DNA of 64,000 nt, taken from Campylobacter sp. CN_NE2. Lineage in GTDB: Bacteria; Campylobacterota; Campylobacteria; Campylobacterales; Campylobacteraceae. Positions within the stretch are counted from its first letter, which is position 1. Each line of letters begins with the position of its first letter. The notes under the pieces are model-generated. The model ran no database searches. It worked only from the letters and a program-made list of their open reading frames with translations, and had not been told where the DNA came from. The stretch covers positions 62,001 to 126,000 of the forward strand of contig NZ_CP115608.1 of the NCBI RefSeq assembly GCF_027797465.1, in the 5' to 3' direction. Position numbers and translations under genes: made by a program. This document shows, one piece after another, positions 1 through 64,000 of this stretch.

Positions 1-2718
<2,718 letters not shown>

Positions 2719-2723
2719 CTTCC

Positions 2724-2752
2724 AAAGGCGGGGCAATAGCTCCACCTTTTTT
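2724..2752 (+). terminator. Rho-independent terminator after rpoC
   Basis: A stem AAAGGCGGGGC / GCTCCACCTTT with one mismatch, loop AATA, is followed by a run of T. It lies 6 bases after the rpoC stop, where a terminator is expected. Confidence 0.7.
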
Positions 2753-2768
2753 AAATTTGGGAGATATT

Positions 2769-3155
2769 ATGAGAAGTTATACAAATTTTGGGCTTTTAAT
2801 TTTGCGTTTGGCGCTTGGCGTTTGCCTTTTTATGCACGGCGTTGCAAAGATAATGAACGGCATTGGTGGCGTAAAAAGTATGCTTGTAGCAAAAAATATC
2901 CCTGAATTTGTAGCTTATGGTGTCTATTTGGGCGAGATTGTTGCGCCTGTGATGATTATTCTTGGGCTATTTTGCCGAATCGGTGCCTTGCTAGTTTTAG
3001 GACTATGTGGCATTATACTTTATGTTGCTTACCCTGATTTAACTGCGATGAGCTCTCACGGCGGTTTTGCAGCCGAAATTTTATACCTTTATATCGGAAT
3101 TTCTTTTTGTTTGCTAGTCTGCGGCGGCGGACGCTTTGCGATTATTAAAGATTGA
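2769..3155 (+). CDS. DoxX family membrane protein
   Basis: A small integral membrane protein of 129 residues with four hydrophobic segments, matching the DoxX family. The N-terminal part has LRLALGVCLFMHGVAKI, the usual first helix with a conserved His-Gly, followed by the GEIVAPVMIILGL and RIGALLVLGL helices. DoxX proteins sit in the inner membrane; some are linked to thiol or quinone redox balance, but no specific function can be claimed here. I chose ATG 2769 over an upstream TTG because GGGAGA lies at the right distance. It stands alone between the rpoC terminator and the toxin-antitoxin locus. Confidence 0.85.
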   Translation: MRSYTNFGLLILRLALGVCLFMHGVAKIMNGIGGVKSMLVAKNIPEFVAYGVYLGEIVAPVMIILGLFCRIGALLVLGLCGIILYVAYPDLTAMSSHGGFAAEILYLYIGISFCLLVCGGGRFAIIKD

Positions 3156-3182
3156 ATTTATAATTTATTTTGACATTTCTTA

Positions 3183-3236
3183 TTTGTATGAATTAAAAAT
3201 ATGATATAATACAAAATCAATTAAATTTCATACAAA
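3183..3236 (+). promoter_or_regulatory. Promoter and inverted-repeat operator of the toxin-antitoxin locus
   Basis: TTTGTATGAA (3183-3192) and TTCATACAAA (3227-3236) form a perfect 10 bp inverted repeat around a -10 box TATAAT (3205-3210). The right arm abuts the ribosome-binding site AAAGGA of the antitoxin. Such an arrangement is expected for autorepression by a RelB/DinJ-type antitoxin; binding itself is inferred. Confidence 0.6.
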
Positions 3237-3246
3237 AGGATTTAAA

Positions 3247-3534
3247 ATGGCTACAAGTTTAATACAATTAAGAGTAGATGAAAAATTAAAAAAACAAGCA
3301 GATGAGTTGTTTGCTGATTTGGGACTTGATACCACAACGGCCCTTAGAATATTTTTAAAACAAGCCTTAAAAGTAGGCGGTTTGCCGTTTAAGGTTTTGA
3401 AAGAAAAAAGAAATGGTTATTCATTAGACGAATCGCCGACTATCAAAAGACTTGACGGAGAATTTGAAAAGTTACCAAAAGCCCAACAAGAAGCCATAAT
3501 CAAAGAAGTAAGAGCCGAAATGTTTGGTGAATAA
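3247..3534 (+). CDS. RelB/DinJ family antitoxin
   Basis: A 95-residue protein with a ribbon-helix-helix start (LIQLRVDEKLKKQADELFADLG, shortened here as LIQLRVDEKLKKQ...) and the family's TTALRIFLKQALKVGGLPF helix. Antitoxins of this type bind DNA through the N-terminal half and wrap the toxin with the C-terminal half. The gene has a good ribosome-binding site, an inverted-repeat operator in front and a RelE-type toxin reading frame 1 base after its stop. The antitoxin frame is intact although the partner toxin is interrupted, so it may now only act as an orphan repressor or as an antidote to related toxins. Confidence 0.9.
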   Translation: MATSLIQLRVDEKLKKQADELFADLGLDTTTALRIFLKQALKVGGLPFKVLKEKRNGYSLDESPTIKRLDGEFEKLPKAQQEAIIKEVRAEMFGE

Positions 3535-3535
3535 A

Positions 3536-3811
3536 ATGTATAAAATCAATTTAAAAAACAAAGCCGAAAAAGGTCTAATCAAAATAGAAAAAGGCGATAA
3601 AAAGTCTGCTTTGAAAATACGAACATTTTTAAGAGAGCTTGAAAAAATAGAAAATCCATTTGCGTTGAAAAACTGTGGCAAAATGGAAGGATACGAAAAT
3701 CGCTGGAAATAGTATGTAGGAATTCATTACCGAGTAATCGGCGAAAAACACGATGATATACTGACAATCGAAGTTATCGAAATCACAACAAGAGAAAATG
3801 CGTATAAATAA
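3536..3811 (+). pseudogene. RelE/YafQ-type toxin interrupted by an in-frame TAG
   Basis: Reading from ATG 3536 gives 58 residues ending NRWK, then TAG at 3710-3712, then 32 more residues in the same frame (YVGIHYRVIG ... ITTRENAYK) to TAA at 3809-3811. The pieces on both sides are what a RelE-fold mRNA interferase should contain: the region after the stop holds the conserved V-G-x-Y-R-V-I strand and the C-terminal catalytic strand. Family members have one ordinary residue where the stop lies, so a single base change explains the break. The truncated product would lack the catalytic C-terminus. Alternatives are stop read-through or a sequencing error; I consider inactivation most likely. Confidence 0.85.
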
Positions 3812-3836
3812 AAATTCACAATGGTTTGGAATTGCG

Positions 3837-3852
3837 TTTTTTTTGATACAAT
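3837..3852 (+). promoter_or_regulatory. Promoter of the Sel1-repeat gene
   Basis: TTTTTTTTG followed by A and the -10 box TACAAT. This is the T-run/-10 architecture known for the main sigma factor in Campylobacter, located 30-odd bases before the ATG at 3884. Confidence 0.55.
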
Positions 3853-3883
3853 GCCGAATTTATAACAAAACAAAAGGATAAAA

Positions 3884-4813
3884 ATGAAAAAATTTGTATT
3901 ATTTAGTTTAATATTTGCAATAATGTTTGCAGACGAAGTTTCAAATTTAGAAACTTCTTGCGAAAAAGGCGACGGTAAAAGTTGCTACGAACTTGGGCTA
4001 TTGTATGGACAAAATAGAAAAGTTATAGTTGATAAATCAGACAATAATGATAGATATAACAAAGCAATACAATATTTTGAAAAAGGCTGTAATGGTAATA
4101 ACGCCGAAGCGTGTGCCGCATTATCTAGTTATTATAGTAATGGTATTTGGATAGAAAAAGATGAAGAAAAAGCAAAAGAGCTGTTTCAAAAATCTATGAA
4201 TTTGTATGAAAAAGATTGCGAAAAAGATATAGCAAGAAGTTGCGATTTACTGGCTGATATGCATGATAATCGAGATAAATCAATAGAATTAAGACAAAAA
4301 GCCGAAAAGTTATATTCTATCGAGTGCGAAAACAATAACGCAGAAGCATGTTTGTATTTAGGAAGTATGTATGATGAACATAGTTTTTCTACTGGTATAG
4401 AAAACAATTTTGACAAGTCGTTAAATTTATATGAAAAAAGTTGTGAGCTTGGGAATTCTGATGCTTGTTATAGTGCATACGCTCAGTATGCTACACAAAC
4501 CAAAGTGCAGAATAAAGAAAAAGCCGATGAATTTGCTATAAAATCTTGCGAATTAGGATACGATATAGCCTGTAACGATTTGGGTTTTTTATATAATAAT
4601 GACAATAATAAAACAGAATCTAGAAAGTATTATAAAAAATCTTGTGAATTTGGTTTTAATGATAATTGTAGTAAGGTTTGTTACGATTTAGGTTCAGAAC
4701 ACGATTACGATTATAAATCAGAAGGCTATAAAACAGAAGCTCAAAAATATTGCAAAAAAGCTTGTGAGCTTGGAGATAAAGGCAGTTGTGATAGTTACGA
4801 AAATTCTAAATAA
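3884..4813 (+). CDS. Secreted cysteine-rich Sel1-like repeat protein
   Basis: A 309-residue protein with a short signal peptide (KKFVLFSLIFAIMFADE) followed by about eight Sel1-like repeats. Nearly every repeat contains a pair of cysteines spaced C-x7-C, for example SCEKGDGKSC, GCNGNNAEAC, SCELGNSDAC and ACELGDKGSC. This is the pattern of Helicobacter cysteine-rich proteins (Hcp) and their Campylobacter relatives, in which each repeat is pinned by a disulfide in the periplasm. Some members were reported to bind penicillin-like substrates or to interact with the host; function here is unknown. It lies between the toxin-antitoxin remnant and a palindromic repeat, that is, in the one accessory patch between rpoC and rpsL. 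Confidence 0.85.
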   Translation: MKKFVLFSLIFAIMFADEVSNLETSCEKGDGKSCYELGLLYGQNRKVIVDKSDNNDRYNKAIQYFEKGCNGNNAEACAALSSYYSNGIWIEKDEEKAKELFQKSMNLYEKDCEKDIARSCDLLADMHDNRDKSIELRQKAEKLYSIECENNNAEACLYLGSMYDEHSFSTGIENNFDKSLNLYEKSCELGNSDACYSAYAQYATQTKVQNKEKADEFAIKSCELGYDIACNDLGFLYNNDNNKTESRKYYKKSCEFGFNDNCSKVCYDLGSEHDYDYKSEGYKTEAQKYCKKACELGDKGSCDSYENSK

Positions 4814-4824
4814 TTTTTAGATAG

Positions 4825-4892
4825 GTAGGGTGGGGCATCCTTGCCCACCGAAAAATTTGGCAACCTTATGGTGGGCGAAACGCCCATCCTAC
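4825..4892 (+). repeat. Palindromic repeat, GTAGGGTGGGC family, copy A
   Basis: The element has two hairpins: GGTGGGGCATCCTTGCCCACC and GGTGGGCGAAACGCCCATCC, joined by an A/T linker with AAAAATTTGG. Its ends GTAGGGTGGG and CCCATCCTAC are inverted repeats. It sits directly after the Sel1-repeat gene. Related copies are at 8132, 9230, 31634 and 32802. Confidence 0.9.
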
Positions 4893-4960
4893 ATTTTAAA
4901 TTTAATAGACAAAATATTTCATTTCTTAGAAAAAGCATAAATTCATAGTAGTTTAAGTAT

Positions 4961-4974
4961 TTTTTTTGTAAAAT
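4961..4974 (+). promoter_or_regulatory. Promoter of the rpsL operon
   Basis: TTTTTTTG directly followed by the -10 box TAAAAT (4969-4974), the Campylobacter -16/-10 consensus. It is 46 bases upstream of the rpsL start. Confidence 0.6.
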
Positions 4975-5020
4975 CAATCTCTTTTTTATTTAATAAATTT
5001 TTTGATGAAAGGAATTTACT

Positions 5021-5395
5021 GTGCCAACCATAAATCAATTGGTCAGAAAAGAGCGCAAAAAAGTGAATGTAAAGTCAAAATCACCTGCGCTAAAAGAGTG
5101 TCCTCAAAGACGCGGAGTTTGCACCAGAGTTTATACAACAACTCCTAAAAAACCAAACTCAGCTTTGAGAAAAGTTGCCAAAGTAAGGCTAACAAGCGGT
5201 TTTGAAGTCATCAGCTATATCGGCGGTGAAGGTCATAACCTACAAGAACACAGCATTGTTCTAGTTCGCGGCGGTCGTGTAAAAGACTTACCGGGCGTTA
5301 AATATCACATCGTTCGTGGTGCGCTTGATACCGCAGGTGTCGCAAAAAGAACAGTTTCTAGATCTAAATACGGTGCTAAACGCCCTAAAAAATAG
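5021..5395 (+). CDS. rpsL: 30S ribosomal protein S12
   Basis: S12 of the small ribosomal subunit, 124 residues, normal length. It starts with GTG behind GAAAGGA. The decoding-centre loops are intact: [13 protein letters not shown] and [11 protein letters not shown]. The lysines that give streptomycin resistance when mutated (equivalents of Lys43 and Lys88) are wild type. It leads the str operon rpsL-rpsG-fusA; no tuf gene follows. Confidence 0.98.
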
Positions 5396-5457
5396 TTTAG
5401 CTAAGACAGATTTAACCCTTAGTTTTGGTTAAATTTGAGTAAAATTTTCAAATTTGA

Positions 5458-5940
<483 letters not shown>

Positions 5941-5950
5941 GGAGTAAATC

Positions 5951-8026
5951 ATGGCAAGAAAAACTCCTTTAAACCGAGTTAGAAATATCGGTATCGCTGC
6001 TCACATCGACGCCGGTAAAACAACAACAAGCGAAAGAATTCTATTTTTCACAGGTATGAGCCATAAAATCGGCGAAGTGCATGAGGGTGCTGCTACTATG
6101 GACTGGATGGAGCAAGAAAGAGAAAGAGGTATTACTATTACTTCTGCTGCGACAACTTGCTTTTGGAATGATCACCAAATCAACCTAATCGACACCCCGG
6201 GACACGTTGATTTTACTATCGAAGTTGAACGCTCTATGCGTGTTTTAGATGGCGCTGTGTCAGTATTTTGTTCAGTCGGCGGTGTTCAACCACAAAGTGA
6301 AACCGTTTGGCGCCAAGCAAACAAATATCATGTTCCAAGAATCGTTTTTGTAAATAAAATGGACCGCGTAGGTGCAAATTTTTACAATGTTGAAGCTCAA
6401 ATCAAAAACAGACTAAAAGCAAATCCTGTTCCGATTCAAATTCCAATCGGCGCAGAAGATACTTTTAAAGGCGTAGTTGATTTAGTAACTATGAAAGCTC
6501 TTACTTGGGACGACGCAAAAGGTCCAAGTGCGCCAGAAGTCGGCGAAATTCCAGCTGAACTAAAAGACAAAGCAGAAGAATATAGAAGCAAACTAGTTGA
6601 AGCAGTTGCCGAAACTGACGAAGCTTTAATGGAAAAATATTTCAACGGCGAAGAATTAAGCGAAGCAGAGATCAAAAAAGGTATCAAAAAAGGTTGTTTA
6701 GAGCTTAGCATTATCCCTATGATGTGCGGAACTGCGTTTAAAAACAAAGGCGTTCAACCATTGCTTGATGCTGTTGTTGATTATCTACCTGCGCCTGATG
6801 AAGTTCCTGCGATTCGCGGCGAATACGAAGACGGAAGCGAAACAGAAGTTTTATCTACTGATGACGGAGCGTTTGCAGGTCTTGGATTTAAGATTATGAC
6901 TGACCCGTTTGTAGGACAACTAACTTTCGTTCGTGTTTATCGTGGTGTGCTAGAAAGCGGTAGCTATGTTTATAACACAGGTAAAAACAAAAAAGAGCGT
7001 ATCGGTCGTTTGCTACGAATGCACTCAAACAAAAGAGAAGAAATCAAAGAACTTTACGCAGGTGAAATCGGCGCTATCGTGGGCTTAAAAGATACGCTTA
7101 CGGGCGATACACTAGCAGATGAAAAAGATAAAGTTATCTTAGAACGCATGGAATTCCCTGATCCTGTTATTAGCGTTGCTGTTGAGCCAAAAACAAAAGC
7201 AGACCAAGAAAAAATGGGTATCGCGCTTCAAAAACTTGCACAAGAAGATCCAAGCTTCCGTGTGGCAACAGATGAAGAAAGCGGTCAAACTATCATCTCA
7301 GGTATGGGCGAACTTCACCTTGAAATCATCGTCGATCGTATGTTACGCGAATTTAAAGTCGAAGCAGAAGTAGGACAACCGCAAGTTGCTTACCGCGAAA
7401 CTATTCGCAAAACTATCGAACAAGAATACAAATACGCAAAACAATCAGGCGGTCGCGGTCAATACGGACATGTTTTCTTGCGCTTAGAGCCAAAAGAGCC
7501 GGGCAGCGGTTATGAATTTGTAAATGACATCAAAGGTGGTGCTATTCCAAAAGAATATATCCCTGCTGTTGATAAAGGTTGCCAAGAAGCTATGCAAAAC
7601 GGCGTTTTGGCGGGTTATCCTGTCGAAGATGTTAAAGTTACCGTTTATGACGGAAGCTTCCACGAAGTCGATAGCTCTGAAATGGCGTTTAAACTAGCTG
7701 CTTCAATGGGCTTTAAAGAAGGCGCTAGAAAAGCAGGTGCTGTAATCTTAGAGCCTATGATGAAAGTCGAAGTAGAAACCCCAGAAGAGTATATGGGTGA
7801 TGTTATCGGCGATTTAAATAAACGACGCGGTCAAGTAAATAATATGAGCGAACGCGGCGGAAATAAAATCATCGACGCATTTTGTCCGCTTTCAGAAATG
7901 TTTGGTTACTCTACTGACCTTAGAAGCCAAACACAAGGTCGTGCGACTTACTCTATGGAATTTGACCACTACGATGAAGTTCCAAAAAATGTAAGCGAAG
8001 AAATCATCAAAAAACGCAATGGCTAA
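5951..8026 (+). CDS. fusA: Elongation factor G
   Basis: GTPase that drives translocation on the ribosome, 691 residues, full length. GTP-binding motifs are [13 protein letters not shown] (G1), DTPGHVDF (G3) and NKMD (G4). Domains II to V follow, including the domain IV stretch GGRGQYGHV. The gene is the last of the str operon, 10 bases after rpsG, with ribosome-binding site AAGGAG, and is followed by a strong terminator hairpin. Confidence 0.98.
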
Positions 8027-8051
8027 AATTTAGCTAGTTTTAATACTTTTT

Positions 8052-8094
8052 AAGCGGAGAATTCGGCGAATTTGCTGAATTCTTCGCTTTTTTT
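8052..8094 (+). terminator. Terminator of the str operon
   Basis: AAGCGGAGAATTC pairs with GAATTCTTCGCTT (one G-U pair) and is followed by a T-run, 25 bases after fusA. Confidence 0.85.
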
Positions 8095-8131
8095 ATGCTT
8101 TAATTTTGCTTTTAATTAAATTTATAAAAGC

Positions 8132-8197
8132 GTAGGGTGGGCATCCTTGCCCACCGAAAAATTTGATAACCTTATGGTGGGCAAATGCCCACCATAC
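8132..8197 (+). repeat. Palindromic repeat, GTAGGGTGGGC family, copy B
   Basis: Same structure as copy A: GGTGGGCATCCTTGCCCACC hairpin, AAAAATTTGATAACC linker, then GGTGGGCAAATGCCCACC. It lies upstream of the unknown gene at 8260 in the same orientation as copy C downstream of it, so the gene is flanked by 66 bp direct repeats. Confidence 0.92.
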
Positions 8198-8259
8198 AAA
8201 TAAAGTAGAAATAATTTTGCAATTTAAAATCTCTTTGCTTGTATTAAAAAGGAAATAAA

Positions 8260-9228
8260 ATGGAAAATTGGAAAATTAAATTGTTTATAATAGGTACCTA
8301 TATTTTAATAGCATCTTGTTATGTTTTTTACAAAAATTATAATATTGCTAATGAAAGAGAACAAGATAGGCAAGATAGGGAGTATTTTTATAATCATAAC
8401 GCAACATTTGAAGAAATAACGGAAAATGGCAAAGTAAGCGTTAAAGAGTTGGTAGAGCAAAATTTAAGAGACCATTTGCAAAAACTGTATAAGCTTGATA
8501 ATTTTAGCGAAGATGAAATTAAGACAATGAGGCACATAAGGGGCGATTGGAAACTTAGAAACACATACTCGGATTATCAGGATTGCACATTGTATAATAG
8601 TAGCAAGACAAATTGTAGATTTTGGAAAATAGATAAAAATTTAAATTTAGAAAAATTGATGAATATCGTATCTAAAATTTGCGATAACAATGGTAGTGTT
8701 AAAGCAAATTATGAAGAAATTTTAGAAAGTAATCCGCTACCAAAAAAAGAGTTATTTGACCCGTTCGCACAAAAAGATTTAATCGATGAAAACGGAGATT
8801 TTATAGAAAATTTTATATACATTAAGCCATTTTTTTATAAAGGTTTTCAGATTGACTTTTTTACTAATTATGCGTTTATTGAAAAAAGAAATAAGCGATA
8901 CTATGTGCTTATTCCACAAAATCCACATTTTACTGTTTTTGCGTCAGAATTGTTAGACGATAGAATTGATTTTGGAAGAGTTTGTAGGCACTATAAAAAC
9001 ATTTATGATAAAAGTATAGACGAGTTAGAAGAATTCTACTATTTCAAAAAAATAGCGATTCACGATAAAAGTTATACGGCTAAGATTGCAGATTACGAAA
9101 GATTTTCAGAAGCACGATATAGTAGCGAATTCGACTTTGAAATATCTACCAAATGGAAAGAAAAAATTAACAAGATAAAAAATTTAGAAAATAAACTTCA
9201 ATATAAAGGAGAGAACGATGAGTTTTAG
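8260..9228 (+). CDS. Unknown membrane-anchored protein bracketed by repeats
   Basis: A 322-residue protein that I do not recognise. Residues 7-25 form one hydrophobic helix (KLFIIGTYILIASCYVFY), and the remainder is a polar, lysine- and aromatic-rich domain, so it is probably anchored in the inner membrane with the bulk in the periplasm. It has three cysteines in the stretch QDCTLYNSSKTNCRFW and later KICDNNG. No signal for an enzyme family is visible. The ribosome-binding site AAAAGGA precedes the ATG. Palindromic repeats B and C flank it; its stop lies only 1 base before copy C. It interrupts an otherwise core region between fusA and a flavin reductase gene, which suggests acquired cargo. 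Confidence 0.75.
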   Translation: MENWKIKLFIIGTYILIASCYVFYKNYNIANEREQDRQDREYFYNHNATFEEITENGKVSVKELVEQNLRDHLQKLYKLDNFSEDEIKTMRHIRGDWKLRNTYSDYQDCTLYNSSKTNCRFWKIDKNLNLEKLMNIVSKICDNNGSVKANYEEILESNPLPKKELFDPFAQKDLIDENGDFIENFIYIKPFFYKGFQIDFFTNYAFIEKRNKRYYVLIPQNPHFTVFASELLDDRIDFGRVCRHYKNIYDKSIDELEEFYYFKKIAIHDKSYTAKIADYERFSEARYSSEFDFEISTKWKEKINKIKNLENKLQYKGENDEF

Positions 9229-9229
9229 C

Positions 9230-9294
9230 GTAGGGTGGGCATCCTTGCCCACCGAAAAATTTGATAATCTTATGGTAGGCATTTGCCACCCTAC
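9230..9294 (+). repeat. Palindromic repeat, GTAGGGTGGGC family, copy C
   Basis: GGTGGGCATCCTTGCCCACC hairpin, AAAAATTTGATAATC linker, then a slightly decayed second arm GGTAGGCATTTGCCACC ending CTAC. Nearly identical to copy B in its first 40 bases. Confidence 0.92.
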
Positions 9295-9438
9295 AATAAA
9301 TTTAAAAAAATCAAGCACTAAATTTAAACATTAGCTACCGAGTTCGTTTTTTATACATTTTGCAATGGTAATGGAAAAAATTTGCAAATTTAAACAAAAA
9401 ATCGCTAGAATTTGCCTAATTTTTCAAAAGGAAAAACA

Positions 9439-9969
9439 ATGAGTTTTAAGTTTAACGAAGCCAAAATATCGGACTTAGACACAGTTTTAAAGCCGTTTTC
9501 AAGCGTAGGAAAAGAGTGGATGCTAGTTAGCGCAGGAACTAGCGAAAAATATCCGCTTTATAACACAATGACCGCTTCATGGGGTGGTTTTGGCTATCTT
9601 TGGGAAAAGCCGGTGGCGCACATCTACATCCGTCCGCAACGCCACACCTTTAAATTTAGCGAAGAGAACGAATTTATAAGCCTTTCGTTTTTTGGCGGTG
9701 GTCAGAAAAAGGCTCTTGGGTATTGTGGGAAAATAAGCGGAAAAGACGAAGACAAGGCGAAAAATATCGGCTTAAATGCAGTTTTGTTAGAGCGGGACTT
9801 AATCGGTTTTGAAGAAGCAAATTTGATACTAAAATGCAAAAAGCTTTATACAAGCTATCTTGAAGAAAAGAATTTTTTAAGCGATGAAATACCGAATTTT
9901 TGGTATCAAAACAAGGATTTTCACAGAGTTTATATTTGTGAGATTATGGGATTTTATACAAAAGAATAA
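9439..9969 (+). CDS. Flavin reductase-like protein
   Basis: A 176-residue protein of the flavin reductase-like / split-barrel FMN-binding fold. Typical features are the WMLVSAGTSEKYPLYNTMTA strand (shown partly: VSAGTSEKYPLYNTMTASWG), HIYIRPQRHTF and FISLSFFGGGQKKALGYCG. Such proteins bind FMN and reduce flavins or small substrates with NAD(P)H. I start at ATG 9439 because AAAAGGA stands right before it; an in-frame upstream start at 9412 has no such site. It converges on dnaJ and shares the terminator between them. Confidence 0.85.
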   Translation: MSFKFNEAKISDLDTVLKPFSSVGKEWMLVSAGTSEKYPLYNTMTASWGGFGYLWEKPVAHIYIRPQRHTFKFSEENEFISLSFFGGGQKKALGYCGKISGKDEDKAKNIGLNAVLLERDLIGFEEANLILKCKKLYTSYLEEKNFLSDEIPNFWYQNKDFHRVYICEIMGFYTKE

Positions 9970-9975
9970 AATTGT

Positions 9976-10012
9976 AAATTCGGCAAATTTGACATTTAAA
10001 TTTGCCGAATTT
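9976..10012. terminator. Bidirectional terminator between flavin reductase gene and dnaJ
   Basis: A perfect 15 bp inverted repeat AAATTCGGCAAATTT / AAATTTGCCGAATTT with loop GACATTT, flanked by A and T runs, lies between two convergent genes. Confidence 0.85.
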
Positions 10013-10014
10013 TT

Positions 10015-11109
10015 CTACTTAAACCAGCTTTTGATTTTATCAAAAAAGCTTTCGCCGTTGTCTTTTTCGAAGCTCTCTTGAAGCTCTTTTAAAAGCTCGG
10101 TTTGTCGCTCGTTTAGTTTTTTTGGCGTTTGGACTGAAATTTGCACTATCAAGCGACCTTTTTGCTTGGTTCGGATATTTTCCACGCCTTCGTTTTCGAT
10201 GATAAATTGCTCTTTGTCTTTGGTGCCGACTTTGAGTTTAAGCTCGGTTTTTCCGCTTGTCGTAGGCACTTCGATAGTCTCGCCCAGTATCGCCTGAGTG
10301 AAAAACACAGGCACTTCGATATACAAATCATCGCCTTCTCGCACGAAATGTTTATCTTCTTTTACGCGAATATTTACATACAAATCGCCTTTTTCGCCCG
10401 TTTTTGAGATATTTCCTTTCTCTGCAAGGCGAATTTTTAAGCCGTTATCCACGCCTTTTGGTATGTCAAATTTGACTTCTATGCTCTCTTCAACAAAACC
10501 TTGTCCGTGGCAATCGGAGCATTTGTTTTTGACGATTTCGCCGCTTCCGCCACAATGCGGACAAGTTTGGATATAGCTCATAAAACCTTGACGCCTTGCG
10601 AATTTACCGCTTCCGCCACAATGCGAACAACTCTCTTTTTTCTTATCTTTTGAGCCTGTTGCGTCGCAAGCCCCACATGGTTTTTTGATTTTGTATTTTA
10701 ACTCTTTGCTTACGCCAAAAACAGCTTCTTTGAAGCTTAAAGTTACGATAGTTTCAGTATCTAGCGGGTATGGATCTACGCTTTTTTGGCGTCTAGTGCC
10801 ACTAAATCCGCCACCGCCGAAAAATGACTCAAAAATATCACCTAAATTTATATCTTCAAAACCACCGCTAAATCCGCCAAAACCTGCGTTATTTACGCCT
10901 TCTTTGCCGTATCTATCATACATTCTGCGTTTGTTTTCATCGCTTAAAACTTGATAGGCTTCGTTGATTTCTTTAAATTTTTCTTCGGCTTCTTTGTCGC
11001 CTTGATTTCGGTCAGGGTGGTATTTAAGAGCTAGTTTTCTATAAGCTTTTTTAATTTCGTCAGAATTTGCTTCTCTTGTGATTTCTAAAATTTCATAATA
11101 ATCAGCCAA
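10015..11109 (-). CDS. dnaJ: Chaperone DnaJ
   Basis: Hsp40 co-chaperone that delivers unfolded proteins to DnaK, 364 residues. Domains in order: J-domain with HPDRN (about residue 31), Gly/Phe-rich segment, zinc-finger region with four C-x2-C-x-G-x-G type motifs ([32 protein letters not shown]), and the C-terminal substrate domain. It starts with TTG behind GGAG. It is divergent from racR, an arrangement I recall from C. jejuni, where RacR-regulated genes are linked to temperature response. Confidence 0.97.
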
Positions 11110-11193
11110 TTTTTAACTCCGCTTTGATTTTAATAAAACGCTTATTTTACCTAAATTACTTGAAAACTCAATAAATTTTTAACTAATTTTCTG

Positions 11194-11199
11194 TATAAT
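11194..11199 (+). promoter_or_regulatory. -10 box of the racR promoter
   Basis: TATAAT in the divergent dnaJ/racR region, preceded by TG-poor but T-rich sequence, 33 bases upstream of the racR start. Confidence 0.5.
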
Positions 11200-11231
11200 G
11201 TGCTACCAAAATTTTTAACAAAGGATAAATT

Positions 11232-11906
11232 ATGGTAAATGTTTTGATGATTGAAGATGATTCTGAGTTTGCAACGCTACTATCTGAGTATTTAAGCAAA
11301 TTTAATATTAAAGTTACAAACTACGAAGATCCGTATTTAGGGCTTAGTGCAGGGATTAAAAATTTTGATTTATTGATTTTGGATTTGACATTGCCGGGCA
11401 TTGACGGACTTGAAGTTTGCAAAGAAATTCGCGAAAAATATGATATTCCGATTATCATAAGTTCTGCTAGAAGCGATGTTAGCGATAGAGTCGTAGGACT
11501 TCAAATCGGAGCTGATGATTATATGCCAAAGCCGTATGATCCAAAAGAGATGCACGCAAGGATTATGAGCTTAATCCGCCGTTACCGAAAAACAAATGCC
11601 GAGAAAGAAGAAGTCGTCGCTGATAGCGTATTTAGAATCGATGAAAAAAGGCATGAAATTTATTTTGAAGATGAAGCTTTAACGCTAACTCCGGCTGAAT
11701 ATGAAATTTTAGAATACCTAATCAAACAACATAGCTTTTCAGTTTCAAGAGAACAGCTTGTTTATAACTGCAAAAGCCTAAAAGACAAGGATTCAAAAAG
11801 CCTTGATGTCATCATCGGTCGCCTTCGCACAAAAATCGGCGATAGCTCGAAAAATCCGAAATACATCTTTTCAGTTCGTGGGATAGGTTATAAACTTATC
11901 GGATGA
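11232..11906 (+). CDS. racR: Two-component response regulator RacR
   Basis: OmpR/PhoB-type regulator of 224 residues. The receiver has the acidic pocket EDD (residues 8-10), phospho-acceptor Asp51 in LLILDLTLPGIDG and Lys100 in MPKPYDP. The C-terminal winged helix includes LTPAEYEILEYL and the recognition-helix region VIIGRLRTKIG. The gene order dnaJ, racR, racS, recR is that of C. jejuni, where RacRS responds to temperature and to low oxygen with alternative electron acceptors. Its stop overlaps the start of racS by 4 bases. The orthology call is based on synteny and family. Confidence 0.88.
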   Translation: MVNVLMIEDDSEFATLLSEYLSKFNIKVTNYEDPYLGLSAGIKNFDLLILDLTLPGIDGLEVCKEIREKYDIPIIISSARSDVSDRVVGLQIGADDYMPKPYDPKEMHARIMSLIRRYRKTNAEKEEVVADSVFRIDEKRHEIYFEDEALTLTPAEYEILEYLIKQHSFSVSREQLVYNCKSLKDKDSKSLDVIIGRLRTKIGDSSKNPKYIFSVRGIGYKLIG

Positions 11907-13138
11907 AACACTCTTTAACTACCAAAATAACGATATTTTTCGTTATTGCGTTGATGCTTGTTTGTGTGCTTTTTATAACCTTTGGCAGAATTCAGATGAA
12001 TAAAGCCTTGTCTCGTATGCAGGCAAACCAAATCAACGCAATCAACTATCTTTTGGAGCTTTATGATCGCTCAATCCCACCGCAAGACATACAACAATAT
12101 TTTAAAAATTTTGGTCTTGAACTGGTAAAAGATAAAAATGTTATGGTAAATATCATCACAAGCGGAGAAAAAGTTTTTGCTCAAAAAACGCCACTTGGAG
12201 AGTTTGAGTCGATTCGCTATAATGATTCGCTTTTTTTAAATATCAAAAATGAATCTTTTGCAATCGCCTTTGAGAGCTTGGGAACAAAGAATTTAAACGA
12301 TCCGTTGTGGATAGGTTTTTTGATAGTCATTTCTGTTTTGATTTCACTTTATCTTTCGATGATTCGCAGTTTTACGCCACTTAAAAAACTTAATCGAAAT
12401 ATTCAACGCTTCGCAAGTGGTGATATGGAGATAAAAATTTTAGACAAGCCACGCCAAGATGAAATAGGGCAGGTTGCAATCGAATTTGATAACGCAGTTA
12501 GTAAAATTCAAGAGCTAATTCGCTCTCGCCAACTTTTTTTGCGAACCATTATGCATGAGCTTAAAACACCTATTGGCAAAGGTCGCATAATATCAGAAAT
12601 GATAGAAGATGAAACGCAAAAATCAAGGCTAGTTGGGGTTTTTGAACGGCTTGAAATTTTGATAAATGAATTTGCAAAAATCGAACAACTGCTTTCGCGA
12701 AATTATTCATTAAATTATCAAGAGTGCCATTTTAGCTTGATTTTAGAGCAAGTCAAAGACATAGCAATGCTCGATAACTGGGACGAAAAAGTCGAAGTTA
12801 AGATGAATAGCGATGATATTGTAAATGTCGATTTTCAGCTGTTTTCTTTGGCTTTGAAAAATTTAATCGATAATGCGCTTAAATATTCGGATAACAAAAA
12901 GGCACTAGTTGTTTGCGATAAAAACCGAATTTGCGTTAGCAATCAAGGCAATGCGCTTTCAAAATCGTTTGAATATTATAAACAAGCTTTTATCCGCAAT
13001 AAGGGCGAAAAAACAAGCGGAATGGGGCTTGGGCTTTATATCGTGGATAAAATTTGCGAAATGCATAAGTTTAAATTTGATTACAATTACAGCGACGGAC
13101 GGCACTTTTTTTGCCTAAATTTAAATAAAAATGATTAA
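11903..13138 (+). CDS. racS: Sensor histidine kinase RacS
   Basis: Inner-membrane kinase of 411 residues. Two membrane helices (about residues 10-27 and 138-156) flank a periplasmic sensor of about 110 residues; then a HAMP segment, a HisKA domain with His218 in MHELKTPIGKG and an ATP-binding domain with NLIDNALKYS and GMGLGLYI. It phosphorylates RacR. Translationally coupled to racR by an ATGA overlap, 11 bases before recR. Confidence 0.9.
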   Translation: MKHSLTTKITIFFVIALMLVCVLFITFGRIQMNKALSRMQANQINAINYLLELYDRSIPPQDIQQYFKNFGLELVKDKNVMVNIITSGEKVFAQKTPLGEFESIRYNDSLFLNIKNESFAIAFESLGTKNLNDPLWIGFLIVISVLISLYLSMIRSFTPLKKLNRNIQRFASGDMEIKILDKPRQDEIGQVAIEFDNAVSKIQELIRSRQLFLRTIMHELKTPIGKGRIISEMIEDETQKSRLVGVFERLEILINEFAKIEQLLSRNYSLNYQECHFSLILEQVKDIAMLDNWDEKVEVKMNSDDIVNVDFQLFSLALKNLIDNALKYSDNKKALVVCDKNRICVSNQGNALSKSFEYYKQAFIRNKGEKTSGMGLGLYIVDKICEMHKFKFDYNYSDGRHFFCLNLNKND

Positions 13139-13149
13139 AAGATGAGTTT

Positions 13150-13725
13150 ATGAAAAAAAATTTAGCACAAAAATTTGACGAGCTTGTTGCTTCTTTTGAA
13201 AAGCTTCCGGGCGTGGGTAAAAAATCAGCCTTAAAATATGCCTATTTTGTGGGAGTTGAAAACTCTTTTATGGGGCTAAATTTAGCTCACTGCATAGAAG
13301 AGGCAGTTAAAAATTTACGCCGCTGCGAAATTTGTGGCGGAATTTGCGAAAGCGAAATTTGTGAAGTTTGTGCCGATTTTGGCAGAAATAGAGATAAAAT
13401 TTGCATAGTTGAAACGCCAAAAGATATTTTTATTTTTGAAAATAATAACATTTTTGACGGGCTTTATTTTGTGCTTGATGATGTAAATGAGCAAATTTTG
13501 GCTCGTCTTGAAAAAATGATCGATGAAAATGGCTCAGATGAGCTTATTTTTGCACTCACTCCAAGTGTGAATTCAGACGGCATTATGCTGTATATAGAAG
13601 ATAAACTCAAACACAAAAGCATTAAATTTAGCAAAATCGCACAAGGAATTCCTACAAATGTCAGCCTTGAAAATGTCGATATGCTTTCGCTTATAAAGGC
13701 TATGAACGGACGGGTTGGAATTTAA
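13150..13725 (+). CDS. recR: Recombination protein RecR
   Basis: RecR, 191 residues, loads RecA at gaps together with RecO. It has the N-terminal helix-hairpin-helix (KLPGVGKKSALKYA), a four-cysteine zinc finger (CEICGGICESEICEVC) and a Toprim domain (ICIVETPKDIFIFE). It is transcribed with racRS and followed by a terminator hairpin. Confidence 0.95.
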   Translation: MKKNLAQKFDELVASFEKLPGVGKKSALKYAYFVGVENSFMGLNLAHCIEEAVKNLRRCEICGGICESEICEVCADFGRNRDKICIVETPKDIFIFENNNIFDGLYFVLDDVNEQILARLEKMIDENGSDELIFALTPSVNSDGIMLYIEDKLKHKSIKFSKIAQGIPTNVSLENVDMLSLIKAMNGRVGI

Positions 13726-13731
13726 ATTTAA

Positions 13732-13767
13732 AATTCTCGGCAAATTTAGATAAATTCGCCGAGAATT
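13732..13767. terminator. Terminator between recR and cytochrome c gene
   Basis: AATTCTCGGCAAATTTA pairs with TAAATTCGCCGAGAATT with one G-U pair. It lies between convergent genes; the T-run is short. Confidence 0.7.
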
Positions 13768-13783
13768 AGAAGTTAAAGAGATT

Positions 13784-14989
13784 TTATTTTACACTAAATG
13801 TTTGTTCTGTGACATCATATCGTTTTGTAAATTCTTCGTTTTGAATTTGCAATACTTCTTGGAGTTGAGGTGCGATTACAAAGTATCCAACAGAAACTTT
13901 TATGGCGGTTGTGTTCTCTGGAATTTCTAGCGAAATTTCTCTTTTTTCATAAGGTTTTAGCCTTGTATCTTCGCCTTTTGCTTTGGCTGCATACGAAAGC
14001 GTTTCATATAAAAGTGCATTTTTGTAAATTGCTCTCATATCTATATTTTTAGTTTGTAAAACTTCACCATCTTTTAAAAAATCTATATCAAGAACCAAGC
14101 TCCTACCGCTAAAACCGCTTGGAATTCCATGGCTTATCAAATTTTTTACAAAAAGTTTTACTTCATTTTGACTGACTTTTTCAAAGCTTAATTCGATAGC
14201 ATTTTTCAAAATATCACTATTTCGTGCGCCTTCAAAAAAGTGAGATTTTATCTCTCTTGGAACCATATTTTCTCGCTGCATATCAGGGGCTATAATTTCG
14301 GTTTTACTATTTTTCATGTGGCAGTCTGTGCAAAGTTCTCTACTGCTTACAATTCGCATTTCTTCGCCTGTATTATAAAGCGAGTGCTCTGATTTAGTAG
14401 CTTGACCTTGATGACACGCTAAGCACAAATCATTATTTTCTCTAAAAAATCTACGCTCTTCGCTTTTATGAAAAATCGGCTCTTCATTTTTTAAATCATA
14501 AGGCCCCACAATTAAATCATCTTTTGTCCAATCAAATAGCTTATATCCGTTTTGAGTTTGATTATCACGCATTTTGACATGTTCTACGCTGTGACAAACA
14601 AAACAGCTAATGCCGTTTTTGACACTTTCGCTTTCGATTTTATTATGTAAATTTTTTGTTTCATCAGTTTGAATTCCAAGCATAGAAGCAAGAGCGACAT
14701 CATCGCTTATGTTTTTGGTTTCTAAGCGTGGATTATGACAAGTGCCACAACTTACCAAAACTTGCTCATAAATTTGCTTTGTTTCCGTTGCGACTAGCTC
14801 AACAGTTTTTTTGTATAGCTCACTAGAATCTTCGTGCGATTTAGCATGGAGCGAAGTGGTCCAATCAGCATGTATATCGTCGTGACATCCAAGACAGTTT
14901 TGTGGATCAGCCATGATAGAAACTTCATCATCGGCAACTAAATTTGAACTAAAAAAGACCAAAATAAGCACTGCAAAGAACTTTTTCAT
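13784..14989 (-). CDS. Periplasmic pentaheme cytochrome c (first of tandem pair)
   Basis: A 401-residue exported protein with signal peptide (MKKFFAVLILVFFSSNLVA) and five heme-binding C-x2-CH motifs: CLGCH, CGTCH, CFVCH, CLACH and CTDCH. The spacing and the shared LHAKSHED and HGIPSGFSGRSLVL segments show that it is a paralogue of the next gene. The C-terminal 150 residues carry no heme motif and look like a beta-rich domain. The family resembles cytochrome c-554-like multiheme proteins, which pass electrons in periplasmic respiratory chains; the redox partner is unknown. ATG 14989 is preceded by GGGAG, while the longer TTG start lacks one. Confidence 0.85.
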   Translation of the reverse strand: MKKFFAVLILVFFSSNLVADDEVSIMADPQNCLGCHDDIHADWTTSLHAKSHEDSSELYKKTVELVATETKQIYEQVLVSCGTCHNPRLETKNISDDVALASMLGIQTDETKNLHNKIESESVKNGISCFVCHSVEHVKMRDNQTQNGYKLFDWTKDDLIVGPYDLKNEEPIFHKSEERRFFRENNDLCLACHQGQATKSEHSLYNTGEEMRIVSSRELCTDCHMKNSKTEIIAPDMQRENMVPREIKSHFFEGARNSDILKNAIELSFEKVSQNEVKLFVKNLISHGIPSGFSGRSLVLDIDFLKDGEVLQTKNIDMRAIYKNALLYETLSYAAKAKGEDTRLKPYEKREISLEIPENTTAIKVSVGYFVIAPQLQEVLQIQNEEFTKRYDVTEQTFSVK

Positions 14990-15131
14990 TTGCAAACTCC
15001 CAAAATAAGGTAAATTTCCGTATAATATAATATTAATCTTAAAGTATCTTTAAATTTGCATTGTTCATAGTATTTTAGTGGTAAATTTGTGAATTTGGCG
15101 TTTAAGATATAATTTAAACGCCAAATTTAGG

Positions 15132-16541
15132 CTAATTTACCTTGAATTCTTTCGATATGACTTCGTAAGGTTTTGTATAAGTTTTGTCATCAATTTTTAA
15201 AATTTCTTGCAATTGTGGTGCTAAAATGTAATAACTTAAAGTTGCTTTTATACTATTTGTTTCATTTGGAATGCGAATATGAATTTCACGATTTTCTTTT
15301 GGCTTTAATCGTGTATCGCTTAATAGAGCTTTTGCTGAATACGATAGAGTTTCTGATCCAAATTTGCCTTCATAAGTAGCTCTGAAATCGATTGTTTCGG
15401 TTCTGATGACTTCATCTCCGTTTGAAAATAAAAGTTCTAAAACCAAACTTCTACCACTAAAACCGCTTGGCACCCCGTGTGGTATAGAATTTGAAACGAT
15501 GATTTTAGCAGTGCTTGATGCTGTTTTTTCCATATTTATATCAATTATATCTTTTAGAATATTACTATTCCTAGCACCTGCAAAAAAGTGTGATTTTATA
15601 TCGCGTTCGACCATATTATCTCTTTTGATTTGTGGGGCAAGTATTCCTTTTTTTATGCTTCCCATGTGGCAATCTACACATTTATCGTCTGTGCCACTTG
15701 AATTTAACTCTTCACCTGTGTTATACATAGAAAGTTCATTTTTAGTGGCTTGTCCTTGATGGCAAGATAGGCATAGATCGTTATTTTCTCTGAAAAAATC
15801 TCGTTTCCCAAAAGAGTGGAAAATCGTTTGTTGAGAGCTTAAATCATAAGGACCTACTATCAAATTTCCTTTTGTCCAATTTAGCATCTGATAACCGACT
15901 GTTGTATAATTATCTCTATGATTTATACTATCGACATTGTGACAAATATAACAGCTTATTCCGCTTTTTATATGCTCAGCTTCTAGTGCATTTTTTAGCT
16001 CATTTTTCACTGTTGAATCTATATCAAGCATAATCGCAAGAGCCGCGCTTTCACTGACAAATTTCTTTTCTAGTTTTGGGTTGTGACAAGTTCCACAGCT
16101 TAATAAAACCTGCTCGCGAATTTGACGAGTTTGGCTACTTACAAGAGTGATAGCTTTTTCATAAAGCGGATTTAAATCTTCGTGTGATTTAGCATGAAGC
16201 GAAGTTTCCCAGTCGGCAAACTGCTCTTTATGACAAGCAAAACAAGCAATCGGATTCATTATGTTTCCATTGTCTGCTTCTGCTACGGCATCTGATGAAA
16301 TCGTACCAGAAGTTGTCGATATTTCTGAGATAGATAATGTTTTTTCCGCAGGTTCTTCTGATACAATCTGTGTATCTGTGGCAGTGGAATCCGAAAGAGT
16401 TTGATCTTGTGACAGTGTTTCACTAGCCATAGTGGCATTTGTTTCGCTAAGCGTATTTTCATTATCTGTTTCTTGCGGAGTTTGTGCAAATGCACAACTT
16501 ATAAGTAATGCTGAAAAAATTGTAGCAAATAAAGCTTTCAT
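15132..16541 (-). CDS. Periplasmic pentaheme cytochrome c with Ser/Thr-rich linker (second of tandem pair)
   Basis: A 469-residue paralogue of the preceding gene. It has a signal peptide (ALFATIFSALLISCAFA), then a low-complexity Thr/Ser/Glu-rich segment of about 65 residues that the other copy lacks, then the same five heme motifs: CFACH, CGTCH, CYICH, CLSCH and CVDCH. The C-terminal HGVPSGFSGRSLVL domain is also conserved. The extra linker may tether the heme domain away from the membrane or a partner; this is inference. Both genes read towards recR from a region upstream of murC, so they may be one unit. Confidence 0.85.
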   Translation of the reverse strand: MKALFATIFSALLISCAFAQTPQETDNENTLSETNATMASETLSQDQTLSDSTATDTQIVSEEPAEKTLSISEISTTSGTISSDAVAEADNGNIMNPIACFACHKEQFADWETSLHAKSHEDLNPLYEKAITLVSSQTRQIREQVLLSCGTCHNPKLEKKFVSESAALAIMLDIDSTVKNELKNALEAEHIKSGISCYICHNVDSINHRDNYTTVGYQMLNWTKGNLIVGPYDLSSQQTIFHSFGKRDFFRENNDLCLSCHQGQATKNELSMYNTGEELNSSGTDDKCVDCHMGSIKKGILAPQIKRDNMVERDIKSHFFAGARNSNILKDIIDINMEKTASSTAKIIVSNSIPHGVPSGFSGRSLVLELLFSNGDEVIRTETIDFRATYEGKFGSETLSYSAKALLSDTRLKPKENREIHIRIPNETNSIKATLSYYILAPQLQEILKIDDKTYTKPYEVISKEFKVN

Positions 16542-16728
16542 CGTATTTTCCTCATAATTTGTATTTTTGCGCTTTCATAAAATTTTGGGATTATATCTTT
16601 ATTTTATTTAATTTTTGTTTAAAAACATTTAGAGAAAATAAAAAAATTATTTTTTCATTTCGTTATAAAATTTTTAGCCCAAATTTGGTAAAATCGCACA
16701 AAAATTTTTATAAATTTTAAGGATAAAT

Positions 16729-18036
16729 TTGAAAAAAGTTCATTTTATAGGCATTGGCGGGATTGGAATTTCTGCTCTTGCTAAATTTTTACATGAAAAA
16801 AACTATGAAATCAGCGGTTCTGATATAAAAGAGAGTGAAACTATCGCCGAGCTTAGAGAACAAGGTATGAAAATCAACACGCCTCACGATAAAAGCGCGA
16901 TTGAAAATCAAGATTTTGTCGTTTATAGTGCTGCGATAAAAGATGACAATGTCGAGCTAGTAGAAGCTAGAAACAAAGGCATTAAATGTCTTTCTCGCAA
17001 GGAAACTCTGCCTTATATTTTGCGATTTAAGCGAGTTTTTGCAGTTGCTGGGGCTCACGGCAAAAGCACGACAAGCGCTATGCTTTCAAGCCTAATCGAC
17101 GGAAGCGTCATCATCGGCGCAGTTTCAAAGCAATTTGGCTCAAATATGAAATACAGCAAAAGCGAAAATATTATTTTTGAAGCCGATGAGAGCGATAGCA
17201 GTTTTTTAAATTCAAATCCGTATTTGGCGGTGGTAACCAACGCAGAGCCCGAACACATGGAGCATTATGATTTTGATATTGAAAAATTCCACGCAGCTTA
17301 CAGGGGCTTTTTAGAAAGGGCGAAAATCCGCGTTATAAATGCAGAAGATGAGTTTTTAAAAACGCTAAAAATCGATTGCATAAAGCTATATCCTAGCCGT
17401 GATATAACAGAAGTTAAGCAGGTTTTGCGAAATAACGAGCCGTATATGAGTTTTAATCTCAAAGAGCTTGGTAAATTCGAAGTTTGGGGGCTTGGCAAAC
17501 ACATTGCCATTGACGCAAGTCTAGCGATACTAGCTGCAAATTGCGAAATAGGGCTTGAAGAGATTAGAGCAAATTTGCTAAATTTTAAGGGCATTAAAAA
17601 GCGATTTGACATTTTAACAGCAAGTAAAGATTTTGTTTTGATTGACGACTACGGGCATCACCCAACCGAGATAGCTGCTACTTTACAAAGTGCAAAAGAG
17701 TATGCAAATTTGCTAGGCATTGGCAAGATTACGGCGATTTTCCAGCCACACAGATACACTCGATTAAAGGCGAATTTGCAAGGTTTTAAAGAGTGTTTTA
17801 AAAATGTCGATGAGCTTGTTATTTTGCCTGTATATGCAGCAGGCGAGAGCGATAACGGGATAAATTTAAAAGACGAATTTAAAGCTTTAAATCCGCTTTT
17901 TGCCGAGAGAATTTCGCGAAACGGCGATAGCATAGAGTTTTATGATATTTTTGGCGTGAAACATATTTTAAACAGCGGTTTGGTTATCGGTTTTGGCGCA
18001 GGGGATATTTCGTATCAGTTGCGTGGCGAATTTTAG
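16729..18036 (+). CDS. murC: UDP-N-acetylmuramate--L-alanine ligase
   Basis: Cytoplasmic ligase adding L-Ala to UDP-MurNAc in peptidoglycan synthesis, 435 residues. The Rossmann start HFIGIGGIGISALA, the ATP loop AGAHGKSTTSAM and the Mur-ligase segments EADESDSSF and DDYGHHPTEI are all present. It starts with TTG behind AAGGATAAA. It leads murC, a small membrane protein gene and mutS2, the order I recall from C. jejuni (Cj1054c-Cj1052c). Confidence 0.96.
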   Translation: MKKVHFIGIGGIGISALAKFLHEKNYEISGSDIKESETIAELREQGMKINTPHDKSAIENQDFVVYSAAIKDDNVELVEARNKGIKCLSRKETLPYILRFKRVFAVAGAHGKSTTSAMLSSLIDGSVIIGAVSKQFGSNMKYSKSENIIFEADESDSSFLNSNPYLAVVTNAEPEHMEHYDFDIEKFHAAYRGFLERAKIRVINAEDEFLKTLKIDCIKLYPSRDITEVKQVLRNNEPYMSFNLKELGKFEVWGLGKHIAIDASLAILAANCEIGLEEIRANLLNFKGIKKRFDILTASKDFVLIDDYGHHPTEIAATLQSAKEYANLLGIGKITAIFQPHRYTRLKANLQGFKECFKNVDELVILPVYAAGESDNGINLKDEFKALNPLFAERISRNGDSIEFYDIFGVKHILNSGLVIGFGAGDISYQLRGEF

Positions 18037-18075
18037 GGCAAATTTGATAAATTCAGAGTGTTAAAGGGGCAAATT

Positions 18076-18432
18076 TTGAGATTTGTAGTTTTTATTGTTG
18101 CGACACTTTTTATGATTTCGATTTTTTTGATTGACGATGAAAAATTAAGCAAAAAAGCGAAATTTATTATAACGGCTGTGATTGCGATTTTTGCGATATT
18201 TGCTTACTCTTTTGAAACTTTTACCCAAAGCAAAGCAAAGGATTTAAACGAGCTTTCTACGGCATTTAAACAAGGAAAAACGCTTATTTGCAGTGACGGA
18301 AAATCGCAAACGCAAGTAAATTTGCAAAATTTTGAATTTTCCTTTGCCACTAGCTCATTTATCGCAAAAAGGGACGCCGAAAACGAATTTAAAAACAAAA
18401 CTTTTAACGCAAAAGACTGCACGATAAAATGA
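18076..18432 (+). CDS. Small two-helix membrane protein between murC and mutS2
   Basis: About 118 residues with two hydrophobic helices (FVVFIVATLFMISIFLI and AKFIITAVIAIFAIFAY) and a soluble C-terminal domain of about 65 residues with two cysteines (LICSDG and AKDCTIK) that could form a disulfide in the periplasm. I place the start at TTG 18076 because AAGGGG lies 7 bases before it; GTG 18058 is possible. Its stop overlaps the mutS2 start by 4 bases. The position between murC and mutS2 is conserved in C. jejuni as I recall, but the function is unknown. Confidence 0.8.
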   Translation: MRFVVFIVATLFMISIFLIDDEKLSKKAKFIITAVIAIFAIFAYSFETFTQSKAKDLNELSTAFKQGKTLICSDGKSQTQVNLQNFEFSFATSSFIAKRDAENEFKNKTFNAKDCTIK

Positions 18433-20636
18433 AAAATGATATTTTTTCTCGCCTTGATTTGAGCGAATATTTGGATAAATTTAACGCCTTTTTATCGCGT
18501 GAAAAACCACTATTTTTAGAAGGCGACAGCAAAATCAACTATGAAAAAATTTACGAATTTGCTAAATTTGACATCACGCTTTGTGAAAAAGTAGCAAATT
18601 TGGATGACGCTTTAATGCGAATCACCAAGCATGCCGTGCTTCACATAAGCGAAATTTACGAGTTTGCTAAAATTATAAAATATTTTTTGTATCTTAAAAA
18701 ACAGCCATTTAGCGGGAAACTAGCCGAGAGTTTGCTAAAAATCGAAATTCCTAGCGTGATTGTCGAAATTTCAGGTTATTTTGATAAAGACGGAAACTTC
18801 AAAGACAGCATTGATGAGCGATTTTCTGCGTTAAATGAAGCCTATAAAATCAAAAAGGAAGAGATAAATGTTGAGCTTAAAAGGCTAATTTATGCTAAAT
18901 CAATAAGCCCGTATTTAGTTGATACTCAAATTCACTACATTGGCGAAAGCGAAGCGCTTTTGGTGCGTGGCGGATTTAATCACGCGCTAAAAGGAAGTGT
19001 CATCGGGCGAAGTAGCGGCGGATATTTTTATGTAACGCCTGATAGCATTTCTAGGCTCAAATCAGCCCAAAGCGAGATTTTGGATAAAAAAGAAGAGCTT
19101 ATTTTTGAACATTGCAAAGAAATTTCGCAAATTTTTAATAAAAATTATCTATTTTTAAAATTTATAAATCACGCATTTGACGGCTTTGACGGACTTATCG
19201 CTAGGGCGATGATGATGAGAAATAATGATTTTGAGATAGTTTTAAACGATAGTTCAAAAGACATTATTTTGCGTGATTTTTCTCACCCGGCTCTAAAAAA
19301 TCCAAAACCCGTAAGTGCCAGTTTTACGGGCAAAGTTTTGCTGATTACCGGTGTTAATGCCGGCGGAAAAAGTATGCTTTTAAAATCGATTTTAAGTGCT
19401 TGTATTTTAAGCAAATATCTTTTGCCGATGAAAATTGGCGCCCAGCACTCTAAAATCGGCAATTTCAAAGAATTTGAACTCATCATGGAAGATCCGCAAA
19501 GCGTGAAAAATGACATTTCGACTTTTGCGGGGCGAATGATGAGTTTTTCAAAGCTTTTTGGACGCAAAAATTTGCTTATCGGTGTCGATGAAATCGAGCT
19601 TGGAACCGATTTTGAAGAAGCAGCTAGTCTTTATAGCGTGATAATTTCAAATTTAATGCAAAATGACATAAAAATGGTTATCACAACGCACCACAAACGC
19701 CTTGCTATGTTACTAGCAAAAGATAAAAGCGTGGATTTGTGTGCTGCACTTTATGATGAAAAAAACTCCGTCCCAAAATATGAGTTTTTAAAAGGCACGA
19801 TTGGCAAGTCTTATGCCTTTGAAACTGCACTTAGATATGGCATAAATGCGAATTTGGTGAGCCTTGCAAAACAAACTTACGGCGAAGATAAAGAAAATCT
19901 AAACGAAGCCATTTCAAAGGCGATAAATTTGGAATTAGAGCTAAAAGCGGAGCTTGAAAAGGTAAAATTAAAAGAGCAAAAACTGGGTATCTTAACGCAG
20001 AGTTTAAAAGAGCAAAAAGAGCGCAACGATAGCGAATTTAGAGCGGTTTTAAATAAGCTTGAAAGGGAGTATTATTTCGCCATAGAAGAAGCCAAAAAAA
20101 CGCTAAAACTAAACGATACAAAAGAGAAACAAAGAGCGATAAATAGGGCAAATGAGCTTAAAAATTCGGTTACGCTACCGCAAGGGGGCGACTCTGCGCC
20201 GATAGAATTTAAAATCGGCGATAGGGTGAAATATGAAAAAATAAAAGGCGAAATTGTTGCGATGAGTAAAAACGATGCTACGATTGAAAGCGACGGAATT
20301 CGCCTTAGAGTGCCACTAAATTTGCTAAAACGAAGCGGAAATATGCCGTCGCCAAAACCAAATTCGGTAAATATCAAAGTGCAAAAACCGCAAACGGCTT
20401 CTGTGGTGCTAGATCTGCACGGACTAAGAGCCGAAGAAGCTATCGAAAGACTTGATAAATTTATCAGCCAAAGCCTTGTAATGGGCTTTGACGAAGTTAT
20501 AGTCAAACACGGCATAGGCACAGGAAAACTAGCTTTTGCTGTAAAAGAGTTTTTAAAAACGCACCCAAGCGTAAAAGAATTTCGCGACGGAAGCCCAAGT
20601 GAAGGCGGTTTTGGAAGCAAAATCGTGAGATTTTGA
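18429..20636 (+). CDS. mutS2: Endonuclease MutS2
   Basis: MutS2, 735 residues. The MutS core ATPase has Walker A GVNAGGKSMLLKS, Walker B IGVDEIELGTDFEE and ITTHHK. A coiled coil follows, and the C-terminal Smr nuclease domain has VVLDLHGLRAEEAIERL and KHGIGTGKL. It lacks the mismatch-recognition domain of MutS. In related bacteria it limits recombination or rescues collided ribosomes. Start overlaps the previous gene (ATGA). Confidence 0.93.
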   Translation: MKNDIFSRLDLSEYLDKFNAFLSREKPLFLEGDSKINYEKIYEFAKFDITLCEKVANLDDALMRITKHAVLHISEIYEFAKIIKYFLYLKKQPFSGKLAESLLKIEIPSVIVEISGYFDKDGNFKDSIDERFSALNEAYKIKKEEINVELKRLIYAKSISPYLVDTQIHYIGESEALLVRGGFNHALKGSVIGRSSGGYFYVTPDSISRLKSAQSEILDKKEELIFEHCKEISQIFNKNYLFLKFINHAFDGFDGLIARAMMMRNNDFEIVLNDSSKDIILRDFSHPALKNPKPVSASFTGKVLLITGVNAGGKSMLLKSILSACILSKYLLPMKIGAQHSKIGNFKEFELIMEDPQSVKNDISTFAGRMMSFSKLFGRKNLLIGVDEIELGTDFEEAASLYSVIISNLMQNDIKMVITTHHKRLAMLLAKDKSVDLCAALYDEKNSVPKYEFLKGTIGKSYAFETALRYGINANLVSLAKQTYGEDKENLNEAISKAINLELELKAELEKVKLKEQKLGILTQSLKEQKERNDSEFRAVLNKLEREYYFAIEEAKKTLKLNDTKEKQRAINRANELKNSVTLPQGGDSAPIEFKIGDRVKYEKIKGEIVAMSKNDATIESDGIRLRVPLNLLKRSGNMPSPKPNSVNIKVQKPQTASVVLDLHGLRAEEAIERLDKFISQSLVMGFDEVIVKHGIGTGKLAFAVKEFLKTHPSVKEFRDGSPSEGGFGSKIVRF

Positions 20637-20744
20637 TTTTTTAAATTTAAAATTTTTAATCCATAAATTTAATCTAAAATTGTGTAAATTTTTGATAAAA
20701 TATATCGTTATTAAAATTTAAAAAATCCCGTAAAAAGGATATTT

Positions 20745-21541
20745 ATGCAAAATAAAATCGCAAATACGCTATTTATTCCATTGATCGCAAGAATTCATGC
20801 AAGTAAAAATTTCAAGCAGTATTTTTACGATGAGACGGCGATGAAATTTGAAGATAAAATCCCGCAAAAATTCCTAAAAATTTCGTCCGAATACGAGTCT
20901 TTGGCTTCTGCGGCAAGATACTATGAAACCGACATTATGATAAAGGATTTTATTGCCACACACGGCGTTTGTAATGTCGTAAATTTGGGCTGTGGCTTGG
21001 AGACTTTGGCGTTTCGTTTCGGCAAAAATGGGGCGAAATTTTACGGCGTTGATTTGGCAGAAGTTATCAAATTTAGGCAAAATTTGCTACCACAAAATGA
21101 TAATGAAACTCTGATTTCATGCGATTTATTTGATATGAAATGGACAGAAATTTTAGATAAAAGCTTGCCTACGATTTTTGTCGCAAACGGCGTTTTTATG
21201 TATTTTACCGAGAAAAAATACTAAATTTAATCGCAAATTTAAAGGCAAATTTTAAAAATTCCGAGCTTATTTTTGATGCTACGACAAAATTTGGCATAAA
21301 ATGCGCGAATTTTTATGTTGGGCGGTTTGGCAAAGATATGGCTAAAATGGAGTTTTGCGTGCAAAATATGGGCGAATTTGCCGGTAAGTGCGAGTGTGAA
21401 ATTTTAAGCAAAACGCCGTTTTTCGCCACTGCACGAAAAATGCTAAAAAATAAAACAAAACTCTCCACTCGCCTTATAATGGCGTTTGTGGATAAATTTG
21501 ATTTGGCGTTTATTTTGAGATTAAATTTGCGAAAAAAATAA
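20745..21541 (+). pseudogene. SAM-dependent methyltransferase (LCM/PPM1-like) split by a frameshift
   Basis: The first frame (20745-21224) gives 159 residues with the SAM motif VVNLGCGLETLAFRF and ends at VFMYFTEKKY. The family sequence continues in the -1 frame from 21218 (ILNLIANLKANFKNSELIF...) to TAA at 21539-21541, giving about 265 residues when joined. The break is at an A6 run (21213-21218); one more A restores the frame. The methyltransferase would act on a small molecule or protein carboxyl group; substrate unknown. Options are a decayed gene, phase variation of the A-run, programmed -1 slippage at AAA AAA, or a sequencing error. Confidence 0.82.
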
Positions 21542-21564
21542 AAAAGACGGGCAAAACGCCCGTC
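21536..21564 (-). terminator. Terminator of guaA
   Basis: GACGGGC / GCCCGTC with a 5-base loop, followed on the minus strand by a T-run. It lies just beyond the guaA stop. Confidence 0.85.
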
Positions 21565-21576
21565 AAAATTAAAAAA

Positions 21577-23109
21577 TTATTCCCACTCGATAGTTGCAGG
21601 TGGTTTGGACGAAATATCATAAACTACTCTATTTATGCCTTCTACTTCGTTTATAATGCGGCGTGAGCAGTTTTCTAGCAGGTCGTAAGGAAGACGCGAA
21701 AAACTAGCCGTCATGCCATCGCTTGCATCGACTACGCGGATACAAACTGCATTTTCATAAGTGCGGTTATCGCCCATGACACCGACACTTCGGACATTTA
21801 ATAATACGCAAAATGCCTGCCAAGTTTTATCATACCAACCACTCGATTTTAGCTCTTCTCTTAAAATCACATCGGCTTTGCGAAGTAGCTCTAAATTTGG
21901 CGTATTTACTTCGCCCATAATGCGAATAGCAAGGCCCGGTCCCGGGAAAGGGTGGCGGAATACGACATCTCGCGAAAGTCCAAGTTCAAGCCCTAGCTGG
22001 CGCACTTCGTCTTTGAAAATTTCACGCAATGGCTCGATTAGCTCAAATTTCATCCACTCAGGCAGTCCGCCTACATTGTGATGGCTTTTTATCGTCTTAC
22101 TTGCCCCGCTTGGCGAACTTTCGATCACATCGGTATAAAGTGTGCCTTGTGCTAGATATTTTACATTTTCAAATTTTTTGGCTTCCTTATCAAAAACTTC
22201 GATAAAAGTCTCGCCGATAATTTTGCGTTTAAGCTCAGGCTCAGTTACGCCTTTTAAGCGGCTCAAAAACAGCTCGCTCGCATCGACGCTGATTAAATTT
22301 ACGCCAAGTTTGAGCTTAAACATCTCTTCGACTTGCCTTGCTTCGTTTGTGCGAAGTAGTCCGTTATCTACAAAAACTACAATTAGATTCTCTGGCACTG
22401 CGTGAGCAAGCAGAGCTGCCACCACAGAGCTATCTACGCCGCCACTTACCGCACAAAGGACTTTGTCATTGCCTACTTTTGCTTTGATTTTTGCGATTTG
22501 CTCTTTTGCGAAGCTTCCCATATTCCAAGTGCTTGAAATTCCGCAAATTTTGGAGAAATTTTTAAGCATCGCTGTGCCAAATTCGCTGTGTATGACTTCT
22601 GGGTGAAACTGCATAGCATAAATTTTGCGATTTTCATCGGCAAATACACAATACTCGCTACTTTTTGAAGTCGCTAAAACTTCAAAATTCTTTGGCAAGA
22701 TTTCTACTTTATCGGCATGGCTCATCCACACGACAGAATCGTCCCCAACGCCATCAAAAAGCTGAGAATTTTTAGCGATTTTAAGCTCTGCTCTGCCGTA
22801 TTCTTTGTGGCTTGCAGGTATTACGCTACCGCCAAATTTATGGGCGATTAGCTGCATTCCATAGCAAATCCCAAGTATAGGCAAACCTAAATCAAAAATT
22901 TTCTCATCGCAAAAATAAGCGTCCTTTGCATACACGCTTGCCGGTCCGCCGCTTAAAATCAAGCCTTTTGGGCTTTTTGCTTTGATTTGCTCGATACTTG
23001 CATTAAACGGGATTAACTCGGTATAAACGCCTTGCTCTCTTAGTCTGCGTGCGATTAGCTGAGTGTATTGAGAGCCAAAATCCAAAACTAAAATGTCTGC
23101 TGTTTGCAT
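21577..23109 (-). CDS. guaA: GMP synthase (glutamine-hydrolysing)
   Basis: Converts XMP to GMP with ATP and glutamine, 510 residues. The N-terminal glutaminase has the nucleophile loop ILGICYGMQ and the His/Glu pair HPEVIHSE. The synthetase has the ATP pyrophosphatase loop SGGVDSSV, and the C-terminus ends PPATIEWE, as in intact GuaA proteins. It has its own terminator. Together with guaB at 39 kb it completes the IMP to GMP route. Confidence 0.97.
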
Positions 23110-23166
23110 AAAAATTTGTCCTTAAAAATAAAATTTGCAAAGTATAACAAAACTAAACTGAATAAA

Positions 23167-23301
23167 CTATTTGCTTACGCTTTTTGTGGTAGTATCGCCG
23201 TTATAAACAGGCGGAGCTTTATATCCACAGCCACTAAGCAAAACTAAAAATAAAAATGCTAAAATACCAAAATGAAAAGTGCCAAAGAAATTATTTCTCA
23301 T
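23167..23301 (-). CDS. Tiny lipoprotein, LptM-like
   Basis: A 44-residue reading frame: a signal peptide with Arg and Asn at the start, hydrophobic core ILAFLFLVLLSGC and lipobox LSGC, then GYKAPPVYNGDTTTKSVSK. The C-G-x-K-x-P-x-x-Y pattern right after the lipid-modified Cys resembles LptM/YifL, small outer-membrane lipoproteins that help LptD maturation. A possible ribosome-binding site AAGGA lies 11 bases before ATG. Its 5' end overlaps the 5' end of the divergent gene at 23272 by 30 bases. The call rests on pattern only. Confidence 0.6.
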   Translation of the reverse strand: MRNNFFGTFHFGILAFLFLVLLSGCGYKAPPVYNGDTTTKSVSK

Positions 23302-23739
23302 ATTAAAACCGATCCTTTATATACTTCTTTTACCGATAGAGCGGACTTTTTGAACCTTTTTTCGGCGACTCATAAAAGTTTGATTGCCTTTATCTATATA
23401 AAAGAAAATATTTTGATGATAGCTCTAAAACACCCGCTTGGGAAAGTAGAACTAAAAAAAGATAGTAATATAAATTTGATAAAAGACTTATTAAAAATGT
23501 TTGTCAAATTTCGTCCGAATTCGGAATTTGCGAGTGTCAAAGATATAAAATTTTTTGTTGCCGATAGATTTATGGCAAAAAAATACAAATTTAAAAATCC
23601 AAATTTGAGCGAAAAAAAGGAAATTTTGCCATATTTTGAAAAATCAAAGGGCAAATTTAAAAACGATATAAAAGATGAGAAAATTCACGCCATTTTTGAA
23701 GAAATTCGGGGGCTAATCCTTGCTAATAGACGAGATTAA
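23272..23739 (+). CDS. Uncharacterised small protein upstream of uvrC
   Basis: A 155-residue soluble, lysine-rich protein. The segment LIAFIYIKENILMIALKHPLG followed by INLIKDLLKMF (quoted in parts) looks like the strand-helix core of DUF721/DciA-type proteins, but the match is weak. No membrane segment or catalytic motif is visible. It overlaps uvrC by 20 bases, so the two are translated from one message. A gene of similar size stands next to uvrC and guaA in C. jejuni as I recall. Confidence 0.75.
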   Translation: MKSAKEIISHIKTDPLYTSFTDRADFLNLFSATHKSLIAFIYIKENILMIALKHPLGKVELKKDSNINLIKDLLKMFVKFRPNSEFASVKDIKFFVADRFMAKKYKFKNPNLSEKKEILPYFEKSKGKFKNDIKDEKIHAIFEEIRGLILANRRD

Positions 23740-25522
23740 AACTTTGCCGAATTTACCCGGCGTTTATGAATATTTTGATAAAAACGGAAAGCTGCTTTAT
23801 GTCGGCAAGGCAAAGAACCTAAAAAACCGCGTAAAAAGCTACTTTTCTTTTACGCCAAAGCTTTCGCCAAATTCAAAAAACAGCGCACGAATTTGCAAGA
23901 TGATAAGCGAAACAACGCATTTAGAATATATCGTAACGCCAAGCGAAAGTGATGCGTTGATTTTAGAAAATTCATTTATCAAGCAACTTCGCCCAAAATA
24001 CAATATTTTGCTAAGAGATGATAAAACTTATCCATATATTTTTGTAAATTTAAACGATGAATTTCCGCGTTTTGAAATCACAAGAAAGCTTGTAAAAGGC
24101 TCGAATATAAAATATTTTGGACCATATTTTCGTGGCGGACGAGAAATTTTAGAAATTTTATATATGAAATTTGCTCTCGTGCAAAAAAAATCGTGCATAA
24201 AAGCCAAAAAAGCTTGTTTATTTCATCAAATCGGGCGTTGCAAGGCACCATGCGAAAATAAAATTTCAAAAGATGAGTATGCAAAAATCGTGCAAAATGC
24301 CTTAAATGCACTGAAAAATCCACAAAGCATGATACCTGATTTATTAAATTTAATGATGAAATATGCCGAAAACGAAAACTACGAAGAAGCGGCCGGGATT
24401 AGGGATAAAATCGAAATTTTAAAAGATATTGAGATTAAAACCCAAGTTGATTTGGCTAAGCTTGATGATTTCGAAGTAATTGCGGTAAATTCACACTCAG
24501 ATTTGATTTGTGCGGTGCATTTTAGTGTGCGTGGTGGAAAAATCGCTTCATCAAATTCAAATATCATAAACTGCAAAAATGCTGATTTTAGCGATATTAA
24601 AAGCGTTTATACGCAAGTTATTTTAGATTCTTTTCCACAGGATTCGCCGATTGCGAGCACAAAAATTTATGTTTATGACGAATTTGACGATAATGAGCTA
24701 GTGGCTGAAATTTTATCTAACAGACACGGGCGAAATTTTAAAATCATAACGCCAAAAATGGGGGAAAAACGGAGAATTTGCGAGATTGCATATCAAAACT
24801 GCGAAATAAATATAAATAAGCATTTAAAAACGCATAATTTTGAATTTCAAAATGAGTTAAAAGAGTATTTTGATTTAGAAAATTTGCCGATAAATATAGA
24901 AATTTTTGATAATTCGCACATGTTTGGAACTGCGCCTGTGGGGGCTATGGTGGCGTGGAGCGGGGATAAATTTGATAAATCAAAATATCGCCACGCTCAT
25001 TTAAGCTCAAACAATGATTACGATCAAATGTTGGAATTTTTAAGCGAACGGGCAAAACGCTTTGAGAAGCTCTCTCCGCCTGATTTGTGGCTGATTGACG
25101 GCGGAACTGCGCTTTTAAAGTTGGCTAGTGATATAATAGCAAGTAGCGGTGTAAATGTCGATATAATCGCAATCTCAAAAGAAAAAATTGATTCAAAAGC
25201 TCATCGTGCAAAAGGGTCGGCAAAAGATAAAATTTGCACCAAAAACGGCGTTTTTTCACTTTCAACCGATGATAAAAAATTGCAATTTTTTCAAAAATTA
25301 AGAGATGAAGCACACCGTTTTGCCATTTCTTTTCATCAAAAAACAAAGAAAAAACAGGATTTACAAAGCTCAAAACTTGTAAATTTGGGAATTTCGCAAG
25401 GAAAATTAAAAAAATTATTAGATTTTTACGGAAGTTTTGAAAGTATCTATTTGGCGAGTTTTGATGAGATAAAATCGCTCACAGATACAAAAACAGCAGA
25501 AAAATTATTTAAAAATCGTTAA
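23720..25522 (+). CDS. uvrC: UvrABC system protein C
   Basis: Nucleotide excision repair nuclease that makes both incisions, 600 residues. The N-terminal GIY-YIG domain has LPGVYEYFDKNGKLLYVGKAK and KNRVKSYF (3' incision); the UVR motif YAENENYEEAAGIRDKI binds UvrB; the RNase H-like domain has IEIFDNSHMFG and WLIDGG (5' incision); one helix-hairpin-helix region closes the protein. It starts with TTG inside the preceding gene. Confidence 0.96.
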   Translation: MLIDEIKTLPNLPGVYEYFDKNGKLLYVGKAKNLKNRVKSYFSFTPKLSPNSKNSARICKMISETTHLEYIVTPSESDALILENSFIKQLRPKYNILLRDDKTYPYIFVNLNDEFPRFEITRKLVKGSNIKYFGPYFRGGREILEILYMKFALVQKKSCIKAKKACLFHQIGRCKAPCENKISKDEYAKIVQNALNALKNPQSMIPDLLNLMMKYAENENYEEAAGIRDKIEILKDIEIKTQVDLAKLDDFEVIAVNSHSDLICAVHFSVRGGKIASSNSNIINCKNADFSDIKSVYTQVILDSFPQDSPIASTKIYVYDEFDDNELVAEILSNRHGRNFKIITPKMGEKRRICEIAYQNCEININKHLKTHNFEFQNELKEYFDLENLPINIEIFDNSHMFGTAPVGAMVAWSGDKFDKSKYRHAHLSSNNDYDQMLEFLSERAKRFEKLSPPDLWLIDGGTALLKLASDIIASSGVNVDIIAISKEKIDSKAHRAKGSAKDKICTKNGVFSLSTDDKKLQFFQKLRDEAHRFAISFHQKTKKKQDLQSSKLVNLGISQGKLKKLLDFYGSFESIYLASFDEIKSLTDTKTAEKLFKNR

Positions 25523-25729
25523 AATATCGCTAAAACAAAGCTTTCTTTAAAGTTACTTGAAGTAAAATTAACTTGTCGGTTTGTATATGAGCATTTTTGT
25601 GTGCTTTTTGAAGTTTTAAATCGCAAATTTACACCTATGTTAGCATTTGTGTAGATGAGATTTAATTTGGTTTTTTAAAATATTAGAATTTAAACTAAAA
25701 TTTGCATTTTTGCAAGGTAAGGATCAAAT

Positions 25730-28700
25730 ATGAAACTTAACACTTCCAGTTCATTGTTTCTCATCAGCGGTATTCCGCTTATGATTGTTTTCGTCTTTGC
25801 GTCTTGGTATCTTTACACTGCGGTTGTAGATTACTCAAAGGCTGAGGGTCTGAACGAACAGGTTCGGATGAATGAAAAGATCGAAAAGGTTATGGAAAAT
25901 TTAGGTAGAGAACGAGGCTTAACAGCTGCGTTTTTGGCTAGTGGTAGAAATATAGGTGGCGGTGAGATTTTACACACCCAAAGGATACAAACAAACGAAG
26001 CTATCAGGGAATTTGAGAATTTTAAAAACCAAAATACTAGAAATGCCTTGTTAGATTTCTTTGACAAAAAATCTACTGTTGCCATAAATGCAGAGAATGA
26101 GATTGCTGATGAATTAACAAAACTTATCGGTATTAGAGCTAATATCGATGGAGAAAAAGTTTCATTTGGTGAAGTGTTCCAAACTTATTTTCAAAAGATT
26201 GATAATGCATTTCTAAGATCGCAAGCAGCCATTAGTGAAAAACTGGTAACTACTGATATTACGGCTCTTGCTCTTACGCTACTAAATACATCAACTGCGA
26301 TGATATCGATTGCTGGCGAACGGGACTATGTTATCGAACATATAGTTTCAAATAATGCTGTAAATTCTGAACAACTTAGACAATGGAACGATTATAGCCT
26401 AAGAAGTTCGCTTCCTGTATATCAACTTTTACCTGATTCGGCTACAAAAGATGAGATATTAAAGATTGTAAATAGTGTTGAAACCCAAAATGTATTAAAT
26501 GAAGTTGCTCAATTGGATGCTCAATTGCAAAATGAGGCACTTGAAGGTGATTATTCGGTCTCTTTTATCGAATGGTTTACTATTATGACTCAAAAATATA
26601 AAGTCGCAGATGATATTGTAGATAAACTATACGATGAATTTGACGCACAAGTAACTGCGTATCAAGCTGAAAAACAACAACAACTTATCATAGCATTAAC
26701 TCTTTGGATTTTAGCTGTATTGCTTGGTATCTTTGCCTATGGTGTTGCTAGAAATTTCAGAAATAACATTAAACAACTTGGCACCGTTCTTAACCGAATC
26801 GGTGAGCTTTCTGACCAAGATGAAATCGTTGATATTCAAACAAGTGAAGGTATTACAAAAGCGTATGCACTTATCCAAGATGCTTTGGATTTGGTTGCTT
26901 ACCAAAAAACAGTGGCAGAAGATGCAAACAAAGCAAAATCTATCTTCCTTGCGAATATGTCTCACGAAATTCGAACCCCGCTTAACGGTATTATTGGTTT
27001 TACGGAGCTTCTTAAAAATACAGATTTGGACGAAGAAAAACGAGACTATGTCGATACGATTGAAAAATCATCAGAGAACCTATTAACCATTATTAATAAC
27101 ATTCTTGATGTTTCTAAAATCGAAAGCAACAAAGTTGAGCTTGAAGATATTTTATTTAACCCTATTCAAGATTTCGAAAGTGCGGTTGAGATTTATGTTG
27201 CAAAAGCAGCAGAGAAAAATATCGATATCTTACTATATATCGATCCTAGCCTTGTTCATCACCTATATGGTGATATTACTAAGATTAAAGAAGTTCTTAT
27301 TAATCTTATGTCAAATGCCGTTAAATTTACGCCTGAACAAGGTAAGATTATGGTTGAAATAGTAAGAAACCCTAGTGAAAATCCTGGTGAAGCAGTTGTA
27401 ACATTTAGCGTTGAAGATACCGGTATTGGTATTTCAGAAGATAAATTAGCAAATGTATTTAATGCTTTCTCGCAAGCAGATTCTACTATTACAAGAAAAT
27501 ACGGTGGAACTGGTCTAGGACTAACCATTTCATCTAAATATGTTGCGATGATGGGTGGCAAGTTAGATGTCAAATCGACAGTTGGAAAAGGAACAAGATT
27601 CTTCTTTACGCTAGCATTTAAAGAAACCCAAAAATCAAATGCCGATGTAATGTTTGATAATGTAAAATTATTTAACTTTGCGTTGCTAACAGATGAAAGC
27701 GATAGTATGTATAATTCTATCGTTAAAAATTATATTGAAAATCTTGGTGGTCAAATTAGTATCTATCAAACCAATGCTGAATTTAGAACTGCACTTAATA
27801 ATAATAAAGTAAATGCGGTAATGGGTAGATTTAAAAACTATGCTGAGTTAAATAGAGTAACAAATTTACCTGTTGTTTTGACACTAAAACCAAAAGAACT
27901 ACAAAGTATTAATATCAATAATAGTGCAGTATTTACACTATCTGAGCCTGTAAATATCACTAAATTGATGAAAACAATCGAAAAGATTATAAAATCAAAT
28001 CTTGCTCCAAAAGGTGGCGTGATAGCTTCTGCTCAAAATGCTGCTCAAAGATCTGATGCTGCGGCTAATGATTTAAGAAATATTTTACAAAGTAGAAGAC
28101 AGCAAGAAGAAAACTTTATGTCATCTTCTGTCATAGAAGAGCCTATTATATCTACTTCAGCAACCACTACGGCTAGTAGCATTGTTTCTCCTGCGATTGA
28201 AGAGCCTAAACCTAGTGTAGTAGAAAGTAATACTCTTGATTTAGATGATTTACCTAATATAGATATTTTTGCTAAAAAAGAAGAGCCGATAGTAGAAGAA
28301 GCAAAAGTAGAAATCAAAGAAGAGACAAATTATCTACTAGATGAAGATGGCGAAGATATGAGTATACCTGTGATGGAGGTGCCAAAAGCAGTCGTTGAAG
28401 AGCCTGTCGTTAAGGTTGTTGAGCCTGAGCCGATAGTTGAGCCGATTGCAGAAAAAGTTGAAGAATTTATAGCACCTGTAATCGAAGAACCTGCTATCCA
28501 AGCTATTGTTGAGCCTGAACCAGCAATAGCACCTATTGTTGAAGAACCTATTGTTCAAAAAGTAATGGTTGAGCCTGAACCGATAGTTGAGCCGATTATA
28601 GAAAAGATTGAAGAGCCTATCGTTGAAGAATCAAAAGAAGTAGTAGAAGCGGTTGAAGAAGTTGTTGCTCCTGCACCAGAAGTAGTAATCGAAGAACCTA

Positions 28701-29938
28701 TAACTCCTCCTGAGCCTGTGTTTGAAACTGTTATTGTTGAAGAAACAATCATGGTAGATGAAGAAGTCGAAGAGCCTGTAACTATCTACGAAGAAGTTCA
28801 ACAAAGCGAAACCATTATGGAAGAAGTCGAAGTCGAAGTCGAAGAAGAAGTCGAAGTTCCTGATGATAGTGCTCCTGCACCAGCAGTAGGCGATCCAAAT
28901 GTTCCATTAGTTAATAGAAAGTACAATGCAAATATCTTGATTGCGGAAGATAATGAAATTAACCAAAAACTTATGAAACATACGCTAAACAGCTTTGAGA
29001 TGAATGTTACTATTGTTGAAAATGGTTTATTGGCACTAGAAGCTAGAAAAGCAAATGATTTTGATTTGGTATTTATGGATATTTCTATGCCTGTTATGGA
29101 TGGTGTTGAAGCTACTAAACAAATTAAGCAATACGAGACAGAAAATGGCTTAAAACATGTTCCTATTGTTGCGGTTACGGCAAATGCACTTAAAGGCGAT
29201 AGAGAAAAATTTATGGGTGCGGGACTTGATGAATACTGCACAAAACCAATCAAAAAGGATATTTTAGCTGGTATGCTCGACCATTTTGTTGGTAATAAAC
29301 GCTCAGATGGCGGAGCCGGTGCTACTGCTCCAAGCAATGCAACCAAAAAAGTAAAAGTTAAAAAACTTGTCAAAAAGCAAGTTCCAAAAACTGTTGTAAA
29401 AACTGTTAAAGTTCCAAAAACTGTAATGCAAAAGGTTATAAAACAAAAACCTGTTGTAGTTAAAAAAGAAATTCAAGTCGAAAGACCTGCTTCAAGTGTG
29501 GCGCCAAAAGTTACAAAAGCTTTTGTTAGCGAACCGATTAACGCGCAAGCGGTAGTTGAACAAAGTGTCGCTACGAATTCGGCTCCTGCAAAGGATATTT
29601 TGATTTGTAAAAATAGTATCATGGAGAGTAAAATTTTCGGAAGTATTTTGAAACATACATATCAAGATGTTGATATTGTTTCGAATTTTGATGAATTGCT
29701 AAAACAAATTGTCAATGAAAATTATAAGCTCGTTATGGTTGATAAAAAGCTAAGTGGATTTGATGCTGATAAACTAGCAGATACTATCCTTCAACATAAC
29801 AAGGCTAGCGAAGTCAAATTAAGATCTGTTGTGTTTGCAGATCCGGAAGATGGCACATTTGGCGGTAAATTTAATGAAGTTATGAAATATAGTATAACAA
29901 AAGCTGATTTAGAGAAATTAGCCAAAAAATTTATATAA
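25730..29938 (+). CDS. Giant hybrid sensor kinase with NIT sensor and three receiver-like modules
   Basis: A 1402-residue inner-membrane protein. Order: helix 1 (about 10-30); periplasmic nitrate/nitrite-sensing (NIT) type domain (about 45-300) with the hallmark [15 protein letters not shown]; helix 2 (318-340); HisKA with His412 in [15 protein letters not shown]; ATPase domain with VEDTGIGIS and [10 protein letters not shown] (to about 635); a degenerate receiver (645-765); an acidic Glu/Pro/Val linker (about 800-1058) with repeated [10 protein letters not shown]; a true receiver with Asp1117 in [12 protein letters not shown] and TKP; a basic Lys/Val/Pro linker (about 1200-1260); and a second degenerate receiver to the end. 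The NIT call suggests sensing of nitrate or nitrite; the ligand is not proven. A stand-alone receiver follows 12 bases later. Confidence 0.9.
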
Positions 29939-29950
29939 TGGGACAGAAAT

Positions 29951-30334
29951 ATGAGAAACATTAAAATTTTAGCAGTTGATGACGACGCTATCAACTTGAA
30001 ACTTTTGGAAGTTATGCTTAAAAAGTATGGCAGAGTTGATGAAATCGTCAAAGCTGCCAATGGTCTTGAAGCATTAAGTATTTTGGAGAACAGGCCGGAC
30101 ATTGATCTTATTTTGCTTGACATAGTTATGCCGGTTATGAACGGGCTTGAATTCCTAGATAACCTTCATGCTAGGGACGAAGTCGCTCACATACCTGTTA
30201 TCGTCCTAACGACAGATGAAACAGCGAAAAGAGAAGCACTAAATAAAGGTGCTTATGACTTTATGACAAAGCCTGTTTATGACAAGGATTTAGCTCGCAA
30301 ACTTGATGATGTTATGAATATCATCGCAGATTAG
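29951..30334 (+). CDS. Single-domain response regulator
   Basis: A 127-residue CheY-like receiver without output domain. It has the acidic pocket VDDDAIN (residues 9-11), phospho-acceptor Asp57 in LILLDIVMPVMNG, the switch Thr in VIVLTTDE and Lys in MTKPVYD. It follows the hybrid kinase by 12 bases and is almost certainly its partner, receiving phosphate directly or by relay. Its target is unknown: it could act on a protein, for example in motility or metabolism, because it carries no DNA-binding part. Confidence 0.92.
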   Translation: MRNIKILAVDDDAINLKLLEVMLKKYGRVDEIVKAANGLEALSILENRPDIDLILLDIVMPVMNGLEFLDNLHARDEVAHIPVIVLTTDETAKREALNKGAYDFMTKPVYDKDLARKLDDVMNIIAD

Positions 30335-30370
30335 AATTTAGGCTGGTTCTCAGCCTAAATTTTTTATTTT
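30335..30370 (+). terminator. Terminator after the response regulator
   Basis: AATTTAGGCT / AGCCTAAATT, 10 bp perfect stem with loop GGTTCTC, followed by TTTTTATTTT. Confidence 0.9.
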
Positions 30371-30390
30371 CCCTACAATTTTATTTTTTT

Positions 30391-30467
30391 GTCCTCGTAG
30401 CTCAGTAGGATAGAGCGCAAAATTCCTAATTTTGAGGCCACAGGTTCGAATCCTGTCGGGGATACCA
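30391..30467 (+). tRNA. tRNA-Arg (anticodon CCT)
   Basis: A 77-base cloverleaf with encoded CCA. Acceptor stem GTCCTCG / CGGGGAT, D-arm AGCTCAGTAGGATAGAGC, anticodon stem CAAAA / TTTTG with loop TTCCTAA (anticodon CCT, codon AGG), and T-arm with GGTTCGAATCC. Confidence 0.95.
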
Positions 30468-30625
30468 TTATTTTCCATTTGAAATATTGTTGCCAACTAA
30501 ATAAAGCGTATAATATATAAAACATCTAGAATTTTAAGTAAATTTATTAAATATTATCAATTACGCAAAATAATTAAGGAATTTTGTGCTAAAATCTAAT
30601 GATTTTAACTTTAAAGGATATTAAA

Positions 30626-31507
30626 ATGAAATGGCGTGGTGGCAATCAAAGCTTAAATGTCGATGACAAAAGAGCTAGTTCAGGTGGTGGCGGTGGGATA
30701 AATCTTGCCTTGTTGATTCCGATTGTAAAATTTTTGATAAAAACTAAATTTGGTAGAATTATCCTTTTAGTGGGCGTCGTAGCAGCGTTTTTAGGTTTTA
30801 ATCCTTTAAATCTTTTAAATTTCTCTGCCATTGGCGGTAATGCAGGTGCTTCAAAATTCCAAAACACACAAGCCGATCAAGAAGCAAAAGACTTTGTCGC
30901 TACCGTCTTAAAACAGACAGAAGATACTTGGGGAGCGATTTTTTCGCGCCATAATGCAAGATATGTAGAGCCAAAATTGTTACTTTTTCACGGAGCGATT
31001 AATAGCGGTTGTGGCTATGCAAGCTCACAAGTAGGACCATTTTACTGCCCTGTTGATACAAAAATTTACCTAGATACGGACTTTTTTAGCGATTTAGCAA
31101 AAAATCATAACGCAGCAGGCGATTTCGCACAAGGTTATGTCATCGCCCACGAAGTCGGACACCATGTGCAAAATTTGCTAGGAATTTTAAGCAATGCCGA
31201 TAAATTAAAAGCTAGAACAAACGAATCTGGCGCAAATGCGATTCAGGTCAAAGTCGAGCTTCAAGCCGATTGTTTTGCCGGAATTTGGGGACATAATCAA
31301 TACAAAATTTTAGAAGACGGCGACTTGGAAGAAGCTCTAAATGCCGCCACGATGATAGGCGATGATACCTTGCAAAAAAAGGCTCGTGGCTATGTGGTGC
31401 CTGATTCTTTTACGCACGGAAGCGGCAAAGATAGAAAAGAGTGGTTTTATAAAGGCTTTAAAACAGGCGATTTGAATGCGTGTTTGACGGGCTTGGAGAG
31501 TTGGTAA
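30626..31507 (+). CDS. YpfJ-family putative neutral zinc metallopeptidase
   Basis: A 293-residue protein of the YpfJ/neutral zinc metallopeptidase family. The N-terminus starts KWRGGNQSLNVDDKR, a family signature, followed by a Gly stretch and a membrane helix (about residues 44-58). The C-terminal domain has the zinc motif HEVGHH (His175) and downstream QADCFAGIWG, which supplies the third zinc ligand region. It contains several cysteines (SGCGYASS, FYCPVD), suggesting a periplasmic domain. Physiological substrates are unknown. ATG 30626 has AAAGGA upstream; the longer start at 30599 does not. Confidence 0.92.
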   Translation: MKWRGGNQSLNVDDKRASSGGGGGINLALLIPIVKFLIKTKFGRIILLVGVVAAFLGFNPLNLLNFSAIGGNAGASKFQNTQADQEAKDFVATVLKQTEDTWGAIFSRHNARYVEPKLLLFHGAINSGCGYASSQVGPFYCPVDTKIYLDTDFFSDLAKNHNAAGDFAQGYVIAHEVGHHVQNLLGILSNADKLKARTNESGANAIQVKVELQADCFAGIWGHNQYKILEDGDLEEALNAATMIGDDTLQKKARGYVVPDSFTHGSGKDRKEWFYKGFKTGDLNACLTGLESW

Positions 31508-31551
31508 ATTATGAATTTTAGTAAATTTAGCGAATTTGGCGAATTTTTGCG

Positions 31552-31569
31552 ACCCTGCACGGGTTTTTT
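31552..31569 (+). terminator. Weak terminator candidate after the metallopeptidase gene
   Basis: ACCC-TGCAC-GGGT short stem followed by TTTTT. The stem is only 4 bp, so the call is uncertain. Confidence 0.35.
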
Positions 31570-31633
31570 GATTTGAAATTGAAACGAGCCTAGCTTTTTC
31601 GTCACGCAAACTCGGACAGACAAATTTAGTATT

Positions 31634-31731
31634 GTAGGGTGGGCATCCTTGCCCACCAAAACAAAAATCGCTTCTTGTGATAACGATGGAAAGAAAATTT
31701 AAATTTTGGTGGGCAAGGATGCCCACCCTAC
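31634..31731. repeat. Palindromic repeat, GTAGGGTGGGC family, copy D (perfect terminal inverted repeats)
   Basis: The left end at 31634-31657 and the right end at 31708-31731 are exact reverse complements over 24 bases, beginning GTAGGGTGGGCATCC and ending GGATGCCCACCCTAC. The 50 bases between are A/T-rich and differ from the linkers of copies A-C. Each end is itself a small hairpin. It lies next to the unknown exported protein gene at 31748. Confidence 0.92.
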
Positions 31732-31747
31732 GAAGCTACGATAATAC

Positions 31748-32767
31748 TTATCGTTGTTCTTTATATCCAAGAGATTTTAGTATTTCTAATCCTTCTTGGT
31801 CGTTTATATATTTAAAAGTTACTTCTAGTGAAATTAATGAAGGCAAAGCTTCATCTCCGCCATATTGTTTAACTAATTTTGCATATTCTATCTGTCTATC
31901 ACGCATTTTTTTATATTTTTCGCTTTTTGCGTATTCTTTTTGTTTTTCGTTAATTGGTTCTTTTATATTAATACTCATATTATCAACGAAGCCAAGACTA
32001 CCAAGTCCAGTCGATATACCTATCATACTTGTAAATGTTTTATCTTTTAAATTTTGAAAAAACAGCTCCATAGTTTTGATTTTATCCATATGGTGTGGTT
32101 CTTTTATTAGGTATTTTTTTAAATTTGGAAAAATATCATTTGCGAAAACTGGCGGGTAGAAAAGTTCCGCACTCATACCCTCATCAAACATAATTTGCAT
32201 AATTTGTGCAGTTTTATTATCGTCAATGCTTTCATTAGCAATGATTATAAACGGAAGTAAATCATTTGTGTATAATTTTGGCTTATAGCTCATCAAAAGT
32301 TCAAACATTTTTTCATCAAAAACCTTGCCTTTTGTTATGGCTTGAATTTTTTCTTTTCTTTCTTTCACATATTCATCGCTTTGAAATGGCATTTTTGAAT
32401 TTAAATCATCATCTCTAAATTTAATACAACTATCGAAATACGCACTAATCGGCGTTGTAAAAATATCATAGTTTAAATTTATTAAATTTGGACTTTTATC
32501 CAAAATCGACTTTGTTGCATTATAATCAGCATTTGTAACAGCTTGAATAAGTTTTTCAAGTTCAGCTTTTTCTTGTTCTGTTTTTGGTGTATTGTGTAAA
32601 TTTCTATCATATTTTTCGAGTTCTTTTATAGCTTCATCGCTAAGTTCGGTTTGATTTTGTTGCAATGATACAGAATTTGAATTTTCTAAATTCGGCATAC
32701 TATCAGCTATCGCCAAATTCAAACTCAACCCCACTCCACAAAGTATCATTAAAAATAGTCTTTTCAT
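31748..32767 (-). CDS. Unknown exported protein bracketed by repeats
   Basis: A 339-residue protein with a signal peptide (KRLFLMILCGVGLSLNLAIADS). The mature part is helical and charged. Residues around 80-115 (AVTNADYNATKSILDKSPNL) faintly resemble an ankyrin-type helix pair, but no repeat array is convincing and no enzyme motif is visible. It is flanked by palindromic repeats D (after its stop) and E (before its start). It sits between the metallopeptidase and a lipoprotein gene, again as a single foreign-looking gene between conserved ones. Function unknown. Confidence 0.75.
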   Translation of the reverse strand: MKRLFLMILCGVGLSLNLAIADSMPNLENSNSVSLQQNQTELSDEAIKELEKYDRNLHNTPKTEQEKAELEKLIQAVTNADYNATKSILDKSPNLINLNYDIFTTPISAYFDSCIKFRDDDLNSKMPFQSDEYVKERKEKIQAITKGKVFDEKMFELLMSYKPKLYTNDLLPFIIIANESIDDNKTAQIMQIMFDEGMSAELFYPPVFANDIFPNLKKYLIKEPHHMDKIKTMELFFQNLKDKTFTSMIGISTGLGSLGFVDNMSINIKEPINEKQKEYAKSEKYKKMRDRQIEYAKLVKQYGGDEALPSLISLEVTFKYINDQEGLEILKSLGYKEQR

Positions 32768-32801
32768 TTTTATCCTTTTATTTCCAATTTAAATTAGTAT
32801 C

Positions 32802-32826
32802 GTATGGTGGGCATTTTGCCCACCAT
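32802..32826. repeat. Palindromic repeat, GTAGGGTGGGC family, copy E (half element)
   Basis: GTATGGTGGGCATTTTGCCCACCAT: one hairpin of the family, without the second arm. It lies 35 bases upstream of the unknown exported protein start. Confidence 0.8.
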
Positions 32827-32859
32827 TAGTGCCGAATTTAAATTTTTTAAAGCAAATTT

Positions 32860-33585
32860 TCAAATTCTAATCGTATTTTCAGGCAAGACTTCGATTTCTA
32901 TATTTGGTTTTTTGTTTTTATTGCTCGAATTTTGGTCGTTAAAGTGCATTTGAAAACTTTTATTTAAATTTTTCAAAATGTCGCCAAACATCTTTTCAAG
33001 TTCGCCGTTATCGATATTTTCATTTAATGTAGCGTTTAAATCGCCAAAAAATTTGCCAAAACTTTTATCAGCTTCTTTGGCTAAATTTTCCAAATCTTTT
33101 CCAAAAATTTCAAAGGTTTTATTTAAATCTTTTGCCAAATTTTCGCCGTTTTGACGCAAGTTTTCTAAATTTTCTTTGTTATTTTGTAAAAAATCATTTA
33201 ACGCATTTATAGAATCTTGTCCGAATTTACCGAAATTCTCGCCTAAAATTTTAGCATTTTTTGCGATTTCATCGATAGTTTTGTTTATATCTTCTGTTTT
33301 TAAATTTTCTAAATTCGGTGCAGGTTTTTGCGAATTTTCGCCTAAATTTGCCGAATTTTCACCCGAATTTGGCGAATTTTTAGCCAAATTTTCATCTTTT
33401 TTCTCGCCTAAATTTGCTTCGATTTTCGGCTGGGATTTTTGAGAATTTGGCTCAGCCTTACCCACGGCAACGCCTTTTTTAGTGCCGTTTATCTCTAAAT
33501 TTAGCGTATCTTTTTTGCTTTTTTCATCGCTAGAACAGCCAAAAAACAAAACACAACCCAAAACCGCAATGATAAATTTATTCAT
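32860..33585 (-). CDS. Asn/Leu/Glu-rich lipoprotein
   Basis: A 241-residue lipoprotein: signal peptide IIAVLGCVLFFGC with lipobox FFGC, then a low-complexity region rich in Asn, Glu, Gly and Ser (ENSANLGENSQ), then a heptad-like stretch with repeated NLAK/NLGE and KSF motifs from about residue 100 to 215, probably a coiled coil. No family was recognised. ATG 33585 has AAAGGA upstream. Its start lies inside the last codons of cinA (8 base overlap), so translation is likely coupled. Confidence 0.7.
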   Translation of the reverse strand: MNKFIIAVLGCVLFFGCSSDEKSKKDTLNLEINGTKKGVAVGKAEPNSQKSQPKIEANLGEKKDENLAKNSPNSGENSANLGENSQKPAPNLENLKTEDINKTIDEIAKNAKILGENFGKFGQDSINALNDFLQNNKENLENLRQNGENLAKDLNKTFEIFGKDLENLAKEADKSFGKFFGDLNATLNENIDNGELEKMFGDILKNLNKSFQMHFNDQNSSNKNKKPNIEIEVLPENTIRI

Positions 33586-34690
33586 CGCTAATCCTTTCAA
33601 ATTTAAAAAATAGTTCAGTTTTTAATCTCAAAAGTAGGCAAAATGCGATATTTACGCACTCATTTCGCACGAAATTTCTATCTCCGTGAATTTGAAATTT
33701 TTCTACGATTTTTTCTCCGTTTTTGTCGCCTACGCCCACAAACACCGTTCCAGCAGGTATTTCGCCGTCATCAAACGGACCTGCTACGCCGCTAACGGCA
33801 ATCGCAAAATCTGCCTTGCTAAGCTTTAAAATTCCGTCAATCATCTCGCTAACGCACTCTTTGCTATAAACGCCAAAATTCGCCAAAGTCTCGTCGCTAA
33901 CGCCTAGCCAAGCGTTTTTTGCGTTTTGGCTATATGTGATTAGCGAGCCTTCAAAAATTTCCGAAACGCCTGAGATTTCGCCAAATTTTGCCGAAATTAG
34001 CCCTGCCGTGCAACTTTCGGCAAATGTGATTTTAAGGTTATTTTGTATAAGTTTTCGTGCAATGAATTCGATAAAATTTTCACTATCAATCACAAAATTA
34101 TCAAAAATTTTCTTTACGCCACCCAAGAAATCATTAAGCCCGTAAAATTTATTTTCTTTTGCTTTTATGCAGATTAAAAATTCGTTAAATTGTGATAAAA
34201 CTACGCTTATATCGTAGGTTTTAAGCAGTGGCTCAATGCGAGTTTTTACATAATTAAGCCCGTATCCAAAAATATAAAAAATTCTGCTATTTTGTTCGCA
34301 AGGCGTTAAAATTTGCGGTAAATTTTCGTTCGCACTAGCTTTTAAAACATTGATTTGGCACTCTCCAATTTGCATTAAAAAGCTATTTTTGGCGACATTT
34401 TTTACCATTGACGGAACCAAAGTTTCGTTTTTTAGTTCGAGCAAATCAGAAGTTAGAGTGGCTAAAATTTTGCTTACTATACCATAGCTTTCGCTACTAG
34501 CAAAAATCGTTATAAATTCGCACTTTTTGGCTAAATTTTCTATGAAATTTGGCAAATTTTTGTCATTTTTGTTTGCAAATTTAATCTCATCAAATTCTAA
34601 ATGCCCGTTACGACAATGTCTAAAAATATAATCCAAAAAATTTCCGTTTAGTCGCAATTCTTCGCCGATAAGCAAAACGATACTTTTCAT
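33578..34690 (-). CDS. cinA: CinA-like protein with NMN deamidase domain
   Basis: A 370-residue CinA family protein. The C-terminal domain has the hallmark FAESCTAGLISAKF, GSLITYS and ADFAIAVSGVAGP, corresponding to the nicotinamide mononucleotide amidohydrolase (PncC-type) that recycles NMN. The N-terminal half is a divergent form of the molybdopterin-binding-like domain and may be inactive. It is read divergently from ileS, as in C. jejuni as far as I recall. Confidence 0.85.
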   Translation of the reverse strand: MKSIVLLIGEELRLNGNFLDYIFRHCRNGHLEFDEIKFANKNDKNLPNFIENLAKKCEFITIFASSESYGIVSKILATLTSDLLELKNETLVPSMVKNVAKNSFLMQIGECQINVLKASANENLPQILTPCEQNSRIFYIFGYGLNYVKTRIEPLLKTYDISVVLSQFNEFLICIKAKENKFYGLNDFLGGVKKIFDNFVIDSENFIEFIARKLIQNNLKITFAESCTAGLISAKFGEISGVSEIFEGSLITYSQNAKNAWLGVSDETLANFGVYSKECVSEMIDGILKLSKADFAIAVSGVAGPFDDGEIPAGTVFVGVGDKNGEKIVEKFQIHGDRNFVRNECVNIAFCLLLRLKTELFFKFERISDE

Positions 34691-34821
34691 AAAATTCCTT
34701 TAAATTTGGCACATTATACCACAATAAATTCTATAAATTTTTCAATTTTCAGAACTTCTTAATGGCTACTTGGATAAAATTCACAAATTTATCAAAATTT
34801 ATACTTTTAAAAAGGCAAAAA

Positions 34822-37581
34822 ATGGATTATAAGGACACGCTATTTCTCCCTACGACGGATTTTGCTATGCGCGGAAATCTGCCACAAAACGAACCAAAAA
34901 GATTTAAATCTTGGTATGATGAACGAAAAGTTTATGAAAAAATGAGAGCCAAAAGGCAAAATGCTAGTGTTAGTTTTAACCTGCACGACGGACCGCCGTA
35001 TGCAAACGGACACCTGCATATCGGTCATGCGTTGAATAAAATTTTAAAAGATATTATTACAAAAACTCACTATTTTTTCGGCGAAAATATAAACTATGTG
35101 CCGGGCTGGGACTGCCACGGACTGCCTATCGAGCAACAAATCGAAATCAAACTAGGGGAAAAGAAAAAAGAGACTTCAAAAGGCGAAATTCGCAAACTTT
35201 GCAGGGCTCACGCTACCGAATTTATGGGAATCCAAAGAGATGAATTTAAAGATTTAGGCATTTTGGGCGATTGGGAAAATCCATATTTGACGATGAAATT
35301 TGAGTTTGAAGCTGAAATTTACAAAGCCCTAACGCAAATCGCTAAAAAAGGCATTTTGATAGAACGAAGTAAGCCTGTTTTTTGGAGCTGGGCGGCAAAA
35401 AGTGCCTTAGCAGAAGCAGAAGTCGAATACAAAGATAAAGAAGATTACTCGATTTATGTGGCATTTGCATTAAGCGACGAAGCAAATGCTAAAATCGGTG
35501 CAAAAGGTGCAAAGGCAGTCATTTGGACGACTACGCCTTGGACGCTTCCTGCTAATAACGCAATCAGCCTAAATCCAAATGAAATTTATGCGCTAACGGC
35601 TGAAAATTTGATTTTTGCAAAGCCTTTGGTGGAGAGTTTGGTAAATTTAGGTATCACAAGTGGCAAAATTATCAAAGAATTTAGCGCAAAAGAGCTAGAA
35701 AATCTATATGCGATAAATCCCTTAAATGATAGACTTTCTAAATTTATCCTTGGCGAACATGTCTTAATGGACGGCGGAACGGGACTAGTGCATACTGCAC
35801 CTGGGCACGGCGAAGATGACTATTTTGTTGGATTAAAATACAATATCGAAGTTTTAATGCCTGTTGATGAAAACGGCTGTTATGATGAGACGCTTCGTGG
35901 TAAAAAGCTATTTAGAGATAGCGTTGTTGATGAGTTTATCGGTATGCATGTTTTTAAAGCAAATGAAAAAATCGTCGAAATTCTAGGCGATGCGGTGGTA
36001 AAAGTCGGCAAATTTACGCACTCTTATCCGCATTGTTGGCGAACGCATAAGCCCGTGATTTACAGAGCTACAAAACAATGGTTTATCGCAATGGATAAAG
36101 AATTTTCTAATGGCAAAACGCTTCGTCAAATCGCACTTGATGAAATAAAAAGGATTAAATTCTATCCACAAAGCGGCGAAAATCGTCTAACTTCGATGAT
36201 AGAAAATCGCCCTGACTGGTGTATTTCAAGGCAAAGAGACTGGGGTGTTCCGATTGCATTTTTCCGTGATAAATCCACAAAAGAGCCGATTTTCGATGAA
36301 GAACTAATGGATAATATCTATGAAATTTTCAAAACTAACGGGGCTGATGCTTGGTGGGAAATGGAAATTTCTGAGCTTCTGCCAAAAAATAGCAAATTTA
36401 AAGCTGAAAATTTAGAAAAAGTTATGGATATTTTAGATGTTTGGTTTGATAGCGGAAGCACTTGGAAAGCCGTTTTGCAAAGCGGAATTTACGAAGCCGG
36501 TGGTTTTCCGGCTGATATGTATTTAGAAGGAAGCGATCAACATAGAGGCTGGTTTCAAAGCTCACTTTTGGTAAGTTGCGCTATAAATGAGTGTGCGCCG
36601 TATAAGAGCATTTTGACGCATGGATTTACGGTTGATGAAAAAGGTCAAAAAATGAGTAAATCAGTCGGAAATGTCGTCGCACCACAAGAAGTAGCCAAAG
36701 AATACGGCGTGGAAATTTTACGCCTTTGGGTTGCTTTGAGTGACTATTCAACAGATCTTAAAATCAGCCAAAATATCCTAAAACAAGTCAGCGAACAATA
36801 CCGCAAAATTCGCAATACAATTCGCTTTTTACTAGCAAATGTTAGCGATTTGCAAAATTTAGAAACGGCAAATTTCACAGAGCTTGACAAATGGATTTTA
36901 ACAAGAGCGGTAAGCGTTTTTGGCGAAGTTGAGAGCGCATTTAGAAATTATGATTTTTCAAAGGGCTTTAACCTGCTTTTAAATTTCCTAAGTGCAGATT
37001 TAAGCGGAATTTACCTTGATATTTGCAAAGATAGATTGTATTGTGATGATGTAAATTCGTCTCGCAGACGAAGCGCACAAAGCGTTATGGTTATCATCAC
37101 AAGAGCGCTTTTACCTTTGATAGCACCGACTTTAACTTATACGATCGATGAAGTTATGGAATTTGCTCCAAATATCGTAAAAGACGGCAAAAATGACGCT
37201 TTTGATTTAGAATATGAAGCGATTAAATTTGATAAATTTACCGAATTTAGCGAGATACTTACGGCTTCAAGAGAGAAATTTTTTGAAATCATCGATAGTC
37301 TTAAAAAAGACAAAATCATAAAATCGACTTTGGAGCTAAATTTGCAAACTAGTTGCGCTGAGATTTTAGGTGGCGATAGTGATGAAATTTGCGATTGGTA
37401 TATGGTTAGCGAGATTTCAAATATTGATAATAGCGAATTTCTTGCTGAATTTAAAATCGGCGATGAAAGTTTTAGACTTTGCAAGGCAAAAAATCACAAA
37501 TGCCCAAGATGCTGGAAATTTAACGCCGCAACGGACGAAAGCTTGTGCCAAAGATGTGCAAAGGTTTTAAATGTTAAGTGA
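34822..37581 (+). CDS. ileS: Isoleucine--tRNA ligase
   Basis: Class I aminoacyl-tRNA synthetase, 919 residues. Signature HLHIGHA in [23 protein letters not shown], editing domain with [14 protein letters not shown] loop [10 protein letters not shown], and a C-terminal zinc finger CPRCW...CQRC. It is the bacterial form sensitive to mupirocin by type. ATG 34822 follows AAAAGG; an upstream in-frame ATG at 34762 lacks a site. Confidence 0.97.
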
Positions 37582-37692
37582 GCCGATTTCATTTGCCTTT
37601 ATAATTTCTACAATCGCCCTTATAATCGCACTTAGCTTTGTGGGCGTTTATTTTGTAAATAAAAAAGCAAAAAATATCAAAAAGGAGAAAAA

Positions 37693-37696
<4 letters not shown>
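37571..37696 (+). CDS. 41-residue membrane protein between ileS and gatA
   Basis: A small reading frame with a single helix [21 protein letters not shown] and a basic tail [12 protein letters not shown], so the tail is probably cytoplasmic. Its ATG overlaps the end of ileS by 11 bases and its TGA overlaps the TTG start of gatA by 4 bases; the gatA ribosome-binding site AAAGGAG is inside it. A small gene in the same position is present in C. jejuni as I recall (Cj1060c). It may mainly couple translation of gatA to ileS or have its own role. Confidence 0.75.
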
Positions 37697-40501
<2,805 letters not shown>

Positions 40502-40502
<1 letters not shown>

Positions 40503-41602
40503 TGAAAATTCAAACCAAAATAGAATACTTTGACGAACCGCTCCATTTAGAGAGCGGTCGAATTTTATCAAATTTTAAACTCGCTTACGAAACTTACGGC
40601 GAGTTAAACGAAGAAAAATCAAATGTCGTTGTAGTCTGCCATGCCCTGACCGGTTCTCACCATGCAGCAGGTAGATATGAAAACGATACAAAAGCCGGTT
40701 GGTGGGACAATCTAATCGGCGATAAAAAAGCAGTCGATACCGAAAAATATTTTGTAATTTGCGTAAATATCATTTCTAGTCCGTTTGGTTCGACTTGTCC
40801 TTTGGATTTGGACGAGCGGGGCGCCGAGTATCGCACGAGATTTCCTGTTATCGTCATTAGCGATGTGGTAAAGGCGCAAATGAAGCTTTTTGCTCGTCTA
40901 GGCATAACTCACGCAAAAGCCGTCATTGGCGGTTCGTTAGGGGGCATGCAAGCACTTTGCTACGCTATCGAATACCCAGAATTTGCCGAAAATATATTTT
41001 TACTAGCGACCACTTATGCTACAAATCCGTGGGCGATAGCTTTTAATAAAATCTCAATCGAAGCCATTGTTAGTGATCCAAATTTTAAAAACGGAAATTA
41101 CGACAAAGATGAAATCGCAAAAAACGGCTTAAAAGGTATGGAAATCGGCAGAATGGCAGGTCATATTAGCTTTCTTAGTCCGAATTCAATGCAGAAAAAA
41201 TTCGGCAGAAACTATGTAGAAACAGACGGTCTATACGAGCTTAACGGCAGATTTCAAGTAGATCGCTATCTTGAATACAACGGAGCAAATTTCGCCAAAC
41301 GATTTGATCCGCTTTGCTATTTATATATCGCTAAAATGATGAATATTTTTGATTGTACTAGACATTATGGAAGCCTAAAAAACGCACTTAGCGAAATTAA
41401 ATCAAAAATGTATATTATCTCTTTTGAAGGCGATTATCTCTTTCCGCCACATTTGATGAAGGAAATTTATGATTGTTTGGTGGATTTGGGTAAAAAAAGT
41501 TTAGCTCATTATGCCGAGATTGACAGCGATTACGGGCATGATGCGTTTTTGGTTGAAGTAGAAAAATTTGATTTTATAATTAAAAGGGTTTTAGATGAGT
41601 GA
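40502..41602 (+). CDS. metX: Homoserine O-acetyltransferase
   Basis: Alpha/beta hydrolase fold enzyme acetylating L-homoserine for methionine synthesis, 366 residues. Nucleophile Ser145 in VIGGSLGGMQA, then the Asp in SFEGDYLFPP and the His in DYGHDAFLVE. It starts with GTG that shares its G with the guaB stop, indicating coupled translation. Its end overlaps xseB by 8 bases. Confidence 0.93.
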
Positions 41603-41804
41603 AAATTTGCAAAATGAGAGTGAAAATTTTGAAGAAAAATTAGAAAAAATAAATGAAATTTTAGAAAAGCTAAATGAAAAAGATTTGACGCTGCAAGAAA
41701 GCGTTGAGCTTTATAAAAACGGCGTAAATTTGCTAAAAGACGCAAAGCAAATTTTGCAAAACGCCGAACTTGATATAAAAGAATTTGGTGGCGAAAATGA
41801 GTAA
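41595..41804 (+). CDS. xseB: Exodeoxyribonuclease VII small subunit
   Basis: 69-residue helical protein with the XseB pattern: NFEEKLEKINEILEKL...LTLQESVELYKNGVNLLK. It combines with XseA to degrade single-stranded DNA. It overlaps metX at its start and the following gene at its end by 8 bases each. Confidence 0.9.
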   Translation: MSENLQNESENFEEKLEKINEILEKLNEKDLTLQESVELYKNGVNLLKDAKQILQNAELDIKEFGGENE

Positions 41805-42615
41805 AGTTTGTGTGTTACAGCTTCCGACACTTTCTATGAACGAAAGCAGGATTGATTATTATATGAAAATCGCCAAAGATAATGACGCTAAAATCGTGCT
41901 TCTTGGCGAATATGTGCTAAATAGCTTTTTTACCGAGCTTAAAAAAATGCCAAAACCGATGATAAAAGAGCAGAGCGATCACAAAAAAACTCTTTTTGCA
42001 AATTTGGCAAAAAAATATGATTTAACGATAATTGCGCCGATTGTTTTGCTTAAAAACGGCGGTTATGCAAAAAGTGTTGCTAAATTTAGCCCAAGCTCGA
42101 CTAAATATTTCGATCAAAATATTTTGATAAACTACGCTCACTGGGACGAAGATGGTTTTTTTATAAATTCAAAAAATGCAAAAAAAGAGCAAAATGACGA
42201 AATTTCATTTCCGATTTTTAGTGACAACGGTGTGAAATATGGAATTTTATTTGGCTTTGAAGCGCATTTTGACGCCGCTTGGGTGTATTTTATGAAAAAG
42301 AAGGTTGATTGTGTTTTATTGCCGTGCGCTTCGACATTTGACTCAAATGAGCGTTGGGAAGAGCTTTTAAAAATTCGCTCGTGGCTGAATTCTGTTTTTA
42401 TAATCAGAGCTAATCGTATCGGAAAAGCGAAATTTGGCAAAGAAAATTGCGATTTTTACGGGCGAAGCGCGGTTTTTTCTCCGCTTGGAGAAATCATAAA
42501 TTCGCTAAAAGATGAAGAGGGCGTGTTGCTAAGCGAAATTTCCAAAAAAGAGCTAAGTTTTGCAAAAAATTTATGGAAATTTAGAGATATTTCAGCCAAA
42601 AAAGGGCTGATTTAG
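41797..42615 (+). CDS. Nitrilase-superfamily protein with degenerate active site
   Basis: A 272-residue protein with the carbon-nitrogen hydrolase fold (VCVLQLPTL start, LLGEYV, KYGILFGFEAHFD, DCVLLPCAS, IIRANRIG, SAVFSPLGEI). The first catalytic residue Glu38 is kept. Where the family has the nucleophilic Cys in I-C-Y-D-x-R-F-P, this protein reads FGFEAHFD, so the Cys is Gly153. The Lys position reads QNIL. It is therefore probably not a hydrolase, but a binding or regulatory pseudoenzyme. A nitrilase-family gene at the same place in C. jejuni (Cj1056c, from memory) would allow comparison. The alignment was done by eye. Confidence 0.8.
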   Translation: MSKVCVLQLPTLSMNESRIDYYMKIAKDNDAKIVLLGEYVLNSFFTELKKMPKPMIKEQSDHKKTLFANLAKKYDLTIIAPIVLLKNGGYAKSVAKFSPSSTKYFDQNILINYAHWDEDGFFINSKNAKKEQNDEISFPIFSDNGVKYGILFGFEAHFDAAWVYFMKKKVDCVLLPCASTFDSNERWEELLKIRSWLNSVFIIRANRIGKAKFGKENCDFYGRSAVFSPLGEIINSLKDEEGVLLSEISKKELSFAKNLWKFRDISAKKGLI

Positions 42616-42640
42616 ATAGCGATAATATAGTGTAAAATCC

Positions 42641-42672
42641 GCAAATTTAAAAGCGATAGCTTTTAAATTTGC
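42641..42672 (+). terminator. Hairpin after the nitrilase-like gene
   Basis: GCAAATTTAAAAGC / GCTTTTAAATTTGC, a perfect 14 bp stem with loop GATA, 25 bases after the operon's last gene. There is no clear T-run, so it may act as an mRNA 3'-end stabiliser or as a Rho-assisted stop. Confidence 0.55.
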
Positions 42673-42687
42673 CACTCCTAGCGTGCA

Positions 42688-42750
42688 GGGGTTGGGGGAT
42701 TGTAAGGGGGAAGGGGGCGCTTCGCAAGTCAGCCAACTTCCCCCTTACAA
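42688..42750. repeat. G-rich structured element with hairpin and G-quadruplex motif
   Basis: Four G-tracts GGGG-TT-GGGGG-ATTGTAA-GGGGG-AA-GGGGG lie within 30 bases (42688-42717). The last two tracts are also part of a perfect 14 bp inverted repeat, TTGTAAGGGGGAAG (42700-42713) and CTTCCCCCTTACAA (42737-42750). Such G-tracts stand out sharply in this AT-rich genome. No gene is visible in 42616-42825. Confidence 0.75.
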
Positions 42751-42825
42751 GGCAATTTTAAAGTAGGTTAAATTTTTAAATTTGCAAAATTAATGCAATA
42801 ATATTGTGGTAATTTAAGGTAAAAA

Positions 42826-43485
42826 ATGGAATATTTTCACAGACAAATACAGCTTTGGGGCGAAGACAGGCAAAATTCGCTAAAAGATAAAAAAATTCTC
42901 ATCATCGGCTCAGGCGGTCTTGGCTCATCTTTTGCTTATGCGCTTGGGTCTAGCGGTGTGGGCGAGATTTGTGTTGTGGATTTTGACACGGTTTCGCTTC
43001 ATAATATCCATAGACAAATTCTTTTTTCGCTCGAAGATGAGGGTAAATTTAAGGCTGATATTTTTAAAACTCGTGTTGAAAGTAGATTTGACGGGGTTTG
43101 CGTTCGTCCTTTTAAGATGAAAGCTGACGAATTTTTTAAAACCTGCGCCGAAAAATTTGATCTTATTTTAGATGCGACCGATAATCTTGCCACGCGTATG
43201 CAAATCGACGAATTTGCGAAAAAAACGGAGACACCGTGGATTTTTACTTCGGTTGATAGCTGGCAGGTGCAAGTCTGCTTTATCGAAAAAAGCGATTTTA
43301 AATTTTTCCCTACTACGAAAGTGGCACCAGCAGGGCTTGCTGCGCCTATCGTTATGTTTGCGGCGAGTTTTACGGCAAATTTAGCACTTCGTTATTTGGC
43401 AAATTTGGAAGTCAAAAAAGATACGCTTTATTACTTAAATTTTTTCTCGGGCGAATTTGAAACCAAAAAAATCGCTCTTGTTTAA
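42826..43485 (+). CDS. ThiF/MoeB/HesA-family adenylyltransferase-like protein
   Basis: A 219-residue E1-like protein. It has RQIQLWGEDRQ, the ATP-binding loop IIGSGGLGSSFAYALGSSG, VVDFDTVSLHNIHRQILF and DATDNLATRMQ. The family adenylates the C-terminus of sulfur-carrier proteins such as ThiS or MoaD. Unlike typical MoeB/ThiF, no pair of zinc-binding C-x2-C motifs is visible, so it is a divergent member. No thiS or thiamine gene is next to it; moaD lies 6.2 kb away. The ATG follows AAGGTAAAAA. Confidence 0.85.
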   Translation: MEYFHRQIQLWGEDRQNSLKDKKILIIGSGGLGSSFAYALGSSGVGEICVVDFDTVSLHNIHRQILFSLEDEGKFKADIFKTRVESRFDGVCVRPFKMKADEFFKTCAEKFDLILDATDNLATRMQIDEFAKKTETPWIFTSVDSWQVQVCFIEKSDFKFFPTTKVAPAGLAAPIVMFAASFTANLALRYLANLEVKKDTLYYLNFFSGEFETKKIALV

Positions 43486-43493
43486 GGCAAAAA

Positions 43494-44027
43494 ATGGTTA
43501 TACTCATAACGGGCGCTTCGCACACGGGCAAAACGCTTTTAGCACAAAAAATGGTTGAAATTTATAAATTTTCGTCTTTTTCAATCGACCACCTAAAAAT
43601 GGGGCTAATTCGCTCAAAAAATACAAATCTCACTCCAAATGACGATGAAGCACTAACGCCGTATCTGTGGCAAATCGTGCGTGAAATAATTAAAACCGCC
43701 ATAGAAAATGGGCAAAATTTGATTATCGAAGGTTGTTATGTGCCGTTTTCTTGGCGGAGCGATTTTAGTGAAAAATATTTGCGCCAAATTCGTTTTATAG
43801 CCCTAGCGATGAGCGATAAATTTATCGATGAAAATTTTGATAAAATCAAAAAACATAGCTGTGATATAGAAAATAGGCTTGATGATACGACCTGCACAAA
43901 AGAAAATTTAAAAGCGGATAATCAAAATTTTATAAAGGGCTTTTTAAACAACAGCGAAAAAATCGTTTTAATAAACGATGATTACGAAAAAACTATAAAT
44001 AATCTTTTAAGTGAGAATTTAAAATAA
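43494..44027 (+). CDS. P-loop kinase-like protein
   Basis: A 177-residue cytoplasmic P-loop protein with Walker A GASHTGKTLLAQK, then SFSIDHLKMGLIRS and NLIIEGCYVPF, resembling small kinases that phosphorylate sugars, nucleotides or 2-phosphoglycerate. The substrate cannot be told. It follows the ThiF-like gene by 8 bases and is probably cotranscribed. Confidence 0.75.
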   Translation: MVILITGASHTGKTLLAQKMVEIYKFSSFSIDHLKMGLIRSKNTNLTPNDDEALTPYLWQIVREIIKTAIENGQNLIIEGCYVPFSWRSDFSEKYLRQIRFIALAMSDKFIDENFDKIKKHSCDIENRLDDTTCTKENLKADNQNFIKGFLNNSEKIVLINDDYEKTINNLLSENLK

Positions 44028-44032
44028 AAAGC

Positions 44033-44060
44033 CAAATTCCAAAGCGAACTTTGGAATTTG
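44033..44060. terminator. Hairpin between P-loop gene and mqo
   Basis: CAAATTCCAAAG / CTTTGGAATTTG, perfect 12 bp stem with CGAA loop, between convergent genes. Confidence 0.7.
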
Positions 44061-44079
44061 TGGGATAATTTTTAAAAAT

Positions 44080-45426
44080 TTAATTAACAAGCTCAGCGCT
44101 AAATTTTTTCTCGTCGAATTTTTTGCCTAAGAATTCGCAAACTTTCATCGCATCTCGTTCCGCATTTCCTAGACAGCTAGTTGCGCCCGGACTTGGCGTC
44201 ATATTAAAGATAATTCCATCGCCAGAATCAATACTAGCTTCGCCTAGCATTAGTTTTTTCTCTGTTTTATTTAAAACTTGCGGTCTAACGCCGCCAAAGC
44301 CTTTGGCATAATAAACATCTTCAACGCGAAGAGATGGAACGATTTTTCTAGCATCTTTTATAAAAAGTTGTGCGCCGTATCCCGGAATTTCAAATGCAAA
44401 ATTTCTAAAAATATAGTTTCTAATCTCGCTATCTTTAAATAAATCAAACAAAATTCCGGCAATTTCTTTGCTAAAATTCAAAGTTTGTAAGTATTCTGGG
44501 AAGCTTCTCATGCCTTTGTATCGCTCTAATTTTGGCATAGCAAGAGCTGTTGGTCCGAAGCGAGTGCAACCACCTGCTAAAATATCAGGATCGCCGTGAA
44601 GTGCGGCAAACGGAAGTTTTGGATTTTGAACCATATAAACTTTTCCATTTAGAAGTTTTTGTTTAGTTAGATAAAAACTTCCGGCAACAGATAAACAGCC
44701 CATATCTTTGCCGTATCCCATTTTGTGCGCTAACCAAAGCGAGTGAGCTCCTGCATCAACTACGACAAAATCGGCACTAAGCGAAAGCTTATTTGCCGTG
44801 CGAATATAGAATTTTTCGCCCACTTTTGTGATATTTTGCACTTCTGAGTTTAGATAAACTTCGCAAGTTTTTTTAGCTTCTTTTTTTGCATTTTCTATAA
44901 ACGAATTTGACATTGCACCATAATCAACCGTTGTATAAACTCCGCTTTTAACTCCCATTGCAACGACATTTTCAGGGCGTTCATTGCCGTTTTCATCAAA
45001 AATAACTCTTGGTTCGATCTCTTTTAGGGTATTTTTGTCAAAAAATTCCAAATACGGAAATAGTTCTTTGAAAGTTTCAAATCTTTGTGTTATAGCTTCT
45101 ACTTCTTCATCGCCTACGCCCATTGCCATTTTTTGACCTTGGAACATAAACTTTTCATTATATCCGTGTTGAAGCCCGTATTTGATAATCATATCGGAAG
45201 TTCGCTTTGTTTTTCTAGCCTTTTCAAGCGTATAGTTTGTTTCTATATCGCCACAGTGGATAGTTTGAGAATTTGCTGTGCCTTTTGAATTTAGCGTTGC
45301 AACGCCTTCGTATTTTTCTAGCAGGGCAATGCTTTTAATATCCGTGTAACGCGCCAGTGTATAAAGCAACGCACAGCCGCTGATACCGCCGCCGACAACG
45401 ACAACTTCGTAGTGCTTTTCTTGCAT
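44080..45426 (-). CDS. mqo: Malate:quinone oxidoreductase (FAD-dependent)
   Basis: A 448-residue flavoprotein with FAD motif VVVVGGGISGCALLYTLARY, the segments GTANSQTIHCGDIETNY and GGCTRFGPTALAMPKLERY, and C-terminal NMTPSPGATSCLGNAE. It matches the campylobacter protein annotated as malate:quinone oxidoreductase, which feeds electrons from malate into the quinone pool at the membrane surface. Related 2-hydroxyacid oxidases are the alternative. ATG 45426 follows AAAGGATAAACAA; the longer ORF start does not. Confidence 0.85.
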   Translation of the reverse strand: MQEKHYEVVVVGGGISGCALLYTLARYTDIKSIALLEKYEGVATLNSKGTANSQTIHCGDIETNYTLEKARKTKRTSDMIIKYGLQHGYNEKFMFQGQKMAMGVGDEEVEAITQRFETFKELFPYLEFFDKNTLKEIEPRVIFDENGNERPENVVAMGVKSGVYTTVDYGAMSNSFIENAKKEAKKTCEVYLNSEVQNITKVGEKFYIRTANKLSLSADFVVVDAGAHSLWLAHKMGYGKDMGCLSVAGSFYLTKQKLLNGKVYMVQNPKLPFAALHGDPDILAGGCTRFGPTALAMPKLERYKGMRSFPEYLQTLNFSKEIAGILFDLFKDSEIRNYIFRNFAFEIPGYGAQLFIKDARKIVPSLRVEDVYYAKGFGGVRPQVLNKTEKKLMLGEASIDSGDGIIFNMTPSPGATSCLGNAERDAMKVCEFLGKKFDEKKFSAELVN

Positions 45427-45600
45427 TTTGTTTATCCTTTTTTTAAAATGTTTAAACATAGAATTTTGCTAAAATTTTGCTTAAAATCTAGTTATAAATT
45501 TATTATTTTTTGCTGAATTTAATAGATTAAATTTCGAATTCAACTTGATTTTATAAATAATGAATTTGTTTAAGCAAAATTTAATTGAAATTAAATTTAT

Positions 45601-45616
45601 TTTTTTTAGATACAAT
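45601..45616 (+). promoter_or_regulatory. Promoter of the TRAP binding-protein gene
   Basis: TTTTTTTAGA followed by TACAAT (45611-45616), 32 bases before the start; T-run plus -10 pattern as elsewhere in the window. Confidence 0.5.
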
Positions 45617-45648
45617 ACCAACCTTAAAAAAAAATATCAAGGAAAAAA

Positions 45649-46878
45649 ATGAAAAAGGTTGCCATTATTTTAGCGATTTTTGCGGTATTTGCTTTTGGCG
45701 CAGGTAATCAAAATAAAACACCAAATAAATCTCAAAAACATTACATACTAAAACTAGCTCTTGCTTGGGAAAATACGCTTCCTTTGCTTAACCAAAGCGC
45801 TTTGGAATTTAAAAATTATGCTGAAATTATGAGTGGGGGAAAGCTTAAAATCCAAATTTACACCCCGTCGCAACACAAATCAAATGGGCAAATTTTTGAC
45901 TTTGTCAAAGACGGTAAATTTGATCTAGGTTATACTGCGCTTTATTATTATCACGAAAAAGATCCCAAATTTACGCTATTTACGGCTGTTCCTTTTGGTA
46001 TGACAAACGATGAAGGACACGCTTGGTATTATTACGGTGGCGGAAAAGAACTAAGCGAAAAAATGTTGTCAAAATACGGCGTTAAGGCATTTTTAATGGG
46101 CTCAACGCAAATGCAAATGGGCGGTTGGTTTAAAAAAGAGATAAACTCTCTTGATGATTTGAACGGACTTAAAGTTAGGATTACAGGCTTTGGGGCAGAA
46201 GTTATGAGCAAACTTGGCGTAACGATAAACACGGTGCCAACAAACGAGCTTTACAAGGCCTTTAAAATGGGGACAATCGATGCAGTAAAATGGATAAATC
46301 CTATTTATGATATGGGCTTAAATTTGCATAAGGTTGCTGATTATTATTATATCGGCTGGCAAGAACCCAGCGCAAATTTGCATTTATTAGCTAATAAAAA
46401 GACCTTTGAAAATTTGCCAAAAGATTTGCAGATGATTTTAGAAACTTCTGCCAGACTTGCGGGTGAAAATTTTAAAAACAAAAGCTTTTTTGGCAATGCA
46501 AAAAATTTAGAAAAATTAAAAACTGATTATCCAAATATCCAAATCAAGCACTTTTCCGATGAAATTATAAACGCTTTTAAAAATGCAACGCAAGAAATTT
46601 TAGAAGAAAATTCGGCAAAAGATCCACTTTTTAAAGAGATTTTGCATAGTCAGCAAAAATTTCAAAAAATCGCCAGAGAGTGGAAAATGACAAACGAAAT
46701 AGCCTTTTTAAATTCGCAAAATATCAAGCCAAAAAATGATGAAAATTTGGCGTTATTTAGTGATAAAAACGAAACGCAAAATTCGCTAAATTTGCCAAAT
46801 TTGGATAAAAATTCAACTAATGACAAAAACAAAACTACTTCTGTGATAACAGGTGATGAAGCAAATTTGACGAAGTAG
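45649..46878 (+). CDS. Orphan TRAP transporter solute-binding protein
   Basis: A 409-residue periplasmic DctP-family protein. Signal peptide KKVAIILAIFAVFAFGA; the core has LALAWENTLPLLNQ, the FTAVPFGMTNDE and GSTQMQMGGWFKKEI segments, GLKVRITGFGAEVMSKLG and WINPIYDMGLNLH, which resemble the alpha-keto acid (TakP-like) subgroup. About 60 C-terminal residues are an Asn/Lys/Ser-rich tail not seen in the family. No dctQ/dctM membrane genes are adjacent, so it is an orphan in this window. The convergent neighbour is an AEC transporter. Confidence 0.85.
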   Translation: MKKVAIILAIFAVFAFGAGNQNKTPNKSQKHYILKLALAWENTLPLLNQSALEFKNYAEIMSGGKLKIQIYTPSQHKSNGQIFDFVKDGKFDLGYTALYYYHEKDPKFTLFTAVPFGMTNDEGHAWYYYGGGKELSEKMLSKYGVKAFLMGSTQMQMGGWFKKEINSLDDLNGLKVRITGFGAEVMSKLGVTINTVPTNELYKAFKMGTIDAVKWINPIYDMGLNLHKVADYYYIGWQEPSANLHLLANKKTFENLPKDLQMILETSARLAGENFKNKSFFGNAKNLEKLKTDYPNIQIKHFSDEIINAFKNATQEILEENSAKDPLFKEILHSQQKFQKIAREWKMTNEIAFLNSQNIKPKNDENLALFSDKNETQNSLNLPNLDKNSTNDKNKTTSVITGDEANLTK

Positions 46879-46888
46879 TCAAATTCGC

Positions 46889-47800
46889 CTATCTAGCAAA
46901 AATGTAAATCGCCCATATCGTTATCATCGAAAGTAGCGTTTCTAGCGTGATTATCACAGCCATTAATTCTTTATCTCCGCCAAGCTGTCCTGCTAAAATG
47001 TAGCTTGATGTGGCTGTTGGCATAGCAGCAAAAAATATGCAAACCATTGCGATAAAATCGGGCAAATTTAAAGCCGTAACGCCTATATAAACTAAAAATG
47101 GATAAAGTGCGAGTTTTAAAAATGACGAAACAAATAAATCGTTTTTTAAATTTTTAATGGCTCCAAATTTTAGTCCGGCTCCGACCGATAAAAGTCCCGT
47201 TGTAACGGCTGCTGAGCCTATTAGTTTAAAAGGCTCAAAAATTACGCTTGGCAAATTTATCAAATTTGCGCAAATTCCTATGATGCAGGCTAAAACTAGT
47301 GGATTTTTAAATATATTTTTTATAGTCAAACGCAGAGAAAATTTACCCTTTCTAACATAAATCGCAAAAATGCAAACGCAAAAAATGTTGATTAACGGTA
47401 TCATAAACGCCATTAAAAAAGCCGCGATCACAAAACCTTCTTCGCCGTAAAGTGCGCCCACAATCGCTAGAAAAATATATGTGTTATAGCGAATTGCGCC
47501 TTGAAATACGGAAGTAAATTTGCTAGGGCTAAATTTGAAAATAAAATTTGATAAAACAGACAAAAGCGAAATTATAAAAAATGCTATCAAAACGACCAAA
47601 AAACCGCTCATCATAGCGCTACTTCCGTCTATTTTGGCAACCGCGATTTTATAAATCAAGAGCGAAGGCATTAAAATATAATAGGTCAAGCTATCTAAAA
47701 TGTCCCAAAATTTTTGAACTTTATAAAATTTATGTTTTAAAACAAAGCCGATTATAATGAGAAAAAATATCGATAAAATCGCACTCACGATAGTTTGCAT
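46889..47800 (-). CDS. AEC family transporter
   Basis: A 303-residue membrane protein with about ten helices, of the auxin efflux carrier family found in bacteria as malate/lactate or other organic-acid carriers. Typical features are LTYYILMPSLLIYKIA, the half-way GAIRYNTYIFLAIVGALYGEEG (quoted as GAIRYNTYIFLAIVGALYG) and the C-terminal MPTATSSYILAGQLGGDKEL. The substrate is unknown; the position next to Mqo and a keto-acid type binding protein fits organic-acid traffic (inference). Confidence 0.88.
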   Translation of the reverse strand: MQTIVSAILSIFFLIIIGFVLKHKFYKVQKFWDILDSLTYYILMPSLLIYKIAVAKIDGSSAMMSGFLVVLIAFFIISLLSVLSNFIFKFSPSKFTSVFQGAIRYNTYIFLAIVGALYGEEGFVIAAFLMAFMIPLINIFCVCIFAIYVRKGKFSLRLTIKNIFKNPLVLACIIGICANLINLPSVIFEPFKLIGSAAVTTGLLSVGAGLKFGAIKNLKNDLFVSSFLKLALYPFLVYIGVTALNLPDFIAMVCIFFAAMPTATSSYILAGQLGGDKELMAVIITLETLLSMITIWAIYIFAR

Positions 47801-47838
47801 ATTTAGCCTTTTTTTGAAATTTTGGTTAAATTCTTATT

Positions 47839-47874
47839 TAAAAACGGCGAATTTATCTAAATTTGCCGTTTTTA
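47839..47874 (-). terminator. Terminator of ridA
   Basis: TAAAAACGGCGAATTTA / TAAATTTGCCGTTTTTA with one mismatch, between ridA and the AEC gene, with A/T runs on both sides. Confidence 0.8.
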
Positions 47875-47892
47875 AATGCTAAATTTGCAAAT

Positions 47893-48267
47893 TTATTTTA
47901 CTTTTGCGATAAGTTCGATTTCGATTAATGCGCCTTTTGGTAGCGTTTTTACAGCCACGCAAGAACGAGCCGGTTTGTGTTCGCTAAAAGTCGCGCCGTA
48001 AATTTCATTTACCACTGCAAAATCGTCCATATTTGCCAAGAAAATGGTTGTTTTGACGACATTTTTGACTTCGGTATCACAAGCAGCCAAAACGGCTTTT
48101 AAATTTGCCATAACTTGTTCGGTTTGGGCTTTTATGTCGCCATCTACGAACGAGCCGTCAGGTTTAAGGGCGATTTGCCCGGAAGTAAATAAAAATCCGT
48201 TTGCGATAATCGCTTGCGAATACGGTCCTATGGCTTGTGGAGCGCTATGTGTTGAGATAATTTGCAT
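47893..48267 (-). CDS. ridA: RidA family reactive intermediate/imine deaminase
   Basis: A 124-residue RidA protein, which hydrolyses reactive enamine/imine intermediates such as 2-aminoacrylate. Motifs: APQAIGPYSQAI, FTSGQIALKPDG and the C-terminal PARSCVAVKTLPKGALIEIE with the key Arg. ATG 48267 follows AAAGGATTAAT; the upstream in-frame start at 48306 lacks a site. Confidence 0.93.
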   Translation of the reverse strand: MQIISTHSAPQAIGPYSQAIIANGFLFTSGQIALKPDGSFVDGDIKAQTEQVMANLKAVLAACDTEVKNVVKTTIFLANMDDFAVVNEIYGATFSEHKPARSCVAVKTLPKGALIEIELIAKVK

Positions 48268-48382
48268 TATTAATCCTTTCGGTAAAAAATTCATAAATTC
48301 TAGCACAACAAGGGCATTTTAGAGCTTAAATTTGATGAAATTTATTAAATTTTATAATTTTGATATAAATTCAAATTCGCAG

Positions 48383-48425
48383 AATTTAGCGAATTTTGGT
48401 TTTTAAATTCGCTAAATTTTTGTTT
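48383..48425 (+). terminator. Terminator-like hairpin upstream of the T15 promoter
   Basis: AATTTAGCGAATTT / AAATTCGCTAAATT, perfect 14 bp stem followed by TTTGTTTTT. It is not downstream of any + strand gene; it could insulate the promoter at 48450 from read-through. Confidence 0.6.
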
Positions 48426-48449
48426 TTAATCCCCAAATTTATTGATTTG

Positions 48450-48471
48450 TTTTTTTTTTTTTTTGTAAAAT
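48450..48471 (+). promoter_or_regulatory. Promoter with a T15 homopolymer
   Basis: Fifteen consecutive T, then G and the -10 box TAAAAT (48466-48471), 32 bases before the next ATG. The length of the run is longer than in other promoters of the window (7-9 T). Confidence 0.65.
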
Positions 48472-48503
48472 ACCGCTTTTGAAAATTTTTTAAAAGGAAT
48501 AAT

Positions 48504-48995
48504 ATGACAGAATATGCAAAATCAGTATTTTCTGACCCAAATTTATTGAGAGAAAAATTGGCGTTGTATATAAAAACGCCAAGCAAAATTGAACTTTATG
48601 CAAAAGATTGCGAAAAATTTTTTAAAGCTGGAAATGGCGAAAAGCTAGTCATAGATGGAAGTACTTTTAGCTTTTGGGGATTTTTTGGAACTATTTTCTT
48701 TTTGATTTATAGAAAAATTTATTGGTTAGTAGGGCTGATTATAGCCTTTATTATATTGAGTGTAATCGTATTTCCTGATGCGAACGATACAGTAGATAGA
48801 GTAATAAGGATAGGCATATCTGCTTTATGTGGCGCTTTTAGTAGATACTGCGTTTGTTTAAGATTTTTAAAAATTTTAGAATTGCAAGACGATGAAATGC
48901 TTGTGAAAAAGGGTGGAGTAAATTATTTTGCTTATGTTTTACTAGTTTTATTTATTGTATTTATAATTTGGGCTTTTGGCGTGTTGAAAATTTAA
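48504..48995 (+). CDS. DUF2628-like membrane protein
   Basis: A 163-residue protein with a soluble N-terminal part of about 55 residues and three membrane helices. The sequence SFSFWGFFGTIFFLIYRKIYW before the first long helix (shown partly: FFGTIFFLIYRKIYW) is the pattern of DUF2628 proteins. Function unknown. It has ribosome-binding site AAAAGGA and is a single-gene unit behind the T15 promoter. Confidence 0.75.
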   Translation: MTEYAKSVFSDPNLLREKLALYIKTPSKIELYAKDCEKFFKAGNGEKLVIDGSTFSFWGFFGTIFFLIYRKIYWLVGLIIAFIILSVIVFPDANDTVDRVIRIGISALCGAFSRYCVCLRFLKILELQDDEMLVKKGGVNYFAYVLLVLFIVFIIWAFGVLKI

Positions 48996-49093
48996 TATTA
49001 AAAAAAATCAATGGCAAATTTAAATAACAAATGTCGACGGTTTTAAATTTATTTAATTTTATACAAAAATATTCAAGACAGAATAGGCGTAGC

Positions 49094-49171
49094 AAGGTGC
49101 AAATTTAGGCAATTTTAAGCGAAGTTACCTGTGTCGGTAATGAGCGTAGGAATTGCCTAAATTTGCACCTT
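49094..49171. repeat. 78-base imperfect palindrome, possible structured RNA or mobile remnant
   Basis: Perfect 21-base inverted repeats AAGGTGCAAATTTAGGCAATT (49094-49114) and its reverse complement (49151-49171; arm given as positions) enclose 36 bases that themselves can pair: GTTACC with GGTAAT around TGTGTC. No gene is visible in 48996-49220. Confidence 0.7.
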
Positions 49172-49220
49172 AATCCGTCAAGTATGGGGAATTAAAACTA
49201 GGCTAGTTTCAATTGCAAAT

Positions 49221-49655
49221 TTAGCCAAGCAAACCTGCACCTTTTAGCTTTTGACTTCTACTTTCGGCATACACTCGTCTTCCGCCCACAACATCATACT
49301 TCCAAATCGGCGCATTTGCCTTAAAATCTTCCACAAATTCGTTGATAAGTTTTAGCGCGACTTTGCGTTTCGGGCTGATGACCGCAGCCACATACGAGCT
49401 TGTATGCACTGCTACATCGCCCTTTGCGTGGGCGAATTTTACATACGCATTTTGTGATTTTGCCTTTTGCTCCCACTCGCTAAGCCATGAGCGCAAAATC
49501 GGCTCGTAAATGTCGAAACTCAAAGCTTCTATGCCGTCTTCTGCGCGAACAATGCCGACAAAAGTGATAAATGCACCACAATTTTTATCTTTTATCTCAT
49601 CATACCAACGAGCCGTTATCTCATTTACATTTAAACTGCCGTCATAAAGTTCCAT
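49221..49655 (-). CDS. moaE: Molybdopterin synthase catalytic subunit
   Basis: MoaE, 144 residues, adds sulfur to cyclic pyranopterin with MoaD. Motifs: GAFITFVGIVRAEDGIEAL, AVISPKRKVALKLINEF and PIWKYDVVGG with the catalytic Lys. ATG 49655 has a GGCGATAAA site upstream; the longer ORF would run back to moaD. It follows moaD by 20 bases. Confidence 0.92.
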   Translation of the reverse strand: MELYDGSLNVNEITARWYDEIKDKNCGAFITFVGIVRAEDGIEALSFDIYEPILRSWLSEWEQKAKSQNAYVKFAHAKGDVAVHTSSYVAAVISPKRKVALKLINEFVEDFKANAPIWKYDVVGGRRVYAESRSQKLKGAGLLG

Positions 49656-49675
49656 TTTATCGCCTTTTTGGAGTT

Positions 49676-49897
49676 TTAGCCGCCGCAAACAGGTGGTAAG
49701 ATGCTAACGACATCGCCGTCTTTTAAATCGTGGTATAAATCAAAAATCATCTTATCATTTATCGCAACTGCTGAGATTTCAAGCCATTTTTTCAAATTTT
49801 CATCTTTTGATAAAATCTCTTTTAGCTCTTTTAAATTTGAAGCGTTAAATTCGGCACTTTCTAGCCCAATCGGTCCTAAAAATTCAACTTTTACCAT
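49676..49897 (-). CDS. moaD: Molybdopterin synthase sulfur carrier subunit
   Basis: 73-residue ubiquitin-like MoaD with a C-terminal Gly-Gly (LPPVCGG) that is adenylated and thiocarboxylated. Start VKVEFLGPIGLES, and DGDVVSILPP near the end. It forms an operon with moaE. The ThiF/MoeB-like protein at 42.8 kb could be its activator, but that one lacks zinc motifs. Confidence 0.9.
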   Translation of the reverse strand: MVKVEFLGPIGLESAEFNASNLKELKEILSKDENLKKWLEISAVAINDKMIFDLYHDLKDGDVVSILPPVCGG

Positions 49898-49981
49898 ACC
49901 TTATCCTTTAAATTTCGCCAAATTCTAACCAAAATTTCATAAAATTTAATATAATTAACCAAAAAATTTAAAGGTAAAATT

Positions 49982-51136
49982 ATGAAAATAGATGAAATCA
50001 AAACTCCTGCGTATGTCTGCGAAGAAGCAAAACTTATCGCAAATTTAGGGATTTTAAAAGAAGTAGCCGATAGAAGTGGCGCAAAAATTTTATGTGCTTT
50101 GAAAGGATTTTCCTTTTCTTTTGCTATGCCATATATCGCAAAATACCTTAGCGGGGCTACTTGCAGCGGTTTGCACGAAGCCAAATTTGCCAAAGAATTT
50201 ATTGGGCGAGGTGAAATTCACACATATTCTCCTGCTTTTAAAGATGATGATATGAATGAGATTTTGCAAATTTCAGATCATATAGTTTTTAACAGCCACG
50301 CTCAGTGGCAAAAATATCGCTCAAAAGCCCTTGAAAGTGGTGTAAAATGCTCACTTCGCATAAATCCGCAAACTTCGTTTTCGCCCACTGATGCTTACAA
50401 TCCGTGTGGCAAATTTAGCCGTCTTGGCATAACAAAAGAGAATTTTTTAAAGGCAATAAACGCAGATAGCGAGTTTTTAAAAGGCATTTCGGGGCTTCAT
50501 TTTCACGCACTTTGCGAAGAAAGTAGCGAAAGTTTGGCAAAAGTTTTGGCTAAATTTGAAGCAGATTTTGGAGAATTTATCCCGCAAATGCACCATATCA
50601 ACTTCGGCGGCGGTCATCACATAACCAAAAAAGGCTACAATAGGGAGCTTTTAATAAATTTGATAAAAGAATTTCGCGCTAAATACGGCGTGGAAGTTTA
50701 TTTAGAGCCGGGCGAAGCTGTGGGCTGGGAGTGCGGTTATTTGGTAGCTAGCGTGCTTGACATTGTAGAAAATGGCGAAAAAATCGCTATTTTGGATACT
50801 TCGGCAGAAGCGCACATGCCCGATACCGTGCTTATGCCGTATCGCCCTGCTGTGCGTGGCGAGAGCAAAGATGGTAAATTTGCCTATCTGCTTGGTGGAA
50901 ATACCTGCTTGGCTGGCGACATTGTGGGCTTGGAAGCGGGAAATCCTATATATAGGTTTGAAAACGAGCTTAAAATCGGCGATAGAGTGATATTTGAAGA
51001 CCAAATTCACTACACTATCGTCAAAAATACGACCTTTAACGGCATAAAGTTACCTGATTTGGTTTTGGTTGATGAAAGCGGAGAAATTTTGAAAATCAAA
51101 AAATTTGGCTATGACGAATTTAGTCGTAGAAATTAG
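49982..51136 (+). CDS. nspC: Carboxynorspermidine decarboxylase
   Basis: PLP enzyme of 384 residues, last step of norspermidine/spermidine synthesis by the carboxyspermidine route used in Campylobacter. PLP lysine is Lys41 in LCALKGFSF; other motifs are HFHALCEES, HHINFGGGHHIT, LEPGEAVGW and TSAEAHMPD. The ATG follows AAAGGTAAAATT. It ends before a strong terminator and the rRNA operon. Confidence 0.94.
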   Translation: MKIDEIKTPAYVCEEAKLIANLGILKEVADRSGAKILCALKGFSFSFAMPYIAKYLSGATCSGLHEAKFAKEFIGRGEIHTYSPAFKDDDMNEILQISDHIVFNSHAQWQKYRSKALESGVKCSLRINPQTSFSPTDAYNPCGKFSRLGITKENFLKAINADSEFLKGISGLHFHALCEESSESLAKVLAKFEADFGEFIPQMHHINFGGGHHITKKGYNRELLINLIKEFRAKYGVEVYLEPGEAVGWECGYLVASVLDIVENGEKIAILDTSAEAHMPDTVLMPYRPAVRGESKDGKFAYLLGGNTCLAGDIVGLEAGNPIYRFENELKIGDRVIFEDQIHYTIVKNTTFNGIKLPDLVLVDESGEILKIKKFGYDEFSRRN

Positions 51137-51148
51137 AAAATTTAGATA

Positions 51149-51197
51149 AAATTTGCCAAATTTTGAAAAATTTTTATAAATTTGGCAAATTTTTTAC
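51149..51197 (+). terminator. Terminator of nspC
   Basis: AAATTTGCCAAATTT / AAATTTGGCAAATTT, perfect 15 bp stem, followed by a T-run. Confidence 0.85.
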
Positions 51198-51229
51198 AAA
51201 ATTTAATGTAGCTTTAAGCAACCCTCATA

Positions 51230-51235
51230 TATAAT
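51230..51235 (+). promoter_or_regulatory. rrn: -10 box of the rRNA operon promoter
   Basis: TATAAT, about 260 bases before 16S, in the only non-coding region ahead of it. The region 51137-51490 otherwise holds the nspC terminator and the rRNA leader. Confidence 0.5.
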
Positions 51236-51350
51236 CACATTTCCTTTTCACGGAAACAACCTTCTCGGACTAAATCCTAGATTTTGTTTTTGTTAAAAAG
51301 CGTTTTTTAAATTAGTATTGTTAAACTATCTTTTAGTCAATCTTTGAAAT

Positions 51351-51371
51351 CTAAACAAGTGATCGATTGAG
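51351..51371 (+). other. Left arm of the 16S precursor processing stem
   Basis: CTAAACAAG-TGAT-CGATTGAG pairs with CTCAATCG-TC-CTTGTTTAG at 53046-53064 across the 16S gene, giving an interrupted 17 bp stem. RNase III normally cuts such stems. Confidence 0.75.
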
Positions 51372-51454
51372 CCAAAGGCAATTTTTATAATTGTCAAATT
51401 TAAAAGTTACAAACAATTAAGTTTTTAGATTAAAAACTTCATAAATTGAAGTTA

Positions 51455-51481
51455 AAAGATAAAAAGTTTCTTTTTATCTTT
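51455..51481 (+). other. Hairpin in the rRNA leader just before 16S
   Basis: AAAGATAAAAAG / CTTTTTATCTTT, perfect 12 bp stem with TTT loop, 10 bases before 16S. Role unknown; could guide leader folding or 5' processing. Confidence 0.6.
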
Positions 51482-51490
51482 GATACATTT

Positions 51491-53002
<1,512 letters not shown>

Positions 53003-53045
53003 TAGAGTACAAATGAATATTCTCTCACAAGATATTCATCATAAA

Positions 53046-53064
53046 CTCAATCGTCCTTGTTTAG
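53046..53064 (+). other. Right arm of the 16S precursor processing stem
   Basis: CTCAATCGTCCTTGTTTAG, complementary to 51351-51371 apart from a central bulge. Confidence 0.75.
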
Positions 53065-53224
53065 GTTTGAGGGATTGATTTAGAAGTAGTTAAATTAGTC
53101 TTGTTGCAAAGTTATTTTTGTTTTAGACAAGGAAGTTTTGAGAAAATCAAGGAGCATACTTGATTGTATGTGACGCAGATTTTTAAAAAACTGACATAGT
53201 ATAAAGCAAAAAGAACGAGCAAAT

Positions 53225-53301
53225 GGGCCTATAGCTCAGCTGGTTAGAGTGCACCCCTGATAAGGGTGAGGTCACAAGTTCAAGTCTTGTTAGGCCCACC
53301 A
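53225..53301 (+). tRNA. tRNA-Ile (anticodon GAT) in the rRNA spacer
   Basis: 77-base cloverleaf with CCA: acceptor GGGCCTA / TAGGCCC, anticodon stem CACCC / GGGTG, loop CTGATAA, T-arm with GTTCAAGTC. It is the only tRNA in this 16S-23S spacer; a tRNA-Ala, usual in many Campylobacter spacers, is not seen. Confidence 0.96.
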
Positions 53302-53816
53302 TAAAGTTTAATTTGAGCGCTAAATTTTAGCTTTCAAATTAGGCTTTATGCCTATGTTCCTTAACTTACCATTGTTAAAAGTCACAATCAAGTTTTAATA
53401 AAAACGATTTTACAGGATCTTGTTAAAGCTTTAAATTTAGACACTAATGCAAATTTAGTAAATTTGTTATCCCAAATTTAAATGATTGAGATTTAAATTT
53501 TCAAATTTAAATCATAAAGTTTAAATTTTACATTTACTAAATCAAGTTTAACGGCACAAACAATTAGAGTTAAAACTTATCTAGTTGTTGTTAATGCTTT
53601 CCGTCTTGGGTGTTTTAAATTTAAATATTGTAAAAGCAATTTATAAAATTTTATGATTTAGCAAATTTGATATTAAATTTAACAAATCAAATTTAAAAGC
53701 TTCAAATTTAACTAAATTTAAATTTATAAATTAAATCTTTTATCTTTAACAAGGAAGTAATGCAAATTAGAATATTAACATAGTCTAATACTTCATTTTA
53801 TTATGAAGTAAAAAAA
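53302..53816 (+). other. AT-rich 16S-23S spacer without genes
   Basis: About 515 bases dominated by AAATTTAAA-like words. I see no tRNA and no reading frame. The only clear structure is the left arm of the 23S processing stem at 53744-53763. Confidence 0.8.
53744..53763 (+). other. Left arm of the 23S precursor processing stem
   Basis: CTTTAACAAGGAAGTAATGC is the exact reverse complement of 56727-56746, a 20 bp stem across the 23S gene. Confidence 0.85.
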
Positions 53817-56721
<2,905 letters not shown>

Positions 56722-56726
56722 TTTAA

Positions 56727-56746
56727 GCATTACTTCCTTGTTAAAG
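56727..56746 (+). other. Right arm of the 23S precursor processing stem
   Basis: GCATTACTTCCTTGTTAAAG, exact complement of 53744-53763. Confidence 0.85.
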
Positions 56747-56845
56747 GTATTAGAAATCCTTTAACAATATGGTAAAAGATTTTATTAAGCTTGATGACTT
56801 TTGCAGTGTTAAAAAAGCAAACTTATAAAGTTTCCTTTTTTAACA

Positions 56846-56965
56846 CTGTCCGTGACTATACAGATGAGGAAACGCCTTGCTCCATACCGAACCAAGAAGC
56901 TAAGCTCATCATGGCTGATGATACTATCCCTTACTGGGACGGGGAAAGTAGGTCGTTGCGGACTT
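56846..56965 (+). rRNA. 5S ribosomal RNA
   Basis: About 120 bases: GTCCG near the start pairs with CGGAC near the end, with the internal GGAAACGCCTTGCTCCAT and GAACCAAGAAGCTAAGC typical for campylobacter 5S. Ends estimated from the terminal pairing. Confidence 0.93.
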
Positions 56966-57135
56966 TGTTGTTATTTATTCTATTCTTTTTTTAAGCTTCT
57001 TATCTTTTTTTAAAATCTGAGATTATTTGGGTTTTTGGTGTTGAAATTTTGGGTTAGGGTTGTTTTATCCAAATTTAATTTGTGTTTTTGTAATATAAAT
57101 TTTTGCAAATCGATAAATAAGTGGGTAAATTTAAT

Positions 57136-58047
57136 ATGTTAATTGCGGAAGTAAATGGAAAAAGAGTTCATGCTACAAAAGGAGCAAAAGGAATATGTCC
57201 TTGTTGCAAAGCAGAAGTAATTGCTAAATGCGGAGAAGTGAAAATGGCCCATTGGTCTCATAAATCTAAGAAAAACTGCGATTCTTGGCATGAAGTAGAG
57301 ACCGATTGGCATCGTATGTGGAAAAATTATTTTTCGGAAAATTGGCAAGAAATTATTAAATATGACCAAGAGACTGGCGAAAAACATATTGCCGATGTTT
57401 GCACGGAAAATGGATTTACATTAGAATTTCAGCACTCACCAATCAAGCCAGAAGAAAGGCTGTCTCGCGAACAATTTTATAAAAATATGAATTGGGTTGT
57501 TGATGGCACAAAGCTTAAAAATGATTATAAAAGATTTGAGAAAGGGATTGCGAAAAATGCAAGAACTATTTCTCAAATTAGATATATTGAACAAGAAGCA
57601 GGTGTTCAATATGGTTATAATTCTAGTGGTCAAGAGATTTTTCCTGTACAAGTTGGTAATCTTTTAGAAATTTCTTTTGCAGACGAATTATTACCTAAAA
57701 ATTGGCTAAATAGCAGTGTTCCGGTTGTTTTTGATTTTAAGGGATTAAATGAAATTAATGAGCCCAATGATTTAAGACAATCTGTTTTTTGCTTATTGCC
57801 TTTGAAAGATATTTTTCATAGATATTTAATTCAAATTCCAATTCAGTATTTTATTGAAACTGCCAAAAGTGGTTTGTGGGCAAATTTGGTTAATAATTGC
57901 GTAAATGAATTGCAGAAATTAATACAATACCGAAAACAAAGACAAAATATACAATCTCACAAAATGTATTATCGCAATGTTCCATTTGTTAGCTTTAAGC
58001 GTCGCCGTCCTAAATTAAAATCTCGCAAACCACCTAGACGATTTTAA
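57136..58047 (+). CDS. CoiA-like nuclease family protein
   Basis: A 303-residue protein resembling the CoiA/CoiA-like family. N-terminal treble-clef type zinc site: CPCC (residues 21-24) with HWSH (39-42). Then E-x-E-x-D-W (53-58) and the nuclease core ADVCTENGFTLEFQHSPI, where Asp87, Glu97 and Gln99 fit the D-E-x-Q pattern of PD-(D/E)xK enzymes. The C-terminus is strongly basic (KRRRPKLKSRKPPRRF). Family members act in competence or are associated with defence. I use ATG 57136; GTG 57121 is in frame and neither has a clear ribosome-binding site. The gene stands alone after the rRNA operon. Confidence 0.8.
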   Translation: MLIAEVNGKRVHATKGAKGICPCCKAEVIAKCGEVKMAHWSHKSKKNCDSWHEVETDWHRMWKNYFSENWQEIIKYDQETGEKHIADVCTENGFTLEFQHSPIKPEERLSREQFYKNMNWVVDGTKLKNDYKRFEKGIAKNARTISQIRYIEQEAGVQYGYNSSGQEIFPVQVGNLLEISFADELLPKNWLNSSVPVVFDFKGLNEINEPNDLRQSVFCLLPLKDIFHRYLIQIPIQYFIETAKSGLWANLVNNCVNELQKLIQYRKQRQNIQSHKMYYRNVPFVSFKRRRPKLKSRKPPRRF

Positions 58048-58202
58048 TTAGATAAATATAAATTTCATCGATTTCAATACCAAAATATAACTCATAATCT
58101 ATAAAATTTTTACAAATTTAACTAAATTTCTTTCAAATTTACCAAATTTTAAGCCATTTAAAGTTACGATTTAATTCTTAACTTTTCTTTAAAGGAGCAA
58201 AA

Positions 58203-58721
58203 ATGAAGTTTTCTAAAATTCTAGTTCTAGTTACGGCGGTGGCGAGTTTTGCGTTTGCGCAGATAAACCTTAACACAGCTACAAAAAAAGAACTTATGAT
58301 GCTACCAGGTATTGGTGCAGGGAAAGCAGAAGCCATCATAGAATATAGAAAATCAAATAAATTTGAAAGAATTGAAGATATAAAAAATATAAAAGGTATC
58401 GGAAATAAAAGATTTGAAATGCTAAAAGATGATTTGAGCGTTAGCGGCGAAACCGATACGACAAATTTAAAATCAGCTATCGAAAAAGAAAAAGCAAAAG
58501 CAGAAAGAAAGGCAAAAGCAAAAGCCAAAAAAACAGAAAAAAATGTCAAAAAGGCAAAAGATGAAGTAAAAGAAATGACAAAAGAAGCAAAAGATAGTAC
58601 CAAAAAGGCTAAAACCCAAACAAAAGAAAAAGTTAAAACAGTAAAAGAAAAATCAGAAAAAACTGCAAATAAAGCAAAAGACGAAGTAAAAGAAAGCACT
58701 AAAAAAGCAAAAAAAGACTAA
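58203..58721 (+). CDS. ComEA-like helix-hairpin-helix protein with lysine-rich tail
   Basis: A 172-residue exported protein: signal peptide KILVLVTAVASFAFA, then a ComEA-type double helix-hairpin-helix (INLNTATKKELMMLPGIGAGKA and IEDIKNIKGIGNKRF, in parts), residues 20-80, which binds double-stranded DNA. Residues 90-172 are an Ala/Lys/Glu tail with repeats such as KAKDEVKE and EVKESTKKAKK, resembling histone H1-like or LEA-like repeats. ComEA normally lacks such a tail. The role in DNA uptake is inferred. Ribosome-binding site AAAGGAG. Confidence 0.85.
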   Translation: MKFSKILVLVTAVASFAFAQINLNTATKKELMMLPGIGAGKAEAIIEYRKSNKFERIEDIKNIKGIGNKRFEMLKDDLSVSGETDTTNLKSAIEKEKAKAERKAKAKAKKTEKNVKKAKDEVKEMTKEAKDSTKKAKTQTKEKVKTVKEKSEKTANKAKDEVKESTKKAKKD

Positions 58722-58742
58722 TTTTTATCAATGAAATTTATA

Positions 58743-58779
58743 AATCTTGGCAAATTCAGACTTTAAATTTGCCAAGATT
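58743..58779. terminator. Terminator between ComEA-like gene and LysE exporter
   Basis: AATCTTGGCAAATT / AATTTGCCAAGATT, perfect 14 bp stem between convergent genes. Confidence 0.8.
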
Positions 58780-58794
58780 GCATTAGAATTTTTA

Positions 58795-59406
58795 TTACGA
58801 TAGTGTGAAAAATGTCTTATAAATCAAACTAAATGCGAAAAATACTAAAATCAAAGCCGAAATGTAGGCTAGCCACATCGCAACTCTGTGGCTAACAAAT
58901 TTGCGATTTTTATAAATCACAAGCGGAAATAGGCTAATCCACGAAAAAATTCCAAGAATAAGCCCAGCCAAAACTACGCCAAAGCTACCGCCGATTTTGG
59001 CAGTCGTAGCCGAAACACTTAACCAAAACATTATAACATAAGGGTTTAGCAAATTTAGCAAAAGCCCTTTTAGATAAATCGAAGCGTGAGAGCCGATTTC
59101 GTAGGTATTTACGCTTTTTGTTTTGATTTCATTTTTTGCACTTTTGAAAATACCCCACGCCATATAAAGCAAAAAACATGCCCCAAAAATGGCTAAAATT
59201 TTAAAAATGCTAGGCGAATTTAGCAGTTTTGCTACACCAAAAGCTGATAAAAGCAGAAAAAATGCGTCAGCACTCATCGCGCCAAGCCCCAAACAAAGTG
59301 CTTTTGTATAGCTTTTTAAAGCATAAGACATAATCAAAACATTGATAGGACCTATCGGCACACTAACGCCAAGACCTAGTAAAATTCCTTGTAAAAAAGC
59401 TTGCAT
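58795..59406 (-). CDS. LysE family amino-acid exporter
   Basis: A 203-residue inner-membrane protein with about six helices; start FLQGILLGLGVSVPIGPINVL (in parts: GVSVPIGPINVLIM) and LLNLLNPYVIMFWLSV are hallmarks of the LysE/RhtB family, which export amino acids or related compounds. Substrate unknown. ATG follows AGGGAGC. Confidence 0.88.
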   Translation of the reverse strand: MQAFLQGILLGLGVSVPIGPINVLIMSYALKSYTKALCLGLGAMSADAFFLLLSAFGVAKLLNSPSIFKILAIFGACFLLYMAWGIFKSAKNEIKTKSVNTYEIGSHASIYLKGLLLNLLNPYVIMFWLSVSATTAKIGGSFGVVLAGLILGIFSWISLFPLVIYKNRKFVSHRVAMWLAYISALILVFFAFSLIYKTFFTLS

Positions 59407-59744
59407 AAAGCTCCCTAAAATTGCAAAATTAAAGCGTGATTATATAATTTTTTAACTTAAATTTATAGTGGATATTTTTTTGAATTTTTACTAGTTTAAA
59501 TTTTTTAAATTTCAACGGACAAATTTTGACACTATTTTTAAAATTATTCCCTAAATTTGGGCTTAAATTTAAATAAATCAAATTTAGCCAAATTTCAGCA
59601 AATTCCCAAAACAGCGCACTTTTTTAATTTAAATTTCGACAATCCAAATTTTTTAAAATCCAAACGGACAATTTCTGACATTTTTATTCAGTAAAATTTT
59701 GCCAAGAAAATTAGAAAAATAAATTTCTTTTTAAGGAGTGCAAA
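59407..59744 (+). promoter_or_regulatory. Intergenic region with a duplicated promoter-like segment
   Basis: No reading frame. Two similar segments, centred on AACGGACAAATTTTGACA (59514-59531) and AACGGACAATTTCTGACA (59663-59680), 16 of 18 identical, each preceded by a TTTTTTAAA stretch, lie 149 bases apart. They may be duplicated regulator sites or promoters for the lyase-transporter genes. Confidence 0.5.
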
Positions 59745-61100
59745 ATGGCATCAGGTGTAGTAGATAGTAGAGTTTTTAGAGTTATGTTCGTCAGCGAAGA
59801 GATGAGAAAGATTTTCAGCGACGAAAACAAAGCGCAAAAATGGCTAGATACCGAAGCTGCTCTTGCAAGAGCGCAAGCAAAACTAGGCATTATCGAGCCA
59901 AGACGCGCCGAGCAAATCACAAAATTTGCCAAAGCCGAGCTTTTAGATTTAGACGCGATAGGTGAAAACTACAAAAGCTCTATCACAATCGTTCCTTTGC
60001 TAAAAGAATTTAAAAAGGTCTTTGATGATGATAGTGGCGAATTTGTGCATTGGGGTGCGACAAGCCAAGATATTATGGATAATGGTATGGTTTTGCAAAT
60101 CAAAGAAGCCTTACCGCTTATCAAAAAACTTTTAGAAAAAACCTACAAAGAAGCATTAAGAATTTCAGCCGAGCACAAAAACACCGTTATGGCTGGACGC
60201 ACACATGTAATACACGCTTTGCCTATTACATTTGGTTTTAAAACTGCAATGTGGGCGCAAGAAATTCGCAGAAGCCTTGATAGATTAAAAGAGATTACTC
60301 CAAGAGTTTTAGTTGGTCAATTAAGCGGAGCGGTTGGCACTATGGCGAGCCAAGAGGGCAAAGGCTTAGAAATGCAAAAACTTATGATGGAGGATTTGGG
60401 CTTAAATATCCCTGTGATTTCATGGCACCCAAGCAGAGATCACATGGCTGAGTATGTATCTACGCTAGCGATAATCGCAGGAACAATCGGACGCATCGCA
60501 AGAGAAATTTTAAGTCTTCAAAGAACCGAAATTTGCGAGGTTGAAGAGCCGTTTTTCATGGGAAAAGTAGGAAGCTCTACTATGCCACATAAACGAAATC
60601 CGCAAGTTTGCGAAGGCGTAATCGCTCTAACTAAAATTGTCCGCGCACAAGCACCTTTAATGGTAGAGGCTATGGAGTGCGAAAACGAGCGCGACTGGGG
60701 TTGCGAGGCGGTCGAGTGGGACGCAATTCCAAAAAGCTCTATTTTAATCGCAGGTGCGCTTGAAAAAATCAACGATATTTTAGAAAATTTACTTGTTTAT
60801 CCACAAAATATGAAAAGAAATCTCAACGCACTAAAAGGCGCAATGCTAAGCGAAGCCGTAATGCTACACCTAGGCGAAAAGCTTGGTCGTTTAACTGCGC
60901 ACGAAATCGTTTATGAAGTTTGTATGAAAGCCTTCACAGACGGCAAACCAGTAATCGACGATCTTTTAGAGCGCGAAGAGGTTAGTAAATATTTCACAAG
61001 AGCAGATTTAGAAGAAATCATGCAACCTGAAAAATATGTCGGATTGAGTGCTACTTTTGTAGATAGAGTTATCGAAGATAGTAAAAAATACTTCGGATAA
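59745..61100 (+). CDS. Class II fumarase/aspartase superfamily lyase (PurB/PcaB-like)
   Basis: A 451-residue lyase of the superfamily containing adenylosuccinate lyase, carboxymuconate cycloisomerase and EDDS lyase. It has the DTEAALARAQAKLG start, HWGATSQDIMD, GRTHVIHALPITFG with the catalytic His and the signature VGSSTMPHKRNPQV with the loop Ser. The start DSRVFRVMFVSEEMRKIFSDE is more like carboxymuconate cycloisomerase/aminopolycarboxylate lyases than standard PurB. It forms an operon with a DASS anion transporter (17 bases), which argues for a catabolic lyase that splits an imported substrate. Purine PurB remains an alternative. Confidence 0.85.
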   Translation: MASGVVDSRVFRVMFVSEEMRKIFSDENKAQKWLDTEAALARAQAKLGIIEPRRAEQITKFAKAELLDLDAIGENYKSSITIVPLLKEFKKVFDDDSGEFVHWGATSQDIMDNGMVLQIKEALPLIKKLLEKTYKEALRISAEHKNTVMAGRTHVIHALPITFGFKTAMWAQEIRRSLDRLKEITPRVLVGQLSGAVGTMASQEGKGLEMQKLMMEDLGLNIPVISWHPSRDHMAEYVSTLAIIAGTIGRIAREILSLQRTEICEVEEPFFMGKVGSSTMPHKRNPQVCEGVIALTKIVRAQAPLMVEAMECENERDWGCEAVEWDAIPKSSILIAGALEKINDILENLLVYPQNMKRNLNALKGAMLSEAVMLHLGEKLGRLTAHEIVYEVCMKAFTDGKPVIDDLLEREEVSKYFTRADLEEIMQPEKYVGLSATFVDRVIEDSKKYFG

Positions 61101-61117
61101 ATTTAAAAGGATAAGCT

Positions 61118-62521
61118 ATGAATAAGCTTACAAAAGGAATTCTAGTCATTGTTGTCGGAATACTTATATGGTTTTGTCCGCACCCTGAGGCTGTGAGTGA
61201 TCAAGCATGGCATCTTTTTGCCATAGTTTTTGCCACAATTTTAGGTCTTATTCTCCAACCGCTTCCAATAGGAGCGGTTGCGTTTATCGGCGTTACGGTT
61301 ACGATTTTAACCAAAACAATGAAACCAGCAGAAGCATTAGCTGGTTTTGGGAATTCGACTATTTGGTTGATCGTAAGCGCATATATGATAGCGCGCGGAT
61401 TTATCAAAACAGGGCTTGGTAGGCGCATTGCTTATAAAATCATCTCGCTTTTGGGAGATAGCACCTTAAAGCTAGGTTACTCCATCGTCATAAGCGATGC
61501 GGTTATCAGCCCTGCTATGCCAAGTAGTGGTGCTAGGGCTGGTGGAATTTTATTTCCTATCGTAAATTCGTTAGCTAAGGCGTTAGGTTCTGAGCCTGAT
61601 GAGGGAAGCAGAAAAAAGGCAGGAGCATATTTTATGCAAACGCTTTGGCAAGGAAACACCATTACAAATGGTATGTTTCTAACCTCTATGGCAGGAAACC
61701 CGCTGATTGCAAGCTTAGCGTTAAGCTCATTTGGTGTGGAGATTAGCTGGACATTGTGGGCGCTTGGTGCGATAGTTCCTGCAATTTGTTCGCTTATAAT
61801 AATCCCCTTTGTGCTTTATAAAATTTATCCGCCTGAGATAAAGGCGTTTCCACAAGGCAAAGAAATCGCAAAAGCCGAACTTGCAAAAATCGGACCTATG
61901 CAAAAAAGTGAAAAATGTATGCTAGGCGTTTTTATCGGCTCATTGCTTTTATGGGCAACCGGAAGCTTAACAGGCATAAATGCGACCAATGTCGGTATGA
62001 TAGCGGTTTGTGTTATGGTTGCTCTAAAAATTTTAGAGTGGAACGATGTAATCGGCGAAAAAGGCGCATGGGATACGCTAATGTGGATGGGTGCGCTAAT
62101 CGCACTTGCAGGCGGTTTAAATAAACTTGGCTTTATCAAGTGGTTTTCAGACACCGTAGCAGGCGGTATGGGCGATATAAACTGGATTTTGATAATGGGA
62201 ATTTTGCTTTTAATCTATGTTTATTCGCACTATTTATTTGCTAGTTTAACAGCGCACATTACTGCGATGTATGCGGCTTTTGGTGCAGTTGCTATCGCAG
62301 CGGGAGCTCCTAGCGTTTTCGTAGCGCTCGTGTTTGCTTATGCAAGCAATCTCATGATGCCAATCACCCACTACGGCGGTGCTCCTGGACCGATAATCTT
62401 TGGTGCAGGTTACAACACCCAAAACGAGTGGTGGAGACTAGGCTTTATCACAACGCTGATAAATCTGTTTATTTGGACGGTAATAGGCGGAATTTGGTGG
62501 AAAGTTCTAGGTTTATGGTAA
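61118..62521 (+). CDS. DASS family anion/dicarboxylate transporter
   Basis: A 467-residue membrane protein of the divalent anion:Na+ symporter or CitT-type antiporter family, with about twelve helices. Hallmarks are GFGNSTIWLIVSAYMIARGF, the SDAVISPAMPSSGARAGGI and GNTITNGMFLTSMAGNPL segments (substrate and ion site), and the repeated SHYLFASLTAHITAMY and SNLMMPITHYGGAPGPI. CitT/TtdT-like members exchange dicarboxylates. Expected substrate: an anionic compound that the lyase cleaves. Confidence 0.92.
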   Translation: MNKLTKGILVIVVGILIWFCPHPEAVSDQAWHLFAIVFATILGLILQPLPIGAVAFIGVTVTILTKTMKPAEALAGFGNSTIWLIVSAYMIARGFIKTGLGRRIAYKIISLLGDSTLKLGYSIVISDAVISPAMPSSGARAGGILFPIVNSLAKALGSEPDEGSRKKAGAYFMQTLWQGNTITNGMFLTSMAGNPLIASLALSSFGVEISWTLWALGAIVPAICSLIIIPFVLYKIYPPEIKAFPQGKEIAKAELAKIGPMQKSEKCMLGVFIGSLLLWATGSLTGINATNVGMIAVCVMVALKILEWNDVIGEKGAWDTLMWMGALIALAGGLNKLGFIKWFSDTVAGGMGDINWILIMGILLLIYVYSHYLFASLTAHITAMYAAFGAVAIAAGAPSVFVALVFAYASNLMMPITHYGGAPGPIIFGAGYNTQNEWWRLGFITTLINLFIWTVIGGIWWKVLGLW

Positions 62522-62524
62522 AAT

Positions 62525-62552
62525 AAAAGAGCGGATTTTTCCGCTCTTTTTA
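62525..62552 (+). terminator. Terminator after the transporter gene
   Basis: AAAAGAGCGG / CCGCTCTTTT, 10 bp perfect stem, followed by T. Confidence 0.9.
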
Positions 62553-62573
62553 ATTTTTAAATTTGGATTTTTC

Positions 62574-63533
62574 ATGGCAAATAAAAAAGTTTTTGAAATT
62601 TTGGAATTGCTTAAAGATTTCGTTAGCGGAAAAGAGATAATCATCGAGGATTATGCCCTACAAACAGGCATTTCAACCCGCACAGCCAGAAGATATGTAA
62701 AAGATCTGCGAGAGATTTTTGGCGAAGAATTTATCGCAAAACTCGCCAAAGGAAGCTATATCTGCAAAAATACAGAATTTTTCAAAACCTTTATCAGTCC
62801 CAACAAATACCAAAACGAAAGCGAAAAACTCATCGATTTGCTCCATATCATAAATCCCGGATTTAGTAAATTTTTGCCTTCTGCGCACAAAAAAGTCGAT
62901 GAGAAACTCGAAAAAGAGCTAAGCGAAATTTTTTTAATAAAAGGCTCACCGCACGAAAAAACGCCAAATTTAGATATTTTTGCCAAACTTCAACAAGCGA
63001 TTAAATTTAAAAAATATACAAATTTAAAATACGATAATGAAATTTTAAAAAATGTAAAAATTTTAAAGCTTATTTATTCAAAGGGAAATTGGTCTGTCGC
63101 AACGCTCAGGGATTGCGATAAAAACAGCGGTTTCGAGGTTTTAAGAGTAAATTTTATAGATGAGATTAGGTTGCTTAAAAACACTTTTTATACCGACAAA
63201 TACACAGAAAATTTTATACAAAATTTAGAAACATTTTTCGACGGATACAGAGCCGAGCCCTTTGTGGTGCGAGTGGCTATCTCGCCAAAAGTGGTTAAAT
63301 TTTTCGAGAAAAAGACATTTTTCGCTTCGCAAAAAATCACCGATGAAATTTTAGAAAATTTATGGCGAGTGGTCGAATTTACCATAAGTAGCGATGATAT
63401 GCTAATGCCACTAGCAAGGCGTTGGTTTCCTGATTTTGTAATACTTTCGCCGAAATCAACAAGGGATAAATTTGATAAATTAATTATGGATTATCTAAAA
63501 TTTGGGAAAAATTTAGGCAAATTTTTAAATTAA
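62574..63533 (+). CDS. WYL-type transcriptional regulator
   Basis: A 319-residue regulator with an N-terminal winged-helix of the HTH_11/DeoR type (IIEDYALQTGISTRTARRYVKDL) and a WYL-like middle domain (around WSVATLRDCDKNSGFEVLRV) followed by a WCX-like C-terminus. WYL regulators bind DNA and a ligand, often nucleotides or DNA ends. It could control the lyase/transporter genes, whose terminator lies just before it, or itself. The ligand is unknown. Confidence 0.78.
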   Translation: MANKKVFEILELLKDFVSGKEIIIEDYALQTGISTRTARRYVKDLREIFGEEFIAKLAKGSYICKNTEFFKTFISPNKYQNESEKLIDLLHIINPGFSKFLPSAHKKVDEKLEKELSEIFLIKGSPHEKTPNLDIFAKLQQAIKFKKYTNLKYDNEILKNVKILKLIYSKGNWSVATLRDCDKNSGFEVLRVNFIDEIRLLKNTFYTDKYTENFIQNLETFFDGYRAEPFVVRVAISPKVVKFFEKKTFFASQKITDEILENLWRVVEFTISSDDMLMPLARRWFPDFVILSPKSTRDKFDKLIMDYLKFGKNLGKFLN

Positions 63534-63660
63534 AAAATGAATGAAATTCACCTTGAATTTATATAAATTTTTACTAAATTTGGTAAAATATCCCTTTATT
63601 TAATTTTTTTTAATCAAATTTAGATAAAATTATTCCTAATTTTTAATGTAAGCGAGAAAA

Positions 63661-64000
63661 ATGAACTATTTTTTAGGCATAGATGTCGGTTCTACGACCG
63701 TAAAAACCGTATTACTTAACGAAGATTGCGAGATTATACACAAAAGCTATGATCGTCATTTTGCAAAGCCCAAATTTGCCGTAGCACAAACGCTTTCATT
63801 TTTAAAAGATAAATTTGCAAATTCGCAGTTTCGCGTGGCTATTACAGGCTCAGCTGGACTTGGCATTTCAAAAAGCTGTAATATCGACTTCGTTCAAGAG
63901 GTTTTTGCCACTTCGCTTGGCGTAAAAAAGGCATTTCCAAAAACCGATGTCGTTATCGAGCTTGGCGGAGAAGACGCTAAGATTTTATTTCTTACAGGCG
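63661..64000 (+). CDS. Acyl-CoA dehydratase activase, BadF/BadG/HgdC type (3' end outside window)
   Basis: The first 113 residues of an ASKHA-fold ATPase: FLGIDVGSTTVKTVLLNED is the phosphate-1 loop and ITGSAGLGISK plus VVIELGGEDAKILF the further motifs, of the family that activates 2-hydroxyacyl-CoA dehydratases by ATP-driven electron transfer through a [4Fe-4S] cluster. In epsilonproteobacteria the gene is often a large fusion with the dehydratase-like part; the length here cannot be seen. ATG 63661 follows GCGAGAAAA. Confidence 0.85.
   Translation, partial: MNYFLGIDVGSTTVKTVLLNEDCEIIHKSYDRHFAKPKFAVAQTLSFLKDKFANSQFRVAITGSAGLGISKSCNIDFVQEVFATSLGVKKAFPKTDVVIELGGEDAKILFLTG

Follow-up and report, generated by a model that had tools for sequence, protein, structure and literature searches.

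Purine-motif intrastrand DNA triplexes combine a third-strand segment (T) with a purine arm (R) and a pyrimidine arm (Y), and are assigned to class I when the order is T-R-Y and to class II when it is Y-R-T (PMC4666352). The base code given in that paper is the one seen in the present family. The TM_ECO/BoxC repeat is of class II with short loops, and CD and NMR showed that it folds in vitro; PIT elements halt DNA polymerase in vitro, and purine-motif triplexes are not formed by RNA (PMC4666352). In tests cited in that paper, PIT elements of E. coli had no effect in vivo as promoter or terminator or in conjugation, and the PIT search cited there by Hoyne et al. allowed loops of 0-10 nt. Campylobacter is unmentioned in PMC4666352, whose own search (ITxF) allowed loops of 1-6 nt, so that the family described here, with R-Y loops of ~9-90 nt, falls outside it; both loop ranges are exceeded, and these are limits of a search rather than physical criteria. 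Triplexes in natural DNA may have been selected as structures, or they may arise by accident from G-rich sequence. Covariation by comparison is the standard proof for RNA helices. Here comparative covariation is reported for a third DNA strand, which makes the question of selection or accident directly testable.

The locus lies in a 64-kb window, the whole stretch of DNA that was analysed. In the intergenic space 42616-42825, just before the ThiF start at 42826, four G-runs (42688-42691, 42694-42698, 42706-42710 and 42713-42717) span 30 bases and overlap a hairpin with arms TTGTAAGGGGGAAG (42700-42713) and CTTCCCCCTTACAA (42737-42750), in which all 14 bp are paired around a 23-nt loop. The earlier note had described the four runs and the perfect hairpin, and these were re-found exactly as it placed them; it was also right that two overlapping structures have G-runs in common. 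The double G-run GGGGTTGGGGG occurs once in the window (0 expected, 100 shuffles), and the region folds much more strongly than its own shuffles (z = -6.2, RNA parameters). Of all sites in the window, a scan for exact 8-triplet intrastrand triplexes of class I or II retained this one alone; it retained nothing in 60 simulated windows. The two structures had been supposed to exclude each other; this is not required, as the third strand (runs 1-2) can sit on the purine arm (runs 3-4). Two Y positions are broken or decayed in the window copy, where 42735-42736 reads AA while most copies have C, so that the top of the stem is decayed there.

We propose, with a probability of about 0.7, that the element is a non-autonomous mobile intergenic repeat with a conserved core that specifies a putative intrastrand DNA triplex (purine motif, class I). 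The dispersed family, its presence or absence at orthologous sites and the covariation are observed, whereas the fold and its role are inferred. The parts stand in T-R-Y order, with T antiparallel to R and with the G.GC and A/T.AT triplets that define class I of the PIT purine motif. When the G-rich strand becomes single during replication, repair or transfer, R would pair with Y in a hairpin, and T, lying upstream, would fold back antiparallel on R, forming G.GC, T/A.AT and T.CG triplets. Such a single-strand structure could stall polymerases or be recognised by a protein, and may thereby aid the persistence or spread of the element. The parts of the window copy are listed in the table.

Table. 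Parts of the repeat copy in the window
Feature	Coordinates	Strand	Basis or remark
Inserted repeat, approximate extent	42630..42815	+	Intergenic spacing compared with same-species genome G041; ends approximate
Hairpin 1, GCAAATTTAAAAGC-GATA-GCTTTTAAATTTGC	42641..42672	+	Stem varies among copies, pairing kept; read from sequences
Conserved linker GCCACTCCTAGCGTGCA	42671..42687	+	Alignment
T (G-runs 1-2), GGGGTTGGGGG, proposed as third strand in reverse-Hoogsteen pairing	42688..42698	+	Mirror tests
T-R linker ATTGTAA, also base of hairpin stem	42699..42705	+	
R, purine arm GGGGGAAGGGGG (G-runs 3-4)	42706..42717	+	
R-Y loop	42718..42736	+	~70 nt of another repeat added in three other copies of genome G000
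Y, pyrimidine arm CTTCCCCCTTACAA	42737..42750	+	
3' tail, AT-rich, common to copies (..TTAAATTT..)	42751..42785	+	Alignment

The element belongs to a dispersed family. A search for further copies, suggested by the earlier note, was productive: an 81-base query gave 16 matches in the complete 1.54-Mb genome (G000), which correspond to ~14 copies after joining of pieces, and a further subtype added two more, for a total of ~14-16. Subtypes were found with a pattern that leaves the R interruption and the Y arm free, such pattern searches taking the place of a covariance model. Many copies were present in G041, a genome of the same species, and in G005, G012 and G011, and others in G006, G010 and G016. 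Beyond the genus, dozens of genomes carry copies; many subtypes are spread over the family Campylobacteraceae, and an order-wide search recovered copies from another family (f13) as well. Pattern matches in Pseudarthrobacter, Aliifodinibius, Bacillota and one viral contig were taken as chance. The repeat is ~150-210 bp long and intergenic; the 33 copies whose surroundings were inspected lie between large reading frames. Its architecture in the focal genus is hairpin 1, a linker GCCAC..AGCGT.., T, R, a loop, Y and an AT-rich tail; the T-R linker measures ~3-9 nt across the family and the R-Y loop ~9-90 nt (19-23 nt in the window copy). By local GC skew there was no replication-strand bias (12 of 20), and a search of the open-access literature with the repeat's own sequence found no paper describing it.

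Covariation between T, R and Y carries our reading. For each copy, R was defined by its hairpin pairing with Y, T was taken upstream, and the register was picked for maximal matches. T mirrors R in antiparallel orientation: G of R faces G, A faces T or A, and C faces T. Interruptions and lengths co-vary between the two segments. Summed over 73 pairs, the mirror score reached 711/827 with true partners, compared to 559 +/- 13 with permuted ones (0 of 2000 permutations as high). With one representative for each of 12 R classes the score was 132 against 86 +/- 7.6 (p = 5e-6), and with the published triplex code only, without skipping, 105 against 75 +/- 6.6 (p = 1e-5). These p-values are optimistic, the R classes being few in number and related by descent. 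Skipping of a T in the purine arm and the T-opposite-C match were both adopted post hoc. Removal of four unrelated matches from the 73 pairs left 69 distinct copies, of which 35 had a perfect mirror fit and 60 a fit of at least 0.8. In the register that maximised matches, the residues facing A were T (109), A (38), G (2) and C (1), and under the same register C was faced by T in 10 cases out of 11.

The interruptions illustrate how closely the two segments follow each other. The T/R pairs TT/AA, TAT/AAA, TAA/AAA, ATT/AAA, T/A, T/C and TTA/CAA were all encountered, and further mirrored pairs were GGGGGATGGGTGGGG in T with GGGGCGGGAAGGGG in R, and GGGGGATTTGGGG with GGGGAATAAGGGGG. A T residue within R has no partner in the T segment (ATAA stands with three bases, ATA with two). 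In one copy (L178) a G-to-A change is paired, R GGGAGATAAGGGG standing with T GGGGATTGAGGG. We also considered a direct-repeat reading of T and R, which scored below the mirror reading; it is excluded by asymmetric classes such as R GGGGGCGGAAGGGG with T GGGGTAGGTGGGGG, where the mirror gives 14/14 and the direct reading 8. With the rule fixed beforehand, 7 of 7 copies from f13 outside genus g54 (genera g24, g69, g78 and g83) fitted perfectly, a support falling short of full independence because the classes present there, A and ATAA, may be related by descent to those from which the rule was learnt. Three tested copies of genus g54, also of f13, failed the rule. The g54 copies L250, L252-L257, L259-L261 and L263 have an R spacer TTAA, TTGTA or CAAAA and a Y spacer TAT or TTG, and their mirror is broken; in g54 copies that break the rule, T fits the complement of Y better than R does.

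Copies are present or absent at orthologous sites. The CN-hydrolase and ThiF genes are 210 nt apart in G000 and 33 nt apart in G041, where the element site is empty; in G005, G004, G007 and G008 the two genes adjoin, and the site is empty as well. Two further differences separate G000 from G041, the L018 copy being missing from G041 and the L073 copy from G000. The element is no constant leader ahead of the ThiF gene but an insertion, missing from close relatives, and at this locus its arrival between two adjacent genes is most likely all that happened. As expected of MITE-like elements, the copies are multiple and orthologous sites can be empty. As to terminal inverted repeats, TGTCATTGC-type left and right ends were seen only in G005 and G012 copies, and no clear target duplication was seen at the element ends. 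Between L032 (G005) and L043 (G012), which lie beside the same gene and are flanked by inverted TGTCATTGC repeats, the orientation of the element appears to be opposite, possibly the result of an inversion. A reverse transcriptase (RVT_1) was considered as mobiliser, and was uncorrelated with element number. The earlier suspicion of G-tract slippage was borne out by one orthologous pair, in which the tract has 18 G in L026 (G000, 1515-1540) and 5 G in L077 of the same-species genome, with flanks ~97% identical; this slippage affects the third strand itself or the bases adjoining it. To Campylobacter relatives the family gives a named source for intergenic insertions and for variation in G-tract length.

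According to the earlier note, the selected structure would be a G-quadruplex of the four G-runs, competing with the hairpin as a switch. A canonical motif (G3+N1-7 four times) is indeed present in the window copy, with loops of 2-7-2, as in 51 of the 69 distinct copies, and G-strands of triplexes can adopt quadruplexes (PMC4666352). The 18 others have no canonical motif, their middle loop being longer or one run short, yet most of them keep the mirror, and a quadruplex needs neither a Y arm nor interruptions that mirror each other, such as CGGAA with TAGGT or GGGAG with GAGGG. The copies co-vary as a triplex demands, with 60 of 69 showing the mirror against 18 of 69 devoid of the quadruplex motif. 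We consequently think the quadruplex an unlikely main feature, and the comparison suggests that the triplex is the structure kept by evolution. The wider claim would be that compensatory evolution (triplet covariation, with T opposite C and paired G-to-A changes) demonstrates the third strand of an intrastrand triplex in a family of natural DNA, the triplex being the selected, possibly enzyme-recognised form of an order-wide mobile repeat; on the sequences compared, we consider the odds of it to be even.

Slightly less probable still than the quadruplex is an element acting at the RNA level on neighbouring genes, as terminator, attenuator or small RNA, with G-runs as by-products. The strong fold mentioned above, the T.G wobble of some stems and the fact that 23 of 33 copies share their strand with the gene upstream all agree with it. 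However, flanking genes are found in every orientation, sites are empty in relatives, and a scan for intrinsic terminators (a G+C hairpin, then a T-run) found no terminator-like site in 42500-42900; the upstream hairpin previously called a terminator lacks that signature in the scan and is hairpin 1 of the repeat itself. Rfam, searched with a lax threshold, gave no family at its curated score, only RsaJ with 15.7 bits for a gathering score of 100. Moreover, purine-motif triplexes are absent in RNA (PMC4666352), so an RNA element would leave the covariation of T and R unexplained. A repeat derived from REP/RAYT or IS200/IS605 and moved by a hairpin-reading Y1 transposase would fit an element that is hairpin-rich, extragenic, dispersed and adjoined in some copies by REP-like repeats; nevertheless, Y1_Tnp (PF01797) was absent over the cut-off from G000 and from the 13 element-rich relatives searched, and we hold this origin to be the least probable of the three.

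The triplex-encoding mobile repeat that we favour may be related in kind to the E. coli PIT/BoxC elements. Like PIT/BoxC/TM_ECO, it is a dispersed bacterial G/C-rich repeat with a potential purine-motif intrastrand triplex, its presence varies among strains, and a quadruplex is possible on paper as well. TM_ECO, however, is a class II (Y-R-T) element with loops of 3-6 nt, whereas the putative triplex here is of class I with the longer linker and loop given above; the BoxC/TM_ECO consensus 5'-CCCTCNCCC N3-6 GGGNGAGGG N3 GGGNGAGGG-3' differs from the present repeat in both sequence and strand order, and sequence, clade and the covariation of T with R set the present family apart. With purine-motif H-DNA mirror repeats it would have in common mirror symmetry and reverse-Hoogsteen pairing, but the duplex would be an intrastrand hairpin, and the T segment carries pyrimidine substitutions where it faces A and C. 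REP/REPIN and MITE-type elements are likewise short, hairpin-rich, extragenic, non-coding and polymorphic in presence, in contrast with which the genomes searched here had no Y1 transposase, and terminal inverted repeats or target duplications were not clear.

Other repeats were met around the copies. The R-Y loops of L025, L028, L029 and L078 hold another hairpin-rich repeat (AAACAAGCG..GATGACACGC..GCAGAG), which also occurs outside the element, near L138/L081. Intergenic regions of G005 and G012 (flanks of L030-L038 and L042-L046) are dense in REP-like repeats of the form GTCATTGCGAG..GCAATCTACGA. GTGGGCAAGGATGCCCACC adjoins the G000 copies L023 and L029, and no RAYT gene was found. The circular junction of the contig lies within one of the copies (G000:C1:1-55 and 1536767-1536814; L027 and the end of L023). 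Finally, at L039 and at L102/L140 (G006), divergent copies lie near each other in opposite orientation, like some reported E. coli TM_ECO pairs.

Follow-up and report, generated by a model that had tools for sequence, protein, structure and literature searches.

An orphan CoiA-family nuclease, best read as cargo, between an rRNA operon and comEA in Campylobacter sp. CN_NE2

Introduction

The stretch of DNA analysed here, 64,000 nucleotides long and called the window below, belongs to the 1.54 Mb genome of Campylobacter sp. CN_NE2, a single contig, and holds a gene for a CoiA-family nuclease followed on the same strand by one for a ComEA-like protein, both placed after an rRNA (rrn) operon. Such an arrangement raises the question of whether the two proteins work together, one taking up DNA and the other processing it, or whether two unrelated genes share the same address. 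The answer that we consider probable is the second: comEA is a multi-copy gene linked to rrn operons, the interval between rrn and comEA receives foreign cargo, and the nuclease is an orphan cytoplasmic enzyme of the CoiA family that acts alone.

Layout of the locus

The rrn operon spans positions 51491–56964 of the + strand, on which the other features of this locus also lie, and it includes 16S (51491–53001), tRNA-Ile (53225–53301), 23S (53816–56722) and 5S (56848–56964), located with Rfam and ARAGORN. Comparison by blastn of the two rrn-comEA units of the genome delimits a cargo block at 57037–58099; it holds the nuclease gene at 57136–58047 (303 aa, defined by Pfam, alignments and a structure model), preceded by a leader at 57058–57135 that has 97% identity in the conspecific MAG, genome G009. 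As for comEA (58203–58721), positions 58203–58466 encode the signal peptide and the helix-hairpin-helix domain (residues 1–88, Pfam/NCBIfam), and positions 58467–58718 encode a lysine-rich charged C-terminal tail (residues 89–172, from a composition count and the structure model). A sequence-only reading of this DNA had placed both genes directly after an rRNA operon, and both their coordinates and the operon were confirmed.

A hairpin with a 14-bp perfect stem lies after comEA at 58743–58779 (fold z −4.3 and −4.4); it is common to both rrn-comEA units, folds far better than shuffled sequences, and is likely a terminator. No strong intrinsic terminator was found between rrn and comEA in the window, nor before comEA in 25 units, the latter by a rough scan that also missed the hairpin after comEA; there is a hint, and only that, of co-transcription of rrn and comEA. 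The spacer tRNAs seem to be split between the two operons of the genome: the spacer in the window (53001–53816) seems to hold only tRNA-Ile(GAT), and that of the other operon (L034 7123–10152) only tRNA-Ala(TGC).

ComEA and its charged tail

The ComEA ORF encodes 172 aa and starts with a hydrophobic stretch that resembles a signal peptide; it matches HHH_3 at 1.2e-18 and scores over the cut-off of TIGR00426, and the product is accordingly classed, on these sequence features, as a predicted secreted helix-hairpin-helix protein. The extra charged tail, which had also been pointed out beforehand, was found again: it counts 84 residues, 32 of which are Lys (38% lysine). No other ORF of at least 150 aa in the window has more than 20 Lys in any 84-residue stretch, and since none of the others comes close to its Lys content, AT-rich coding is rejected as the source of the tail. 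None of the histone models matched the tail, and the term histone-like applies to its composition only.

Nearly all the ComEA proteins examined in the family have a Lys-rich tail that is positively charged overall and varies in length from a few to ~110 residues, and it occurs in rrn-linked and unlinked copies alike; the tail is a trait of the lineage rather than a local oddity. Between the conspecific comEA copies, dN = 0 in the helix-hairpin-helix part (residues 1–80) against a dN/dS of 0.33 in the tail, which indicates that the composition of the tail is kept while its sequence is loose. AlphaFold, run without an alignment, draws residues 84–171 as one helix, a prediction that charged sequences of this sort often receive and that therefore counts for little. 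Such a helix may add non-specific contact with DNA or spacing in the periplasm, and the Lys residues may hold DNA in this compartment.

comEA behind rRNA operons

This genome has two rrn operons, each with a comEA gene downstream, and the two copies are 95% identical in DNA, with a dN near 0 in the helix-hairpin-helix domain. The linkage was counted between comEA and the 3' ends of 23S in the 37 complete or nearly complete genomes of the family having both (genomes lacking a comEA match, of which many belong to genus g2, fall outside the count): 52 of the 67 comEA genes lie at most 8 kb downstream of an rrn operon and in the same orientation, where chance alone would give 0.44, a count that does not represent a set of independent events because the species are related. 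All the comEA genes of the genus are linked (17/17), and 23 of the 37 family genomes have at least one linked copy; in 14 of the 37 comEA lies away from rrn, for instance after a ribosomal-protein operon in G069 and G086, so that the linkage is common and not universal. No report of it in Campylobacter was found in the literature searched, most subscription papers being outside it.

comEA is present at one to three copies per genome, and the copies within one genome are 88–100% identical in DNA; the shortest gaps between 23S and comEA, 5S included, are 405–474 nt. Downstream of rrn, comEA is thus a resident of long standing. In f6, another Campylobacterales family, the genomes G188, G199, G126, G267 and G297 of genus g15 have two comEA genes 459–552 nt behind 23S, and G140 of the same genus has a single one, 1249 nt behind 23S (gaps calculated manually from the listed positions); the linkage was not seen in G315, G355 and the other complete f6 genomes listed. 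A near-identical comEA pair with no adjoining rrn is found in G017 (G017:C1:443087 and G017:C1:1124849). ComEC and DprA are encoded in the genome of the window, which makes transformation plausible in this host.

Gene content between 5S and comEA

The two rrn-comEA units of the genome are homologous (blastn) from upstream of 16S to position 58810, ~90 nt past comEA, and the homology breaks only between 5S and comEA, being shared up to 57036 and again from 58100. In the second unit, this interval measures ~3.3 kb and encodes an AAA/kinase, a guanylate-kinase-like protein, an unknown protein and a D-2-hydroxyacid dehydrogenase. These four genes again occupy the second unit in the conspecific genome, whose first unit holds the nuclease. 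Type II restriction-modification occurs in the interval of two other species, with a Tsp45I-type system and an IS1595-type transposase in G013 (L049 6168–9108), and an EcoRI-methylase system and a GmrSD/HNH nuclease in G005 (L046 5436–8690). Ankyrin genes are found in the interval of G001, and recognisable cargo is absent from many others.

The best reading of these data is that the 5S–comEA interval gathers foreign genes, the nuclease being one such cargo. The idea that DNA acquired at the rrn operon accounts for both genes is then upheld for the nuclease and fails for ComEA, a native resident; its multi-copy residence behind rrn rules out that it was acquired along with the nuclease.

Two side observations regard the flanks of these operons. 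Related 83-aa helix-turn-helix genes lie behind rrn in two species (L098 1220–1471 in G011, and L050 361–612, both read in the direction of rrn), and in one of the two cases the gene is in the 5S–comEA interval. In G002, a 369-aa gene is intact behind one rrn operon (L100 1611–2720), and behind the two others (L038 and L039) only a 58-aa fragment of it stands before comEA, a sign that rrn operons have exchanged their flanks.

The CoiA-family nuclease

The nuclease ORF has 303 aa from its ATG, and a GTG at 57121 would extend it to 308. Its match to the Pfam family CoiA_N (7e-10, 38.7 bits) exceeds the curated cut-off of 26.3; CoiA_nuc gives 16.5 bits, under the cut-off of 20.3, and seven of the 13 aligned relatives match this second model at E ≤0.01, the best at 1.6e-6. 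A Cys/His zinc-finger region covers about residues 18–49, the putative PD-(D/E)XK core consists of E53/E55, D87 and E97-x-Q99, and the basic C-terminus ends in RRF. Nine residues, E55, H59, K63, D87, E97, Q99, S101, R111 and Y115, are invariant across 37 aligned sequences. In the structure model (pLDDT 84, pTM 0.80) the secondary structure runs H57–63, E71–76, E83–89 (with D87), E95–99 (with E97 and Q99), H105–115 and E118–123; together with the invariant residues, the model points to a PD-(D/E)XK fold, in agreement with the sub-threshold CoiA_nuc match. The initial naming of the protein as a CoiA-type nuclease is consistent with the CoiA_N match and with catalytic residues that appear intact.

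The search of the PDB with the nuclease model found no match at E ≤0.001, and a sequence search for solved relatives found none; in a second look at the PDB, the top nuclease was I-Bth0305I, with a middling Z of 5.3 and an rmsd of 2.9 over 84 residues. Since the PDB matches are weak or middling, no function is taken from the fold comparison. Among the BFVD matches is a viral protein that bears the name 'Competence protein' (E 2.9e-5). By sequence, a signal peptide is present on ComEA and absent from the nuclease, which would place the two proteins in different compartments. The core is under purifying selection, with a dN/dS of 0.35 over residues 1–150 of the two conspecific copies, and the ORF of G009 has an in-frame stop after ~195 codons, past the core, that may represent decay.

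As for its distribution, the nuclease is rare in this group, as the sequence-only reading had expected: it is present in two of the 14 genomes of the genus, both of this species, so that what is known of it within the genus comes from two conspecific genomes, and the phylum sample gave matches in 4 of 298 genomes, with only three beyond this species, all distant. Its closer relatives ('competence protein CoiA family') are carried by 51 plasmids, the majority from Alpha-, Beta- and Gammaproteobacteria, and by 65 IMG/VR viral contigs found in a profile scan; a single-sequence scan of viral contigs gave none, which in view of those 65 reflects its limited sensitivity. No nuclease was found in the phage GenBank records or in the E. 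coli genomes searched. The neighbours of the relatives are varied, those on viral contigs being named by eye, and include conjugation genes, a MobQ relaxase, serine recombinases, terminase, toxin-antitoxin genes, and umuDC with an SOS-associated peptidase. No fixed partner emerged from 13 plasmid and 8 viral neighbourhoods, nor from a marker count over 78 loci, and no competence gene stood beside the relatives in the plasmid and viral neighbourhoods read. On several viral contigs and plasmids (L138, L139, L141, L142, L067 and L113) a CoiA-family nuclease lies near umuDC, an S24 peptidase or an SOS-associated peptidase. The nuclease presumably reached this genome by horizontal acquisition, and the wide plasmid and phage spread of the orphan CoiA family calls for an explanation.

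Role of the nuclease

The pairing with ComEA that the sequence-only reading had suggested supposes that ComEA and the competence machinery hand DNA over to the nuclease for processing, which would then play the part that CoiA has in the transformation of streptococci. The CoiA_N match, the adjacency of the two genes on one strand, and the presence of ComEC and DprA are all in its favour, and in one streptococcal competence regulon CoiA is grouped with the genes for recombination (PMC13278378). Nevertheless, the second comEA copy of the genome has no nuclease beside it, nor do nearly all the other genomes with rrn-linked comEA; the relatives on plasmids and phages have no adjoining competence gene in the loci read, and the two proteins, by sequence, would not share a compartment. 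The pairing is for these reasons quite improbable. The absence of a competence partner, and of any fixed partner, from the loci read leads instead to a stand-alone enzyme, for which the processing of foreign DNA is the best guess, since the interval takes foreign genes and two distant relatives lie in defence-like settings.

The stand-alone reading comes in two versions. In the leading one, which we hold as possible and prefer tentatively, the nuclease is an orphan defence enzyme, phage- or plasmid-borne, that degrades foreign DNA. It agrees with the restriction-modification systems in two other rrn-comEA intervals, with an abortive-infection gene near one plasmid relative, and with two distant relatives, one of which lies in a Lamassu operon (G244, L185 3858–10293) and overlaps the end of LmuB, while the other has a WYL regulator before it and, after it, genes judged by eye to be like a Wadjet-type set, though PADLOC gave no confirmation of this. 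These two relatives, however, are only ~25% identical to the nuclease and miss most of the zinc-finger cysteines, and many other relatives adjoin recombinases, SOS or partition genes. The comparison with defence profiles, proposed earlier as a check, was run and gave no real PADLOC match: only the zinc finger of the nuclease was hit, weakly, by DruB, with 16.8 bits over residues 8–48 against a model of 504 positions, and no Druantia partner gene was recognised among the ORFs neighbouring the nuclease. A 491-aa gene follows the Lamassu-linked CoiA-like gene of L185, and a similar counterpart is near the CoiA-like gene of L186 (G195).

The other version, to which we give somewhat less credence, has the nuclease serve a mobile element in replication, repair or establishment, the copy in the window being a stranded remnant. 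It would account for traG, the MobQ relaxase, serine recombinases, terminase and umuDC/SRAP genes beside the relatives in several carriers, and for the in-frame stop of the conspecific copy; against it, element genes are absent from this site and the core is under purifying selection. In the preferred reading of a nuclease that acts alone, taken as a whole, linkage to rrn would multiply comEA and gene conversion at rrn would keep its copies alike, and more copies would provide more of the periplasmic DNA-binding ratchet in the cell. The nuclease, for its part, would cut or process incoming or recombining DNA in the cytoplasm; its likeliest role would be in exclusion or defence, or in DNA processing for the element that carried it in, with no partnership with ComEA.

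Meaning of the rrn linkage

Regarding the linkage itself, it might simply result from the frequent recombination that rRNA operons undergo and have no functional value. Exchange is visible in the flanks downstream of rrn, as with the gene of G002 that is whole behind one operon and a fragment elsewhere, and several genomes lack the linkage; on the other hand, comEA recurs behind rrn in two families, two to three intact copies are kept, and their helix-hairpin-helix domain has a dN near 0 between the copies of this genome. On balance, a mere by-product is somewhat unlikely. A bolder proposal, that we rate as unlikely, is that rrn operons serve as competence amplifiers in several lineages: comEA would be repeatedly recruited behind them, kept uniform by rrn gene conversion and perhaps co-transcribed with rRNA in a manner tied to growth rate, and the interval would gather nucleases and restriction systems on which the outcome for imported DNA depends.

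In conclusion, the locus is part of a pattern rather than a one-off pair, as comEA is tied to rrn, and multiplied with it, across Campylobacteraceae genomes and again in a single genus from another family. Gene dosage in natural transformation, and a control of it that may be linked to growth, thereby become testable outside Neisseria, and the 5S–comEA interval becomes a site worth searching for mobile nucleases and restriction systems.

Comparison with known systems

The closest counterparts of the nuclease are the CoiA-family orphans on plasmids and phages of Alpha-, Beta- and Gammaproteobacteria, with ~30–55% identity, the same invariant residues and, in many cases, the same basic RRF end; unlike them, the nuclease described here is chromosomal, belongs to Campylobacterota and sits in an rrn-comEA interval. 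With streptococcal CoiA (PF25164 + PF06054) it shares a zinc-finger N-terminal domain over the Pfam cut-off and a PD-(D/E)XK core in the model, and it differs in the sub-threshold CoiA_nuc score and in its position outside a recognisable competence operon.

As for ComEA, the ORFs of genus g2, which we take to be the jejuni-like group, are short (~82–100 aa) and number at most one per genome. Campylobacter jejuni Cj0011c, from the same bacterial family, is a ComEA-like competence protein. Outside this group, the comparison is with Neisseria gonorrhoeae, whose ComE is a short protein that is not known to have a long charged tail; its comE copies reportedly lie downstream of rRNA operons, an arrangement said to have been described by Chen and Gotschlich in 2001. 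The likeness consists in several ComEA-type genes within one genome, and the differences in the long charged tail of Campylobacter ComEA, its one to three copies, and the foreign cargo between 5S and comEA. In gonococci, comE, the comEA homologue, exists in four identical copies, and their stepwise deletion lowers DNA uptake (PMC3999279, PMC2601033). Multi-copy comE is thus already known from gonococci, and the rrn-tied comEA of Campylobacter, with its cargo between 5S and comEA, is a variant of that arrangement.
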